Positions 1-64,000 of a stretch of DNA of 64,000 nucleotides are shown here, in pieces. The stretch is taken from assembly GCA_001311565.1 (NCBI GenBank), contig BBBM01000003.1:47085-111084 (forward strand). Direction: 5' to 3'. This stretch comes from Desulfothermus okinawensis JCM 13304 (GTDB taxonomy: Bacteria > Desulfobacterota > Desulfovibrionia > Desulfovibrionales > Desulfothermaceae). A program made the translations under genes and the position numbers. Position 1 is the stretch's first letter; each line of letters starts with the position of its first letter. A model generated the notes under the pieces. It searched no databases. It worked only from the letters and a program-made list of their open reading frames with translations, and was not told the DNA's origin.

Positions 1-825
1 GATATAGGACAAATGGATGCTTTTGAAAACAGGTATTTATTTGAATTTGATCTGGATACATCTACCCAACTAATTAAGATATTTAATCTATCTCTGAATA
101 AAAATCCGTATTTTTTACGTCATATTGTTACTCCAGAGGTGGAGTATTTTTACAGGTCAATGAGGATCAGGGATGACATACCCGCCTTTGATTCCATTGA
201 TACCCTTACAAGAGAAAATAAAATAATATATAGTTTGGACAATCATTTTACGTTGAAGTATTTTGATGAAGATCAAAATGCATTATACAGGGATGTTCTC
301 AGAATAAAGCTATCTCAGACCTATGATATTAAGGAGGCAGGCAGGGATACAAACTTAAAAAAAATATCCAAAAAGGCCATTTACAGATATCAGGACAGAA
401 TATGAGCTATCTCCATTGGATAAATTAAAGGTTACAGGAAATATATGGTTTTCTCCGTATATTTTGGGAGTTACTGAATCTGAAAACAGGATGGACCTAA
501 AATTTTTAAGACCAATATCTCTCTATCTATCCCATGATTATCAGAGGAAATTGACAGATGATATACACAGGCAAAACCAGGACAGACTATCAGTCCTGGA
601 GTATGGTACTTCTATTTTTCCAAATAATAGGTGGGAGATCCAATATTCAGATAGCAGGGATCTGGATATAGGAAAGACAATTGAGAGAAAGCTTACTATT
701 AATTATAAACACCAGTGCTGGACTGTAAAAACAGAGCTTTCCCATACAAGGATGAAAACAGGATACTGGTGACAATTACCCTGGGCTCCCTTGGGGAGGT
801 GTCTCAGGGATTTAATCTGGAATAG
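1..825 (+). CDS. lptD: LPS-assembly protein LptD, C-terminal part
   Basis: This is the C-terminal part of the outer-membrane barrel that inserts lipopolysaccharide, cut by the left window edge. It reads as beta-strand-like sequence with alternating charged and aromatic residues (for example NRWEIQYSDSRDL) and ends in the family-typical ILVTITLGSLGEVSQGF just before a TAG at 823. Two frame breaks interrupt it: an extra base in an eight-A run near 358, and a missing base near 740 (CTTTCCC). Once corrected, the frame continues to the end. mutL follows after 45 bases. Identification rests on the C-terminal motif and strand pattern; the signal peptide and periplasmic domain lie outside the window. 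Confidence 0.75.
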
Positions 826-870
826 ATATTAACTTAAGTTTTGATAAACAGTTAGATTGGGGTGTTTTAT

Positions 871-2574
871 ATGGGCAATATCAGGGTCCTTCCTGCAAAT
901 ATCCAGAATATGATTGCAGCTGGAGAGGTTATTGAAAGGCCTGCAAATGTACTCAAGGAACTTATTGAAAACAGTCTTGATGCAGGGGCAGATGAGATAG
1001 CTTCTGAGATCCAGGGTGGTGGACAGGTTCTTATATTGGTGCAGGATAACGGCTCTGGGATGGATAAAGAAGATCTTATCCTGGCAGTGAAAAGACATGC
1101 AACCAGCAAGATCTGGAGCCGCGAGGACCTTTTTTTCCATTGGCTCATTTGGTTTCAGGGGAGAGGCCCTGCCTTCCATTGGCTCTGTATCCCACATGAT
1201 AATTTCCACAAAAAAAGAGGATAGAGATTTTGGATATATGCTTGAAATAAAATACGGAAAGCAGGGAGATGTTGGTATATGTGCCATGAATAGGGGTACT
1301 AAAGTGGAGGTGAGGGATCTCTTTTTGCAGATACCTGCAAGGCTGAAATTTCTAAAATCCACCTCAGTTGAGTCTAAAAAGTGTGAAGAGGTATTTTACA
1401 AAATTGCCCTTTGCCATACAGATAAAAGTTTTTATTTAAAGAGAGATGGGAAAATAAGGTTTGAGTTTTCAAAAGGTCAGGATGTTATATCTCGTATACG
1501 TTTAATATGGCCAAAGGACCTTGTGGATAATTTCCATGGGGTTGATTTTAAGGTTGGAGATGTATGTGTTTCAGGGTATGTGTGTGATCCTAAATATTCC
1601 CAGGCCAGGGGAGACAGGATAATATTTTTTTGTAAATAACAGGCCCATTAAAGACAGAATACTTCTAAGGGCATTAAAACAGGCATATTCAGGTATGATT
1701 TTATCAAAGGAATATCCATCTGGGATAATATTTCTCCATATGCCACCAGATTTTGTGGATGTAAATGTACACCCGGCAAAGATGGAGGTTAGGTTCAAAG
1801 ATGAATCCCTTGTGTTTTCAGCTCTTTTTAATGGAGTAAAAAAAGGCCCTTGAAAAAAAAATCTTTGAATATTCTGCAGATGAAAATCAGGTAAGGAAAA
1901 AAAAATATCTATCAGAGGACCTTTTAAGTTATGCTGAAAAACACGGAAAAGGAGATTATTTAAAAGAGAATAATAAAGACTTTACTGTGTTATCAAAAAA
2001 AGATACCAGATAGGGGTCCTGCTCATGATGGATACCAAACATGCAAGGAGTTTATCTATCTTGGACAGATAGAAGACAGTTATCTCCTTGTAAAAAAAAC
2101 AGTGAGGGGAAACTGATTATTTTAGACCAGCATGCTGTTCATGAGAAGATATTATATGAGAGATACTCAGATAAGAGATTCAGGGCCACACAAAAACTCC
2201 TGTCCAAAATAGAGATAGATATTCCAAAAGATAGGGATATTGGATTTGTTATGGAGTTAAAAGAGATTGGGTTTGATTTTGATATAATAGATGGGAAGAT
2301 ATTTATTTTTGAAGTTCCCGCATATTTGAGCAGCCTAGAGGCAGAAGAGGTGATTTTAGAATATGTAAATTCAGGCAGGGATGGTATAGATGATCTCATA
2401 AAAATGGTTGCCTGCAAAAAGGCAATAAAGGCCAATACAAGATTGGAGGTGTGGGAGGCAAAAGAGCTCATTAAACAGTGGCTTGATTGCAGGGATAGGG
2501 ATTTTTGTCCCCATGGTAGGCCCGCCTCAATGGTTTTGTCCAGAAAAGAACTGGATAGGATGTTTAAAAGGTGA
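871..2574 (+). CDS. mutL: DNA mismatch repair protein MutL
   Basis: This is the mismatch-repair ATPase that couples MutS to downstream excision. The start MGNIRVLPANIQNMIAAGEV is family-typical, with GGGGTG as a likely ribosome site. GHKL ATPase motifs follow: ENSLDAGA, DNGSGM, and GFRGEALPSI after the first break. The N-terminal domain ends in VNVHPAKMEVRF, and the C-terminal dimerisation domain contains LIILDQHAVHEK and ACKKAIKANT. Five frame breaks lie in A/T runs near 1128, 1628, 1841, 1988 and 2095; four need one base removed and one needs a base added. With those fixes the protein is about 565 residues, normal for MutL. Its TGA overlaps the GTG of rsmJ. As written it would be non-functional. 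Confidence 0.9.
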
Positions 2575-3278
2575 GACTCCCTTTTATTTTTCAGGATATA
2601 TCAAAATTAAAGAAAAAAGGAATATTTTTTTAAGTATGAAAATGGGCGGATTGAGGTCCATTTTGAGAAATCAAAAAGACTAAAACCATTTTTCTTGGAT
2701 GAGAAAAAAATATCTTAAGTTAAAAAAACAGATCTCTAAGAAGCAGCCCCTTATTTCTGCAATAACAAGCAGGAGGTTCAGACCTAAGCTGGCCTTGGAT
2801 CTAACAGCTGGATTTGGTTTTGATGCCCTTTGCATGGCCATATATGGAATATCAGTAATATGTATTGAGAAAAACCCAATAATATTTGCCCTGTTAAGAG
2901 AGTACATTGGCAGAATTGGGATACTGGACATGGAGGTTGCAACCAGGATTAGACCAATTTTGGAGAACTCTTTAGGTGTTTTAAAAAAAGGTGGGGCAGG
3001 ATATTCCTTATCCAGATGTCATTTATTTAGACCCCTTTTTCCCGGACCACAGTAAAAGGCGTGCCAGGGAAAAGAAATATATGCATGTAATCAGGATGTT
3101 AGCACAAGGTGAAGGGGATGATCTGTATGAGCTACTTGAAAATGGTTTTTGGGCCACAAAATCAAGGGTGGTCTTAAAGAGGCCTTTACATGCTAAGCTA
3201 TTTTTATTGGAAAAATTGGGCCTGAGTATCAGGTAAAGGGCAGGGGGCACAGGTTTGATGTGTACATCAAAAAAATAG
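2571..3278 (+). CDS. rsmJ: 16S rRNA m2G1516 methyltransferase RsmJ-like
   Basis: This is an SAM-dependent methyltransferase of the RsmJ family, which modifies guanine 1516 of 16S rRNA. Evidence is the SAM-binding LDLTAGFGFDAL, the catalytic-type VIYLDPFFP, then RVVLKRP and a C-terminal HRFDVYIKK. The GTG start overlaps the mutL stop, giving MRLPFIFQDISKL. Frame breaks occur near 2628, 2703 and 2990 (seven-base runs with one base too many) and 3215 (five A where six fit). If the seven-A run at 3269 is six, the protein stops at TAG 3276 inside the thiL start region, a usual tight overlap. The family call is good; the exact substrate is inferred from the family. Confidence 0.75.
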
Positions 3279-4299
3279 AGATACATTTATATCTGAAGAG
3301 GAGTTTCTGGATTTTTTAGATGGATTTTTCTGTCAAAAAGAGGGTGTTATCCTTGGCAGGGGAGATGACTGTGCAATTATAGAGGCTGAAAGAGAGATGC
3401 TCATCTCCCAGGATATTTTCCTGGAGAATGTGCACTTTGATATGAGATATTTCTCTCCATATGCCATTGGATACAAGGCCCTTGCAGTAAATATTTCTGA
3501 TATACTGGCAATGGGTGGGATTCCCCTTGGTTTCACCATGTCTATTATGATAAATAAAAAAAATGCAACCAGGACCTTTTTTTGAAGAATTTTTCAAGGG
3601 TATGGCATTTTTATCTAAAAAATACAATCTTTACCTTGCAGGGGGTGATATATCTTTTTCAGAGGTATTTGGAGTGGATATAACTATCTGGGGAAAAAAA
3701 GAAAGAGAGGTATCTATACAGAAAGACAGGATATGTTGGAGATCTAATCTTTGTAACAGGAGATATTGGACTGTCTCGGGCAGGGCTTTATGCATTGAAA
3801 ATGGGTATTCAACATGGGTTTAAAGAAGCAAAAAAAGGCTCATCTAATGCCCAAGATATATTATACAGAATCCAGGTGCATTGTAAGAAATTTAGATGTA
3901 ACATCTCTTATGGATGTATCAGATGGGGTTTTAAAGGATATAAAAAGGCTTATACCAGATAACTCTGGTGCATATTTGAAAATAGACAGTACAATACTAC
4001 ATGCAGAAGTGGTTTTAATGGCTCAGATGGTGGGGGAAGATCCAGTAATCTTTGCTACAAAAGGCGGTGAGGACTATGTGCTTATGGGTACTGTTAGACC
4101 TAAGGGGGTAAATTCACTTAAAAAGGCTATTTCAGGACTAAAGATAATAGGAGAGGTCTCAGAAGGTGGGGAATTTTTAGTAAATGGAATTAAGGTTAAA
4201 GGAGGATTTGACCATTTTGGATTTTGTGATAGTATAAAAACAAAAGAGTCTTTCATAAAGATTTCCATGCAAGATAGCAGGCAGGATAATCAGGATTAA
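3258..4299 (+). CDS. thiL: Thiamine-monophosphate kinase ThiL
   Basis: ThiL phosphorylates thiamine monophosphate to the active diphosphate. The gene shows GRGDDCAII, a metal and substrate segment with ENVHFDMRYFSP, and GYKALAVNISDILAMGG, the hallmark of the ThiL/PurM-type fold. AGGDIS, GYVGDLIFVTGDIGLSRAG and LMDVSDGVLKD follow. The ATG at 3258 sits inside the end of rsmJ and joins the main frame when one A is removed from the run at 3269. Further breaks lie near 3555, 3697 and 3826, each one A too many. The corrected length of about 345 residues is normal. The C-terminal tail after GFDHFGF is of no known role. Confidence 0.85.
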
Positions 4300-4386
4300 T
4301 TTAAAAAAAATTGTCCCAGGACATTCCCTTTACACAGGATTTTTTTATGGGTTAAAAATATAACAAAAAAATGGGAAGTTAAAATT

Positions 4387-4926
4387 ATGTCTGTTATGAG
4401 TGTAAGCCTTTTTAAGAAATTAGAGACAGTTGAGCCTTCATTGAGGGAAGTGTTGTTTGCAATTTTAGAGGAGATTGAAAAGCAGCAAAAAGAAAGAGTA
4501 ACCAGGGATGATTTTAGAGAACTTAAAGACATTGTTGCTGGTTTATTGGAGTCTCATAAAAATGCTGAAAAACGACTTGCAAAGTTAGAAGAAGCTGTAG
4601 CTGAACTTTTAGATGCCCAGAAGAGGAGACAGAAAAGAGGCTCAATGAACTCACAGAAGCCCAGAGGAAAACAGAAGAAAGGTTAAATGAATTTGCAGAA
4701 GCCCAGAAGAAAACAGAACAGGAGATCTCCAGGCTTGTTAAGCGAATGGACGTATTTGATAGATCGTCTTGAAGGAATATCCCATTCAGTTGGATATTTA
4801 CTTGAAAATAAGGCCTACAAATCACTTCCCCTTTTTCTTTTTGTTGCCCACGATTTTCCACCCGATATTGAGGGATTTTTAAATATGCATAATATTGCAT
4901 ATGTCTGGTCATATGAATTTGAATAA
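4387..4926 (+). CDS. Truncated coiled-coil protein of a PD-(D/E)XK-associated family
   Basis: An N-terminal part (LREVLFAILEEIEKQQKE) is followed by a coiled coil built on a repeat like LNELTEAQRKTEERLNEFAE. After that comes GISHSVGYLLENKAYKSLP, which normally opens the nuclease-like domain of such coiled-coil proteins. The sequence then jumps within a few residues to a tail (GFLNMHNIAYVWSYEF) resembling the family's C-terminal end. Most of the nuclease-like domain therefore seems deleted. There are also two frame changes: near 4630, where AGAGG looks like a two-base gain or one-base loss, and near 4760. Family assignment is from memory of similar thermophile proteins and is tentative. The gene stands between thiL and trmO. 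Confidence 0.45.
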
Positions 4927-4937
4927 GGGAGATTTTT

Positions 4938-5330
4938 GTGTTGGTTGAAATTAAATTTATTGGAAGGATAAGGTCTGTTTTTAAACACATCTCTGAGTGT
5001 CCAAAACAGCCTACCCATGACCTGGAACCATCAGAGCTAATAATTGATGGAGATTATCTTGATGCAGCACATGGGCTGAAGGTTGGTGATGAGATATATG
5101 TCTTTACCTGGCTAAATAAGGCGGATAGAGGAGTTTTAAGGTGTCATCCCAGGGGAGATAGATTCAGACCAAAAAAAAGGAGTTTTTGCAACAAGATCAC
5201 CGAATCGGCCAAATCCAATTGGCCTTCACAGGGTGAGGACTTTAAATATTGAAGAAAATGTCCTTTTGATCCATCCAATTGAGGTTATAGACAATACCCC
5301 TGTAATAGACATAAAGATTGGAACTTATGG
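4938..5330 (+). CDS. trmO: tRNA-Thr N6-methyltransferase TrmO (TsaA/UPF0066 domain)
   Basis: TrmO methylates N6 of t6A37 in certain threonine tRNAs using SAM. The sequence shows the UPF0066 features WLNKADRGVLRCHPRGD, then after a frame break GVFATRSPNRPNPIGLHRV and a closing DNTPVIDIK. The break is in an eight-A run near 5170 (one A too many). The GTG at 4938 follows AAGGGAGA at good spacing. No stop separates it from the following aldolase domain: the frame runs through a short linker (GTYGKYISSFGPYV) into that domain, so this may be the first half of a fusion protein. The end given here is the domain boundary. Confidence 0.8.
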
Positions 5331-5919
5331 AAAGTATATAAGTAGTTTTGGGCCATATGTAGACCCTGATATAGCCAGGGATATTAGAAAGATTGGACAT
5401 AGGGCATGGAATAGGTCCCTTATATCTGGGCTTAGTGGAAATATCAGTGTGCTTGATGATGAAGGAGGATGGTTATCACAAAAAGTGGTGTGAATAAAGG
5501 GATGATTGAGCCTGGTGACCTTGCTGTCTATGATATATTAAGGGACACGCCTATCTTTGGCATGCTTCATCTGAATACAGGATGCATATAAATATTTACA
5601 AAAATCAACAGAGTAGTAGGGCAATTTTACATACCCATCCCCTTAACGTTATTTTGGCAACACATAGATTTGGAAATTTTCTGGAAAAAAATAGATGTAT
5701 ATGAAAAGGATCTGTTTTTGGAAAAATTGGGGTTTGTTGAGCCATTTAGTCCAGGTTCAATTGAGCTTGCACAGGCAGTTGGTAAGGTCAGCAGGACCAG
5801 GCAGTTTATTGTCTTAAAAAAAACATGGGCTAATTGTTCATGGAAAAGATCTAAAAGAGTGTTTGTCCTTGTCTGAAGAGCTGGAAAAATTGGCAGAAAT
5901 GGCAATTAAATGGGAATAA
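5331..5919 (+). CDS. Class II aldolase/adducin domain protein
   Basis: This is a zinc-dependent aldolase or dehydratase of the FucA/AraD/MtnB family. It opens with DIRKIGHRAWNRSLISGLSGN, where SGNIS is the family's phosphate-binding motif. After frame correction it has ITKSGVNKGMIEPGDLAVYD, EYRMHINIYK, and the metal-binding AILHTHPLNV; the last histidine motif (LKKHGLIVHGKDL) lies near 5825. At least four frame breaks occur (near 5473, 5560, 5695 and 5820). The substrate cannot be read from the sequence. Family enzymes act on sugar phosphates such as fuculose 1-phosphate or methylthioribulose 1-phosphate. It is in the same reading frame as the preceding TrmO domain. Confidence 0.75.
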
Positions 5920-5985
5920 CTTTGCTCACCTGCCGCTATGAAGAGCAGCGGAATAGCGGTCAGATGAAGCGATTTGTTGGCCAAA

Positions 5986-6180
5986 TCATTTTTCTATCGC
6001 TTCCATAAGTGCCTTGATAATTTTTGGATGTAATATTTTTCCCTTATGAAACGGAAGCACAAATCTTTCTTTCTCCTTTTGATATATTCTGTGGCTTCCT
6101 TTACTTCTTATATGTTTGAATCCCGCTTTTAGAAGCATCTTTTCAGCTTCTTCTGGGGTCAGTCTTGGTAATTTAGGCAA
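5986..6180 (-). CDS. hicA: HicA-type mRNA interferase toxin
   Basis: This is an intact 64-residue protein with the double-stranded-RNA-binding-like fold of HicA (YcfA). It contains LTPEEAEKMLLKAGFKH, then GSHRIYQK, whose histidine matches the catalytic one, and a C-terminal LHPKIIKALMEAI. The family cleaves mRNA and arrests growth until bound by HicB. Its start overlaps the end of hicB by 8 bases, so the two are translationally coupled with antitoxin first. The gene has no long A/T runs and no frame damage, unlike its neighbours. Confidence 0.88.
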   Translation of the reverse strand: MPKLPRLTPEEAEKMLLKAGFKHIRSKGSHRIYQKEKERFVLPFHKGKILHPKIIKALMEAIEK

Positions 6181-6391
6181 CGTTAACCTCTAAAGATGTT
6201 GTTAGGATTTCTTGGGAAAGGCAGTATTCTCTTTCTTCAGGAGATAAAGTTTCAAGATACAGTTCTATGGCTTCTTTTATATTTTCAAGAACCTCTTCCA
6301 AGGTATCAGCTTGAGTATGGCATCCTTTTAACTCAGGACAGAATGCGAAATATCCATTTTTGTCTTTTTCAATCACTATGTTTACTTTCAT
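6173..6391 (-). CDS. hicB: HicB-type antitoxin
   Basis: This is an intact 72-residue antitoxin. It has the HicB fold signature VIEKDKNGYFAFCPELKGCH, then GDTLEEVLENIKEAIELYL-like helix sequence (here ADTLEEVLENIKEAIELYL). It lacks a long C-terminal helix-turn-helix extension, so DNA binding, if any, would come from a short tail after SQEIL. It lies upstream of hicA on the same strand. An SD-like AAGGAGC element precedes the ATG at 6391. The pair is a self-contained stability or stress module between the aldolase and the secreted-protein block. Confidence 0.87.
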   Translation of the reverse strand: MKVNIVIEKDKNGYFAFCPELKGCHTQADTLEEVLENIKEAIELYLETLSPEEREYCLSQEILTTSLEVNVA

Positions 6392-6601
6392 CGTGTATCG
6401 CTCCTTATAGTTTTATTTATGGCTAACCACTTTTTATGTGTCCATGTCTGGCCATTTTGATAGCATGAATGCGTATTTTTTTATTTTCTATTTCCATACC
6501 ACATGTGCTCCATTTATGGTGGATTATATAAATTAACTATAGCTATCATTCCAATAAGTCAACTTTTTGTAAAAAAATGGGGGGTGAATGGGTTAAAACT
6601 G

Positions 6602-7486
6602 TTAAGGGATAAGTCTTATATGCATCCTGTGCACATGGATTCCGTCAATTGCAATTGGTCCAAAATTTGTGTCACCAACCTGGAAATTGCTTATCCTTAT
6701 GCTCCCCTCCATTGGAAGGTTAATCAAGATTTGAGCCAGATTGGTGTTGGGATCAACACCTACGTCCAGTGTCCCGGGATTATAGGTTGACCCACCATAG
6801 GGATTTAAGTCCCCAAACTGGAATTGTCCGTTAGGCTTCCATGTGGATGGATCAGTTGGATCGTCCTCTGGATTTGTGGTAAAGTCCTTGACCATGTAGA
6901 ATTTGTCAAAGTGGAGGGATTTATGATTTGGGGTGTTGTTTTCATTGTATTGGTATTTGTAGTCAAAGTTTGTAATCTCAAGGCCTAAATTATACTGAAA
7001 GTCCACACCATCTGAGTGTCCTGTTGCATAATACCTGTGGGAATATGGGTGTATTTCATCTATATCTAGAGATCCAATTTTCTTTTGACAAAAATCAATA
7101 GAACCTGCGTGGAAATCAAATCTGTGGTCAAAGTCATCTGCTACAAATGATACCATTGGTATTGAGTCGGGATTTTGAAATACATCTATAACAACCCCTG
7201 TTTTTAAGTTGTCCCCATTTGTATCCACATTTCCAGTGGATAGGGTCTCTAAGATCTCAATGTTATTAAAAAAAATAGTTCCATTTGTCCCATCTGGAGA
7301 ATCAGTATCCTTGTATCCAATATATTCAAAATTTCTATAGGTCTTGTAATTTGAGATCCCAATGGTAACCCCTGCCTGACCAACCACCCTGTCCATGTCA
7401 CCATCTGTTAGCTTAATCATTTTTGAGACTGAATTAATTGGCAGGAGGATCAGGAGTGTTAAAAGAGCTATTATTGATACTATCAT
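6602..7486 (-). CDS. Secreted GQAG-motif protein, paralogue A
   Basis: This is an open frame of 294 residues. A hydrophobic N-terminus (MIVSIIALLTLLILLP) is followed by a conserved segment, MIKLTDGDMDRVVGQAGVTI, that is shared with the next two genes. The rest is polar and rich in Asn, Asp and Tyr, with no catalytic motif and many predicted beta strands (my reading). The GQAG-V-[ST]-I element recalls proteins annotated as FilA-like or DUF6160, linked to pili in other bacteria; that assignment is from memory. It lies downstream of paralogue B behind a hairpin terminator and could be reached by read-through from the riboswitch-controlled transcript. Confidence 0.6.
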   Translation of the reverse strand: MIVSIIALLTLLILLPINSVSKMIKLTDGDMDRVVGQAGVTIGISNYKTYRNFEYIGYKDTDSPDGTNGTIFFNNIEILETLSTGNVDTNGDNLKTGVVIDVFQNPDSIPMVSFVADDFDHRFDFHAGSIDFCQKKIGSLDIDEIHPYSHRYYATGHSDGVDFQYNLGLEITNFDYKYQYNENNTPNHKSLHFDKFYMVKDFTTNPEDDPTDPSTWKPNGQFQFGDLNPYGGSTYNPGTLDVGVDPNTNLAQILINLPMEGSIRISNFQVGDTNFGPIAIDGIHVHRMHIRLIP

Positions 7487-7509
7487 TAAATGACCCCTTT
7501 TTTTAAATA

Positions 7510-7549
7510 TAAAAAATCACCCAGGGGCAGGGTAACCCCCAGGTGATTT
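7510..7549 (-). terminator. Hairpin terminator after paralogue B
   Basis: On the minus strand the arms AATCACC and GGTGATT enclose a G/C-rich inner stem (GGGG with CCCC), and a TTTTTTAT tract follows. It lies directly after the stop of paralogue B (7565) and before paralogue A, so it should reduce but may not abolish transcription of A. Confidence 0.65.
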
Positions 7550-7564
7550 TGTTTATCCAAAGAA

Positions 7565-8308
7565 TTAATGAGGAGCGATTTCGATCACACCGTCTAAGAT
7601 TGCCAATGTGGTCTTGCCAATGTAGAAGGTGCCAAAGTCGTGACCATTTATTGAATCTAAATTGTCATCATCTAGTGGATTGAGTCCACTCAAAGCAATT
7701 TCAATTGTCATATCACTTTGAACAATTTCCAGGGTTCCAAGACCGATCATAACGCCAGCGAAGTTAGTATCTGGGATATGTATGTCTTGAGCCGCTAGAA
7801 CGCCAGCATCCCATGCTGCACCTGCAGAAAGAACTGGCAATCTATCTGTTACGTCTATGGTAATTGGCTTGGCCAAGAAAGCAGTATTGTCAGCATTATT
7901 GGTGTAATCTACTTTTGCACCGTAAGTTCCTTGAAGTTCCCTTCCTATTGAATGAATGGCAGTTATCTCACCAGTAGTGCTATTAACATCTGCAGAAGTA
8001 ATTGCATTAACATTTACCATTACCTCTAAATCCTTGATTCCAACACTTGCACCATTTCCGCTGTATTGGGTATGTAAATAATTTGCCCCAGGATCAGTAG
8101 AGTTACTAGGAGCAGTGACATCCAATCCATCAGTATCAGTGTACCACAATCCCTGAATGTGTTGGTACAACTTGACATCGTCAACTGCAATTGATACACC
8201 AGCTTGACCTGTGATGGAATCCATCTGGTCGTTTGAGATGGCCTTCATGGCCATTGCTGAACCTGCAACCATTAGCAAGGCTGCTAACATTACTAATACC
8301 TTTTTCAT
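7565..8308 (-). CDS. Secreted GQAG-motif protein, paralogue B (riboswitch-controlled)
   Basis: This is an intact 247-residue protein with a clear signal peptide (MKKVLVMLAALLMVAGSAMA) followed by ISNDQMDSITGQAGVSIAVD, the motif shared with both neighbours. The mature part is acidic and rich in Asp, Asn, Thr and small residues, with no Cys and no recognisable catalytic site. It therefore looks like a surface or matrix-type beta protein. AGGAGG lies 8 bases before the ATG. The leader carries a cyclic-di-GMP-I riboswitch, which puts expression under second-messenger control and supports a role in adhesion, biofilm or pilus-linked behaviour. The molecular function is unknown. Confidence 0.65.
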   Translation of the reverse strand: MKKVLVMLAALLMVAGSAMAMKAISNDQMDSITGQAGVSIAVDDVKLYQHIQGLWYTDTDGLDVTAPSNSTDPGANYLHTQYSGNGASVGIKDLEVMVNVNAITSADVNSTTGEITAIHSIGRELQGTYGAKVDYTNNADNTAFLAKPITIDVTDRLPVLSAGAAWDAGVLAAQDIHIPDTNFAGVMIGLGTLEIVQSDMTIEIALSGLNPLDDDNLDSINGHDFGTFYIGKTTLAILDGVIEIAPH

Positions 8309-8316
8309 AAGATCCT

Positions 8317-8355
8317 CCTATGATAAGAATTTGGTTTGAAAATTCTTACCATAGG
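8317..8355 (-). promoter_or_regulatory. Expression-platform hairpin over the Shine-Dalgarno
   Basis: On the minus strand, CCTATGGTAAGAATT (8355-8341) pairs with AATTCTTATCATAGG (8331-8317). This gives fifteen base pairs with a single G-U wobble and a nine-base loop. The left arm contains the 3' strand of aptamer helix P1, so the two cannot form together. The right arm covers half of the AGGAGG ribosome site (8314-8319). Ligand-stabilised P1 should free the ribosome site, giving an ON switch. Confidence 0.75.
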
Positions 8356-8467
8356 TAGCCCGACCAACCAGGTGCCTGCTATGTCCCCCACATATCTTTA
8401 GGCAGGTGCCTGGTCTCGTTGGCTTTCCGTCCCAGGGTTACCCCTGGTTTGGCTTTTTCTATGGCAC
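8345..8467 (-). promoter_or_regulatory. Cyclic-di-GMP-I (GEMM-I) riboswitch aptamer
   Basis: Reading the minus strand from 8464, the outer helix P1 is formed by CCATAG (8464-8459) and CTATGG (8354-8349). P2 is a perfect CCAGGG-GTAA-CCCTGG hairpin with the GNRA tetraloop typical of GEMM. The conserved joint reads GGGACGGAAAGCC against the usual GGGACGCAAAGCC. P3 pairs CCAGGCACCTGC with GCAGGCACCTGG around a two-base internal mismatch. The conserved 3' part GGGCTACC precedes the end of P1. The ATG of paralogue B lies about 40 bases downstream. The ligand is inferred from the motif, not tested. Confidence 0.88.
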
Positions 8468-8608
8468 CTAAAATAAACCTTTAACCCAATTTTAAAAGAA
8501 CAAACTTAAACCTTAGAGAGCTTGCATTACCTCGCTCCCCATATAAAAAAACTCCTTCTAACCCCTCACATCACCTCCTTTATGGTTATTTTTGTTTTTA
8601 TTGGGCTT

Positions 8609-9225
8609 TTAATTGCCTTGAGCCCCTCCAAAGTCATACCAGATCCCTGCATCCTGTCCCTGACACTTGATTGTTATGATCAGGGGATCGTGGTTAAAGG
8701 TGTATGTCTTTACACCTTCAGCCTGCCTTGGAAGATAACCTAATCTTGATAAACTCTGAAAATCTGCCTTTAATGTGCCTACCACATCTTGAAACCCAAG
8801 TTTCACTTCAACTAACTGCCTGTTTGCTGGATCATCCATGTTCTCAAACTTTGCCTCAAATACAAATCCATTCATCTTGAGATCAGATGTTGAATCTCCC
8901 ATCTGGACGTCCGTCCAGTTTTGGTCCCAACCAATGCCATTTCCATTGTCCCAGTATCCCATTTTCATTGAATCAATATCTGTATATGTCTCAACTTCCA
9001 CATTAAATCCCATATGAGCAATGTCATAGATTCCATCGTTTATGAGCTGAACACTTGAAAAACCACCACCTGTAATTTCATTTAACTGGCTGTCTGACAT
9101 TTTCACCATTTTACTAAATCCATTTGTGAATACCAAAAAAAATAATCGCTACCTCAAATAGAACAAGTAAACCTTGTTTAACTGATTTTTTAAAAAAAAA
9201 TATTTAGTGCAAGCTTACTTACCAT
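8609..9225 (-). CDS. Secreted GQAG-like protein, paralogue C
   Basis: This is the third member of the local family. After a membrane or signal segment (QGLLVLFEVAIIFLVFTNG, reconstructed) it has MVKMSDSQLNEITGGGFSSV, equivalent to the GQAG segment of A and B but with GGG in place of GQAG. The ATG at 9225 joins the main frame after two corrections in T/A runs (near 9135 and 9190). The rest, about 165 residues, is polar with many aromatic residues. No riboswitch is visible upstream of it. Its stop at 8609 is about 140 bases before the riboswitch of paralogue B. Confidence 0.5.
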
Positions 9226-9401
9226 AAGGTCACTTTCTTAAACTCTGCATCTTTGCTCTTATCTTAAACGTTGTTTTCCTTTTCTACCGTTAATTTCCAA
9301 TGTTGATTTTCATTTTACTCGGGAAAGTATTTTTGTCAATAGGTTTTTTAAAAAAAATTGTCCTGGGATATGCACAAAGAGTGTAATTTCTTAAAATAAT
9401 T

Positions 9402-10781
9402 TTATTTTCCTATGCAAAAATTTGAAAAGACCTTATCTAAGACATCTTCTGTTGTGATTTCCCCGGTTATTTCCTTTAAACATTTTACTGTATTTTCAAG
9501 GTGTGTGTAAATCAGGTCAACCTCATACCAGGAAGATAGCAGGCTCAAGAGGTTGGTGAGTTCCTCTTTTGCCTCTTCCAGGTGTTTTGCCTGTCTCATA
9601 TTTGGGACTATTTCATCTTGTGGGGGCTCCATGTGGTCCCCCATTATTTTTCTGGCAATAGCCTTTATTAGGTCATTTATGTTTTCTCCCATCTTTGCAC
9701 TGACTTTTATTACCTCAATCCCTTTTTGTTCAAAAAAAATCAATTTGATCTGTCTTGTGGTCGTATTTGGGCAAATCAATTTTATTTGCAACCCCGAGTA
9801 TTTTGTCCTTTGGTTTTAAGGACACAATTTCCTTTACATCTGATGATATCTGAGAGCAGATATCAAACACAACCAGGATAAGGTCTGCCTCTTTTATGAG
9901 TTCAATTCCCCTTTTTACCCCAATTATCTCTATTTGGTCCTGGGACCTTCTAATCCCAGCAGTATCAATTATTTTAACAGGGATTCCTTCTATATTTATC
10001 ACATCTTCAATAAAGTCCCTTGTGGTTCCTGGGATTGGAGTAACTATGGCCCGCTCTTTTCCCAGGATTGTGTTTAATATGGAGGATTTACCAGCATTGA
10101 CTTCACCACACAATACCACCTTTGCCCCATAAACCATTGGGGAATACCTTTTGTTGTTTTCAATTAAGTAGTCTATTTCACTTAAGATAGATACAATCTC
10201 TTTCTTTATGTTATTGGGATCAAATTCATCTACATCTTCATCAAAGTCCATTTCTGAAACAATCCTGGCCATTATGTTTTCCAGCTTTTCTTTTATTGAG
10301 TCAATTTTTTTCTTTAAGGGCTCCACCAAGCTTGTTGGATGCAGAGAGAAGTCCCATATCTGACTTGCAGGATATTATCTCATAAATTGCCTCTGCCTTA
10401 GACAGGTCTATTTTGTTGTTAAGATAGGCCCTCATGGTAAACTCACCTGGCCTGGCCAGCCTGGCTCCCCTTTTTATGACTTCTTCAAGCACTTTTTTTT
10501 ACAACAATAGGGCCTCCGTGGCAGTTTATCTCAAATACATCTTCACCTGTATATGACCCAGGGCCAGGCATATAGCTCACCAGGACTTCATCTATTATTG
10601 TTTTATTAGACGATACAATGTATCCGTGATAGAGCTTGTAAGGTTTTATGGTGGTGATTTTTTTTACCTGACTTAAATAGGGATTTACCAATTGATAGGG
10701 AGGATGGGCCGCTTATTCTGATTATTCCAATACCCCCCTGTCCCAGGGGGTAGATATGGCACAAATTGTTTCCTGGTTCAT
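9402..10781 (-). CDS. mnmE: tRNA modification GTPase MnmE
   Basis: MnmE works with MnmG to modify the wobble uridine of certain tRNAs. The start MNQETICAISTP lies at 10781. A folate-binding N-domain follows (YMPGPGSYTGEDVFEINCHG, GARLARPGEFTMRAYLNNKID). The G-domain has GEVNAGKSSILN (G1), DTAGIR (G3) and ANKIDLPK (G4). The C-terminus ends in the invariant CIGK. Frame breaks lie near 9735, 10315, 10495, 10665 and 10745; the last is unusual, a missing base in a C5 run. It is the last gene of the rpmH cluster, close behind jag. It is essential or important in most bacteria, so the breaks are suspect. Confidence 0.9.
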
Positions 10782-10787
10782 GTTTTT

Positions 10788-11444
10788 TTAACTTGTCTTT
10801 CTCCTGAACCTCTTTCTTGGAGATATTTGCACCCTTTTTAATGGTCCCTCTCCCCTGGATTGGGTGATTATTTCCTTGTCATTTTTAAGGGTCATGTGCA
10901 CAACCCGCCTGTGGTAGGAACTAAGGGGCCTTGTGCTAAATGGTCTTCCAATGGTCTTTGCCCGTTTTGCCAGCTCCATGGCCTGTTTTTTTTAGGTTAT
11001 TTTCCTGCCTCTCCTTATATCCTGCTGCATCTAAGTGTACATACACCCTATCTGGCCATTTTTTAGACACCATTTTATTTAAGATATATTCCAGGGCAGA
11101 TATGGTCTGCCCTTCTTTTCCAATTATCAGTCCTGAGTTTGGACAATCAGCAATGGAGACATTTATATTTTGCTCTTCAATGTTTATGTCTATTTTTGAG
11201 GAGGGATTAATAAAAGATATTATGTGTTCAACCATCTCCTTTACCATATTTTCCAGTTTTTTTTACGTCATATTTTAAAGATACCTCGATTCTGGCCTTT
11301 CTTCCTCCAATTCCAAAGATTCCACTGGAACCTTCTTCTAATACCTTTACCTCAAGCTCGTCTTTGTTTTTATTAAAGTATTCACATGCCTTTTCAATTG
11401 CTGATTCAAGGTCTTTTCCTTCAAATATTTTTTTTGGTCTCCAT
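10788..11444 (-). CDS. jag: RNA-binding protein Jag/KhpB
   Basis: Jag (SpoIIIJ-associated, KhpB) has a Jag-N domain (FEGKDLESAIEKACEYFN, then SSGIFGIGGRKARIEV), a KH domain with GLIIGKEGQTISALEYILN, and an R3H domain (RPLSSYHRRVVHM). The ATG at 11444 follows AGGAGAG. Breaks at A runs occur near 11430, 11268 and 10985. It binds RNA and is linked to cell division and envelope control in other bacteria. The position directly after yidC is the conserved order. The corrected length of about 218 residues is normal. Confidence 0.87.
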
Positions 11445-11477
11445 AAGCTCTCCTAATAAAGAATTGGATTTTTGTGG

Positions 11478-13096
11478 TTAATTTTTCTTTAACATCCACC
11501 ACTGCTGAATTATTGACAAGATGTTGTTTGTAATAAAATAGACCACCAGGCCAGATGGGAAGTTTAAAAACAGAAAAGTCAAAAATATAGGCATAAGGAG
11601 CATTAGTTTGGCCTGGGTTGGATCCCCGGAGGTTGGGGTCATCTTCTGTTGTATAAACATGGTGATGCCCATAAATATTGGTGTAATGTATAGGGGATCC
11701 TTTGCAGAGAGATCAGCTAGCCACACAATGTTGGTAAATGGCAAATGATAGATAAATGGTGAATGCCTGAGCTCAATTGCGCTTAACAGTGCCTCATAAA
11801 GGGCTATAAATACAGGGATTTGAAGGAGCATTGGGACACATCCACCAGCTGGATTGATTTTATAGGTCTTATATAGCCGCATCATTTCTTCGTTTAGCTT
11901 CTGCTTGTCGTCTTTGTATTTTTCCTTTAGCTGCTGCATAAGGGGTTGGATCTTTTTCATCTGCTCCATGGACTTGTAGCTTTTATGGGACAGGGGCCAA
12001 AACAGTATCTTGATCACAATTGTGAGGATTATAATGGCAATTCCATAGTTGTGGGTGTATTTATAGAAATAATTAAGGGCAATGACCAGGGGTTTTGCAA
12101 GGAAATCCAGCCAGCCATAGTTAATTGCAGCACCTAGGTTGTTTGGTAATTTTTCTAAATACCTGGCCTTTTTTTGGACCAATGTAGTAAACGTTTTTAA
12201 GGGATTTACCTTTGCCTGGTGGAAGGGATATTTTTGACTCCACAGCCACTCTGTATGCACCATCTTCTAGTTTTGCCTTAAGGATGTGTGATCCAGTAAT
12301 TGGAACAACAGATAAAAGAAAATAGTTGTCCTCAATACCTGCCCAATTAATGGGCTGTTTTACCTCAATTCCAGGTCCCAGCTTCTTTTTCTTGTATTCC
12401 TTCTCCAGCTTCTTTTCTTTTGTGTAATACACAATTTGCTTTTTGTTGAATCTGGATGCGTGTTCAGATTCAGAGGGAGCTGCAATACATATTCCAACTA
12501 TTCCAGTAAGTGGATGGTCAGATGTGTTGTACACATCTAATTCTTCATCTATCCTGTAGCTATCTCCATGGAAGGTGAGTTTTCTTGAGATAAGTGTGCT
12601 GTCTAGTCTGGCTTTAAAGGTGAGTGTGGTGGTTTCATTTTCTGCTAGCTTTTGGGAAGTTCCCGAATATTCCCATTTTATAACCTTCCATGTGGGGTTG
12701 TAATTAAACAAGATGCCAAGGGGACCTTTTCCCAATATGTTTCTTGTTATCAAAAAGACATTTTTTTGAATCTGGCCTTATTGAGTTTTTGTAATGGGTA
12801 AGTTCAAATTCCTCAAAGATTCCACCCTGGGAATTTATCCTGGCAATGTATTTGGGGGTTTCAATAGTTAAGGTCTCACCCTTAGAATAGCTGTAGTTTC
12901 CATCTGTTACCTCAGAGATAGACAAAGTTTTTGAATCATTTTTCACCTGAGCCCTATCTTGACTTTTTACTATATTGTTCGTGCTGTTGTTCTTCACACT
13001 CTGTTTTGGTGGCGGAAAAAGGATATTCCAAACCACCAATACCAACACAGTAAGTCCCAATGCCAACATGAGCCTTGTGTTTTCATTATTGTCCAC
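11478..13096 (-). CDS. yidC: Membrane protein insertase YidC
   Basis: YidC inserts and folds inner-membrane proteins alone or with SecYEG. The N-terminus has one membrane segment ([20 protein letters not shown]) and a Gram-negative-type large periplasmic domain. The 60KD_IMP core has [20 protein letters not shown], the coiled-coil loop [20 protein letters not shown], and several further membrane segments ending in [20 protein letters not shown]. Frame breaks lie near 12760 and 12165. The start overlaps the end of yidD. The corrected length of about 538 residues fits a proteobacterial YidC. Confidence 0.92.
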
Positions 13097-13358
13097 TTGT
13101 TTTGCTCCTGCTTTTAAATGGATTTAAGGAAAAGGTATCTGGTACTGGATCAAGTCCACTGCCACCCAGGGGATGACACTTACACAGCCTAATCGTCCCA
13201 AGTAAGGTTCCTCGAATTACACCAAATTTTGATATGGCCTGAATAAAATATTCTGAACAAGTTGGCTGATACCTGCAACTAGGCGGAAAATATGGAGAAA
13301 TTAATTTTTGATAGAGTAAAATTATAGATATTGTGAAGCTTTTTGCGAGTTTTGTCAT
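13086..13358 (-). CDS. yidD: Membrane protein insertion efficiency factor YidD
   Basis: This is an intact 90-residue protein with the family signature YQKLISPYFPPSCRYQPTCS, then CKCHPLGGSGLDPVP. It is a small, basic, membrane-associated helper encoded between rnpA and yidC in most bacteria. The gene overlaps the start of yidC by 11 bases and follows rnpA closely. No frame break is present. Its exact biochemical role is not settled. Confidence 0.93.
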   Translation of the reverse strand: MTKLAKSFTISIILLYQKLISPYFPPSCRYQPTCSEYFIQAISKFGVIRGTLLGTIRLCKCHPLGGSGLDPVPDTFSLNPFKSRSKTSGQ

Positions 13359-13379
13359 AGGTTCGTGGTTAGATATTCT

Positions 13380-13713
13380 TTAGTTTAACAGGCTTAGAGA
13401 AAAATCAAGCTGTCTCTTCACAGAATTTAGGGTTAGATCCTCTTTTTTTATCCCTTTTTTTGCCACAACAACTACGTCCACATCCTGTCTTGATTTAATA
13501 AACCTTGACTGTCTAAATCCCTCTCTAATTAGCCGCTTTATCCTGTTTCTAAAAACTGCATTTCCTACTTTTTTTGGTCACAGCAATTCCCACCCTTGGT
13601 CCCAGGTGGTCTGGATCCCTTTGTTTTACAAATACTATAAAGTGCTCTGTATAAATCTTCTCACCTGTTAAATAACAGTCCTGGTACTCTTTTGGTTTTG
13701 TGATCTTTTGCAT
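13380..13713 (-). CDS. rnpA: Ribonuclease P protein component
   Basis: RnpA is the protein subunit that assists the RNase P RNA in 5' maturation of tRNAs. From the ATG at 13713 it reads MQKITKPKEYQDCYLTGEK, then HLGPRVGIAVTKK. It is broken at a seven-base run near 13570 and continues as VGNAVFRNRIKRLIREGFR, the invariant RNR motif. The C-terminal part is DVDVVVVAKKGIKKEDLTL. About 110 residues fits the family. It lies between rpmH and yidD, the conserved order. No uninterrupted frame of useful length remains, so automated calling would miss it. Confidence 0.88.
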
Positions 13714-13723
13714 CAAGGGAGTT

Positions 13724-13859
13724 CTAAACAGTTAACCTCTTTCTTCCCTTGCTTCTTCTCCGTTTTAAGACATTCCTGCCCCCTTTGGTCCTTGATCGCA
13801 CTAAAAAAACCATGTGTCCTCTTCATCTTTAATCTTCTTGGTTGATAGGTCCTTTTCAT
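13724..13859 (-). CDS. rpmH: 50S ribosomal protein L34
   Basis: This starts MKRTYQPRRLKMKRTHGF and, after one base is removed from the seven-base run at 13803-13809, continues LVRSRTKGGRNVLKRRR and ends RKRLTV. That is the exact family pattern and the usual 44 residues. As written, the frame diverges after HGF and runs into the following gene. Because L34 is essential and nearly invariant in length, this run is a good calibrator for the frame breaks elsewhere. AGGAGGTATTGCC precedes the ATG. It is the first gene of the cluster; dnaA is not adjacent. Confidence 0.92.
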
Positions 13860-14119
13860 GGCAATACCTCCTTTGTTTTTTTTATTGATTTGTACCGGCC
13901 AAAAAAAAAGCAAAAAAACATAATTAACCTTAAAGTGTTGGGAGGTCAAGGATTAAGCTTCAAGTTTTATCGCCGTGGTTCTGTGCAGGTTTAAGGAGTT
14001 ATTTGAGTTGCCAATTTAATTTATATGGATTAATTGTAGGTGGCAACTTGAATAGTGAATAGTGGTTAGTGATTAGTGAACAGTACACAGTGAACTTTAT
14101 AAATTAGGAGGACAAGAAC
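13860..14119. other. Intergenic region between divergent rpmH and lptF operons
   Basis: This AT-rich spacer should hold promoters for both directions. No DnaA boxes of the TTATCCACA type are visible, so I do not call an origin although rpmH borders oriC in many bacteria. A short copy of the GTGAATAGTG dispersed repeat sits at about 14050-14096. AGGAGG before 14120 serves the next small gene. Confidence 0.5.
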
Positions 14120-14302
14120 ATGTCTACTATTATGCCTGAGGAAAAGAAATTAAGGGATGCAATTACCTGGATTTCTGAAAACAGGGGCAAGAAGAAAGAT
14201 CCAGACCTGGTCAAAGAGGCCTCTTTTCGGTTTAATCTAAATCCCAAAGAAGAGGAATACCTCCTCAGGGTTTTTAGAGGACAGGATACTGAAGATAAAT
14301 AG
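14120..14302 (+). CDS. Small conserved-type hypothetical protein upstream of lptF
   Basis: This intact 60-residue frame starts at an ATG 8 bases after AGGAGG. It is highly charged and predicted helical (EEKKLRDAITWISENRGKKK, then FNLNPKEEEYLLRVF). It has no Cys, no membrane segment and no motif I recognise. It ends 3 bases before lptF and is probably co-transcribed with it. The good ribosome site and tight spacing argue that it is a real gene. Confidence 0.55.
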   Translation: MSTIMPEEKKLRDAITWISENRGKKKDPDLVKEASFRFNLNPKEEEYLLRVFRGQDTEDK

Positions 14303-14305
14303 TAT

Positions 14306-15421
14306 ATGGGTATAAAGCTCCTATACCGCAAGATGTCTTTGGAGATACTCCAGGTGTTTCTTATTACCCTTGGGGTATTTATCTCAATTATCTTGATTGG
14401 AAGGTTAATTCAGCTGGGAAAGATACTTATGTCCCTTAACATAAGTATTGTGGACATACTCTATCTGATCTTTTATCTCTCACCATTTTTTTTATTTGTG
14501 CTCATGCCTGTTAGTGGTATGCTTGCCCTTTTTGTGACCTTCCAGAGGATGAGTACTGACAATGAACTGGTTGCCCTAAGGAGTGGTGGTATATCCCTAT
14601 ACAATATTTTGCCCTGTCCAATCTTTATTTTACTGATTTTTACAGGAATAAATTTTTTTTATCTCCTTTCACGGTATTTCATGGGGCATGGAGAGGTTCA
14701 ACTCATATTTAATAGACCTTGCACAAAAAAAAGACCAAATTGTCCATAAGGCCAGGTATGTTTAACTTAAAGATTCCAGGATTTGTAATCTACGCCCAGA
14801 GGGTATCAGAAAATAGTGAAGTTTTGACAAATGTATTTATAAAACAGGGGATAGAGAAGGATAGGGAAATAATAATTGTTGCTCCACAGGGGTTTTTAAA
14901 GTGGCTCCCTGGTAAAAAGGAGCTTTACTTTTCCATATTAAATGGAAGGATATATGAAAATCCATTTGACAGCAGGGGATCATACATCTCATTTGGAAAA
15001 TATGAGATAAAGCTGGACCTAAACAGGGTGCTTAAATCTTTAAAAATCCATACAGATGAGCCAAAGTATATGTCTTTTTCAGCCCTTAAGAAAAAGTTGT
15101 CCGTATCTCCAAAGAGAAACTCCAGTTATGTGGTTCAATTAATAGAGGAAAAGTACAAGAGGATAGCAATTCCCACATCATGTATGATCCTTGGTCTTTT
15201 AGCCATTCCCCTTGGGTGGCTCTTAGAGGGTATGAAGAAGTTTTATGGAACTATTATTGTGGTGCTTGTGTTCTTTGTATATTACGCACTCTTTGCCATG
15301 GGAAAGAGCCTAGTGGAGGGTGGGGTCCTTGCACCAGTTATTGGCATATGGGGACCAAATATTTTATTTTTTTATACTGACTATATTTGCCTTTTATTTT
15401 GCTGAAAAAGAAAAAGTTTAA
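14306..15421 (+). CDS. lptF: LPS export permease LptF
   Basis: LptF is one of two permease subunits of the LptB2FG transporter that extracts lipopolysaccharide from the inner membrane. It has N-terminal membrane segments (FLITLGVFISIILIGRLIQL, DILYLIFYLSPFFLFVL) and the family motif SADNELVALRSGG-like (here STDNELVALRSGGIS). A periplasmic beta-jellyroll follows, then C-terminal membrane segments (SCMILGLLAIPLGWLLEG). Frame breaks lie near 14730 and 15370; the corrected end reads TIFAFYFAEKEKV. lptG follows after 28 bases. Confidence 0.85.
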
Positions 15422-15449
15422 ATTTTCAACAAGGGATTAAAATCTACTT

Positions 15450-16534
15450 ATGAGACTGCCTATCCTTTACAGATACCTTATAAAGAACAACCTTAAATAT
15501 CTCATTATCTGTTCTTTGTCCTGTATTTCAATTTATCTTTTAGTTGATCTATTTGACAGACTGGATAATTTTTTTAAGTAAATTAGCCCCATTTAAGTGG
15601 ATAATAAATTATTTTTTGTGGAAGATTCCAATAATAATCTCCCAGATATTTCCAATGGTATTTTTTTTGACCTTAATTATTCAATTTAGCTTGATGAAAA
15701 AAAACAGGGAATGGGAGGCCTTAGAGGGTGGAGGTATATTTATTGGAAATGTAGTGGCCTTTATTTTAATCTATTCATTTTTGTTTTCCATATTTCAGAT
15801 AATATTTTCTCAGTATATTGGGGTAATGGCAATTCAAAAGACAAATGCAATCTGGGATAATTTGGGTAAGAAAAAAAATAATAAAACATAAATTTATAAC
15901 AAATTTCTGGTTTAGAAAAGGTAAATATATTGGTTATATTGGAAGGTTAAATGAGGAAAAAAAGAGAGGGGGACAATTTTCAGATATATGAGGTAACTGA
16001 TAATTTTTCCAGGATAAATTTGGCTCTTTTAGCCAAGAAAGGTAGAATCTTAAAAAAACAAACTTATTTTATCAGATGTGTTATTATCGTATCCAGATGA
16101 ATTTGGGATTAAGAAGGTTGTATCATATGAAATAAAAGAAAAAGATATGGATGTAATACTTGATATAACTGGGTCAAAGAACATTGAGTCAATACCAGTA
16201 TGGAAATTAAGGGGGCTTATTAGAGAGCTTAAAGAAACTGGAACCAATGTTGGGTCAATTATGACTGTGTGGTATTCTAAATTATCATATGGTCTTTCTT
16301 TGATTTTCTTAGGGCTTTTGTCCCTGTTTATTGGGAAAAGAAGTGATAATTTGCCCCTTAACCTGGCTATTGGTCTCATTACCATTTTTTTTGTTCTATG
16401 GACTCTATGTGACAGGGACCATTTTGGGAAAACATTCAGTGGTTCCTCCATTTATAGGTGCGTTTGGGGTACATATTGTATTTGCCTTTTCCCTGATTTA
16501 TGCTTATATGAAAAATAGTGATTTCTCCTTTTAG
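15450..16534 (+). CDS. lptG: LPS export permease LptG
   Basis: This is the second permease subunit of the LPS exporter. From the ATG at 15450 it reads MRLPILYRYLIKNNLKYLII, followed by ISIYLLVDLFDRLDNF and IISQIFPMVFFLTLIIQFSL. WEALEGGGIF matches the LptF/G ALR-x-GG motif. The periplasmic part includes FWFRKGKYIGYI, and the C-terminal membrane segments include SYGLSLIFLGLLSLFIGK and end AFGVHIVFAFSLIYAYM. Five frame breaks occur near 15568, 15880, 15960, 16060 and 16410. The call rests on the gene order lptF-lptG and on membrane topology. Confidence 0.82.
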
Positions 16535-16558
16535 ATATATTATTGTGAGGAGGTATTT

Positions 16559-17093
16559 ATGGTAAGAAAAATAATATGGTTTGCTTTTGTGTTGTTATTT
16601 ATGTGTACAGGGGTCTTTGCCAGTGAACAGGGATTTACCCAGAAGGACAGGGAGATACTGATAAGATTAGAGGCTACCCTGAAGGTGTTTATGGAACAGA
16701 CAGATAAGAGGTTTGCTGAACTTCGGGATGATATGAACAAAAGGTTTGAGCAGGTGGACAAGAGATTTGAGCAGATAGATAAAAGATTTGAGCAGATAGA
16801 TAAAAGGTTTGAACAGGTGGATAAGCGTTTTGAGCAGATGATGGAGTTTTTATGGATGCTTGTAGGGATATTTACCACCTTAACCGCCACCACCATAGGA
16901 TTTGCCTACTGGGACAGGAGGACCATAATAAAAAAAGGCACGGGATGAAGCAATAGAGGTAATAGAAAAAGAGGGGAAATTAATTAATCTTATAAGAGCG
17001 CTTAAACATCTGGCATTTGAGGACAAAAAAATTGGCAGAGGTCTTGAGAAGCTTTGGAATTTTATAGGACTTACAGGCTCTATTTTAAAATAA
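16559..17093 (+). CDS. Signal-peptide coiled-coil membrane protein with heptad repeats
   Basis: A signal-like N-terminus (IIWFAFVLLFMCTGVFA) is followed by a charged region and about six tandem seven-residue units of the type DKRFEQ[IV]. One membrane segment follows (LWMLVGIFTTLTATTIGFAY). A frame break in the seven-A run near 16930 hides the C-terminus, which continues ARDEAIEVIEKEGKLINLI and KIGRGLEKLWNFIGLTG. The layout (secreted coiled coil, then a membrane anchor) suggests an envelope-spanning spacer. I do not recognise a function. AGGAGG precedes the ATG. Confidence 0.6.
16733..16842 (+). repeat. 21-base tandem repeat encoding a heptad coiled coil
   Basis: About five imperfect 21-base units (core AAAAGATTTGAGCAGATAGA with variants) lie end to end in frame. 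Each encodes K-R-F-E-Q-[IV]-D. Such arrays change copy number easily by slippage. Confidence 0.8.
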
Positions 17094-17249
17094 TCTGCTT
17101 ATTCCATTAACTCTGAAGTCTCAAGCTTTTGATGTATCTGAGAATGTCTAAGGTTCAACGTTCAAGGTTTTAGGTGGTCTTCATCCTTCACCCTTCTCCC
17201 TTTCACTAATCACTATTCACTATCACTAATCGGAGCTAAAGAAATAGGC
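17094..17249 (-). repeat. Dispersed intergenic repeat, copy 1 (inverted)
   Basis: In minus orientation this carries, in order, a GCCTATTTCTTTAGCTCCG block, GTGAATAGTGATTAGTG, a purine-rich GGGTGAAGGATGAAG block, a CTTGAACGTTGAACCTT block and an AAGCTTGAGACTT...GAGTTAATGGAATAAGC end. The first block is identical over 23 bases to 41445-41467, and the last block matches 48448-48486. Its left part overlaps the 3' end of the hydrolase gene. Confidence 0.75.
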
Positions 17250-17996
17250 AGATAAAATAAAATTAAGGGTGCTGTCCCACATTGGTCTGTAATTATTTGT
17301 TAATGTGTGGTCGCCATTTTTGATTATGAAGAGCTCTTTTGGCTCCCTGGCATTTTTGTATAAAATATGGGTCTGGTTTGGGTCTACCACGTTATCTCTG
17401 TCCCCTTGAATAATCAAAATAGGTGTAGGGGATAGTTTTTTTACCATTGAAATCACGTCCCATTTTTTTGAGATCGTTAAAAAAATGTATTTTTCACTCT
17501 TACTTCTTTTCCATCTCCCTTTAGAGTGAATATCTCCCCATCCTTTTTATATATAAATCTGGAAAAGAGTTCATATGGCATGGCAACAGAATTTACGCAT
17601 ATTATCCCACACACATTTTTTTACCTTGTGATGTCCCTGAAAGCATATTGCAGTGGTTCCCCCAAAGCTCCTTCCCATGATAAAGATTTTTTTTAAATCC
17701 AAGACTTAACATGAATTTAACTGCACTGAATAGGTCTTCTACCTGCCCGCTTAAGGTGATGTCTTCAAATTTCCCATCACTTTCACCATTTCCAGAAAAG
17801 TCAAACAACAGGGTGGTGATATTGTGATGGGAAAGATATTCTCCCATGGAAATGGCTTTTCCACCACCTTCCTTTGAACCAGAAAATCCATGACACACAA
17901 TTAGCAGAAGACTCATCTGGGTCTATAACATCTCCAATTAATAAGCCTTTTATTGAATTTTTCCCCTTGCCAGGAAATGAAATTTTTTTTTAACAT
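17226..17996 (-). CDS. Alpha/beta hydrolase (S9/S33-type)
   Basis: This is a serine hydrolase of the alpha/beta fold. The oxyanion region is VCHGFSGSKEGGGK, followed by LLFDFSGNGESDG. The nucleophile elbow GRSFGGTTA appears after a frame correction, and the late acid/histidine region is IIQGDRDNVVDPNQT...NGDHTL. The ATG at 17996 gives MLKKKISFPGKGKNSIKG. Breaks lie near 17985, 17690, 17625 and 17485. Substrate unknown; esterase or peptidase-type activity is the usual annotation. The last seven codons (AYFFSSD and the stop) lie inside a dispersed repeat block, so the C-terminus has been supplied or altered by the repeat. Confidence 0.72.
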
Positions 17997-18110
17997 TTTT
18001 TTGTCTCAGTAGATGTTATTGTACAGTGGCAAGTAATTTAGTAAAATTTAAAATTAAGTCAACATAACCAAGGTATTTAAAATACTAAATATATTTAAGA
18101 GGAGGTATTT

Positions 18111-18506
18111 ATGGAAAGAAGAAGGAAAAATGAAAAGGGTTTCACACTAATTGAGATCATTGCAGTACTCATTATTTTGGGTATTTTGGCGGCTGTTGCT
18201 GTACCAAAGTATTTAGATTTGCAAAAGGAAGCAAAGAAGAAGGCTGCTCAGTCATTGATAGCGTCAGTCCAATCAGCTCTCACTATGGAGTATTCGAAAG
18301 AATTATTGAAAAATAATGGCGACACAAATGCTACCTGGGAAAACTTTAAGACTAATCTTGACACAGATTGTTTAAATTATGTCTCTCAAGATGGTTATGA
18401 TGATTATACATGTAACCTCACCCCTCAGGATAACTATATAGAAATAAAAGTGACGACGCCTGATAATGAGGATGTTTACGGAAATTTCACCAATCCTAAT
18501 TCTTAA
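18111..18506 (+). CDS. Type IV pilin, major-pilin-like
   Basis: This intact 131-residue prepilin has the cleavage site NEKG|FTLIEIIAVLIILGILA, with Glu at mature position 5, followed by the long hydrophobic helix and AVPKYLDLQKEAKKKAAQSL. The C-terminal part carries two cysteines (DTDCLNYV and YTCNL) that could form the pilin D-loop. AGGAGG precedes the ATG. As the first gene of the pilus locus with a strong ribosome site, it is the best candidate for the major subunit. It resembles MSHA-type pilins. Confidence 0.88.
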   Translation: MERRRKNEKGFTLIEIIAVLIILGILAAVAVPKYLDLQKEAKKKAAQSLIASVQSALTMEYSKELLKNNGDTNATWENFKTNLDTDCLNYVSQDGYDDYTCNLTPQDNYIEIKVTTPDNEDVYGNFTNPNS

Positions 18507-18515
18507 CAAGTACAA

Positions 18516-18965
18516 ATGGCAAAAGGTTTCACCCTCTTAGAAGTTGTTGGTGTGCTTATAATTGTGGGAATTATTGCAGCTGTTGTCTTGTCCAGGGTGA
18601 ATTTTCAACCAGAGGAAGAAATCACCCTGGATGAGATTAAAAATCACATAAGATATGCACAGCTCAGTGCCATGAACTCAAATTATGTTTGTGGCATTTC
18701 TTTTGTGCCTGGTGGATATTTTTATTTTTGTGATTTAAATGGAAATAAGGCCATAGATGATAGTGAAAAAATGATGCTTCCAGGTATGGATGAAGAAGAT
18801 GTGGCAGATGATCTGGTTACATCCAATTTCTTGCTTGTATTTGATAATTGGGGGAGGCCTTATTCTGATCTTTCTCTTAACTCCACGTCTCAGTTTGAGG
18901 GGGATATTGAGTTTAGTTCAGGACTTAAAATACATGTCACAAAAGAGACTGGATTTATCAACTAG
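18516..18965 (+). CDS. Minor pilin, MshC/GspH-like
   Basis: This intact 149-residue prepilin starts MAKG|FTLLEVVGVLIIVGIIAAVV, a very short leader. The body has EIKNHIRYAQLSAMNSNYVC, the GspH/FimT pattern, and a second Cys in FYFCDLNGN. It lies 9 bases behind the major pilin gene and overlaps the next prepilin gene by 32 bases. It is probably a minor subunit used in pilus assembly initiation. Confidence 0.8.
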   Translation: MAKGFTLLEVVGVLIIVGIIAAVVLSRVNFQPEEEITLDEIKNHIRYAQLSAMNSNYVCGISFVPGGYFYFCDLNGNKAIDDSEKMMLPGMDEEDVADDLVTSNFLLVFDNWGRPYSDLSLNSTSQFEGDIEFSSGLKIHVTKETGFIN

Positions 18966-19356
18966 GGCTGGATTTACTCTAATTGAGATTATAATTACCT
19001 TGATAGTTGCAGGTATTTTAGGTGTAATGATATATACCCTTATTTCTGCACATTCAAAATCAAGTGTCCAATCTGTTCTACTTGTCAGGGAAAATGGGGT
19101 CTTGATAGATGCCATGGAAAGGGTGGATGGGCACTATAGGGCCCTCATTGAGAACCATTCCTTAGACCTTGACAGCTTTAAAAATGACTTAGATGGTATT
19201 GTTCATGGTGTTGATTCCTCTATTTCTGTTGAAAGCAAATTTATTGATTTTGACTCTAATAATAGAGAAGTTCCAGATACATCTGGTGATCATAAATTTT
19301 TAAAGGTTACATTAACCAAAGACAATATTTCTGTGGTAAATTTATTTAGTAAATGA
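18934..19356 (+). CDS. Minor pilin, MshD-like
   Basis: This prepilin of about 140 residues is best started at the ATG at 18934, giving a leader MSQKRLDLSTRAG|FTLIEIIITLIVAG. The longer open frame upstream overlaps the previous gene and is unlikely to be used. After the helix it is polar (RENGVLIDAMERVDGHYRAL). The stop overlaps the next start by four bases (ATGA), showing translational coupling. Confidence 0.72.
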   Translation: MSQKRLDLSTRAGFTLIEIIITLIVAGILGVMIYTLISAHSKSSVQSVLLVRENGVLIDAMERVDGHYRALIENHSLDLDSFKNDLDGIVHGVDSSISVESKFIDFDSNNREVPDTSGDHKFLKVTLTKDNISVVNLFSK

Positions 19357-19876
19357 AAAATAGTAGTTCTGGTTTTACACTCCTTGAAATAGTATTGGTG
19401 CTTATTATTGTAGGTATAATTACCCTATTTTCCACCTATGGACTACTTGATGTTATGAAGGGTTATATCCAGAACAGGGAATATGCTGAATCCGCCCTGA
19501 AATTGAATATTGCAACAGGTAGGATCTACAGGGAGTTAAAAGAGCTTCATGGTGTTTATGGCTATAGTACCAATAAAATTTCCTATTTACGCAATGATAC
19601 ACACTATGCAATGGCAATGGCTGGAGATGAAATAAAGTTGAGTCTAAACTCTACATATCCCAATGAAGATTTTGGATATGAGTTAATTGACAGGGTAAAA
19701 AAATTTTACCATATCACCCAAAAAAAGCTGATGGTTCTGAGTGGACCACATCTGACAATATCAGGGATCTTGCGAGAATTGATGTGACCATAGAGCTAAA
19801 TACAACCCCCCAGATTGGGGTCACCTTTTCGGTGAATCCCTGGTTTAATGATACATATAATGGCCCTGGGAAGTAG
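19353..19876 (+). CDS. Minor pilin, PilW/MshO-like
   Basis: The prepilin signature is SSSG|FTLLEIVLVLIIVGIITLF. A frame break in an A run near 19725 changes the end: the corrected frame continues as ADGSEWTTSDNIRDLARIDV and ends TFSVNPWFNDTYNGPGK at 19876. The corrected length is about 174 residues. It has LNIATGRIYRELKELHGVYG after the helix, like PilW-type pseudopilins. It is part of a four-prepilin series. Confidence 0.72.
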
Positions 19877-19880
19877 ATAT

Positions 19881-22800
19881 ATGTCAAGAGGAGAAAATGG
19901 ATCCATACTTTTATACATTGTAGTGGTAATGATTGTCTCGCTGCTGCTGGCCGGGGGACTCTATATTATGTCCTCTACTTCCCTTATTACCCAACCATCA
20001 GTTATATTGGGAGAGAAGGCCTTATATCTTGCTGAGGCAGGGTATAGATATGCTGCTGGAAAGTATTTAAGTGGTCAGAATATGACTGATAAAATTGATA
20101 TTTTAGAAGGGATGGATAATTCTACCTATTTCTTTGATGATGGAAGCTCTTATACCCTTCATATATATCCCTTTTTCTTTAGACTTCCAGAATCTTACAA
20201 CAATGCAACGAATATAAAATTAAAGGCCCCTGGAACAATTCCCCCTCAGATTCATTTTCCTGATAAAGGCTATCTTAAGATTGGAGAGGATGTATATCAC
20301 TACACAAATGGTAAAAAAAACAGGTCTTACAAACGCAACTGTTACTCTGGATTCACCTATAACCGCTTTTAAGGATACAATAGTCTATTTTGCCTTTTAT
20401 CCAAAATATACCCAGGATGTTCAGGATGGAGGGACACTTGTTTTAGAAGGAGACCCGAGTCAGCTAACGGTTTTTCCAGAAAGAAATGGGTATATTGAGA
20501 TACAAGGTGAAACCTATTTTTACCACTTTAGAAAACCTGGTTCCATCAAGCTTACTGAGCTTCAAAAAGAACATTCCCCTTCTTTTACTATTCATGTTAC
20601 TTCTTCAACTCCAGTACTACTTAAAACCAGTGCATATATAGAGTCTGTTGGCAGGGTAGGGACGTCATCTTTTCTCTCTTCATCCAGGAAGATATCATAT
20701 TATGTACCAATAACCGATGAATACCATTCTGCTGGTGGCGGGACACAGGTCCTTGCCTTGAGTAACGAGCCTGGTGGCCAGGATATCTTTCAGAACCTGC
20801 AGAATTGGGATAAATCCATAAATAATCCAGAAGTCACGTGACAACAGAGGCTAATATTGGCTCAAATCATGGTTGGAGCAAAAGATGGGCTACTTTTTAT
20901 AACCTGCCCCTAAAAGTAGATTTTAACCCAACTTTGATGAATTCCTATACAGACAAAAATTGCATGCAATATGGGGAAATAGCTGGGACAATGTTTATGT
21001 TGTTGGTGATGGGGGTACAATTTTACATTTTAATGGAAGCAGCTGGACAAAAATGAACACGCCCACAAGTGTGATTTTAAGGGATATATATGGTTTTGGG
21101 GAAAAAGGGTCAGAAAAGATGGTTGCAGTGGGAAATAATGGAGAGATCCTTTTGTGCGATATGGGTGGTGATGGTCAGTGGAAGAGAAATCTCATGACAG
21201 ATGGATCTAACACATATACTGAAAATGACCTATTTGCTGTTTGGGGAACAAGCTGGGATCACATAACTACCTATGGCAATTACGGCTCCAGCCCCTTTAA
21301 ATGGTATAGGGGTTCAGGTGATTGGCCTAGGATGGATTGCAAGGGATGTACTGGACAATATAGTTGGTATTCTTTCCCTAAGGGAACTTTATGGAGGCCC
21401 TATGATTGGCTGGGTGGAAGAACTGGCACTTTAGAAAGAGCTGGGAGATTTATGAAGGTGGTTACACATCAATTTTTATTTGTGGCAAAACAGTTGGCCC
21501 AAATAGCAAGGGTCTTATTTTCAGGGAAAAGCCCGATAATCTTTCCTATTATCGAACCTATAATACTCCCAAATCTTTTAACAGTATTTGGGGATCCTCT
21601 CTTGACGATATTTATGTGGTTGGAAACAACGGAAAGATTTATCATAACAATAATGGTGGCCGAAGTTGGGCATGGTCAGAACAAAATTCAGGTACAAATA
21701 AAAAAACTAAATGGGGTATGGGGACAGCAATGTGGAGATATAGTATATGTGGTTGGTAATGATGGTACTTTGCTATACAAATTACCCAAGGATATTTCCT
21801 CATGGCAGATGGCGGATCTGTCAGGAATTACTTCTAAGAATTTAAATGAAGTATGGGGTGATCCAGATGTTGGCATCTATGCGGTGGGAAATCATGGAAC
21901 CATAGTGTTTATGGGGTTTGTAGGAAATCCCTACAAGGAATTTATTTTGCCTTTTAAAAGTCATAAATTCAATGAGATTGAAAAATTTTGGCAGGAACAC
22001 TCTAAACTCTTAACATACACCGCCCAAGTAAAAGTAGGATGGGGATATCAACTTCAATATGGCGCTACTGGACTTAATTTTAGATGGCATGAGAGTGATG
22101 CCTATCCAGGGCTTTATGAAGGATATGGTGTTTCTTTTATGGTATATAAGAAAAAAACAAAATTGCGAAAACGACTATATTCCAAATGGGATAAAACCTG
22201 GGTTTGGCACAGAGAGCGAGCTAAATGATAGACTCCTACTTGTATTATGGAGGCAGAAAGTTGTAAATGGTGCCATAAAAAGGGATTGGATTGCATATAA
22301 GGATTTAACAAATGATGAAAAATTACTGGGAGATAGTTGGGCTTACAGTGGAAGGCTTGAAGATTTGTCTACTTTAGTTGTGAGGGTAGAAGAAAAAAAA
22401 GATAAATGGACAGAAACTAAATGATGTAAAGATATTTTACGGTGATGCATCCACTGCACATGATGAGCCCCATAATCCAGATTATATGTACAACAACACC
22501 AACAGGCAGGCCTATAATCCTACCTATAGTGATGTATCTATTACAGAAATAAAGTGGCCTCTTTGGGATTTAAATAATTGGAATCCAGATGTTGATTTTT
22601 TTTACCCTGGTTTGCAATGTCCCAGTTTCTGAAAATCCTATTCCAGAGGAAGGGAAAAATTATTGGATCTTAAATCCCCAAATAAAAGAGGCAAAACTTC
22701 TTGCAGATGGTGCTACTATAAGACTAACTGGTTTTACAACTCCAAGTGGAGATAAGTTTTATACAAATGACGCACATACAAGACCAGAGGTTGCACTTCA

Positions 22801-22924
22801 TGCATACGGTGATATAAGATCGCTAAATAGCCAGACCTTTGTGGGATTCAGTGAATTCGCACTCTCTTTGGGAAGTGATCTCGAGGGAATAAATAAAGAA
22901 AGTTCATTTGGGGCATTATATTAA
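19881..22924 (+). CDS. Large PilX/MshP-like protein with WGxSxDDIYVVGNxG propeller repeats
   Basis: The N-terminus has a PilX/MshP-like anchor (GSILLYIVVVMIVSLLLAGG, STS, then KALYLAEAGYRYAAGKYL). A polar region follows, then about six repeats of the form WGNSWDNVYVVGDGGTI. They start near 20970, 21096, 21240, 21588, 21715 and 21854, as in BNR-like beta-propellers. The C-terminal 350 residues are unlike anything I know. Frame breaks lie near 20317, 20838, 20955, 21400, 21710, 22150, 22395 and 22600. The corrected size is about 1010 residues. By position it stands where mshP and mshQ lie in MSHA loci, so it may be a tip or adhesin subunit. Confidence 0.6.
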
Positions 22925-22937
22925 AAGAGGGGGATTA

Positions 22938-23100
22938 ATGATCAGGGTAATTATTGCATTGATATTTTTTTATAACATGCGCTACTGCCTATGGGCTGAA
23001 ATATGAACCTCCCAAGAGTAGTAAAGATAAAGTAAATAAGAGGCAAAAAAGTAAAGATCCAACAGAAATATATATTGCAGGGGGAAAAGAATATAGCTAA
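22938..23100 (+). CDS. Small secreted protein in the pilus locus
   Basis: From the ATG at 22938, after GAGGGGG, the frame reads MIRVIIALIFFITCATAYG once one T is removed from the seven-base run near 22970. This is a signal or lipoprotein-like N-terminus. A lysine-rich tail follows (EPPKSSKDKVNKRQKSKDP). The end is uncertain: the frame stops at 23100, but another single-base change would extend it to about 23173. It may be an MshK or pilus-periplasmic component, but nothing diagnostic is visible. Confidence 0.4.
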
Positions 23101-23197
23101 AGATATTTATTTAATGAATTCTAAAAATAGCACTAAGATAAAAATTCAAAAAAAGATAGTTCATTGTAGGTAAAAAAGAGAGAGGTTGTTAAATTCA

Positions 23198-24425
23198 ATG
23201 GGCAGTACCAGTCAAAGTGGTGTGTTGGAAAAACTAAAGACAAAAAAGATAAGTCTTAATTTTTTTTCAAAGACAAGGTCATAGTGTAAATGTTGCAATA
23301 GATATTAGATACAAAAGCGTTATTATTGCAGTTAGTGAAAGGAAAAAAAAGGGGAATATGTACTAACAAAATTAGAAGAAAAGGTTTTTTCTGAAAAAAA
23401 TAGACAAAGACAGTGAAAAGTTTCAAAAGTGGTTAAAAAAAATATATGCAAGGCCCTTGAAAAGGAATTTTCAAAACCCTTTTACTGGATCCTTATCTCT
23501 TCCAAATTTGTTGACACCTTTTACTTCACCATACCAAAAGTAAATAAATCCAAAATAGATCATCTTGTTGAGATTGCCCTAAAGAGGGAATCAAAGGGTA
23601 ATTTACGTGGTAATGTATATGACTACTCAATAATTGGAGAAAAACAAGAAGACGGAATAGAAAAATTAGAGGTTTTTGCCTATATTGCTCAGAAGGAATA
23701 TATTGGGGAAGTTGCAAAATTAGCAGATAAACTGGATTTACAACCCCTTGGAATCAGCGCATATCATCTCACCCTTTCAAATTTATTTCGAGGGAATGGC
23801 ACAGTGGCCCATTTTTTCCTGGGAACTGATTGGTCAAGGATAGATATATATAAAGGGGGATATCTTGTTTTTAATAGGGATATAAAAACTGGTTTTGTAT
23901 CATTTGCAAATGAAATAATTGAAAATATCAAGGCAAGTGAAGAAGTGGAAATAACTGTTGATCTGTCAGGGAGAGATATAAAGGAACACAAAGATGTCCC
24001 TGATCTTACTCAGGATGATGTGAAAAAAATATTTTATGGAGATATCTAGCAGGGGGGCTGCAAAAGGGCCATATGATAACAAATTGTCAGGGTTAGATTT
24101 AAAGAAATCAGTCTCTTCCTCTCTTCAGAGGCTGATTTTACAGATTAGACGTACCATGGAGTTTTACTCGTCCTCTACAAAAAAATCCAGAGGTAAATAA
24201 GATCTATGTATCAGGTGTTATAGATCTACCAGATGATATTTTAGAGGAGATTGAAAAAAAATCTTGGAATTAAAGTAAAAAAAATTAAGACCTGTAAGTG
24301 ATGGGCTAGTTGGAAGCAAATTAAATATAAATATTCCAGAGATAAAAGAATCTGACTATGCCCCTGTTGTTGCATGTTCAATTCAGGAGAAAAATGAGTT
24401 TAATTTTTTTGTCTACAAGATTTGA
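23198..24425 (+). CDS. PilM/MshI-like pilus assembly protein
   Basis: This is a cytoplasmic ASKHA-type assembly protein. Its visible parts are VNVAIDIRYKSVIIAVSERK, KPFYWILISSKFVDTFYFTI, a central domain with LADKLDLQPLGISAYHLTLS, then the C-terminal RLILQIRRTMEFYSSSTK, NKIYVSGVIDLPDDI and PVVACSIQEKNEFNFF. These order like PilM, which binds PilN in the inner-membrane alignment complex. About eight frame breaks, all in A/T runs, scatter it. The position before the PilN, PilO and PilP-like genes supports the call. Confidence 0.62.
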
Positions 24426-24939
24426 TAGGCAAAAGGATAAACTAAAAAAAAGATTGTATCCACGTCCATTTCTGTCTTTTTTTGTATCTTTGACTATTTG
24501 TCTATCTATTTATTATCTTTACCTTTCTTCAGAATTAAAAAAAACACAGAATATACTTACCAGAAATATTTACACCAGCTAAGGTCCATAAATCCAGTGA
24601 TAGATGGGGTTAAATTAAAAAAAATAGCAGAGATATTGAACAATGAAAAATTAAAGGTAAAAAAAGGCATCTTCTGTATATAGACCCATATCCTTGATAA
24701 AGGACCTGGCCAGACTCACACCAGGGGATATCAAATGGACTAAGTTACATATGGATGTTCCAGCGGGAAAGTTAAGGCTGGATGTAGCTATTAAAAATTA
24801 CGATCTGGCAAAATTAAAGATTGCCAACTATATATTGACCCTAAAATCATCACCACTGGTATCAGATGTTGTAATATCTGGTGAAAAAAACAGTGTTTTA
24901 TTCAAAAAAATAAGTATTATTCGTATTCCATTGAGGTAA
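24394..24939 (+). CDS. PilN-like pilus assembly protein
   Basis: The ATG at 24394 lies in the end of the PilM-like gene. A short basic cytoplasmic N-terminus (STRFDRQKDKLKKRL) precedes one membrane helix (FLSFFVSLTICLSIYYLYL) and a periplasmic coiled coil and ferredoxin-like part ending LKSSPLVSDVVISGE. Frame breaks lie near 24540 and 24665. This topology and position match PilN (or MshI C-terminal/MshJ-type) of the alignment complex. Sequence similarity alone would not settle it. Confidence 0.6.
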
Positions 24940-24971
24940 GTTTTTAGCTGACATTGGAGTTATATTTACTT

Positions 24972-25490
24972 ATGAAAAAAATAATTGAATTAATTGACAT
25001 TAAAAATTTACTGATTTCCACTATAATTTTTGTTTTACTTGTTTCAATGCTGGTAGTTTTTTTTATAATACCGACTAAAGAGAAAATAAAGTCCACAAGG
25101 TATAAAATAGATCAACTAAAGCAGCAAATAGAGGTCCACAACAAGCTTTTACCGATTTATATTCAATTAAAATCCAATCTAAAGTCCCTTGACAAAGGCA
25201 TTGAGATAAAATCCAGGAAAGTATCTTTAATGGAATTTAAGGACAAAATTTTCAATGTATCACCTAAGTTTAATTTAAATATTATATCTATGTCTCCAAA
25301 ATTAAAGAAGAAAGTATTAGAAAATGGACTTATCTCTCTTGATTTGGTTTTAAATGGTAAATTTAAGGATTTTATTAATTGGATAGAATATCTTATAAAA
25401 GAAGGTTATATAAGTGAGATAGGGTCAGTTAACATTGAAAGCGATGTTAACAAGTTGAAGATTGATTTAACAGTAAAAATTAGAGTTTAA
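24972..25490 (+). CDS. PilO/MshJ-like pilus assembly protein
   Basis: This intact frame has a short N-terminus, one membrane helix (LLISTIIFVLLVSMLVVFFI), a coiled coil (RYKIDQLKQQIEVHNKLLPI) and a periplasmic alpha/beta domain (LDLVLNGKFKDFINWIEYL), the PilO plan. I take the ATG at 24972 rather than the upstream start, because it places the positive charges right before the helix. PilO pairs with PilN in the periplasm to align the secretin with the motor. Confidence 0.68.
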   Translation: MKKIIELIDIKNLLISTIIFVLLVSMLVVFFIIPTKEKIKSTRYKIDQLKQQIEVHNKLLPIYIQLKSNLKSLDKGIEIKSRKVSLMEFKDKIFNVSPKFNLNIISMSPKLKKKVLENGLISLDLVLNGKFKDFINWIEYLIKEGYISEIGSVNIESDVNKLKIDLTVKIRV

Positions 25491-25495
25491 TGTAA

Positions 25496-25977
25496 ATGAG
25501 TAGACGAGAAAAGGTAATAGTTGTACTGGCAGTTATAGCCTTTTATATGGTGGATTTAATTTTTTTATTTAAAAACAAAAAAAAGCGTTTACCAGTTACT
25601 AAGGTTAATATTGCGTCAATAACAAATAGTGTTTTTGCAATTGTAAAGAAGACCAGCATAACCAACCAGGAAAAAATTATATACGATATAATTCCTGATA
25701 GTGTAAATGATCCGTTTATGTATTTGAATTCAAAAAAAAGATAAGAGATGAAGAACCAGTGGTTAATTCTAATATTTCATTTGAGTATAAGGGTTTTGTA
25801 ATAAGTGGAGGTAAGAGGTTTGCTATTATAAATGGAAGGGAATATGGTGAGGGAGATGAACTCAAGGAAAAGGGATTTAGGGTCTGGTCCATTTTAAAAG
25901 ATAAGGTTGTTATAAAAGGTCCAGGAAAAAGTAATTTTATTGTTGTGCCATTTATTGACAATATAAAAACAAATTAA
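25496..25977 (+). CDS. PilP/MshK-like pilus assembly protein
   Basis: An N-terminal membrane helix (VIVVLAVIAFYMVDLIFLF) is followed by a linker, and after a frame break in an eight-A run near 25735 by a small domain: FEYKGFVISGGKRFAIINGR, EYGEGDELKEKGFRVWSI. The last part looks like the beta domain of PilP/GspC proteins that touch the secretin (GxxYxxGDxL pattern). It lies directly before the secretin gene, as pilP does. The corrected length is about 160 residues. Confidence 0.6.
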
Positions 25978-25992
25978 ATTAGAGATGGTACC

Positions 25993-27980
25993 ATGAGAGG
26001 AAAGATAAACTTTTTGTTTGTTTGTATGGTTATAACAGTTATTAGTGTGGGATGTAGTCCTCCTAAGGTCAGAAAGGACAATTATTTTGAAAAGTGGAGG
26101 ACTTATGCCAAATCACATCTAGGCTCTTCTCCTAAAACTACTATCTCTTCAGTGGACATAGAAAAAGGGCTTTATAAAGAGAAAAAGAAAAAAAAGAATA
26201 AAGGGGAGAAGAGTATTTTATCGAAGGTCCCTGTTACCCTGAAGATGAGGGATGCCAGCCTAAAGGCCATTATACATGCCCTGGCAAAGGCAGCTAATGT
26301 AAATATTATTACCACCCAGAACATAAGTGGTAGGGTGGATGTGGACATCATAAATCAGCCCTGGGACCAGGTTTTTTTGTCTTTACTCAAGTCTCATGGC
26401 TTGACCTATAGTGTTGATGGAAAGATAATAAGGGTTATTTCAAAGGAAGATCTAGGAGCAGAGTTAGCTATAGAGACCTTGGAGACCAAAAAAAAGGAAC
26501 AAGAAAGGGCAAAGAAGGAAGTTTCCCCCCTTGAAACAAAGGTGGTAAAGATAAATTTTGCAGATGCAGACAAGCTGCAAAAGGTACTTGTTAATCTTTT
26601 AACAAAGGATGAGAAGGGTAAGCTCAGGGGTAATATTGTGGTTGATACCCACACCAATTCCCTTGTGATTTCAGCAATAGAGACTGATATGAAGAAAATT
26701 ATTGATCTTGTAAAGGTCTTGGACAAACCCACAGATCAGATTCACCTCAAGGCATATATTGTGGAGGCCAATCGAAATGTTGCAAGGGAGTTGGGTATTC
26801 AATGGGGTGGAAAATGGATGAATTCAATAAATGGAGGGAAAAATCAGATTGGCCTATCTGGTCCAATATCCAGTTATTCTGAAACAGGAGGAACTACTAC
26901 TTCTATGGATACCTTTGGGACAGGTAAGAGTGGCACAGGTTTTGGTGTTCAATTTCCAATTGGAAGTATTTCCTCTCCATCTGCTACGTCCAAGGGAGCT
27001 GGGCTAAATATATTAATTGGAGATCCTGCCAAGAACATTTTGGAGATGCAGCTTTCTGCTCTGGAAGAAGAGGGACAGGTACATATCCTCTCTAGCCCGT
27101 CACTCACTACCTTAGACAACCAGATGGCCTTTACTGAGAGCGGTCAAAAAGTTCCATATGTAACAATTGATCAGGATGGAAACAGGGAAGTTGAATTTGA
27201 AGATGCAGTTTTGAGATTAGAGGTAACACCCCATGTTATTGCCGATAAATACCTTAAAATGGACATAAAGGTCAAAAAAAAGATGAGGTGGACTTTACCA
27301 AAACAGTTGATGGAAATCCCACAATAAACAAAAAAAAGAGACACAGACCTCACTCTTGGTATCAGATGGGGAGACAATTGTTATATCAGGGCTTAGCAAA
27401 CAGACAATAAGGGATGGCAGTCTCAGGTATTCCAGCCTTGAAAAATATTCCAGGGCTTGGTTATCTTTTTAAAGGAGATAGCAAAAGCAAGGAATTTGAG
27501 GATATACTTATCTTTATCACTCCAACTATACTAAAGAGCAAGGATAAATTAAAACACGATGTATCAGAAAGTAATCTCTCCCCTGAAGAAGTTGAAAGGA
27601 TATCTGTTCCCTCAGGGAATAAGAGGGCTTCTGATTGGTTAAAAAAAGAGCATTGGCTTTATTGAAAAGAAGAATTGGGATGAGGTTTTGAGGTGTGCTC
27701 ATATTGCTGCGGACCTGGATCCATCCAATAAAATGGCATACTACAATATTTCTCTGGCATATTACAATAAAGAGAAGTATAGAAAATCACTTTTTTTACA
27801 TAAATAGATCACTTTTTCTGGATCCAAACTATGGAGATGGATTGAATCTAAAGGGAGAAATATTGGAAAAGTTGGGATATGTGGATAAGGCTTTAAAATT
27901 TTATGAAAAGGCCTGTTCATTAAATCTAAAAAAATGCATGTGAAAACCACAAAAGGGTCTTCTATCTCTTGGAAAAATAG
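25993..27980 (+). CDS. Secretin (MshL/PilQ family), apparently with a C-terminal TPR domain
   Basis: This is the outer-membrane pore of the pilus. The lipoprotein signal ends ITVISVGC. A secretin_N-type domain follows (VTLKMRDASLKAIIHALAKA), an N1/N2-like domain, and the secretin core with NILEMQLSALEEEGQVHILS, SPSLTTLDNQMAF and, after corrections, IPALKNIPGLGYLFKGD. The frame as written stops at 27665. If the seven-A run near 27645 is six, it continues as a TPR domain (MAYYNISLAYYNKEKYRKSL, PNYGDGLNLKGEILEKLGYV) to 27980. Other breaks lie near 27280, 27335, 27405, 27795 and 27930. The TPR part would correspond to MshN fused to MshL. Confidence 0.8.
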
Positions 27981-27996
27981 AGGATTATAATTTAAA

Positions 27997-29693
27997 ATGG
28001 CTAGAAAAAAAACTTGGGGAAATTTTAGTAGCTGAGGGGCTACTTACACCAGAACAACTTACACAGGCCCTGAAAGAGAAGCCCAGTTCCCAAAGATTGG
28101 GTGAGTATTTAATTAGATCTGGGATGGTTAAGGAAGATGAGTTGGTTAGGGCACTTAGTCGTCAATTAAATATACCTTTTTTTTGTCCCTGAACGATATT
28201 CTTTGGATCCTTCCTTGCAGAAGGTCTTGCCCTATGAAATTGCTTCAAAAAAATAGGGTGGTGCCACTTGGAGTTAAAGACAGGATCATTACATTGGGAA
28301 TGGAAGACCCTCTGGATTTAGAAGCTGTTGATGAAGTGGAGATATTCACTGACAAAGAGGTTGATCCTGTTGTCTGTACTCCATCCCAGATAGATCAACT
28401 CTTAAGTACTCTCTATGGTTCAGATCAGGATTTAACAAAAGTCATTGATGAGATAGATAAATTGGAGATCACAACTGCAGAGGAATCAGATGTAGAAGGG
28501 GAACTAGAGATATCAAATCTAGCCGGGTTAGCTGAAGAGGCACCTGTTATCAGGGTGGTAAATTCCATATTGTCCCAGGCGGTAAAAGAAAATGCCAGTG
28601 ACGTTCATATATCCCCTGAAAAGGAGAGGATTCAACTTAGATTTAGAATAGACGGCATTCTCTATGAGAGGCCAGCTCCTCCAAAAAAAGATGTTTTTGG
28701 CAATTGCATCTAGGATTAAAATCCTTGCAAATCTGGATATAGCAAATACCAGAATACCCCAGGATGGTCGATTTACAATTAGGCTTGAAAACAAGGAGAT
28801 TAATGTAAGGGTTTCAACCCTTCCCACTATCTATGGTGAAAATGTGGTACTTAGGCTGCTTGACATGAGCAGGCGTATGTATACCCTGGAGCAGCTTGGC
28901 TTTGATAAGAGGAATAGAGAAATAATTGAAGAAGTTGTTAAAAGTCCATATGGGATGATCCTGGCCACTGGACCAACTGGTAGTGGTAAGTCCACTACCT
29001 TATACACCATATTGAATATGATAAACACGCCAGATATTAATATTATTACCCTTGAGGACCCTGTTGAATACCGGATGAAAAATATAAGGCAGGTGCAGCT
29101 AAATAGAAAGGCAGGTATGACATTTGCCAGTGGACTCAGGTCAATTCTCAGACAGGATCCAGACGTGGTAATGGTTGGGGAGATAAGGGATGGGGAGACA
29201 GCCCAGATATCTGTACAAGCTGCCCTAACTGGCCATAAATTGCTCTCTACAGTTCATACCAACGATGCAGCAAGTGCAATAACAAGGCTTATTGATATGG
29301 GAATAGAACCTTTTTTTAGTGGCGTCAACCCTCCTTGTATCCATTGCCCAGAGACTGGTAAGGCGCATATGCCCATATTGTGAAGAAGAATATATCCCAG
29401 ATGCAAACTTAATAGAGTTTCTAGGTCTATCTAAGGAAGACATAAAGTATAAAAGGGGAAAAGGCTGTCCTCAATGCCATCATACTGGATTTATTGGCAG
29501 AATGGGTGTGTATGAGATATTGAGAAATGATGAGCAGGTCCAGGAACTGACAGTTAAAAATGTGTCGTCTAAAAGGATCACAAGAGAACTTGTGGAGGCA
29601 GGAAAGTTGAGGACACTTAAAGATGATGTCTTAGAGAAAGTGAGACACGGCCTTACAACCTTAGAAGAAGCTATTAAAGTCATTATTTCTTAA
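27997..29693 (+). CDS. Pilus assembly ATPase, MshE/PilB/GspE family
   Basis: This hexameric ATPase drives pilus extension. The N-terminal MshEN-type domain reads KKLGEILVAEGLLTPEQLTQ and ALSRQLNIP; MshEN domains bind cyclic di-GMP in several species. The core shows SDVHISPEKERIQLRFRIDG, Walker A GPTGSGKSTTLYT, the Asp box and Walker B DPDVVMVGEIRD, TGHKLLSTVHTNDA, and a Cys4 zinc site (CPYCEEEY, CPQCHHTG). Breaks lie near 28015, 28180, 28685 and 29315. The corrected length of about 565 residues is standard. Confidence 0.87.
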
Positions 29694-29698
29694 GAGCT

Positions 29699-30921
29699 AT
29701 GGAATTTGTATATCAGGCAATAAATGATAAAGGGGAAGTAGTCAGAGGTATTGTTTCTGCTGATTCAATAGAAAAGGCAGAGGCCATCCTGTTTGATAGG
29801 GGGCTTTATCCTGAAGAAATCAGAAAACAAATTAATACCAGGGGATCTTCGTATTTAGACCAGTTAAGGGCCCGGGTATCAAAGGTAAAGGCCCCAGAGT
29901 TAATTATATTTACAAAACAGTTTAGGACTCTATTTCGGGCTGGGATATCCGTTGTTGAGATCCTGTCTATTTTAGAAAAACAGGTTGACAATTTAAAATT
30001 AAAAAAATGTCATAAAAAAATATGCAAGAGGATATAAAGGAAGGTAAGACCCTATATCAGGCCTTTTCCAACCATCCAGCTATATTTTCTAATCTCTACT
30101 GTGCCATGATCAGGGCAGGGGAAACCACTGGAGCACTGGTTGAGGTTATGGACAGGCTATGTTATTTGCTGGACCATGAATACAAGATCAAACAGGATAT
30201 AAAGTCTGCTTTGCAATATCCAATAATTGTCTCCGTGGCATTAACTGGTGCTTTTTTTCTTTTTGCTTACCTTTGTAATTCCAAAATTTGTAATGATTTT
30301 TAAAAGTGCCAAGATTACCCTTCCCCTACCCACAAAGATCGCTGTGAATCTCTACCATTTTTTAATCAACTACTGGTATTTGTGTATTTTAGGTGTACTT
30401 GCCTTGGTTTTTGGCCTTGCATTTTACTTTAAGACAGAAAATGGGCGATTGGTTAGAGACACCATACTTTTAAAAATGCCCATATTGTCCTGTTTTTCAA
30501 AAGGCGGCCATGTCTAGATTTTCAAGTATTTTCGCAATCTTGCAGGCAAGTGGAGTGGGGGTATTAAATGCCCTTGACATCCTGTCATCAACAATTGGAA
30601 ATGCCGCTATATCCAGGGAGTTTTCAAATCTCAAGGAAAAGCTACGGGAAGGCATGGGTATTTCAGGACCCCTTAGCACTGCAAGATTTTTTTACTCCAA
30701 TGGTAATCTCCATGGTAGCTGTTGGAGAAGAGACAGGGAATTTAGATGAAATGCTATCTGAGATCTCAAAACACTATGACGAAGAAGTGGAATACGCTGT
30801 GGCAAAGATGTCAGCCAATCTAGGCCCAATCTTGATTGTGGGTCTTGCAGCTGTTGTTGGATTTTTCGCCCTTGCCATTTTCCTTCCAATGTGGGATTTG
30901 ACAAAATTAGCCAGGATGTAG
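29699..30921 (+). CDS. Pilus inner-membrane platform protein, MshG/PilC/GspF family
   Basis: This is the platform protein on which the ATPase acts. It starts MEFVYQAINDKGEVVRGIV and has two T2SSF domains: the first with ELIIFTKQFRTLFRAGISVV and MIRAGETTGALVEVMDRLCY, the second with FSSIFAILQASGVGVLNALD and MVAVGEETGNLDEMLSEISK. It ends in a hydrophobic segment AVVGFFALAIFLPMWDL. Breaks lie near 30005, 30260, 30490 and 30690. It is the last gene of the pilus block; no PilT retraction ATPase or prepilin peptidase is in the window. Confidence 0.85.
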
Positions 30922-31123
30922 CTTTCCAAAACAAAAAAAATCATTTCTTGCCTTTAAAATATATTTTTGCTTGAATTTGAACAAAAAAAACAGTAGCTTT
31001 TTTTTTAATTTAATAACTCCCTTCGTCTTTTTTGTTAAAATTTTGTTCCTAGTTGTTCTATGTTAAAGAAGAAATTAGTGTCTTAGTAACTTAATTTATT
31101 TTATAAAATATGGAGTGAGATAG
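30922..31123 (+). other. Intergenic region before the HD-GYP gene
   Basis: This AT-rich spacer holds a run of nine T near 30995, without a strong hairpin before it, and probably the promoter of the next gene. I see no riboswitch or ORF in it. Confidence 0.4.
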
Positions 31124-32587
31124 ATGAGTAAAATAACTCATAAAGGTAAGATTCTTGTGGTTGATGATGAGGAGAGTTTGAGGGAGATTTGCAGAGAGGC
31201 CCTGGTGGAACATGGGTATGATGTAATTGAGGCCAAAAATGGGAAGGAAGCAGCTCAACTCCTGAAAGATGATAAAGATATAGATATTGTACTTTCTGAT
31301 CTAAACATGCCAGAGATGGATGGAATGGCCCTTATTGAGCATATTAACAGATACAATCTGGACGTGGAACTGGTTGTTATGACTGGTTTTGGGACCATAG
31401 AGACTGCTGTGGAAGTCATGAAAAAGGGAGCATTAGACTATATCCCCAAGCCATTTTATTTAAATCATCTTCTGGTAAAGATAGATAGTGCCATGAAGAG
31501 GAGGGAGGAAAAGAAGCAACGTGAAAGACTCGATAAATTAGTTCAAATCCTGAAATTAAATAGAGATCTGAATGCCAAGCTGGATTTAAGTGCGCTTTTG
31601 AATGAATTTTTGTTCCATGTGGAAAGGACCTTTTCTCCTGAGGGTACTGTGATTTTTGTAAAAGGAAATGGAGAGTTACATCCTGACAGGGTGAGGGGAA
31701 GTTTTAAAAATGACCCTGTATTGTTAAAGAAGGTGAAAGAAATCATTGAGTATTTAGTCAGAAAAAGGAGATCGAGTCTTCTGTTTATTCCAGGAAAGAT
31801 AGAAGATGAAGATTTGAAAATAAGGGATAAGTTATTAGATACATCTAGACAAATTATGATATCTCCACTTATAAGTAAATCTGGAATAATTGGTTCAGTG
31901 TGTTTAACAAGGGGGCTTGATTCCCTTAATTTTAATTTTGATGACCTTCAACTCCTAACTGTGTTTTGTTCTCAGACTGCAGCAATCTTAGAAAACGCTA
32001 AACTTTACAATAGAGTTTGGGAGATGAACAGGGAGATAATAAGATCCCTGGCAAAGGCAGTGGAGGCTAAGGATTTGTATACTAAAGGTCATTCTGATCA
32101 AGTAGCATATTATGCAGTGAAGTTGGGAAGGCGACTTGGGTTAGACTCAAATGAACTTGATAAGTTGTACTGGTCTGGGATAGTCCATGATGTTGGCAAG
32201 ATAGGAATACCAGATAATATTTTAAATAAGCCGGGAAAGCTAACCGATGAAGAATTTGATATAATGAAGAGGCATCCAGTAATAGGAAAGGAGATACTGT
32301 CCCAGATTGAGAGCCTAAGAGACATAATGCCAATTATTTATCACCACCATGAGAGGATAGATGGAAGGGGCTATCCAGAGAGGATAAAGGGGGATGAAAT
32401 ACCATTTTTGGCGAAAATAATAAGTGTGGTTGATGCCTACGATGCCATGACTTCTGATAGGGCATACAGGATGGCCATGGAACCTATCAAAGCTGCCTCT
32501 ATATTAGAGTCTGGGGCAGGGATGCAGTGGGACCCTGAATTAGTTGATAATTGGCTTAAGGTATTAAAACAAGAAAAAAAAATATAA
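31124..32587 (+). CDS. Response regulator with GAF-like and HD-GYP domains (c-di-GMP phosphodiesterase)
   Basis: This intact 487-residue protein has three parts. A receiver domain occupies residues 1-125 ([13 protein letters not shown], phospho-acceptor Asp59 in [21 protein letters not shown]). A GAF-like middle part covers about 145-300. An HD-GYP domain covers about 305-480 with [24 protein letters not shown] and [16 protein letters not shown] enzymes hydrolyse cyclic di-GMP, and all signature residues are visible. Lying between the pilus and chemosensory blocks, it could set the second-messenger level read by the PilZ protein and the riboswitch. An AGTGAGA element precedes the ATG. Confidence 0.9.
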
Positions 32588-32606
32588 TAATAGGGAGATA
32601 GGATAT

Positions 32607-33656
32607 ATGGACAAGGTAAAGGTATTGGTTGTTGATGATTCAGCCTTTATGAGAAAGGCAATTAGTGGAATGCTGGAAAAAGATCCCATGATTGAAGTTG
32701 TTGGAACTGCTAGAAATGGTGAGGAGGCCCTGGAGAAGATTAAGACTCTAGATCCAGATGTTGTGACCCTGGATATTGAGATGCCAAAAATGGATGGACT
32801 TACGGCACTTAGGCATATTATGATGGAATTTCCAAGGCCAGTTATTATGGTTAGTTCTCTTACCCAAGAAGGTGCAGAAGCCACTTTTAAGGCGCTGGAG
32901 CTTGGAGCTGTTGACTATATACCAAAACAACTGTCAAAGGTTTCACTGGAGATAGTAAAGATAGAAAAGGAACTCCAGGATAAGGTCAAGAGCGTTGCAA
33001 AGAAAAAAAGGTAAGTTAAAGGTAAGACGTAGAAAAATTGTAGAAAAGGCAGTTGAGACCAGCCAGTTTAAGGGTAAGATGCAAAAAAGAGACCTTGTTG
33101 GAATAGGTGTCTCAACAGGAGGTCCAATGGCCGTTCAGCAAGTTTTAACCAAATTGCCAGCTGAGTTTCCTGCCCCTATTTTGATTGCCCAACATATGCC
33201 TGAAGCATTTACTGGTCCATTTGCAAAGAGGCTTGATGAGATGTGCAAGATTTCTGTTAAAGAGGCAGAAAATGGTGAAGTTGTAAAATCTGGGGTTGCT
33301 TATATTGCAAGGGGAGGACACCATCTTAGAATGGTTCAGAAGGTAAGCAGAATCGAGTTGGAGGTAAGCACTGAGCCAAAGGATGCGCTGTACAAGCCAT
33401 CGGTAAATGAGCTAATGTATTCAATAGCTTTAGGTGTTGGGAAACGGGGACTTGGTGTAATTTTAACAGGAATGGGGAATGATGGCCTAAAGGGTATAGA
33501 GGCACTTAAAGATAGGGGTGGTAGGCACTTGCTCAGAGTGAAAAGACGTGTGTTGTATACGGTATGCCTAGGGCAATAGTTGAGGCCAACCTTGCAGATG
33601 AGGTGGTAGATATATCAGATATGGCAGAGGCAATAATTAGAAATCTATATGTATAA
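32607..33656 (+). CDS. cheB: Chemotaxis protein-glutamate methylesterase CheB
   Basis: CheB demethylates or deamidates chemoreceptors. The receiver domain has [12 protein letters not shown] and phospho-acceptor Asp56 in [11 protein letters not shown]. The catalytic domain has [15 protein letters not shown] (Ser), [14 protein letters not shown] (His) and [12 protein letters not shown] (Asp). Breaks lie near 33003 (seven A) and near 33525, where a missing base changes the end; the corrected frame reads [17 protein letters not shown] and stops at 33656. The corrected length is about 349 residues. Confidence 0.92.
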
Positions 33657-33672
33657 AATTTAAGAAGCAACT

Positions 33673-35599
33673 ATGATGGAAAATTGTAGGACTTATATTG
33701 AAAGATTGATCTCAGATGACCCATCTGAGGTCAGGGAAATGTGTTTTAGGATTGGAGAGGATGGCTGTATAGAGGGGATACCTCATCTTGTAGAGCTACT
33801 AAAGCATGAAGATATAGGTGTTCAGGAGGCCGCAGAATTATCCCTCAGGAAATTGGGAGGAGAGAGGGCGGTGGAGTCCCTGATTCCTCTTTTGTGGGAG
33901 GAAAGACCTTGTATTAGAAATGTGGTAATAGATATACTAAGAGACATAGGTCCCAGGGGGTAGATCTCTTGTTAGATCTTCTATATGAAGAAGATCCTGA
34001 TATTAGAATATTTGTAGTGGATATTTTGGGACACACAGGTAATGTGATGGTGGCTCGTGCACTTTGTGAGATACTTCTAAATGATCCTGATCCCAATGTA
34101 AAGGCACAGGCCGCTATAAGTTTGGGAATGCTTGGATTTCTTGAATCTGTTCCCTGTCTGGAGAAGGCATTAGAAGATGAAGAATGGGTGAAATTTTCAG
34201 CAATAGATGCCCTGAAAAAGATAGGTAGTGAGTCATCTGCAGAAATACTTATAAACTATCTGGGGAAGGGTTCTGATTTAATAGATTCTGCATAATAGAT
34301 GCCCTGGCTCAGATGGGAAAAGTGAGAATAGTGCCTATTTTAATAAATAAATTGGATACAGAAAACGTCCCTTTGAGAAATAAAGTAATTCAAGCCTTGG
34401 TTAATTTATTGGGGGAGAGGACGCTGGAAATTCTAGATAGAGGTCAGAGGGACAAGTTTAAGCATTATTTTTTTTGAAGCCCTCTCAGATGAGGACAGGG
34501 ATGTTCAACTGGCTGCTTTAAGGGGGCTGTCATATGTAAAGGGGGAAGATGCAGCAAATGCCATTTTTGAATATGCGCTTACTCTGGACCCAGAAAATGA
34601 TGAAGAATTACTAGAAGAAGTTGAAAATATTTTAAAAGAAATTGGAGTTTCAGATGGATTAATTGAAGGAGCCCGTTCTAAAGATGAATATAGGGCCAGG
34701 CTTGCCATAAAAATATTGTGTCAAATGGAAGATGATAGGGCATATGAAGAACTTACAAAAATTTTTTTGGGAGCAAGATAGGGATTTTCAGAGGGAAATT
34801 GCTCTTGAGCTGAGCCAAAAGAACCATCCGCTATTAAAAGATTTTTTCTTAAAGGTGCTTAAAGAACACAAAGATGGCAAGGTCATAAAATGTGGTTTGA
34901 GATTCCTTGGGGAGAAAATGAAGTGTGAAGATGCAGAATCAGAAATAATTAAATTCTTAGACCATCCTTACGACGATGTTAAGGAAGTAGCCCTGCAAGC
35001 CGCCATTTCCATTGGCACAGAGTCTGTTAAGCAAGAATTTATGCGAATGAAAAAAGATGAAGATCCTATTAAGAGATTTATGGCAATATATGGATTTGGG
35101 AGTTTGGGGGATAAGCGATTTTTGGCAGATATAAAAGAGGCCTTTTGTGATGAGGTGGAGGATGTTAGAAAAGTAGCTGTGGAGGCCTATGCCCAATGTG
35201 CTGATTCAGATGAGGAGGTTTTAGAAGTATTATCTCCAATGTTAGAAGATGGTAGCAGAGATGTTAGATTGGCTGTTCTAGATGTATTGTCTCATGTTAA
35301 ATTAAGGGATAAAGTAAGGGATTTGATTATTCCTCTGCTTAAAGATAAAGATGATTGGGTTCGTATTAGGGCAGTTGAGATACTTGGAAATATAAAGGAA
35401 GGTGTAGAACCAAGTATATTACGGCCTTTACTTAATAGTAAAAATAATTTGCTTAGAATAAAGACTTTAGAGGCCCTTGATAACATTGGTGGTGAACAGG
35501 TCACAAGGATATTTATTGACCTCTTAAAAACGGAACGGGATCCAGAAGTACAAAATACAATTGAAAGGATGCTTTCTAAAAAAAATGAGGATACGTTAA
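33673..35599 (+). CDS. HEAT-repeat protein of the chemosensory operon
   Basis: This is a long solenoid of HEAT repeats (for example EDIGVQEAAELSLRKLGGER, DDWVRIRAVEILGNIKEG, DPNVKAQAAISLGMLGFLES). About fifteen repeats span some 640 residues. HEAT solenoids are protein-binding scaffolds. Breaks occur near 33960, 34290, 34465 and 34760. As written the frame runs on into CheR through an eight-A run at about 35578; with seven A it would stop at TAA 35597, three bases before the CheR ATG. I prefer two genes. HEAT proteins are regular partners of this type of chemosensory cluster. Confidence 0.75.
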
Positions 35600-35601
35600 G
35601 T

Positions 35602-36491
35602 ATGGTATTTTTGACTAAAACTACAACTCTTCGTAAAGATTATAAAATCAGTGATGAAGAGTTTAAACTTTTAAGAGATTTTATCTATAATCAGACAGGA
35701 ATTTATATTGCAGACAATAGAAAATATTTATTGGAGACGCGACTGAGAAATAGGCTCAAGGAATTGGGTCTTAGTTCTTTTTCAGAATATTACTATTTTT
35801 TAAAATATGATCCTTCCAGAAGAAAAGAGCTTGAAAAACTTTATTCAGTTGTAACCACAAATGAAACTTCTTTTTTTTAGAAATGAGCCCCAATTAAAAG
35901 TTTTTCAAAATATAATTTTGCCAGAGGTAATTAATCGAAAGAAAACAGTTAAAAAAACTCAGAATATGGTCTGCTGGATGTTCAACAGGTGAAGAACCCT
36001 ATACAATAGCCATAATCCTTCACGAGGTCTTGAAAGGAGAAATAAAAAAAATTGGGATATAAAGATAACTGCAAACGATATCTCGGCAGATGTGATTAGA
36101 GCGGCGAAGAGGGGAATATATGGAGAATATTCACTGCGTACAACCCCTGGATTCATAAAGGCAAGATATTTTGATGTTATTTCTGAGGGTAGATATAAGA
36201 TAAAAAGAGAAGTCCAACAACTAGTGGAGTTTAAACAGATAAATCTAGTAGATGGACTTCAAATAAGACAAATTGATAAATCCCAGGTTGTTTTTTTGTA
36301 GGAACGTTATTATTTATTTTGATGATGTCGCCAAAAAAAAAGTAATAAATTTTATTTACGATAATTTAGAACCTGGTGGTTATTTGTTTTTGGGGCATTC
36401 TGAGACCTTACACAATCTGTCAAGGGCCTTTGTGCCTAAATATTATCCTGGTTCAATTGTTTACAAGAAGGGGGAGGTTCGTGGAGGATAG
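35602..36491 (+). CDS. cheR: Chemotaxis protein methyltransferase CheR
   Basis: CheR methylates receptor glutamates with SAM. The N-domain reads [20 protein letters not shown] and [20 protein letters not shown], then [10 protein letters not shown]. The catalytic domain has [50 protein letters not shown] and [10 protein letters not shown]. Breaks lie near 35875, 35950, 36048, 36295 and 36335. In the given sequence the frame is joined to the HEAT gene upstream. It overlaps the PilZ gene by 11 bases. Confidence 0.9.
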
Positions 36492-36877
36492 TAAAGATAG
36501 GAGAAAGTATCAGAGGTTGAATAAAGAACTCAGAGTAGAGTTGAAGAGATTTATATTCCCAGTAAAGAGTCAGAAGGTTATTAAGACCAAGTGCTTGAAC
36601 ATAAGTCCTGGCGGAATCCTTTTGGATGTAGGAGAGAAGTTTAACATAGGTGAAAAAATACAACTTACTTTATATGTACCAGGGCTAAACAGATATCATC
36701 CAAGTTTTTTTTAAGGTTTTTGAGAGTTCACTTAATCAATCACTGGTGGCGGTAGCTGAAGTAGTTAGAGTGGAACTTAGGGGTGGAAGCTATAAGGTGG
36801 GGGTAAAATTTTTAAATATATATGAGGATGACTGGAAGGCCTTATACAACCTTCTGTCTAGGGAAATTAAGAGTTAA
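36481..36877 (+). CDS. PilZ-domain protein
   Basis: PilZ domains bind cyclic di-GMP. The arginine-rich motif is DRRKYQRLNKEL near the N-terminus and the second motif is NISPGGILLDVG, fitting RxxxR and [DN]xSxxG. The start is a GTG at 36481 inside the cheR end. A break near 36712 (run of eight T) shifts the last third, which continues VFESSLNQSLVAVAEVVRVE and ends LLSREIKS. About 131 residues form a single-domain PilZ effector. The next gene starts immediately after its stop. Confidence 0.78.
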
Positions 36878-37667
36878 ATGGCCATATCTCACACAAATAT
36901 TTTGGCAATAGCAAATCAAAAGGGTGGGGTGGGTAAGACTACCACAGCACTTAGTCTTGGAGCCGCTTTTGTTTTATTAGGAAAAAAAAACACTTGTAGT
37001 GGATTTAGATCCCCATGCATCGGCAACAATCCATCTTGCCTATTATCCCGAGACCATTACAATAAGCGTTTTGGATATGTTTTTACGAGAAGAAATTGAT
37101 CTGGATTTTTTTATATTCATTGATAAAGAAGGACAAGAGACATTTTTTTTGATTTTATCCCAGGTTCCATAAAGCTTTCAATGGTGGAGTCCGAATTAAG
37201 AGAAAGACCGGGAAAAGGGCTTATTTTAAAAAAAATAGCTAGAAAACTAACGGGTCAATATGAATACATAATTTTAGATTGTCCCCCAAATTTTGGGATA
37301 ATCCTTGTTAACGCACTGGTGGCGTCAACACTCACAGTTATACCTATTCAGGCGGAATTTTTGGCACTTCATGGGTTGAAACTTACTTTTGATACTATAA
37401 GGATGTTGAATAAAGTTTTGTCTAAATCTATTTACTATAAAGCCCTTGCAACTATGTTTGATCAAAGGGTTGGTGCATGCAAAAGGGTGGTTGATGTCCT
37501 TAAGGAGAACTTAAAAGACAGATTTTTTTGAAACCATTATCTCAATTGATACAAAGTTTAGAGAGGCCAGTGCCAGAGGTGAGATTATATATAATCTTTA
37601 TCCAAACAGTAGGGGTGCAAAACAGTACATGCAGCTTGCAAAGGAAATAGAAAGTATAAGGGTATAA
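36878..37667 (+). CDS. ParA/Soj-family ATPase of the chemosensory operon
   Basis: The deviant Walker A is [20 protein letters not shown]. After a correction comes [15 protein letters not shown], then [20 protein letters not shown] and [20 protein letters not shown]. Breaks lie near 36985, 37110, 37145 and 37530. No parB is adjacent and the setting is chemosensory, so this is more likely a ParC-type protein that positions chemosensory arrays than the chromosome partition protein. The corrected length is about 262 residues. Confidence 0.8.
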
Positions 37668-37672
37668 TAATC

Positions 37673-38303
37673 ATGGGTAGAAAGACTCCAGAACAATATC
37701 TTAAAGAGCATGTAATATTGCCAGAAGAGGCAGATGAAAAGGGAAGTTATAGCTCCTATGAGTTAGAGTTTATAAAAAAATACCTTGGTGAGGAGACACC
37801 TCCAGTAATAGATGTACACGGTCAAAAGATATCAGAGCCATCTGCTATATAGAAGATGATATCAGATCTTTTGAAGAGGTTCAACTAGTTGGTTTTGAGA
37901 TAGGAGATAGAGAAATTGCATTTCCAATACACTATGTCCAGGAAGTTATAAAAATGGTCAACTATACTAAGTTGCCATCATCTCCACCTAACGTTGTTGG
38001 TGTTATTAATTTGAGAAATAACATTGTGCCTCTCCTTGATGTTTATCCACTGATCTGTGACAGGACAAAAAAATATAGAAGACTATAGATTTATAGTGAT
38101 TTGTAATTTTAAAGAGTTTAAAATTGGTGTATTAGTTGAAAGGATAACTACCATGCACAAAGTTCCACAACAGGACCTGGAATGGAATATAGATAGCCGG
38201 ATTGGTGCTAGTGGCGTTACAATGGGACTCATTAAAAAAAGATGAAAGATTGATAGGTATTATGGATATAAATAAGTTAGTTGAAATTGTAATGGGTAGT
38301 TGA
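37673..38303 (+). CDS. cheW: CheW-like coupling protein with N-terminal extension
   Basis: After an N-terminal extension of about 60 residues (MGRKTPEQYLKEHVILPEEA) the CheW domain begins: VQLVGFEIGDREIAFPIHYV, VIKMVNYTKLPSSPPNVVGV, INLRNNIVPLLDV. The end is IGIMDINKLVEIVMGS after corrections near 37845, 38065 and 38240. CheW links receptors to CheA. The extension is unusual and may fit the array to a special location. No chemoreceptor gene lies in the window. Confidence 0.85.
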
Positions 38304-38401
38304 CGAAGTTTATGTTTGTATGGCACTTGAAAAAAAAGAGAAATTTTTTTTAATTGTTATCCCATATAGTAAAAAAAATAAATTGGCAAAGAAGGAATGC
38401 T

Positions 38402-38787
38402 ATGTCTGAAAAAAAAGCAATTTTAATTGTTGACGATTCAAAAACTGTGAGGAATTTGGTTTCATTTGTGATAAAAAAAGGCAGGGTTTAAGGTTGTTGT
38501 TGCAGAAGATGGGCTAGATGGCCTGGAAAAACTATACTCTAACCCCGATATTGTGCTGGTGGTGAGTGACGTAAATATGCCCAGGATGGATGGCCTTACT
38601 TTTATAAAAAAATATCAGAGAGCAAGAGGCCTTTCGAGATTTACCCATTATAATCCTAAGCACAGAAGGTGAAGACAAGGATATACAAGCAGGCCTAGAG
38701 GTAGGAGCTGATATTTATATGGTGAAACCAGCACAACCTCATAAGTTGCTTAAAAATATAAATATGTTACTTGGAAAAAAGAAATAA
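38402..38787 (+). CDS. cheY: CheY-like response regulator
   Basis: This is a single receiver domain: MSEKKAILIVDDSKTVRNLV, GLDGLEKLYSNPDIVLVVSD with DVNMPRMDGLTF holding the phospho-acceptor Asp, then PIIILSTEGEDKDIQAGLEV and IYMVKPAQP. Breaks lie near 38475 and 38610, both A runs. It sits between cheW and cheA and is the likely output regulator of this CheA. About 127 residues. Confidence 0.87.
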
Positions 38788-38804
38788 AAAAAAGGATATG
38801 GGCC

Positions 38805-41433
38805 ATGATGATGGATCAGGAAGTCTTGATAGATTTTATAGCTGAAGCAAGGGAACATCTAGAAACCATAGAACCCAATTTATTGGAACTGGAGAAAAAT
38901 CCAGATGATCTTAGTCTGATAGATGAGATTTTTAGGCCAATGCACTCTTTAAAAGGTGCTTCTGGGTTTCTCAATTTAAACAAGATGAATAAATTGGCAC
39001 ATAAGGCAGAGAATATATTAGATGAGATGAGAAAGGGGAATTTAAAAAAATACCCCTGAAATTATGGATGTAATTTTAGCTGCTACAGATGCCCTGAGAC
39101 AGATGCTGGACAATCTAGAGGAAACTGGAGAAGAGGGAGATGTTGAAACTGAATCAATTATTGAGACAATAGAAAGCCTGTTAAAAGGGGAAATTCCCAC
39201 ATCCTCAGTTGAGGAGTCAGGATCTAGTAAAGGAGATAGTGAAGATAAAGGTTATTTACTTACAATTAATAGTCCTGAACACTTAAACGACTTTTTGGAG
39301 GAAGTTGAGGATAACATAGAGAATTTGAATAAGCTTTTGGTAGATATAGAAAAAGAGCCAGAAAGAAGTGAAGAAATTATTCAAGACATCTTTAGATACT
39401 TTCACAATTTAAAGGGCAATAGTGGGCTTATAGGATACAAGGAATTTTATGATCTGACCCATAAGGCTGAAAGCTTACTCAATTATTTTAGGCAGAATAA
39501 AGAGAAGATTCCCAGTGATATTTTAGATCTTCTTTTAAAGACCCTGGATCTCTTAGAGGAGATGGTGGATGCAATAGATCAGGAAAGTGGATTGGTAACC
39601 CCTCCTGATCTAAAAGGACTTCCCCAGGAACTGGAAAAGGTTATATCAAGATTAACAGGTTCTAAAGAGTCTGAAGAATCTGCTGCAGATAAAGGATTAG
39701 ATGAGGGAGCAGAAGAAGCATTGGAAGAAGGTATGCATGTGGATGACGAGGATCTATCTATTTTTCTTGAGACTGTTAGACAACAGTTTGAAAATATAAA
39801 ACTTGCCCTAGGTACCTTGGAGAAAGAACCAGATAATAAAGAGTACATTGATGGACTATATAGGGCCTTTATTTCCCTTAAAAATGCCTGTGAATACATG
39901 GAACTTGACGAATGTGCCAAATATGCTGATCAGACTGCTGTTTTAGTTGATCAGGGGAGGAATATGGAGGGAGGCTTTGATACCCTGCTCTCCATATTGT
40001 CCCAAGAGTCTGAGATACTGGAAGAGATGATAAATAAAGAGATAGAGAAACTCACAAAATCGCAGGTAGAAAAGATCTCAGAGAAACAGGATGAAGACGT
40101 TGGGTCACAACAAGAGATAAAAGAACAACCTGAGGTCAAAAAAAGAAGAGACTAAAGAATCTAAAACTCAGCTCACCGACAATAAGAAAGGAGAACAAGA
40201 TAAAAATAAACCACAAAAGTCTCAAAAAAATTAAGAGCTCTGCAACTATAAGGGTAGACCATGAGAAATTAGATCATCTTATGAATTTAATAGGAGAGCT
40301 CATTATCAATAGAAATAGATTTGTAATGCTCACAAAACAACTGGAAGAGAGCCAAAATCTATCTGATATGATTCAATATTTTTATGAAACAACTGATGCC
40401 CTTGGGAGGATTTCTGACGATCTGCAAGATACCATTATGCAGGTGAGGATGGTGCCAATTCGAACTGTATTCTCCAGATTTCCAAGATTGGTTAGGGATT
40501 TAAGCAGGAAAAGTGGTAAAAAGATTGACCTTATCATTGAAGGTGAGGATACAGAGCTGGACAAGAGCCTTGTTGAGTTAATTGGTGATCCAATCCTACA
40601 TCTTATTAGAAATGCAGTGGATCATGGTCAGGAAAGCCCTGAAGAGAGAGTGGCTGCAGGGAAACCAGAAGTTGGAAAAGTGTGGCTTCGCGCATTTCAT
40701 GAGGGAAATTCTGTTATGATTGAAGTGGAAGACGATGGTAAGGGTATAGATCCTGAAAAAATAAAGAGCAAGGCCATAGAAAAGGGAATAATAACCCCGG
40801 AAGATGCCGAAAAAAATGGATGATCGAGAAGCAATTGAACTTATCTTTGCCCCTGGTTTCTCCACCGCTGAAAAGGTGACAGATGTCTCTGGTCGTGGGG
40901 TGGGCATGGATGTTGTGAAAAATAACATCAAAAGTCTAAATGGAAATGTTTTTGTACACAGTGAAGTTGGTAAGGGAACAAAATTTACCTTATCTCTCCC
41001 CCTTACCCTTGCTATTATTGAGGCCCTTTTAGTGGATGTTGGGAAACAGACATATGCAATACCCTTAGATGCAGTGTCTGAAACCACAAAGATCAGCTCA
41101 GATAAGGTTTATGAGGTAAACAGGAGGAAGACAACCACCTTAAGGGGTGAGGTGGTAGGTCTGGTTGAGCTTGGAGATATATTGGGTGTGAAAAATGGAA
41201 GCGGAGGAGATAGAGAAATACTTCCTCTGGTAATAATTTCAGTTAATGAGAGAAAGCTTGGCGTGATTGTTGACAGGCTACTCCACAGACAGGAGATAGT
41301 AATCAAATCAATGGGTGATTACCTGGGTGATATTCACGGATTTGCAGGGGCAACCATTCTTGGGGATGGTAGGGTGATTTTGATCCTTGATCCAAATGAG
41401 ATTATGAGTATTGCAACAGCCACTAAAAGGTAA
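38805..41433 (+). CDS. cheA: Chemotaxis histidine kinase CheA with three HPt-like domains
   Basis: HPt1 carries IFRPMHSLKGASGFL with the phospho-accepting His. A second domain has IFRYFHNLKGNSGLI. A third has LYRAFISLKNACEYM, where the His is replaced by Ile. A linker follows, then the dimerisation helices (MNLIGELIINRNRFVM), the HATPase core (HLIRNAVDHG, VEDDGKGIDPE, GRGVGMDVVK, GKGTKFTLSLPL) and a CheW-like regulatory domain. Breaks lie near 39050, 40140, 40228 and 40810. The corrected size is about 870 residues. Confidence 0.9.
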
Positions 41434-41443
41434 CAGATTAATG

Positions 41444-41612
41444 TGCCTATTTCTTTAGCTCCGATTATTGATTGTTATGGAGTAAGTGAATAGTGATTAG
41501 TTTTTAGTTATTAGTGAAAGGGTGAAGGATGAAGGTAGAAGGGTGAAGAAGACCTCGAACTTTGAACGTTGAACTTTGAACCTTAGGCACCCACAGACAC
41601 AGCTAGATTAAT
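41444..41612 (+). repeat. Dispersed intergenic repeat, copy 2
   Basis: This starts with the block GCCTATTTCTTTAGCTCCG (23 identical bases shared with copy 1). It continues with AAGTGAATAGTGATTAG, a GGGTGAAGGATGAAGG block, a CTTTGAACGTTGAACTTTG block, and CCACAGACACAG, which is shared with copy 3. It fills the gap between the convergent cheA and thyX genes and slightly overlaps the thyX end. Confidence 0.75.
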
Positions 41613-42231
41613 ATGTAATATCGTCAAAAATTACAGGGACCCTTTTTTTTCAAGTCTTCTAAAAGGGGTATCATTATTTCTCTTATCTGTGGATGTGCCC
41701 TTTTTGAGCATCTAAGCTTAAGTACATGACGCCATTCTCTGAAATTTGCACTCATCACAATTTCTGCCTTGAGGCTATTGGGAAGTACAGAACGGGCTTC
41801 TTCAGGCCGTGCTCCACATCTGAGTAAATCCATGTATGCTTTTTCAGCCTGCTCCATGCATTTAGCCATACATTATATTCTTGAGATCCCTCTTTAAAAA
41901 AAACATGGCTTTATTACTGTGATCTCAGATCCAAAGCGATCCATGGAATAATTGGCATACCTAGTGCTTTCCTGGGAATAAGCTGCCAGCCTGTGTCTCA
42001 CTAGCTCATGGGTTACTCCACGATCACATATAACTTCACAGTTAAAAAGCTGTGCTCAATTACGCTTTCATGACCTGATCTAATTATTCTTCTAATAAAT
42101 TCCTTGGCAGAATCGTGGGAGATTTTATGTTCAGATTTATAACAGGTCCTTCCAGCAGTTTCTATTACCTTTAAGATATCCTCTGGCTCTGGGAGATATA
42201 GTATTTCGTATGAGGGCTCTATTACTTTCAT
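41608..42231 (-). CDS. thyX: Flavin-dependent thymidylate synthase ThyX
   Basis: ThyX makes dTMP with FAD and NADPH, replacing ThyA. It starts MKVIEPSYEILYLPEPEDIL and has CYKSEHKISHDSAKEFI and GHESVIEHSFLTV. After a break near 42025 comes RHRLAAYSQESTRYANY, the ThyX motif, then ANFREWRHVLKLRCSKRAHP. With one base removed from the eight-base run at about 41645, it ends DLKKRVPVIFDDITY, the typical C-terminus. Breaks also lie near 41895. It is just behind ruvB on the same strand. Confidence 0.88.
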
Positions 42232-42235
42232 GACG

Positions 42236-43199
42236 CTACTCCAAAATTTGTATTTTTAAATGGTTATAGGCAGACCTTGTTGCAACCCTGCCCCTGGGTG
42301 TCCTTTTTATAAATCCAAGTTGAATTAAATATGGTTCGTAAATTTCTTCCAGTGTCCTGACCTCTTCACAGCATGCAGTGGCAATGGTCTTGATTCCAAC
42401 AGGACCTCCTCCAAATTTATTGATTAAGACCCTGAGTATTCTCCTGTCCATGGAATCCAGCCCAAGGGGATCAATATCAAGCCTGTTAAGTGCCCTTTTT
42501 GCCACCTCTTCTGTTATTTTTTCATCTCCCTCAACCATGGCAAAGTCAATTACCCGTCTAAGGAGTCTGTTGGCTATCCTCGGGGTTCCCCTGGACCTCC
42601 TGCCAATTTCCAGTGCCCCATGCCTTGAAATTTCTATTCCCAGGACCCTGGCTGACCTTAAAATTATATTTGCAAGCTCATCTGGTGAATAAAAGTTTAG
42701 TCTGAAAATTACTCCAAACCTGTCCCTTAATGGGGAGCTTAAAAGTCCAATCCTGGTGGTTGCGCCAATTAAAGTGAATGGTTCTAAATCAATTTTCACG
42801 GTCCTTGCCCCTGGTCCTTGCCCTATGACAAGATCCAGTTTAAAGTCTTCCATTGCAGGATATAAAATTTCCTCAACTGCTGGGTGGAGTCTATGTATTT
42901 CATCTATGAACAATATGTCATTTGTGTTTAAATTTGTCAAAATAGCAGCAAGGTCTGCCCCCCTTTCTATAACAGGGCCAGAAGAGGTCATGAGATTTAC
43001 TCCAAGTTCACTGGCAATAATCTTTGCTAGGGTGGTTTTTCCAAGGCCAGGATTTCCGTAAAGTAGTATGTGGTCTATGGCCTGGTTTCTCTCTTTTGCT
43101 GCTTTTATAAATACTTTCAAGTTCCTTTTCAGCTCTTCCTGTCCAATAAATTCATCTAAATTTTGTGGTCTAATGGATTCATCTTTTATTTTTTTTCAT
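42236..43199 (-). CDS. ruvB: Holliday junction branch-migration ATPase RuvB
   Basis: RuvB is the hexameric motor of branch migration. From the ATG at 43199 it reads [20 protein letters not shown] after one A is removed from the run at the start. It has [15 protein letters not shown] (Walker A; usual GPPGLGKTT), [10 protein letters not shown] (Walker B), [38 protein letters not shown] and the C-terminal wing [20 protein letters not shown]. About 321 residues. It overlaps the ruvA end, giving the order ruvC-ruvA-ruvB. Confidence 0.93.
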
Positions 43200-43808
43200 G
43201 ATTTTTTTGCTAATTTTTTTTAGAACATTCCGTATAATTTCTTCCACTAACAAGTCTGGATCGTTATTTATTTCCTGTTTTATGAAAAAATCAACTTCAT
43301 CTTCCCTGTATCCAAGATTTTTTAGAGCTGATAATGCATCTAGGTATATTTGGTTATTTATTTTCTCAGGTTTTAGCCTGGATATATTTATATCCCGGGA
43401 TTTTTCCAGTTTTTCTTTTAATTCCAATATAATCCTTTTTGCCGTTTTTTTTGCCTATCCCTGGGACCTTGGTCAGTGCTGATACATTTTCTTTAAATAT
43501 TGCTTCAATTAATTCATCTGGGGAGATCTCAGATAAAATATTAACTGCGCTCCTTGGACCAAGCTTTGTAATCTGGATAAGGCTTGTGAAAAGGTCTTTT
43601 TCTTCACTTGTAGCAAATCCATATAGGTCTATTGCATCCTCCTGACAACAGTCTTTATAAAAAATCCAATTTCTTCTTTTTTTAAAGAGTTGTTGCCTGG
43701 CAAATGGTGTTTGGGGATAGTTACTTCATAGCCAACTCCCGAAGGAGTTAGAATAGTAACAACATCCCCTTTGATGAATATAATTTTCCCCTTTATGTAT
43801 CCTATCAT
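43179..43808 (-). CDS. ruvA: Holliday junction DNA helicase subunit RuvA
   Basis: RuvA binds the four-way junction and loads RuvB. The start [20 protein letters not shown] overlaps the ruvC stop (ATGA). It has [13 protein letters not shown], then [40 protein letters not shown] and [20 protein letters not shown], which are helix-hairpin-helix motifs. Domain III reads [20 protein letters not shown]. Breaks lie near 43655 and 43448. Corrected length about 208 residues. Confidence 0.9.
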
Positions 43809-44291
43809 TTGTATTTCTTAAGTGTAGTCCTGATTAAGTGGTGGCAGATGGCAATTGCAATTGCATCACTGGCATCCTTTGGCCAGACAGGTTTTTCCCC
43901 CAAAATCTGACCAACCATAAAGGCAACCTGTGATTTGTCTGCCCTTCCCCTTCCAACAATGGTCTTTTTTTACCAGGGTTGGTTCATAGGTATGGATGCT
44001 AATATTGTTATTTGTGCATGCCACCATGGCAGCTCCCCTTGCATGGCCCAAAGTAAGGGCTGACCTAATATTTACAGACATAAATACATCTTCAATTGCA
44101 GCTTCTTCTGGGGAGTATTTTTTTTATGATACTTACTACTTCATTGTATATATACGATATCTTCTGGCTAATATCTTCTTTGGGATTTGGAGATATGACC
44201 CCGCTATCCACAAGGGTTAAACTCTGTCTATCCCCGGTTATTATACCAAACCCAGTATGTCTAATACCAGGTCAAGTCCTAAGACTACCAT
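43805..44291 (-). CDS. ruvC: Holliday junction resolvase RuvC
   Basis: RuvC cuts Holliday junctions. [20 protein letters not shown] is recovered by adding one base near 44275, in the run of C after [48 protein letters not shown] and, after a break near 43968, [19 protein letters not shown], then [12 protein letters not shown] follow. The acidic residues of the active site (Asp7, Glu in AIEDVF, Asp in SDAIAIAI) are present. It directly follows yebC, the usual order. Confidence 0.9.
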
Positions 44292-45045
44292 AGGTTAATT
44301 TTTTTAATTCTTCGTATAGTTCATCTGGAATTTCAAAATTGGCGTGTACCTTTTGCACGTCGTCGTGGTCATCTAATTGTTCATAGAGCTTCAATGCCTT
44401 TAGGGCAGTTTCTTTATCTAAATTTACATAGTTTTGAGGGATCATGGTTATTTCCGCATTTTCAAATTCAATCCCAGCCTTTTCATAAGCTTCCTTTACC
44501 TTGATAAAGTCTTCCACAGATGTTCTAACTTCATATGAATCCCCATCATCTACTATGTCTTCTACACCTGCCTCAAGACCCACTTCCAGGAGTTCATCTT
44601 CAGAATACTTTTCCTTGGAAAAGGTGAGAACTCCCATTTTTTCAAACATCCAGCCCACACATCCTGTCTCACCTAGATTTCCATTGTTTTTACTGAATAT
44701 CTTTCTGATTTCAGCAACAGTCCTATTTTTGTTGTCAGTGACTGCCTCTACAATTATCGCAACGCCACCTGGACCATATCCCTCATATACAACTTCATCT
44801 AAGGATCCTGCAGAAATTTCCCCTGTACCCTTTTTGATGGCGGTTTCAATCTTGTCTTTGGGCATGTTAATGCTTTTGGCATAATCTATTGCCATTCTGA
44901 GCCTGGAATTCATAGTAGGGTCTCCGCCACCTACCTTTGCAGCAACCATTATCTCTTTAGTAGCTTTGGTAAACAGCTTTCCCCTTTTTGCGTCCTGGCG
45001 ACCTTTTCTGTGTTTAATATTTGCCCATTTACTATGTCCTGCCAT
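44272..45045 (-). CDS. yebC: YebC/PmpR family protein
   Basis: This intact frame starts [20 protein letters not shown] and has the family features [54 protein letters not shown], and the acidic C-terminal domain ending [15 protein letters not shown]. The family has been described as transcriptional regulators and recently as factors for proline-rich translation. The end [10 protein letters not shown] overlaps ruvC. If the seven-A run there is six, the protein would stop at EELKN before ruvC, more like its relatives. AGGAGG precedes the ATG. Confidence 0.92.
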
Positions 45046-45067
45046 ATTTCCTCCTACAAAAATTAGA

Positions 45068-45660
45068 TTAAGCTAATTTCCTAAAACCCAAAATAAAGGT
45101 TTCTTTGCTCTCAGACCTGGAGCTTTTAGGCTTGTAGGTCTTAACTATTTTGAAAAATTTACGTACCTTTTTCTGAAAATCAGGGACATCAGGGCCATTA
45201 AAAATCTTGACAACAAATGAGCCTGGTCCTTTAAAAATTTTAAAGCAATGTCAAGTGCATTTTCGGCAAGTTCTAGGGAACGTGACTGGTCTGTTATCTT
45301 AATCCCTGTGGTCTTTGGGGCCATATCGCTGAGTACCACATCAAATGGACTGTTTGAAGAGATAATGGTCTCCATGGGTGCGTCCATATTCAATATATCC
45401 CCTTTTAAGAAAATTATACCTTGGGAGATGGGGATTTTTAGCTCATTTAGATCAATAGCAATAACTTTGCCAGACGCACCGATTCTTGATTTAGCATACT
45501 TGGTCCATGAACCTGGGGATGCCCCAAGATCAAGTACCACCTGACCTTTTTTTAAAGATATTAAACTTCTTGTCTATCTCTTTTAGTTTATAAACTGACC
45601 TGGCTGGAAAGTCTTCTTTTTTTGGCCTTTTTTAAAGTAATAGTCCCGGTAATTTTTCAA
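45068..45660 (-). CDS. rlmE: 23S rRNA U2552 2'-O-methyltransferase RlmE (FtsJ)
   Basis: RlmE methylates U2552 in the peptidyl transferase centre. Reconstructed, it begins near a TTG at 45660 ([20 protein letters not shown]), then [62 protein letters not shown] and, after a break near 45230, [12 protein letters not shown]. The K-D-K-E catalytic set (Lys in YKL, Asp in LSDM, Lys in VVKIF) is visible. It ends [12 protein letters not shown]. The start codon is the weakest point. Confidence 0.85.
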
Positions 45661-45742
45661 ATTTTTCTCCTATCCCCTGAATTCAAACAAAATATATATG
45701 AAAAAGCCTACAAAGCCAAGGGGAAAACAGGTGATAGCCGTT

Positions 45743-46164
45743 TTAAATTGGACTTTTTGAGATAATATCAATGATCTCTTCCACGGTAAATAATTTTCCC
45801 TTTCCAATTCCAGGACACTGTCTTTCAATTTCTTTCCAGTTTTTTTCATTTCTCAAATTTTTGAGCCAGAATGGATAAGTCCTGCACTGCATTGGACGGA
45901 CAGGATATATGGCACATGATTTATCTTTGTAAAAAAACACAATTCCCATTTTTTTAATTCTTTAATGCTATATGAATCTCTAAAAGGGTATAAAAAAATC
46001 TTTTTTTGAATTTTTTTTGGTATCTATATTCAGGAAATCTGAAATTTTTTTTTATTTCTTCTTCTGTTACATATACAGTTCCTGGTTCACCTGTGCAACA
46101 CTTTCCACATTGCTGGCATTTAAATCTAATTCCATTTGCGAAAAAAATATCTCTTTAAATCCAC
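45743..46164 (-). CDS. YkgJ-family Cys-cluster protein
   Basis: This is a small protein with FKCQQCGKCCTGEPGTVYVT, the CxxCGxCC motif of the YkgJ (UPF0153) family, thought to bind Zn or an Fe-S cluster. Later cysteines are in KSCAIYPVRPMQCRTYPFW, a usual pattern, and ERQCPGIGKGK. A GTG at 46164 is a possible start. Breaks at A/T runs occur near 46143, 46045, 46005 and 45950. It is sometimes called an oxidoreductase or chaperone; the function is unproven. Confidence 0.75.
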
Positions 46165-46170
46165 TATAAA

Positions 46171-47388
46171 TTACCCCTGACCAAAAAAATTTTCTTTTAA
46201 ATCCTCTGTATTGTATCTGAAATAACAATTGATCCCTGAGTTTACTTCTGTGATAGCATTTCCCCTTTCATCTTCAAATAAATAAGTTCCGGGATCTATT
46301 TTGGGCCTATTTAGACCTGGCATAAGGATTTCTAACCCTTTGTCTATGTCTATTTTATGCCTTACAGAAATTAAATATTTATCAGTTGATACCCTTTTTA
46401 ATACCTTGAACACAACTGGATTTTTGTTACTTTTTGCCTCAAGTACATTTACCCTTTTCCCTGGTAAAAAGAATCCCGTATTTAATACCCTTGTGGCGGT
46501 ATTTTTTTAGTTCCTTTAGATATAAGGGCAGCCTTAATTTTTTTTTCTTGTAAATCCTTAAGGGCTGTTTTATATACATCAATTACAACTCCAAGATATG
46601 AGCTTGTCTTATTGCGGCCTTCAATTTTTATGGCATCAATATTATTTACACAAAACCATTTTAAGTATTTAATTAGGCATAGATCTTCAGCAGCAAAAAA
46701 AAGAGCTAAATTCATGATCCTCAAAATATTCCCATAAGATCCTGCCTGGCCTTTCCTTTTCCTCCACTGCAATACCTCTAATTTTATATAAAAATCTACA
46801 CGGGTGGGTACAGAGCCCTTGATTTGCAGATCTGTTATTTAAGTAAGCGCTTAAACTGCACCTACCAGAGATTGCCATGCACATGGCACCGTGGACAAAG
46901 ACCTCAAGCTCTATATCCTTATGTGCATCTCGAATACTTTTTATGTGTTTTAAAGTTGTCTCTCTGGCAAGGTTTATTCGCTTAATTCCCTGTTTTTTCC
47001 AGAATGAAACACTTTGGCTATTTGATGTGTTTGCCTGGGTAGATAGGTGGATGGGTAGATGGGGACACTCCTGTTTTACTATTTCTATGACACCTGGGTC
47101 TGCACATATTACCCCATCAAAGGGTATGTGTTCAATTTCCTTGAGGTATGTTTTAAACTGACTTATTTGGTGGTCATATAAATATGCATTTAAACAGAGA
47201 TAAGCCTTTTTCTTGTATCTTTTAATGAGTTTTACTGAATTTGTTAGCTCTTTGTTTGTAAAGTTTGCCCCCTTTGCCCTTAAGTTAAATTTTTCACCAC
47301 CAAGATATAGTGCATCTGCTCCATAAGTCAGGGCAGTTTCCAGTCTATCCATGTTGCCAGCAGGGCAGAGGAGTTCTGGAATTTTCAA
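46171..47388 (-). CDS. Peptidase U32-family protein, TrhP/YegQ-like
   Basis: The U32 fold starts ELLCPAGNMDRLETALTYGA and shows DALYLGGEKFNLRAKGANF, then VFVHGAMCMAISGRCSLSAY and ANQGLCTHPCRF, the hallmark cysteines. After corrections near 46698 and 46505 it continues IKIEGRNKTSSYLGVVIDVY, EILMPGLNRP, and ends KENFFGQG. TrhP-type members act in prephenate-dependent hydroxylation of tRNA wobble uridine; others have collagenase annotations. The start is a TTG at 47388 right after the PHP gene stop. Confidence 0.82.
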
Positions 47389-48250
47389 CTAAAGCCCCCT
47401 TTTTCTCCTGTATCTCTTCATCTCTTCAACAAGCTTGTAGGGTATCTTTAAATTACCCCTACCCCAACCAAGCTGTATATGTTTTTTTTACTGTTCCATG
47501 GAAATCTGATCCCCCACTAACCAGCAGATCAAGTTCCATACAAAACTTGAGATAGGTTTCAGTCTGTTCTTTTGTGTGTTCAGAATAATACACCTCCATG
47601 CCATCTAACCCCATTTCCTTGAGTCTGATTAGCTCTTGTCTTAATTTTTCATCTGATAGGTTGAGGGAAAAGGGATGGGCCAAAATTACTGTTGCGCCTT
47701 CTTTTTTTTAAAATAGAGATTGCCTTTTTAGGAGAAAATTTGGTCTTTGGGACATATGCAATTCCAGATGGTCCAATGTATTTGTCAAATGCTTCTTTTA
47801 TGTCTTTAGCTGCCTTTTTTTGCCACAAGGACCCTTGCTATGTGGGGCCTACCAACAGTTGATCCTGTCTCTACTATGCCAAGCACATCCTCATATGAAA
47901 TATCTACTCCAGCATCTATTAATTTCTCAATTATCTGCTTGTTTCTATCATGTCTTTTTTTTTCTTAAATACTCAAGTTCATAAGCTACGTGTTTGGGTT
48001 CAAGGGGCAGCCACAGGCCAACTATATGCATCTGTCCCATTGGATATTCAACACTTAGCTCGCACCCTGGAATCACTTCCACACCTTTTTCTTTTCCAGC
48101 AAAATAGGCTTCTTTTAGACCCTTTGTGGTGTCGTGGTCAGTTATTGCTATTGCCTTAAGACCAATTTCTCTGGCAAGTTTAACGACCTCTGTTGGTGAA
48201 TAGGTCCCGTCTGATGCAGTTGTGTGCACATGTAAGTCAATGTATTCCAT
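47389..48250 (-). CDS. PHP-domain phosphoesterase (YciV/RNase AM-like)
   Basis: The metal-binding PHP motifs are MEYIDLHVHTTASDGTYSP, IAITDHDTTKG, EVIPGCELSVEYPMGQMHIV, and later TVILAHPFSLNL and SGGSDFHGTVKN. This fits the YciV family, whose members are 5'-3' exonuclease/RNase AM or 3',5'-nucleoside bisphosphate phosphatase. Breaks lie near 47958, 47815, 47705 and 47480, all A/T runs. The corrected frame ends KRYRRKRGL at 47389 next to the U32 start. The specific activity is inferred. Confidence 0.8.
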
Positions 48251-48335
48251 TAGTCTTAGCTCCTGTTTTATAAGAAAAAAAACCGTTTGATCTTTTTTAG
48301 TTGGTTATTTAGATTTAGTCAAATGAGGAAATTAA

Positions 48336-48488
48336 TATAGTGAATAGTGGATAGTGGGTAGTGGAAGGTAGAAGGGCGAAGGGTGTATGTGAAAGTGTGA
48401 GTGTATATGGGAGTTACAGACCACAGACACAGATCACATACACAGACACATCAAAGCTTGAGACTTTGGAGTTAATGGAATAAGCAAA
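48336..48488 (+). repeat. Dispersed intergenic repeat, copy 3
   Basis: This has GTGAATAGTGGATAGTG, a GGTAGAAGGGCGAAGGG block, the CCACAGACACAG block shared with copy 2, and the CATCAAAGCTTGAGACTT...GAGTTAATGGAATAAGC end shared (inverted) with copy 1. It lies in the gap between the divergent PHP and Trm112-like genes, and no ORF of interest is in it. Confidence 0.75.
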
Positions 48489-48522
48489 AAAAAGTTCACC
48501 ATTTTTTTTGAGGAGGTTTAAA

Positions 48523-48717
48523 ATGGCGTTAAACAAAGAATTACTGGATATTCTGGCATGTCCAAAGTGCAAGGGGGATCTGGAGCTTACAGAAAACGAA
48601 GATGGGCTCATATGCTACCAATGTAAGCTGGTTTACCCAATAAAAGAAGAAATCCCCATTATGCTTATTGAAGAAGCAATAAAATTGGAAGATTTTATTG
48701 GTAGTAACCAGGACTAA
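48523..48717 (+). CDS. Trm112-like zinc-ribbon protein
   Basis: This intact protein of about 64 residues starts MALNKELLDILACPKCKGDL and has a second pair as ICYQCKLVYPIKEEIPIML, the Trm112/YcaR family. Such proteins are small activators or partners of methyltransferases, or have unknown roles in bacteria. I start at 48523, 7 bases after GAGGAGG, rather than five codons earlier. It precedes the hsp20 pair. Confidence 0.85.
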   Translation: MALNKELLDILACPKCKGDLELTENEDGLICYQCKLVYPIKEEIPIMLIEEAIKLEDFIGSNQD

Positions 48718-48737
48718 AATTTAATATCCCCACTTGA

Positions 48738-48814
48738 CACCTCCTGTTTTGATATTAATTTCTATGTTAGAAATGATTAAGAAAATAGAAAATAAAAACA
48801 TAAAACAGGAGGTG
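48738..48814 (+). promoter_or_regulatory. Inverted repeat sequestering the hsp20 ribosome site
   Basis: CACCTCCTGTTTT at 48738-48750 is perfectly complementary to AAAACAGGAGGTG at 48802-48814, thirteen pairs plus one G-U. The 51-base loop is AT-rich. The right arm holds the Shine-Dalgarno of the first hsp20 (ATG 48822). If transcription starts upstream of 48738, this would hide the ribosome site, as in RNA thermometers. A possible TTGGTA (48698) and TAATAT (48722) pair could serve as promoter. A TTGACA at 48734 has no good -10. Confidence 0.55.
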
Positions 48815-48821
48815 ATTTGAT

Positions 48822-49226
48822 ATGGTACTAGATTTTAATACATTATATGATATACCAAGTACAATAGAGAAGTTTTTTGATGAACTGTGGGCTCCATTAG
48901 AGATAAGTCAAAGGAGACTTGCCTATCCTCCAATCAATATTGCAGAAGATGAGAATAATATTTATGTAGCAATGGAGCTTCCTGGAGTAGATGTAAAAGA
49001 TTTAGATCTAACAATCTCTGATAAGAGTTTGATATTAAAAGGTGAAAGGAAATCAGATGAAGCTGAATACATTCGTCAGGAAAGGCCAACAGGTTATTTT
49101 CAAAGAATTATAAATTTAAATGTTGATGTTCAAAGGGATAATATTAAAGCTAAGATGAAAAATGGAGTCTTGGAAGTAGTTCTTCCAAAGGTAGAAGAGA
49201 TAAAACCAAAAAAAGATACAGATTGA
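48822..49226 (+). CDS. Small heat shock protein Hsp20, first copy
   Basis: This intact 134-residue alpha-crystallin-domain chaperone has PPINIAEDENNIYVAMELPG, VKDLDLTISDKSLILKGERK, and the closing KMKNGVLEVVLPKVEEIKPK. The A-x-x-x-n-G-V-L motif is present. The N-terminal arm (DIPSTIEKFFDELWAPLEIS) is typical. It holds denatured proteins for refolding. It is followed after 29 bases by a second copy, a common arrangement in Desulfobacterota. The ribosome site AGGAGGTGA lies in an inverted repeat. Confidence 0.92.
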   Translation: MVLDFNTLYDIPSTIEKFFDELWAPLEISQRRLAYPPINIAEDENNIYVAMELPGVDVKDLDLTISDKSLILKGERKSDEAEYIRQERPTGYFQRIINLNVDVQRDNIKAKMKNGVLEVVLPKVEEIKPKKDTD

Positions 49227-49255
49227 ATCTTAAATAGAAAAAAGGAGGTGATATT

Positions 49256-49618
49256 ATGGCAACTGAAGTAGTAAAAAAAGAAGAATATCCAAAGGTACAG
49301 CCTTTTACAGATATAATACATAAAGACAATTCCTATTACATTGTAATGGATATGCCAGGAGTACCAAAGGAAAATCTAAATATATCAGTAGATAAAGATG
49401 TATTGACCATTGAGGCAAAGACTGACTTTCCTACCTTTGAAGGAAAGGATTTGCTCAGGAGTGAGTTTGGTAATGTAAAATACGTAAGACAATTTACATT
49501 ATCAGATGCTGTTGATAGGGAAAAGATTTCTGCCAACTTGAAAAATGGGGTATTAACACTTACCCTGCCAAAGGCAGAAAAACTTCAGCCAAAGAAGATA
49601 GAGATACAAGCTGAATAA
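49256..49618 (+). CDS. Small heat shock protein Hsp20, second copy
   Basis: This intact 120-residue alpha-crystallin-domain protein has VQPFTDIIHKDNSYYIVMDM, PGVPKENLNISVDKDVLTIE and SANLKNGVLTLTLPKAEKLQ. It has a shorter N-terminal arm than the first copy and an acidic KTDFPTFEGKD insert. The two proteins are only moderately alike, so this is an old duplication or two classes (A and B) that co-assemble. GGAGGTGAT precedes the ATG. A strong terminator follows at once. Confidence 0.92.
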   Translation: MATEVVKKEEYPKVQPFTDIIHKDNSYYIVMDMPGVPKENLNISVDKDVLTIEAKTDFPTFEGKDLLRSEFGNVKYVRQFTLSDAVDREKISANLKNGVLTLTLPKAEKLQPKKIEIQAE

Positions 49619-49620
49619 AA

Positions 49621-49650
49621 AGGCCGGGTTTGTCCCGGCTTTTTTTATTT
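49621..49650 (+). terminator. Rho-independent terminator of the hsp20 operon
   Basis: The hairpin GCCGGG-TTTGT-CCCGGC is followed by seven T (GCCGGGTTTGTCCCGGC, TTTTTTT). It starts 3 bases after the second hsp20 stop. Confidence 0.9.
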
Positions 49651-49653
49651 TCT

Positions 49654-50971
49654 TTAAATCAAGGGGAAAGTAGATCCAGCTTCTTTAAATACATATACAA
49701 GGGGTCTTTTCCCAAGCTTTTTAGATCCTTTCTCTATTACCTGTTGTGGAGCATAAAAGTTTTCAAAAATCCCCAATTTTTTTTGTCTCATCCTGGATAT
49801 TGTTGGGGCATGTACATACAATCTATAGTCAGCCACTAAATTCACAGTATAATAGGTCAAAAATTTCTCTTCGGGATTTTTATTTGCGCTAATTAATTCC
49901 ACAAATTTCCATATCCTCTTTTTTCCCAAGACCTTTAACAGGAGTCTTAGGAATGGTAAAGGAAGGGATCTGTTGGGGAGGGTTATGTCATCTATTCCTT
50001 TTTTTTGCCGCTAAAAATCCCATTATTATTCCGTTTTTCTTAACAGCTGGAAGGGTGTTCGCAACCCCTTTCATCCCCTGTTTTAAATTTATATCCATGG
50101 GATGAGAGCTAACTATTATTCCATCTGCCTTTTTTTGGTACATTCAACCCAGATATTTTTTTTGCAGATGCAAATCCCCTCTCTATGGCAGATATTGGAT
50201 GGCCGCTTACACAGTCAATTATCCTATTTTCCCCGTCAAGCAGGACATTTACCATAAAGATATCTTTTTTTAACAGGTTGTATACCTCTTCCAATTGAAG
50301 TCTAAAGGAATTTCTGTGAGGTTCATATCCAACCCTGTTTACCTCATAAGGTGGCCTGGCAATGAGCATGTGGTGTTCTGAAATGGATTTAGCAGACCCA
50401 AGGCCAGGGAAGATGAGCTTCATGCCTCCGCCATATCCTGCCCACAGATGGGGTTCAATCATTCCTATTAGGACTATGAAATCACTAAGTAAAAGCTCTC
50501 TATTTAACTCAATATCTAATCCCAAAGATGTCCTTCCAATGGATATATTTTGGTCTTTGTCATATGCATCATGGTTTTTCCATCTTATATATTTTAGATT
50601 CTCTGTGCCTATTTTTTTCTTCCATCTCCATTTGGCTCATCTTTGTGTGTATCCCAAGCCCAGGGATAAGGGTTATGTTTTTTTTCCTTGGCACCTGCTT
50701 TTTTTTAGCTCATCTATTACAAGATGAAAAAATTTATATACTGGTGTTGGCCTAGTGTTGTCATCAACTACAATCAGCACCTTTTTGTCCTTTAAATCCT
50801 TTTGTCCAATTGGTATTTGTTCAAAGGGATTTGCCATTGACCTTTTTATAACCGATACTTCATCCCCTGTTTGAGCCCCTATTTTTTTGTGTATCAGGTA
50901 TTACTATCTCCCAGTTATCAGGGACTTTTAGGGACAACTTTTTTTTCTCCAAATGGTAGATCTATTTTCAT
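49654..50971 (-). CDS. LarA-type nickel-dependent racemase
   Basis: LarA proteins use a pincer-type nickel cofactor to racemise lactate or other 2-hydroxy acids. Reconstructed from the ATG at 50971: MKIDLPFGEKKLSLKVPDNW, VLIVVDDNTRPTPVYKFFHL and, in the longest fragment, the family core EPHLWAGYGGGMKLIFPGLG and SISEHHMLIARPPY. The C-terminus has RMRQKKLGIFENFYAPQQVI. Breaks at A/T runs occur near 50945, 50885, 50700, 50615, 50138 and 50005. No larB/C/E genes are nearby, so the substrate and cofactor source are unknown. Confidence 0.8.
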
Positions 50972-51095
50972 ACCCACCTCTTCTTAATTAGTAATTGACC
51001 TTTATGGTTGTTTTAACCTATATTTAATCAGAATTGTTTATGTTTTTCAAGGTGTTGGGACAAATTTAATAAAATTATAAACAAGGAGCAATACC

Positions 51096-52756
<1,661 letters not shown>

Positions 52757-52757
<1 letters not shown>

Positions 52758-55700
52758 TGTATTATCTGGGAGTTGATGTAGGCTCTGTTAGTATTAATGC
52801 TGCTATAATTAATGAGAATGGAGAAGTTGTATATGAAGCACCATATACAAGGCACTTTGGAATAATATATGATAAAACTTATACAGTTTTAGAGAATATT
52901 TTTTTCAAAATATCCCATGGAAGAAATTTATGGAATATTATTTACAGGTTCAAATGGAAAATTGATAGCAGAGGTTTTAGATGCACCATATGAAGTGGAG
53001 ACAATATGTATTGTAGAAGGTGCAATTAACATAGTTCCTGGGGTTAAATCCATTATAAATATTGGAGGACAGGATGCAATGTTATTTAACCTGTCCTATG
53101 AAGGAGATAGATTTTTTTTTGACCAATTTTTCAATAAATGGTCCATGTGCATCTGGTACAGGTTCATTTATAGATCAACAGGCAGAAAGGCTGTCAATAG
53201 CCATGTATGGAGCAGATTTTAAGCTCACCCAGGATAAATTAGACACAACCCTTAAGGACTTTATAGACCTGGGTCTTAAAAGCACATCTCCAGCACCTGT
53301 GGCATGTAGGTGCACAGTATTTACAAAGTCTGACATGATCCACCTGCAAAATAAAGGGGAGCCCATAGAAAACATAATTGCGGGTCTCCACCATGGAAAT
53401 GCCAAAAACTTTGTGAGCACAATAGTTGGCAATGTGGAAGTGGAACCACCAGTTATATTTATTGGCGGAATGGCTGCAAATAGGCTTCAATATATTGCAC
53501 TTAAAAAAATACTTTCCAGACCTTATTGTCCCTGATTTTTTTTGCATCCATTGGTGCAATTGGGGCAGCAATTCTTTCTAGAAAGGAATTAAAACCTTCA
53601 GCAATTAAAATAGAGAAGTTAAAAAGGGCAACAAAGGGAAAATCTGTTGACTTTCCAAGGACCTATCCCCTCTCCCTTGAGCTTTCCTGTTTTAATGAAA
53701 GTAAGGACATAACTCCTCCACATAGATCTGGGATAGTTAAAGGCTATCTTGGTGTAGATATAGGTTCTACCAGCACAAAATATGCATTTATTGACTTAAA
53801 AGGAAACATTATTTCCAAGTGTTATGTGACCACCAGGGGAAAGCCAATAGAGGTTACCCAGTATCTCCTTTTAGACCTTATAAAAAAAGCTTGGGGAAGA
53901 TGTTAATGTCCTAGGGATCTCCACAACGGGTTCTGGCAGGAATGTGGTTGGGGATTTTCTAGATGCAGACCTTATCATAGACGAGATAACTGCCCATAGC
54001 AGAGGTGCGGTGCATATAAACAAGGAAGTTGACACTATATTTGAGATAGGTGGTCAGGATTCCAAATACATTAGGATAAAAGATACCCATCCAGTGGATT
54101 TTGACATGAACAAGATCTGTGCAGCAGGCACAGGAAGTTTTTTTACACGAGCTGGCAAATAAACTGGGGATAAATATTGTGGGTGAGTTTCAGGAAATAG
54201 CACTTAGCTCGAAAAATCCCATTAACTTAACTGAGAGATGCACAGTATTTATGGAATCTGATTTAATGGGATATTTGCAGCAAGGAGCCAGGATCCAGGA
54301 TTTAATAGCTGGACTTTGTTATGCAATTGTTCACAATTATTTAAATAGGGTGGTGGGCAAGAGGTTTATAGGGAATAAAATAATGTTTTTAGGTGGCCCA
54401 TCCTTAAATAAGGCAATTGTGGCTGCTTTTGAAAAAGTCCTTGGTAAAGAGATTATAGTTCCTCCGCACAGGGAAGTGATGGGTGCTTATGGGGCTGCCC
54501 TGCTCATAAAAGAACAAATGGAAAAATCTGGGAACAAACAAAAGGATAGGAATATAAAGGAGCTGGCAATAAGTGAAGTGGGTTATAAAGAGATAATATG
54601 CAGGGCGGATATTACTTGCACCAATGAATGTAAACTAAAAGTATATAATTTCCATGGTAAAAAGAGTATATGGGGTGGGGAGTGTGGTAGATATGAGGTG
54701 ACAAATTATCTGGGAGAACCCTGTGATGATTATTTTTTAAAAAGGGAAGAGATATTTTTAGATATCCTTAAACAATGGGACGTTGAGCCTGGTAAACTCA
54801 ATACCATAAACAGCTCTCCTGTTATAGGGATCCCTTTTGCTATTCAATTTTTAGAGTGGGGCTTTTTCTGGTCAATATTCTTTAGAGAACTTGGATTCAA
54901 TGTGTATCTTACCCCCAAAACCCAAAATAAGATAGCTACTCTTGGGGTGGAATCTGTTGTAACTGATATGTGTTTTCCCATTAAGGTGTTTCACGGACAT
55001 GTAAAATATTTGATTGATAGATGTGATTTTTATTTCCTTCCAAATGTAATAGATATGCCAGCATATTCTGATAATGAAAAGTCCATGTTTTGTCCAATGG
55101 TGGCAGCATCAGCATATATTGTAAAAAGAGCGATTTCAATTGATGATAAAAGAATTTTACAACCACATGTGTATCTAAGGGATGGTCCAGAACATCTGAC
55201 AAAAGATTTATATGAGGCCATGGGGAATAAGTTTAATGTTACCATAAAAGAAATAAAAAGGGCAGTGGATTTAGCTTTTTCTAAGTACAATTCCTATAAA
55301 AAGGGATTAATTGATATAGGAAAAGATGTACTTTCTAAAAATGGAGACAAGCCAATCTGGATAATAAGTGGCAGACCGTATAATTTATATGATGTTAGAC
55401 TAAATCTTCACCTTGGCTCAAGGTTATCAAAAAGGGGAATTTTAGCACTACCAATGGATTTTATTGATGTCTCCCAAATAGATTTATCAGATTTTCCAAG
55501 GATGTACTGGGGCTTTGGATCAAGGGTTTTAAGGGTAGCCAAGTATGTAAAAAAAACATCCAAATCTCTTTGGGGTCCATATTACGAATTTTAGTTGTGG
55601 ACCAGATTCTTTTATAGAACATTTCTATAAGTTTATTTTAAAGGATAAACCATATCTCATACTTGAATTTGATGAACACACAGGCGTTGCTGGTGTCTTA

Positions 55701-55769
55701 ACAAGGATTGAGGCCTTTTTTTCATGTGGTGGAAAGTGTTATGAAGGGCTACTGAAATTAATTAATTGA
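52757..55769 (+). CDS. HgdC/BadF-type activase, tandem ASKHA domains plus DUF2229
   Basis: This is a large protein with two BcrAD_BadFG domains. The first has YYLGVDVGSVSINAAIINEN, GGQDAMLFNL and SINGPCASGTGSFID. The second has YLGVDIGSTSTKYAFIDLKG, IGGQDSKYIRI, and NKICAAGTGSFLHELANKLG. A DUF2229-type region follows: PVIGIPFAIQFLEWGFFWSI and VVTDMCFPIKVFHGHVKYLI. The end reads NFSCGPDSFI and FFSCGGKCYEGLLKLIN. Activases of this family feed electrons into 2-hydroxyacyl-CoA dehydratases or benzoyl-CoA reductases by an ATP-driven step. Breaks lie near 52905, 53112, 53535, 53890, 54140 and 55555. About 1000 residues. No dehydratase subunits are adjacent. Confidence 0.82.
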
Positions 55770-55837
55770 CATAATTTTGTCTAAGGGTGTAACTAAAGTA
55801 ATTAATATTTAAAAATAAAAAAAAGAGGGGGTGAGTT

Positions 55838-57573
55838 ATGGAAAAATTGCTCAGGATTAATACAAGGACAGGTGAATATAAATTTGAGGGGGTGGGGGAT
55901 GATCTAAAATTTCTTGGGGGAGGGCCCTTACATCAAGGATTATTAGAAAAGAAGTACCTGCCAAGCTCATCCTCTGGGAAGGGACAATAAGCTGGTAATA
56001 GCGCCAGGAATACTAACTGGAACTCCAGTTGCCAATTCCGGAAGGATATCCGTTGGAGGGAAATCTCCTTTAACAGGTGGAATAAAAGAGTCTAATTCTG
56101 GCGGATCCATGTCCCAGAAATTGGCAAACCTTGGGATAAAAGGGATTGTTTTAGAAGATAAGCCAGAAGATAGTCGGGTTCCAAGGGTGGTTTTTATTAA
56201 CAGTGAAGGCGTTGCCATTGAGGAATTCCCGGAGCTTTCAGGAAAAGGCACCTATGATACTGCAAAGAGGCTTTTTGAGAGATATGGGGATAAAGTGGCC
56301 ATTATGGTGATTGGTCCTGCAGGTGAAGATTTACGCCTTGGTGCCTCTATTCAATTTACTGACCCAAGGGGTCGACCAGCAAGGGCTGCTGGTAGGGGAG
56401 GACTTGGTGCTGTTATGGGGTCTAAAGGTATTAAGGCAATTGTTGTGGACGATAAGGGCGGAAAAGGAGTATCCATTGCAGATAAAGATGCATTTAAAGC
56501 TGCTGCCAGAAGGTGGGTGGAAATCTTAAAGGGACATCCAGTTACATCACAGGGACTCCCATCTTTTGGAACTGCTATTTTGATAAATATAATCAACGAG
56601 GCTGGTGCACTCCCCACTAAAAATTTCAGGTATGGGCGTTTTGATAAGGCAGCTGATGTAAGTGGTGAGAAAATGGCAGAGATAATAGAAAAAAGGGGAG
56701 GGGTTGTTAAAGAAGGATGTCATCCAGGATGCATTATCCAGTGTTCCCAGGCATATGTTGATGAAAATGGGGAATATATCACGTCAGGTTTTGAATATGA
56801 GACAGTGTGGGCACTTGGTCCCAACACCACAATATCAAATTTAGATGACCTGGCACACCTTGATCGACTCTGTGATGACCTTGGGCTTGATACTATAGAG
56901 ATGGGAAATACCATTGCTGTTGCAATGGATGCTGGTATAATCCATGGGAGATGGAAAGGCTGCAATTGAACTTTTAAAAAGGGTCTATAATAAAGATGAT
57001 TATCTGGGAAAAATAATTGCCAATGGTGCGTCCTTTACAGGAAAGGCCCTGGGAGTTGATAGGGTACCTGTTGTAAAAGGCCAATCCCTGCCTGCATATG
57101 ATCCAAGGTCTGTAAAAGGGGTTGGGGTTACATACGCCACTACCCCAATGGGGGCTGACCATACAGCTGGATATGCTGTGTGTCAAAATGTCCTGAAAGT
57201 TGGAGGGGATATAAATCCCTTGAAAAAAAGAGGGAAATGTTGAGGTCTCTAAAAATTTACAGATTGCAACTGCAGCGATAGATTCAACTGGTTTTTGTCT
57301 CTTTGTTGCATTTGCAGTTCTGGATACAGAGGATGCAATGGAGACCATGGCAAATCTCTTATCTGCAAAGATGGGCAAAAAAAGTGACTGTAGATGATAT
57401 AATTAATTTAGGTGTGAGTGTTTTAAGAGATGAATATTCTTTTAATGTTGATGCAGGGTTTACTAAGGCCCATGACCAGTTACCAGAATTTTTTTATAAA
57501 GGAAAAACTACCTCCTCACGATACTGTTTGGGATTTTACAGTAGAAGAACTCCAGGCTGCCAAGGTGCTTTAA
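55838..57573 (+). CDS. Aldehyde:ferredoxin oxidoreductase family protein
   Basis: AOR-family tungsten or molybdenum enzymes oxidise aldehydes with ferredoxin. The N-domain shows MEKLLRINTRTGEYKFEGVG, GILTGTPVANSGRISVGGKS, GPAGEDLRLGASIQFTDPRG and AARGGLGAVMGSKGIKAIVV-like (AGRGGLGAVMGSKGIKAIVV). The 4Fe-4S ligands are in KEGCHPGCIIQCSQ and, after breaks, in STGFCLFVAFAVLD. The end is HDTVWDFTVEELQAAKVL. Breaks lie near 55935, 55975, 56938, 57233 and 57375. About 578 residues. GAGGGGGTGAGTT precedes the ATG. Confidence 0.87.
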
Positions 57574-57579
57574 GAAAAT

Positions 57580-57608
57580 TGAGGGGTGGACAACTTGTCC
57601 ACCCCTTT
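57580..57608 (+). terminator. Terminator after the AOR gene
   Basis: GGGGTGGACAA is exactly complementary to TTGTCCACCCC with one base between, giving a hairpin of at least nine pairs, and TTTTT follows. It may be leaky, since moaD-like and thiF-like genes start right after it. Confidence 0.85.
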
Positions 57609-57634
57609 TTAATGAGTTAAAGATGAAAATTATT

Positions 57635-57860
57635 ATGAGAATAGAAGTCCTGTGTTTTGCCACCCTAAAAAAAATACACCCCTGACAATGAGGAAATTGA
57701 AATTGAGAAGGGATTTAAGGTCTATCATGTACTTGAAAAATTGGGTATTGATAAAAAGGAGGTCAAGGTGATCTTTATAAATGGAAAGCATGCCTCCTTG
57801 GATAGTGAGCTCAAAGAGGGAGATAGATTGGCTCTGTTCCCTGCTGTTGGGGGAGGATAA
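57635..57860 (+). CDS. MoaD/ThiS-like sulfur carrier protein
   Basis: This is a ubiquitin-like carrier of about 75 residues, reconstructed as MRIEVLCFATLKKYTPDNEE, YHVLEKLGIDKKEVKVIFIN, and a C-terminal GDRLALFPAVGGG. The GG tail is the site adenylated by an E1-like enzyme. One break, an eight-A run near 57672, hides it from ORF callers. It lies between an AOR-type tungsten/molybdenum enzyme gene and a ThiF/MoeB-like gene, so it probably serves molybdopterin or tungstopterin dithiolene formation for that enzyme. Confidence 0.75.
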
Positions 57861-57863
57861 AAC

Positions 57864-58521
57864 ATGGATCTATCTCACCTTATAAGAAATTTTTCTGCTA
57901 TAACCAAAAAAAGATCAAGAGAGATTGTTATATTCCAGGGTCCTTGTTGTTGGATGTGGAGGACTTGGAGGTTATGTCCTTGAAATTCTGGCAAGGATTG
58001 GCGTGGGGCACCTCATTTTTGCAGACGGTGATAGGTTTGAAGAAACTAATTTGAATAGACAGTTGCTTTGCTCTGTTAATACATTGGGTAAGAACAAGGC
58101 AGAAGTGGCCAAAAAAAAGGATTTTAGAGATAGCCCCTCATTGCAGACCCTTTGCCATTTCAAGAAATTTAATAAAAGAGGAAGTTGTGGAATTGGGCAG
58201 GGGAACTGACATTGTAATTGATGCAGTGGGAGGAACTTTATTTAAAAAAAGAAATAGTGGCTGAGTGTTTAAAAAACTCAATTCCCATAATTACTGGCGC
58301 AGTGGCAGGGTTTGAGGGGTTTGTTTCCACAGTTCTTTCTGGTTTTAAAACACCTGTTGATTTTTTTTATGTCTAAGGACAGAGACTCTGCAGAACATTT
58401 ACTTGGATGCACTGCGCCAATTGTTTCAATTATAGGAACCCTCCAAGCTTACGAGGCCATATCATATATTTGCTGGGAGAAATCAAACTTTGCAGGTAAG
58501 GTTTTTTTATATTTCTCTTAA
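57864..58521 (+). CDS. ThiF/MoeB/HesA-family adenylyltransferase
   Basis: This is an E1-like enzyme that activates the carboxyl end of a ThiS/MoaD carrier. It has MDLSHLIRNFSAITKK, LYSRVLVVGCGGLGGYVLEI (nucleotide-binding GxGGxG), ADGDRFEETNLNRQLL, LGRGTDIVIDAVGGTLFKKE and LLGCTAPIVSIIGTLQAYEA. Breaks lie near 57908, 58115, 58245 and 58370. It starts 3 bases after the moaD-like stop. It lacks the second CxxC zinc pair of some MoeB. The corrected size is about 218 residues. Confidence 0.82.
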
Positions 58522-58558
58522 GGATTTTAGCTTTTCAACTTTTGAACTTTAATCATAG

Positions 58559-59217
58559 TTATTCTATGAGTCCTTTTTGTAGGGCATATCTGGTAAGTCC
58601 AGCTATATCATGAATATCCAATTTTCTCATTAATGCATTTCTATGTGTTTTTACTGTTTGGGGACTTATACTCAAAATTTCGGCAATTTCTTTTGTTGTT
58701 TTTCCCTCAGCTATCATTTGTAGAAGCTGTTTTTCTCTTGGAGTAAGTGTGGAATAAATATCCAGTTTTGATTTCTCTTGGAAAAGACCCTTGTATTCTT
58801 CTACTACATATTTTGCTACGGGTGGGCTTATATAGATATGTCCATGTAAAACAAAATCTATACTTTCAAGGAGTTCTTCCACTGCTGCATCTTTTAATAA
58901 ATAGCCTACAGCGCCTGCCACAAAGGCATTTAATACATATTCCTTTTCTTTATACATGGATAAAATAATAATTTTGCTTTTACTTCTACTTTTTTTTTAT
59001 TTCTTCGGTGGCAACTATTCCATTTATGTTGGGCATTAATATATCCATTATAACTATATCGGGTTCTAAATTAAGTGTTTTTTTTCAATGGCCTCTTGTC
59101 CTGTTTGTGCTTCTCCTATAACTATATAGTCTTTATTTTGAGATATTATTGCTTTAAATCCTTCCCTTACTAAATTATGATCATCTGCTAACAAAATTTT
59201 AGCCTTCACAACTCTTA
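58559..59217 (-). CDS. NarL/LuxR-family response regulator
   Basis: From the GTG at 59217 the receiver domain reads VKAKILLADDHNLVREGFKA, then DIVIMDILMPNINGI (phospho-acceptor Asp), IIILSMYKEKEYVLNAFVAG, AVGYLLKDAAVEELL. The C-terminal DNA-binding domain is LTPREKQLLQMIAEGKTTKE, IAEILSISPQTVKTHRNALM, RKLDIHDIAGLTRYALQ. Breaks lie near 58995 and 59080. It is probably the partner of the adjacent kinase, which starts 6 bases upstream. It would control operons in response to that sensor. Confidence 0.88.
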
Positions 59218-59222
59218 ACTCC

Positions 59223-61669
59223 TTAACTTAGATATTTTTCTTGCAAAAGGTTATCAACTGGTATCTTATAGGTAAGAGTGCTTCCTGTTGATTTCTTACT
59301 GGATATGGTGAACTCTCCTCCCAGGTATGTGACCCTTTCCCTAATCATATGGAGACCCATTCCATTTTTAGGACTCATATTTCTTTGTATATCTTCCGGA
59401 AAGCCTACACCATTATCACATATCTTTATTACAAGTTCTTTTTCTTCTCTCATCTCAATATGGACTGCTACGTGAGTCGCCTTTGAGTGTTTTGCACAGT
59501 TTAAAAGCCCTTCTTGTACTAAACGGAATAATAATGTTTCCACTTCCTGGGGATACCTTCCTATGGGTTCTAAAACCTTTAAAGAGGTCTTAATGGGGAA
59601 TTTTTCAGCAAATATGTCTAAATACCAATTGAGTGCAGCAGTAAAACCCAAATTGTCTAATATTATAGGATACATTTCAGATGTAAGATCTCTTGTTATC
59701 CCAATTACTGTGCTTAACAAATTATCAACTTTATCTAATTCATCAGCAAGACCTTTATTTTTTTTGTTCTATATTTTTTTTTAAGCATCCCGATATTAAT
59801 TTTAATGGCTGCTAAATCTTGCCCAAGTTGGTTGTGTAATATGTCAGCAAATTTCCTCCTAGATTCTTCTTCAACCTTTGAGAGTTTTATGGTAAGATTT
59901 CTTAATTCCTTGTTCCTTTTTTTTTAGTTGAGCATTCATGGAAAGTAATTCTTTTTCCAATCTACGGCGGGTGGTTATGTCTCTTAAAATAGACATGGTA
60001 TATCTATGGTTATCCATAAAGAAAGAACTTGAAATCAACTCAACAGAAGTGCGTCCTCCTTTTTTTGTTGATAATATCAAAGGCACAGGGATTAGGATTA
60101 GGACTAATCAGGCATCTCTTGGCTTTTTTTTCGGTCTTTGGGATCTAACAGGTTCAATAAAGAAGATGATAGAATTTCTTCTTTTGAATATCCTGTTAGT
60201 TCTGTCCATTTGGGATTTGAATCAATAATTTGAAGGGTATGGGCATCTAAAAAGATTATGGCATCATTAGCGTGGTTGAATATTTCTTTATAGCGTCTTT
60301 CTGATTGACGCAATTGAGTTATTTTTTTGTTCTACTAAATCTTCTAATTCTTGTGTATATTTATTAAGCTCTTCTTGTAAATTTTTTTATTTCTGTAATA
60401 TCAACAAAATTAATAATAAAATCAGTGGATTTATATGTATTATCTATTATAACAGAGCTGTTTACTAAAATGTATTTTCTATTTTGATTTTTATCAATGA
60501 ACTCATACTCAATTTGAGTATCAGTTAATGTATTTTTATTCATTAATTTTTTTAAATGGTATTGGCAAATTTAATTCATTAATGTTTTTATCTTTAACGT
60601 CATTGTAGTTATTCCAATTATTTCCTCTGACTTTCTGTTCCAAAATCTTATATTACCATTTTCTGTTAAGACTATAAATCCAATAGGAGCACTGGAAAGT
60701 ATTGCTTCTAAAAAGACTTTATGTCTATTTAATTCTCTTGTCCTCTTCTCTACCATAACTTCCAGTTTTCCAGAATACTCCAGTAATTGATTTTGTACTT
60801 TACCTAAATGACCTATTAAATGTACAAAAGTCTTTGTAAGTTCTCCCAATTCGTCATGTTTGTATTTATCTATAGTGTCTGTTAATTGCAGTTCTCCATT
60901 TTTAATACGTCTACAATAATTTATTAGATTAGTTAAAGGATTATACACTAATCTTTGAAAGAAGAACCAAACTAGGATAAATAATAGAACAATAAAGGCA
61001 ACTCCAATAGCAAAAATATGTAAAGTGGTTTTATACATTGTTGCCAACTGACTTTCGATATTCACTCCAATGACGTCTAATCCAGCTACACTACCTTCCT
61101 TTCTAAAGTATCCTCCTCTGGAGCCATATTTTTTTTATTAGTTCTGCAGGTGCATCCTTGGGATCCCCATGACATCTAAGGCAAGATTTTTCCATATAGA
61201 TTGGCTCAGTGACCATAAACCATCTGGCTCCATTTATTGTTACTATTCCTTTCCATTCTTTTAACGAATGGGTCTTATTGTAATAGCTGATCATCTTTCT
61301 CTCAAAGGCATTGGCCTTGTTCAGGGGATTTCTAGGGTTAAGGGCAGCCCTCTTGTATTTAACATCTTTGAAATATTGAGACACATTCCCCATAACCCTT
61401 CTAGTAACATACGAAGTGGACATGGCTTCTACAATAAACTGGTCCTTTGATAGGACTGAATACATTTTTGGCCTTAAAATTTCTTTTACATATTTTCTGG
61501 CGGCTTCTGCCTCTGCATGAAAATCCTTGTTTTTTTCATTGGCCTCTTTAAGTATCCAATTTTTGTATTGGATGGAGACCAACAAGCAAATTATCAATGT
61601 GGAAGCAATAAGGACAGAGGCAGTTGCCAAAAAGAATTTAGTTCTTAGAGAAAGGTCTTTTGTTTTCAT
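59223..61669 (-). CDS. Heme-motif (Tll0287-like) HAMP-PAS-PAS sensor histidine kinase
   Basis: A membrane helix (FFLATASVLIASTLIICLLV) precedes a periplasmic DUF3365/Tll0287-like domain with KSCLRCHGDP, a CxxCH heme-attachment motif. The second membrane helix IFAIGVAFIVLLFILVWFFF is followed by a HAMP domain and a PAS (SSAPIGFIVLTENGNIRFWN), another PAS (FNHANDAIIFLDAHTLQIID), and a NarX/LiaS-type HisKA_3 domain (RRKFADILHNQLGQDLAAIK). An HATPase domain ends it (ICDNGVGFPED, GMGLHMIRERVTYLGGEF). About five frame breaks (61130, 60555, 60385, 60320, 60125, 59915, 59765 region). About 815 residues. It is likely a redox or gas sensor. Confidence 0.83.
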
Positions 61670-61683
61670 TGGGTCAGATTTAA

Positions 61684-61931
61684 TTAGGAAATCGAGTATA
61701 CATTATATGTTCCACTGATTTGGTTGTCTATATTTTTATTTTCCCTTGTACAGAGGAAATCACTACATTTTCCCCTTGGAAATAGATAGACTCCATGTTT
61801 TATACATACACCAGCATCCCCCTAACACATCCCCAGGCAGAACTTAAGGTATTTAGACCGTGGTAAAACTCTTCTAAAAATTTAGGGTCATTGCGAAAAT
61901 ATTTACAATGCAAGCAAGTATATTGGTTCAT
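61684..61931 (-). CDS. Small Cys-rich protein between yeiH and the sensor kinase
   Basis: From the ATG at 61931, after AAGGGG, the frame reads MNQYTCLHCKYFRNDPKFLE and LNTLSSAWGCVRG. Then a missing base in a five-G run near 61815 breaks it, and it continues VCIKHGVYLFPRGKCSDF, ending at 61684. The cysteine pattern is CxxC...C...C...C...C, and the C-terminal Cys lie in a short tail, as in small metal- or Fe-S-binding proteins. I recall similar Desulfobacterota proteins but know no function. It is 15 bases before the kinase start, in the same direction. Confidence 0.6.
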
Positions 61932-61955
61932 GGTATACCCCTTTTATTATTTTCT

Positions 61956-61976
61956 TGCGGCCCTATTGGGGCCGCA
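61956..61976 (-). other. Intercistronic hairpin between yeiH and the Cys-rich gene
   Basis: TGCGGCCC and GGGCCGCA form eight perfect pairs with a five-base loop. On the minus strand no T run follows, so it is not a standard terminator for yeiH. It may separate or stabilise the two messages. On the plus strand a short TTTT follows. Confidence 0.6.
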
Positions 61977-61995
61977 TTTTCTGTAATTTGAATTT

Positions 61996-63383
61996 TTATT
62001 TTAAAACACCTAATGCAGTTGACCAATAATTTCCAAATATTATGGCTGAGAATATAAATCCCAAGATCACATTTACTATAACTCCCATGGTAAATGCCTT
62101 GAATGGTTTGTTTCCTGCTGATGCCAGTTCTCTAAACCTGGTTGTAAGTCCTATGCTTAGAAAACAAAAGATAAAAGTCCATGTCCTCATGGCCTTGATT
62201 GGATTTATTAAATTTGGTTTTACAGTGTGCAAATATTCATTCATTGAATAGGAGTGAACCACAACGGTAATTATTAGGGAAGCCAAAAAAAAGCCCAATA
62301 CAAACTTTGGGAATCTCCACCATACCTCTTTTAAAGTGGGCTTCTGTCCCAACCTATCTCCTTTTTCCCATTTGGTAATTGATATTACCGCAAATGCAAA
62401 GGCCCATAAACCGATCCAAATATCTCTTCCTATTACTTTCATTAAAGTAAATGCACGTACAGCAATTTCTTCCATTCCAGCCATAAGTCCATAGGCCTGT
62501 GCAGCGGCAAATCCAGCTGCATCTGCAAATTCTGAAGTTCCTATCCATGCTCCGGCCACTCCTGCATGTAAATGAAGAATCTTGGATATGAATGGCAGGA
62601 AGAAGATCATTACTATTGCCCAAACTATAACCAGAGTAATGGCAATACAGGGATGTTCCTTTTTGGCCCTAACTGCACCTGCAACTGCAATTGTTCCAGA
62701 AACGCCACAAACAGAGGCTCCAGCCCCAAGACATGCTGCAAGTCTTGGATCTAATTTAAATAATCTCGTTGCGGCAAAATATACTGTCAAACAAGTAGAT
62801 ACAGAGATTATGGTAGCCTGTAGCATGGCCACAGGACCAGCATAGATAATAAGAGTAAAAGGTAAAGTTGCCCCAAGCAACACAATTCCTGTTTTAATAA
62901 AATATTCAACACGGAAACCAGTATCCATCCATTTTGGCAATTTGATAAAATTGGCAATGATCATCCCTATTGCCAAGGCCACTAACGGTGTTCAAGGTTG
63001 TAGTGGTGTGCCTTTTCCCATGCCCCAATTGAGAATATTATCACAGAAATCACGTACACAAAGATGAAAGAAGGGACGAATTCAGACAGATTGAATCCCA
63101 TTATTTTACTGCTTAATGAAAATACTATAAGCCAAAAGAAAAATTGCAGGAAATAGAGTTTATAATTAAGTGCAAAGTGATGAAACAGTTGATCTAGACT
63201 AGACCACTTTGCTGGAGTAACAGCTAGTGGCTTCAAACTTCCTCCAGAAAAATAAAGGAAAATTGCAGCAAAGATAATCCCCATGGATAACCAAATAGCC
63301 CACCAATCCTCTTTTAGATACAACTCCTTCCATCCTGAAGGTTTTACTTCAGGAACTTCACATACATTTTTTTTGATTCTCAT
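61996..63383 (-). CDS. YeiH-family putative anion exporter
   Basis: This is a polytopic membrane protein of the UPF0324/YeiH (Cons_hypoth698) family, predicted exporters of sulfate or other anions. Visible features: an N-terminal cytoplasmic part and helices (WWAIWLSMGIIFAAIFLYFS), VALAIGMIIANFIKLPKW, FRVEYFIKTGIVLLGATLPF, then ACLGAGASVCGVSGTIAVAG, a signature, and GAWIGTSEFADAAGFAAAQA. The first break is a missing base near 62985, where the two parts join. About 462 residues, longer at the N-terminus than YeiH itself. SD AAAGGAGG is good. It is the first gene of the kinase operon. Confidence 0.82.
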
Positions 63384-63457
63384 TCATCTGACAATACCTC
63401 CTTTGTGTTTGAATTAAATTAGTTATACTATAAATATAATAACATAAAGGAGGTCTG

Positions 63458-63694
63458 ATGAAATTACCCTTTTGGTGTATTTAAGATATACCAAATGGAG
63501 TAGTTGATTTTTGATTGCAAAATATATGATTGTTATTTTTGTTTGGATAGATTTGAAAAAAAAGGTTACAATCCAGACAAGGATCATTAAGATTGTAAAA
63601 GTTAAAAGATGGCAAGTTTACCAAAAAAACGAAAAAAATAGAAAATTACTTAGGGAGGAGACAATGTAAGTCACATAAGGACGAAATTAGTTAA
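63458..63694 (+). CDS. Possible broken small Cys-rich gene
   Basis: A perfect AAAGGAGGTCTG precedes an ATG at 63458 (MKLPFW). The frame stops at once, but a patchwork with single-base changes gives GVVDF, FDCKIYDCYFCLDRFEKKGY, NPDKDH, KMASLPKKRKKIENYLGR and a Cys near the end. This reads like a short zinc-ribbon protein divergent from yeiH. Each change is speculative. An alternative frame (63510-63668) codes a basic peptide of about 47 residues. The stretch 63384-63745 otherwise shows nothing I recognise. Confidence 0.3.
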
Positions 63695-63745
63695 ATAAAA
63701 ATTATATTGGCTTTAGGCCGTGGATTGAGTATAAAGACCTTCTTA

Positions 63746-63785
63746 TGCCCCCGGCAGGATTCGAACCTGCGGCGCCAGGATTAGG
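63746..63785 (-). tRNA. 3' half of tRNA-Arg(CCU)
   Basis: On the minus strand from 63785: anticodon CCT, AA, anticodon-stem strand TCCTG, variable loop GCGCC, a perfect T arm (GCAGG-TTCGAAT-CCTGC), acceptor strand CGGGGGC and discriminator A. The 5' half is missing: upstream of the anticodon is TATA and then an IS3-like end. The break at the anticodon is the usual crossover position of tyrosine-integrase attachment sites, so it may be an att remnant. Confidence 0.8.
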
Positions 63786-63790
63786 TATAA

Positions 63791-64000
63791 TGGACTCCAA
63801 AAACTGGACAGAGGAATAAGGTGGATGTTAGCCTGAAAGGACAGAAAGGAGTCAAGGATTAGATGGGTAACATCCGGAAGAGGCACAACGGAGCATTTAA
63901 GGCAAAGATAGCACTGGAGGCACTAAAGGCGGAGAAGACGATCTCAGAGATATCCAGTAAATATGGAGTACACCCAAGCCAGGTGAGGCGATGGAGAAAA
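63791..64000 (+). mobile_element. IS3-family insertion sequence, left end (cut by window edge)
   Basis: The left end begins with TGGACTCCAAAAACTGGACA, an IS3-type terminal repeat, five bases from the tRNA fragment. An OrfA-type transposase gene starts inside. The right end is beyond the window. Confidence 0.75.
63863..64000 (+). CDS. IS3-family transposase OrfA, N-terminal part
   Basis: From the ATG at 63863 the 46 visible codons read MGNIRKRHNGAFKAKIALEA, LKAEKTISEISSKYGVHPSQ, VRRWRK. This is the helix-turn-helix of IS3 OrfA, which binds the element ends and is normally fused to the OrfB catalytic domain by a programmed frameshift. The frame continues past the window edge with no break. The base composition is richer in G+C than its neighbours, fitting acquired DNA. 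Confidence 0.85.
   Translation, partial: MGNIRKRHNGAFKAKIALEALKAEKTISEISSKYGVHPSQVRRWRK

Follow-up and report, generated by a model that had tools for sequence, protein, structure and literature searches.

Among the described riboswitches, Vc2 of Vibrio cholerae has the aptamer class of the leader reported here and is likewise a translational, P1-centred element. Its ligand-contacting residues are given as G20, A47 and C92 in the available part of PMC4744006, and the available part of PMC9262584 cites it as an OFF switch, unlike the sign that we favor here. Vc1, which lies before gbpA in the same species, is also a c-di-GMP-I element and positively regulates an attachment-protein gene; according to the accessible text of PMC4744006, however, it is without an apparent anti-Shine-Dalgarno sequence or terminator, and its mechanism is unclear. 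For the pilM riboswitch of Geobacter metallireducens, a transcriptional ON switch, the available part of PMC9262584 says that ligand binding keeps a competing hairpin from forming, as we propose for our leader; pilM has a terminator and responds to cGAMP, whereas the leader combines a Shine-Dalgarno (SD) hairpin with a G at the specificity position. The selective position is G for c-di-GMP and A for c-AMP-GMP in the available part of a survey (PMC9481103), which counts arrays of c-di-GMP-I aptamers as 347 doublets and 12 triplets and in that part mentions no quadruplet. No c-di-GMP riboswitch paper using the term "anti-Shine-Dalgarno" was found within the PMC literature, a scope that does not establish absence in print. 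On the protein side, the Fil system (FilA to FilD in NCBIfam) is related by score to Fap amyloid export (FapD, FapF), and FilF of A. baumannii is described as over-expressed in pellicles in the available part of PMC3203104.

The leader lies on the minus strand of the window, by which we mean the whole 64-kb stretch of DNA that was analyzed. Its aptamer comprises the following elements, for which the placing of Vc2 numbers on the model is presumptive.

8351 to 8463, minus strand: c-di-GMP-I aptamer (RF01051; cmscan, 54.6 bits, E 6.4e-8)
8459 to 8466, minus strand: P1 5′ strand, UGCCAUAG, eight pairs with 8354-8347; identical in the sister genome
8347 to 8354, minus strand: P1 3′ strand, CUAUGGUA, the switch strand common to P1 and the SD hairpin (folding)
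8432 to 8447, minus strand: P2 stem CCAGGG-GUAA-CCCUGG, with the GUAA tetraloop at 8441-8438 (sequence and CM alignment)
8453, minus strand: G at the position that we take to be Vc2 G20, which separates c-di-GMP from cGAMP specificity (CM alignment)
8426, minus strand: A at the presumed Vc2 A47 position (CM alignment)
8355, minus strand: C at the presumed Vc2 C92 position, paired to SD nucleotide G8317 in the hairpin (CM alignment and folding)

When the whole window was searched with cmscan, the RF01051 match at 8463-8351 (-) was the only Rfam match above any gathering score (35 for this family). A sequence-only reading had recognized a GEMM-I aptamer with P1, P2 (GTAA) and P3, and the covariance search confirmed it; the P1 3′ strand given in that reading, 8349-8354, is the core of a longer strand, since P1 pairs UGCCAUAG with CUAUGGUA over eight positions (8466-8459 with 8354-8347). 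As in RF01051 generally, there are P1, P2 and P3, a GNRA loop on P2, and the nucleotides presumed to contact the ligand (G20, A47 and C92). The leader departs from the family in a long distal extension of P3, in the deletion from the CM alignment of the model positions around the usual P3 tetraloop receptor, in a swapped pair, C-G, at what we take to be G21-C46, and in an SD hairpin built on C92-C93. From these letters, the ligand would be c-di-GMP. Within the P3 extension (8410-8370, minus strand), GGCACCT occurs twice (8410-8404 and 8376-8370); the window has the complementary AGGTGCC at 8469-8463, where it overlaps P1, and the complementarity is incomplete in the sister genome.

Downstream of the aptamer, folding of 8480-8270 gave a 16-pair hairpin (one G-U) of 8355-8340 with 8332-8317, at −17.4 kcal/mol and with pair probabilities of 0.84 to 1.00.

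8340 to 8355, minus strand: left arm of the 16-pair SD hairpin (folding; same letters in the sister genome)
8333 to 8339, minus strand: hairpin loop (folding)
8317 to 8332, minus strand: right arm of the SD hairpin, over AGG of AGGAGG (folding; same letters in the sister genome)
8314 to 8319, minus strand: Shine-Dalgarno AGGAGG, 5 nt before the AUG (sequence)
8305 to 8323, minus strand: rival SD-AUG hairpin UCAUAGGA-GGA-UCUUAUGA, available when P1 forms (−5.6 kcal/mol alone; −2.9 in the version of the sister genome)

The hairpin proposed from sequence alone, with 15 pairs over half of the SD, is real, but those 15 pairs reach only AG; it is the 16th, closing pair C8355-G8317, the one involving C92, that brings in AGG. 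Thus, A8319, G8318 and G8317 are paired, three of the six SD nucleotides (AGGAGG 8319-8314; AUG at 8308), and the other AGG and the start codon are formally unpaired, so that "sequestered" would be too strong a word for the whole ribosome site. The left arm holds the entire P1 3′ strand 8354-8347 together with C92. The aptamer helix and the SD-covering helix consequently have a strand in common, as expected of a translational ON switch, and the aptamer in its bound form excludes the hairpin, which upholds the mutual exclusion claimed earlier. C8355 itself is a ligand contact in the aptamer and is paired to the SD in the hairpin. The segment from C92 to the SD folded at −18.5 kcal/mol, compared to −5.1 ± 2.0 kcal/mol for 2,000 dinucleotide-shuffled linkers, none of which was as low; the corresponding segment of the sister genome reached −19.2 kcal/mol, again with 0 of 2,000 as low. 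Since the CCU of the aptamer end paired with AGG of the SD in most shuffles as well (1,359/2,000 for the window), this pairing alone is weak evidence. The hairpin was rejected as a transcription terminator: the terminator scan lists none there and no T-run follows.

Both 16-nt arms and the eight P1 5′ nucleotides were found as exact strings in the sister genome (G003); by alignment, 31/31 aligned columns of the arms are identical, with one aligner gap column in the left arm. The surroundings have diverged: 170 of 226 aligned residues are identical in the protein, 44 of 81 fourfold third bases are alike, and the corresponding figures are 104/151 for the spacer upstream of the riboswitch and 25/39 for the distal part of P3. 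The identity of the arms amid this divergence points to selection on them, judged by the letters; as none of these letters changes between the two genomes, this pair yields no covariation. The full-length leader was found by DNA comparison only in the sister genome among 297 genomes of the class, the other seven matching genomes matching the aptamer part only. The contig search for the leader likewise returned the sister genome only, the plasmid search gave no match, and two genomes of the same genus (G001 and G002) had no match to the aptamer or the gene. Protein orthologues among 348 genomes of the order were restricted to the source genome, the sister genome and the distant G005; the nearest named protein is that of Desulfothermus naphthae (61%).

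More distant comparisons came from 28 DUF6160 loci of other families that were scanned. Two of them, each from a further family within the phylum, carry a c-di-GMP-I aptamer immediately ahead of a DUF6160 gene (G348, 54.5 bits; G528, 43.9 bits). At either locus, GG of the SD is once more paired by C92-C93, in a hairpin of other letters: CCUGUGGU with AUCACAGG in G348, and CCUCU with A.GAGG of the SD, with one bulge, in G528. The third nucleotide after C92 sits in an A-U pair in the window and the sister genome, in G-C in G348 and in C-G in G528, and two-sided compensation is clear at one pair only. Shuffled linkers were as low as the real hairpin in 272 (G348), 125 (G528 single aptamer) and 59 (G528 array, where the hairpin ends short of the SD) of 2,000 cases, and for the arrays of the source and sister genomes the hairpin energy was no better than that of shuffles (1,740/2,000 as low). 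The distant loci thus lend moderate support to covariation of the switch strand with the SD, because their hairpins beat shuffles only moderately and CCU-AGG pairing is common in shuffles.

We consider the leader to be probably a translational ON switch: by the folding predictions, P1 held by its ligand would keep the 16-pair hairpin off half of the ribosome site. Folding with and without P1 confirmed that the two helices exclude each other; it also put a weaker hairpin over SD and AUG in the P1 state and left half of the SD unpaired in the hairpin state. The earlier interpretation is partly supported, the expectation that ligand should raise translation being likely but not cleanly borne out by the modeled opening of the site. 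Upon P1 formation, the cost of opening the window from SD to AUG changed from 6.5 to 4.1, 7.7 to 8.1, 7.5 to 6.8, 8.3 to 7.6 and 8.1 to 7.8 kcal/mol for five 3′ ends, and from 8.4 to 7.1 kcal/mol in a second set-up with P1 forced, which amounts to a gain of −0.4 to 2.4 kcal/mol over six set-ups, with the wrong sign once. In the sister genome, the five 3′ ends gave 7.7 to 3.6, 7.2 to 4.9, 6.9 to 4.8, 6.9 to 4.9 and 7.1 to 4.9 kcal/mol. Forcing P1 lowered the cost from 6.8 to 4.9 kcal/mol in the sister genome and from 9.8 to 6.9 in G348, and raised it from 5.1 to 5.5 in G528; the site opened in the right direction at three of the four loci (by 1.3 to 2.9 kcal/mol) and moved wrongly by 0.4 kcal/mol in G528. 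The gain is steady in the sister genome and small or absent in the window, because there a second hairpin, UCAUAGGA/UCUUAUGA (eight pairs, 8323-8316/8312-8305), can cover the SD and the start codon once the right arm is free. The P1-state fold of the sister genome has another hairpin, AAAAUUCUU/GAGGAUUUU, over the SD.

This second hairpin is the basis of the opposite sign, which we regard as unlikely: an OFF switch, in which ligand-held P1 would free the right arm and let UCAUAGGA/UCUUAUGA close over SD and AUG, the 16-pair hairpin being an anti-sequestering form in which AGG and AUG are open. The window's predicted P1-state fold does contain the SD-AUG hairpin, and opening the AUG alone costs 0.1 kcal/mol in the hairpin state versus 4.4 in the P1 state (0.5 to 2.3 versus 3.5 to 7.6 kcal/mol for the last AGG plus AUG); Vc2, as stated above, is also cited as a translational OFF switch (PMC9262584, available part). 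However, a C-to-U change takes the SD-AUG hairpin down to −2.9 kcal/mol in the sister genome, where the 16-pair hairpin is unchanged, and a comparable SD-AUG hairpin is absent from the P1-state folds of G348 and G528. As a rule, hairpins at the start site have little effect on translation if they are weaker than about −6 kcal/mol, which also argues against an OFF switch. The ON sign is the better-supported reading in our models, though not a clean one, because the 16-pair hairpin is unchanged in sequence while its rival is weakened, because the SD hairpin (about −18 kcal/mol) is far stronger than that rival, and because a common platform in this order has the same topology with a terminator.

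The last point comes from 61 folded c-di-GMP-I platforms (59 of 66 c-di-GMP-I matches plus loci L126 and L129), which an automatic MFE rule divided into 10 terminator-like, 4 anti-SD and 47 with neither. In the 10 terminator-like platforms, all from genomes of the window's order, the aptamer 3′ strand forms the left arm, which is the ON topology, and both conserved Cs are paired in 7 of them. The four anti-SD platforms are the window, the single aptamer and the array end of the sister genome, and L129. The single-aptamer locus of G528 (L126) falls under "neither" by the MFE rule, yet its SD was paired to the switch strand in the folding of the shuffle test. Control by the leader would act at the translational level.

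P1 was 6.8 to 8.4 kcal/mol less stable than the hairpin at all four loci, which makes switching at equilibrium unlikely; the ligand would need to exert its effect ahead of hairpin formation. In ensemble folds of transcripts of increasing length, P1 of the window had a probability of 0.86 to 0.95 from 9 to 30 nt past C92 and of 0.85 at +33, falling to 0.03 at +36, where the hairpin had 0.90. The sister genome behaved similarly (0.93 to 0.98 up to +30, 0.57 at +33 and 0.00 at +36), P1 was weaker in G348 (0.35 to 0.82 until +30 and 0.03 at +33), and it was erratic in G528 (0.01 to 0.83 until +42, three P1 pairs being followed). That P1 precedes the hairpin, which takes over at +36, is consistent with a kinetic ON switch, and kinetic control has likewise been argued for other members in the available part of PMC9262584. 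The sequence of events that we propose follows from the folding. P1 (8466-8459/8354-8347) would form first, as RNA polymerase completes the aptamer, leaving c-di-GMP the next ~25 nt of transcription in which to bind P1 and lock it. If no ligand is bound, the right arm 8332-8317, once transcribed, would draw the P1 3′ strand, and with it the ligand-contacting C92, into the hairpin, so that the ribosome would lose AGG of AGGAGG; if ligand is bound, the right arm would remain free, and the hairpins forming over the site would all be weaker ones.

We think it improbable that the hairpin serves mainly in message stability or RNase protection, with the aptamer acting on RNA decay or Rho access instead of initiation. 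A long hairpin that stands immediately ahead of the site and persists in almost all of the ensemble would suit such a role, as would the example of Vc1, an ON element without apparent terminator or anti-SD (PMC4744006, available part), but in the window as in the sister genome the left arm starts at C92 and the right arm stops within the SD, neither of which a pure stabilizer needs. Least probable is an aptamer variant for another ligand, such as 3′,3′-cGAMP: RF03167 (c-di-GMP-I-GGC) was the best model of the clan when the small stretch was searched on its own (55.0 bits, under its cut-off of 59), some aptamers of related arrays pass the GGC or UAU models and one aptamer pair is swapped as noted above, but the G at the specificity position is of the c-di-GMP type (PMC9481103, available part) and disfavors cGAMP.

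The translational ON switch would govern a DUF6160 gene, in the following surroundings.

7565 to 8308, minus strand: regulated gene, 247 aa, DUF6160 (FilA-like), N-terminus resembling a signal peptide by eye (PF19657, 37.4 bits, cut-off 27)
7513 to 7550, minus strand: terminator-like stem downstream of the regulated gene (16 pairs with a T tail; consensus scan)
6602 to 7486, minus strand: second DUF6160 gene (PF19657, 46.4 bits)
8609 to 9136, minus strand: upstream gene with a related-looking N-terminus (EITGGG) by eye; no family match

The product of 7565-8308 is, from its sequence, probably a secreted surface protein; it scored 31.2 bits (E 1.5e-7) with the NCBIfam FilA model, far under the cut-off of 220, which leaves it outside FilA proper. 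An AlphaFold model from a 48-sequence alignment had a pLDDT of 78.4 and a pTM of 0.58, and Foldseek of this model against the PDB gave no match at E ≤ 0.001. Two neighbors of the same family had been suggested; 6602-7486 is one, while 8609-9136 has no Pfam or NCBIfam match and shares only the N-terminal motif seen by eye. Because the terminator-like stem 7550-7513 follows the gene, the riboswitch unit is probably monocistronic and ends before the second DUF6160 gene; coupled control of both genes was rejected on account of this stem. Between the upstream gene and the riboswitch, 8580-8562 (-) reads AAGGAGGTGATGTGAGGGG, kept in the sister genome, a strong ribosome site followed directly by ATG-TGA and thus a possible start-stop leader. 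MnmE and YidC (9402-10329 and 11478-12753, minus strand) are each split over two overlapping ORFs and are single ORFs in the sister locus L035. These splits are probably indel errors of the assembly, which is fragmented (G000; 2.77 Mb, 124 contigs, 43.8% complete), and may explain the 44% completeness.

On another contig of the source genome (C2), a four-aptamer array precedes a DUF6160 gene in whose vicinity are homologues of FilB (C39 peptidase, E 1.9e-29), FilC (FapF-like, in two pieces, best E 1.5e-21) and FilD (OmpP1, E 3.4e-74). FilB, FilC and FilD homologues are also found near the riboswitch-preceded DUF6160 genes of G003, G348 and G528, and in G348 the order of upstream gene, riboswitch and DUF6160 gene is that of the window (upstream genes compared by eye). 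All FilB, FilC and FilD scores are under the NCBIfam cut-offs; homology to Fil is clear from the sequences, but membership by these models is not. This context agrees with the surface component suggested at the outset. The natural reading of the sequences is that the regulated product would be a c-di-GMP-induced fiber or surface component, and its secretion may proceed via the Fil pore.

DUF6160 was present in 22 of 395 sampled genomes of the phylum. c-di-GMP-I aptamers stand directly before a DUF6160 gene in 10 of these (G000, G348, G415, G475, G525, G528, G548, G570, G629 and G700), and the other 12 have none in that place. The ten comprise six triples, one double, two quadruples (G000 and G528) and one single (G348); G000 and G528 also carry a single, and the sister genome, outside the 395-genome sample, has a quadruple and a single. 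The array of the source genome (L006:6531-6910; G000:C2:42530-42909) consists of four tandem c-di-GMP-I aptamers of 55.9 to 69 bits before another of its DUF6160 genes, and four-aptamer arrays also occur in G003 (L037 and L157:10425-10775) and G528 (L155:6184-6511). With four aptamers, such arrays are larger than the doublets and triplets given in the available part of PMC9481103, and the main text of PMC12452182 has no word beginning "quadr". In the triples (L189, L191, L192, L198, L200 and L202) and the double (L201), all in family f38, the last aptamer ends ~25 nt before the DUF6160 start codon. The first aptamer of 6/6 triples (L189 to L202) ends in GCCTCC, as does the third of the quadruples of G000 and G003 (L006 and L037), and CCUCC is complementary to SD letters. 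An array in G005 (L038, contig C63) has two aptamers and the apparent start of a third, running off the contig end. Elsewhere, four similar secreted-looking genes ~1.6 kb apart each have their own c-di-GMP-I riboswitch (L149, L148, L146 and L140; G422:C35), and c-di-GMP-I doublets precede small secreted-looking proteins of 116 aa whose leader is followed by an MTDMELA/LTDMELA motif (L197, G721:C84; L199, G383:C76).

We tentatively propose, at somewhat less than even odds, that the Fil (FilA/DUF6160) systems of Desulfobacterota might form a c-di-GMP riboswitch regulon with two gates: a single aptamer whose ligand-contacting C92-C93 serves as the anti-SD, as in the window, and arrays of two to four tandem aptamers that would gate one FilA-like gene steeply and cooperatively, the CCUCC end of an upstream aptamer being the anti-SD. 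G528 has both gates on one Fil cluster. The riboswitch class of the leader is known; the surrounding Fil regulon is apparently undescribed and is the more novel part. The leader offers a concrete candidate for a predicted ON platform of c-di-GMP-I at the translational level; if true, one and the same base would both read the ligand and hide the ribosome site. DUF6160/Fil export, itself poorly understood, would then be tied to c-di-GMP in Desulfobacterota, with the prediction that its products are made when c-di-GMP is high.
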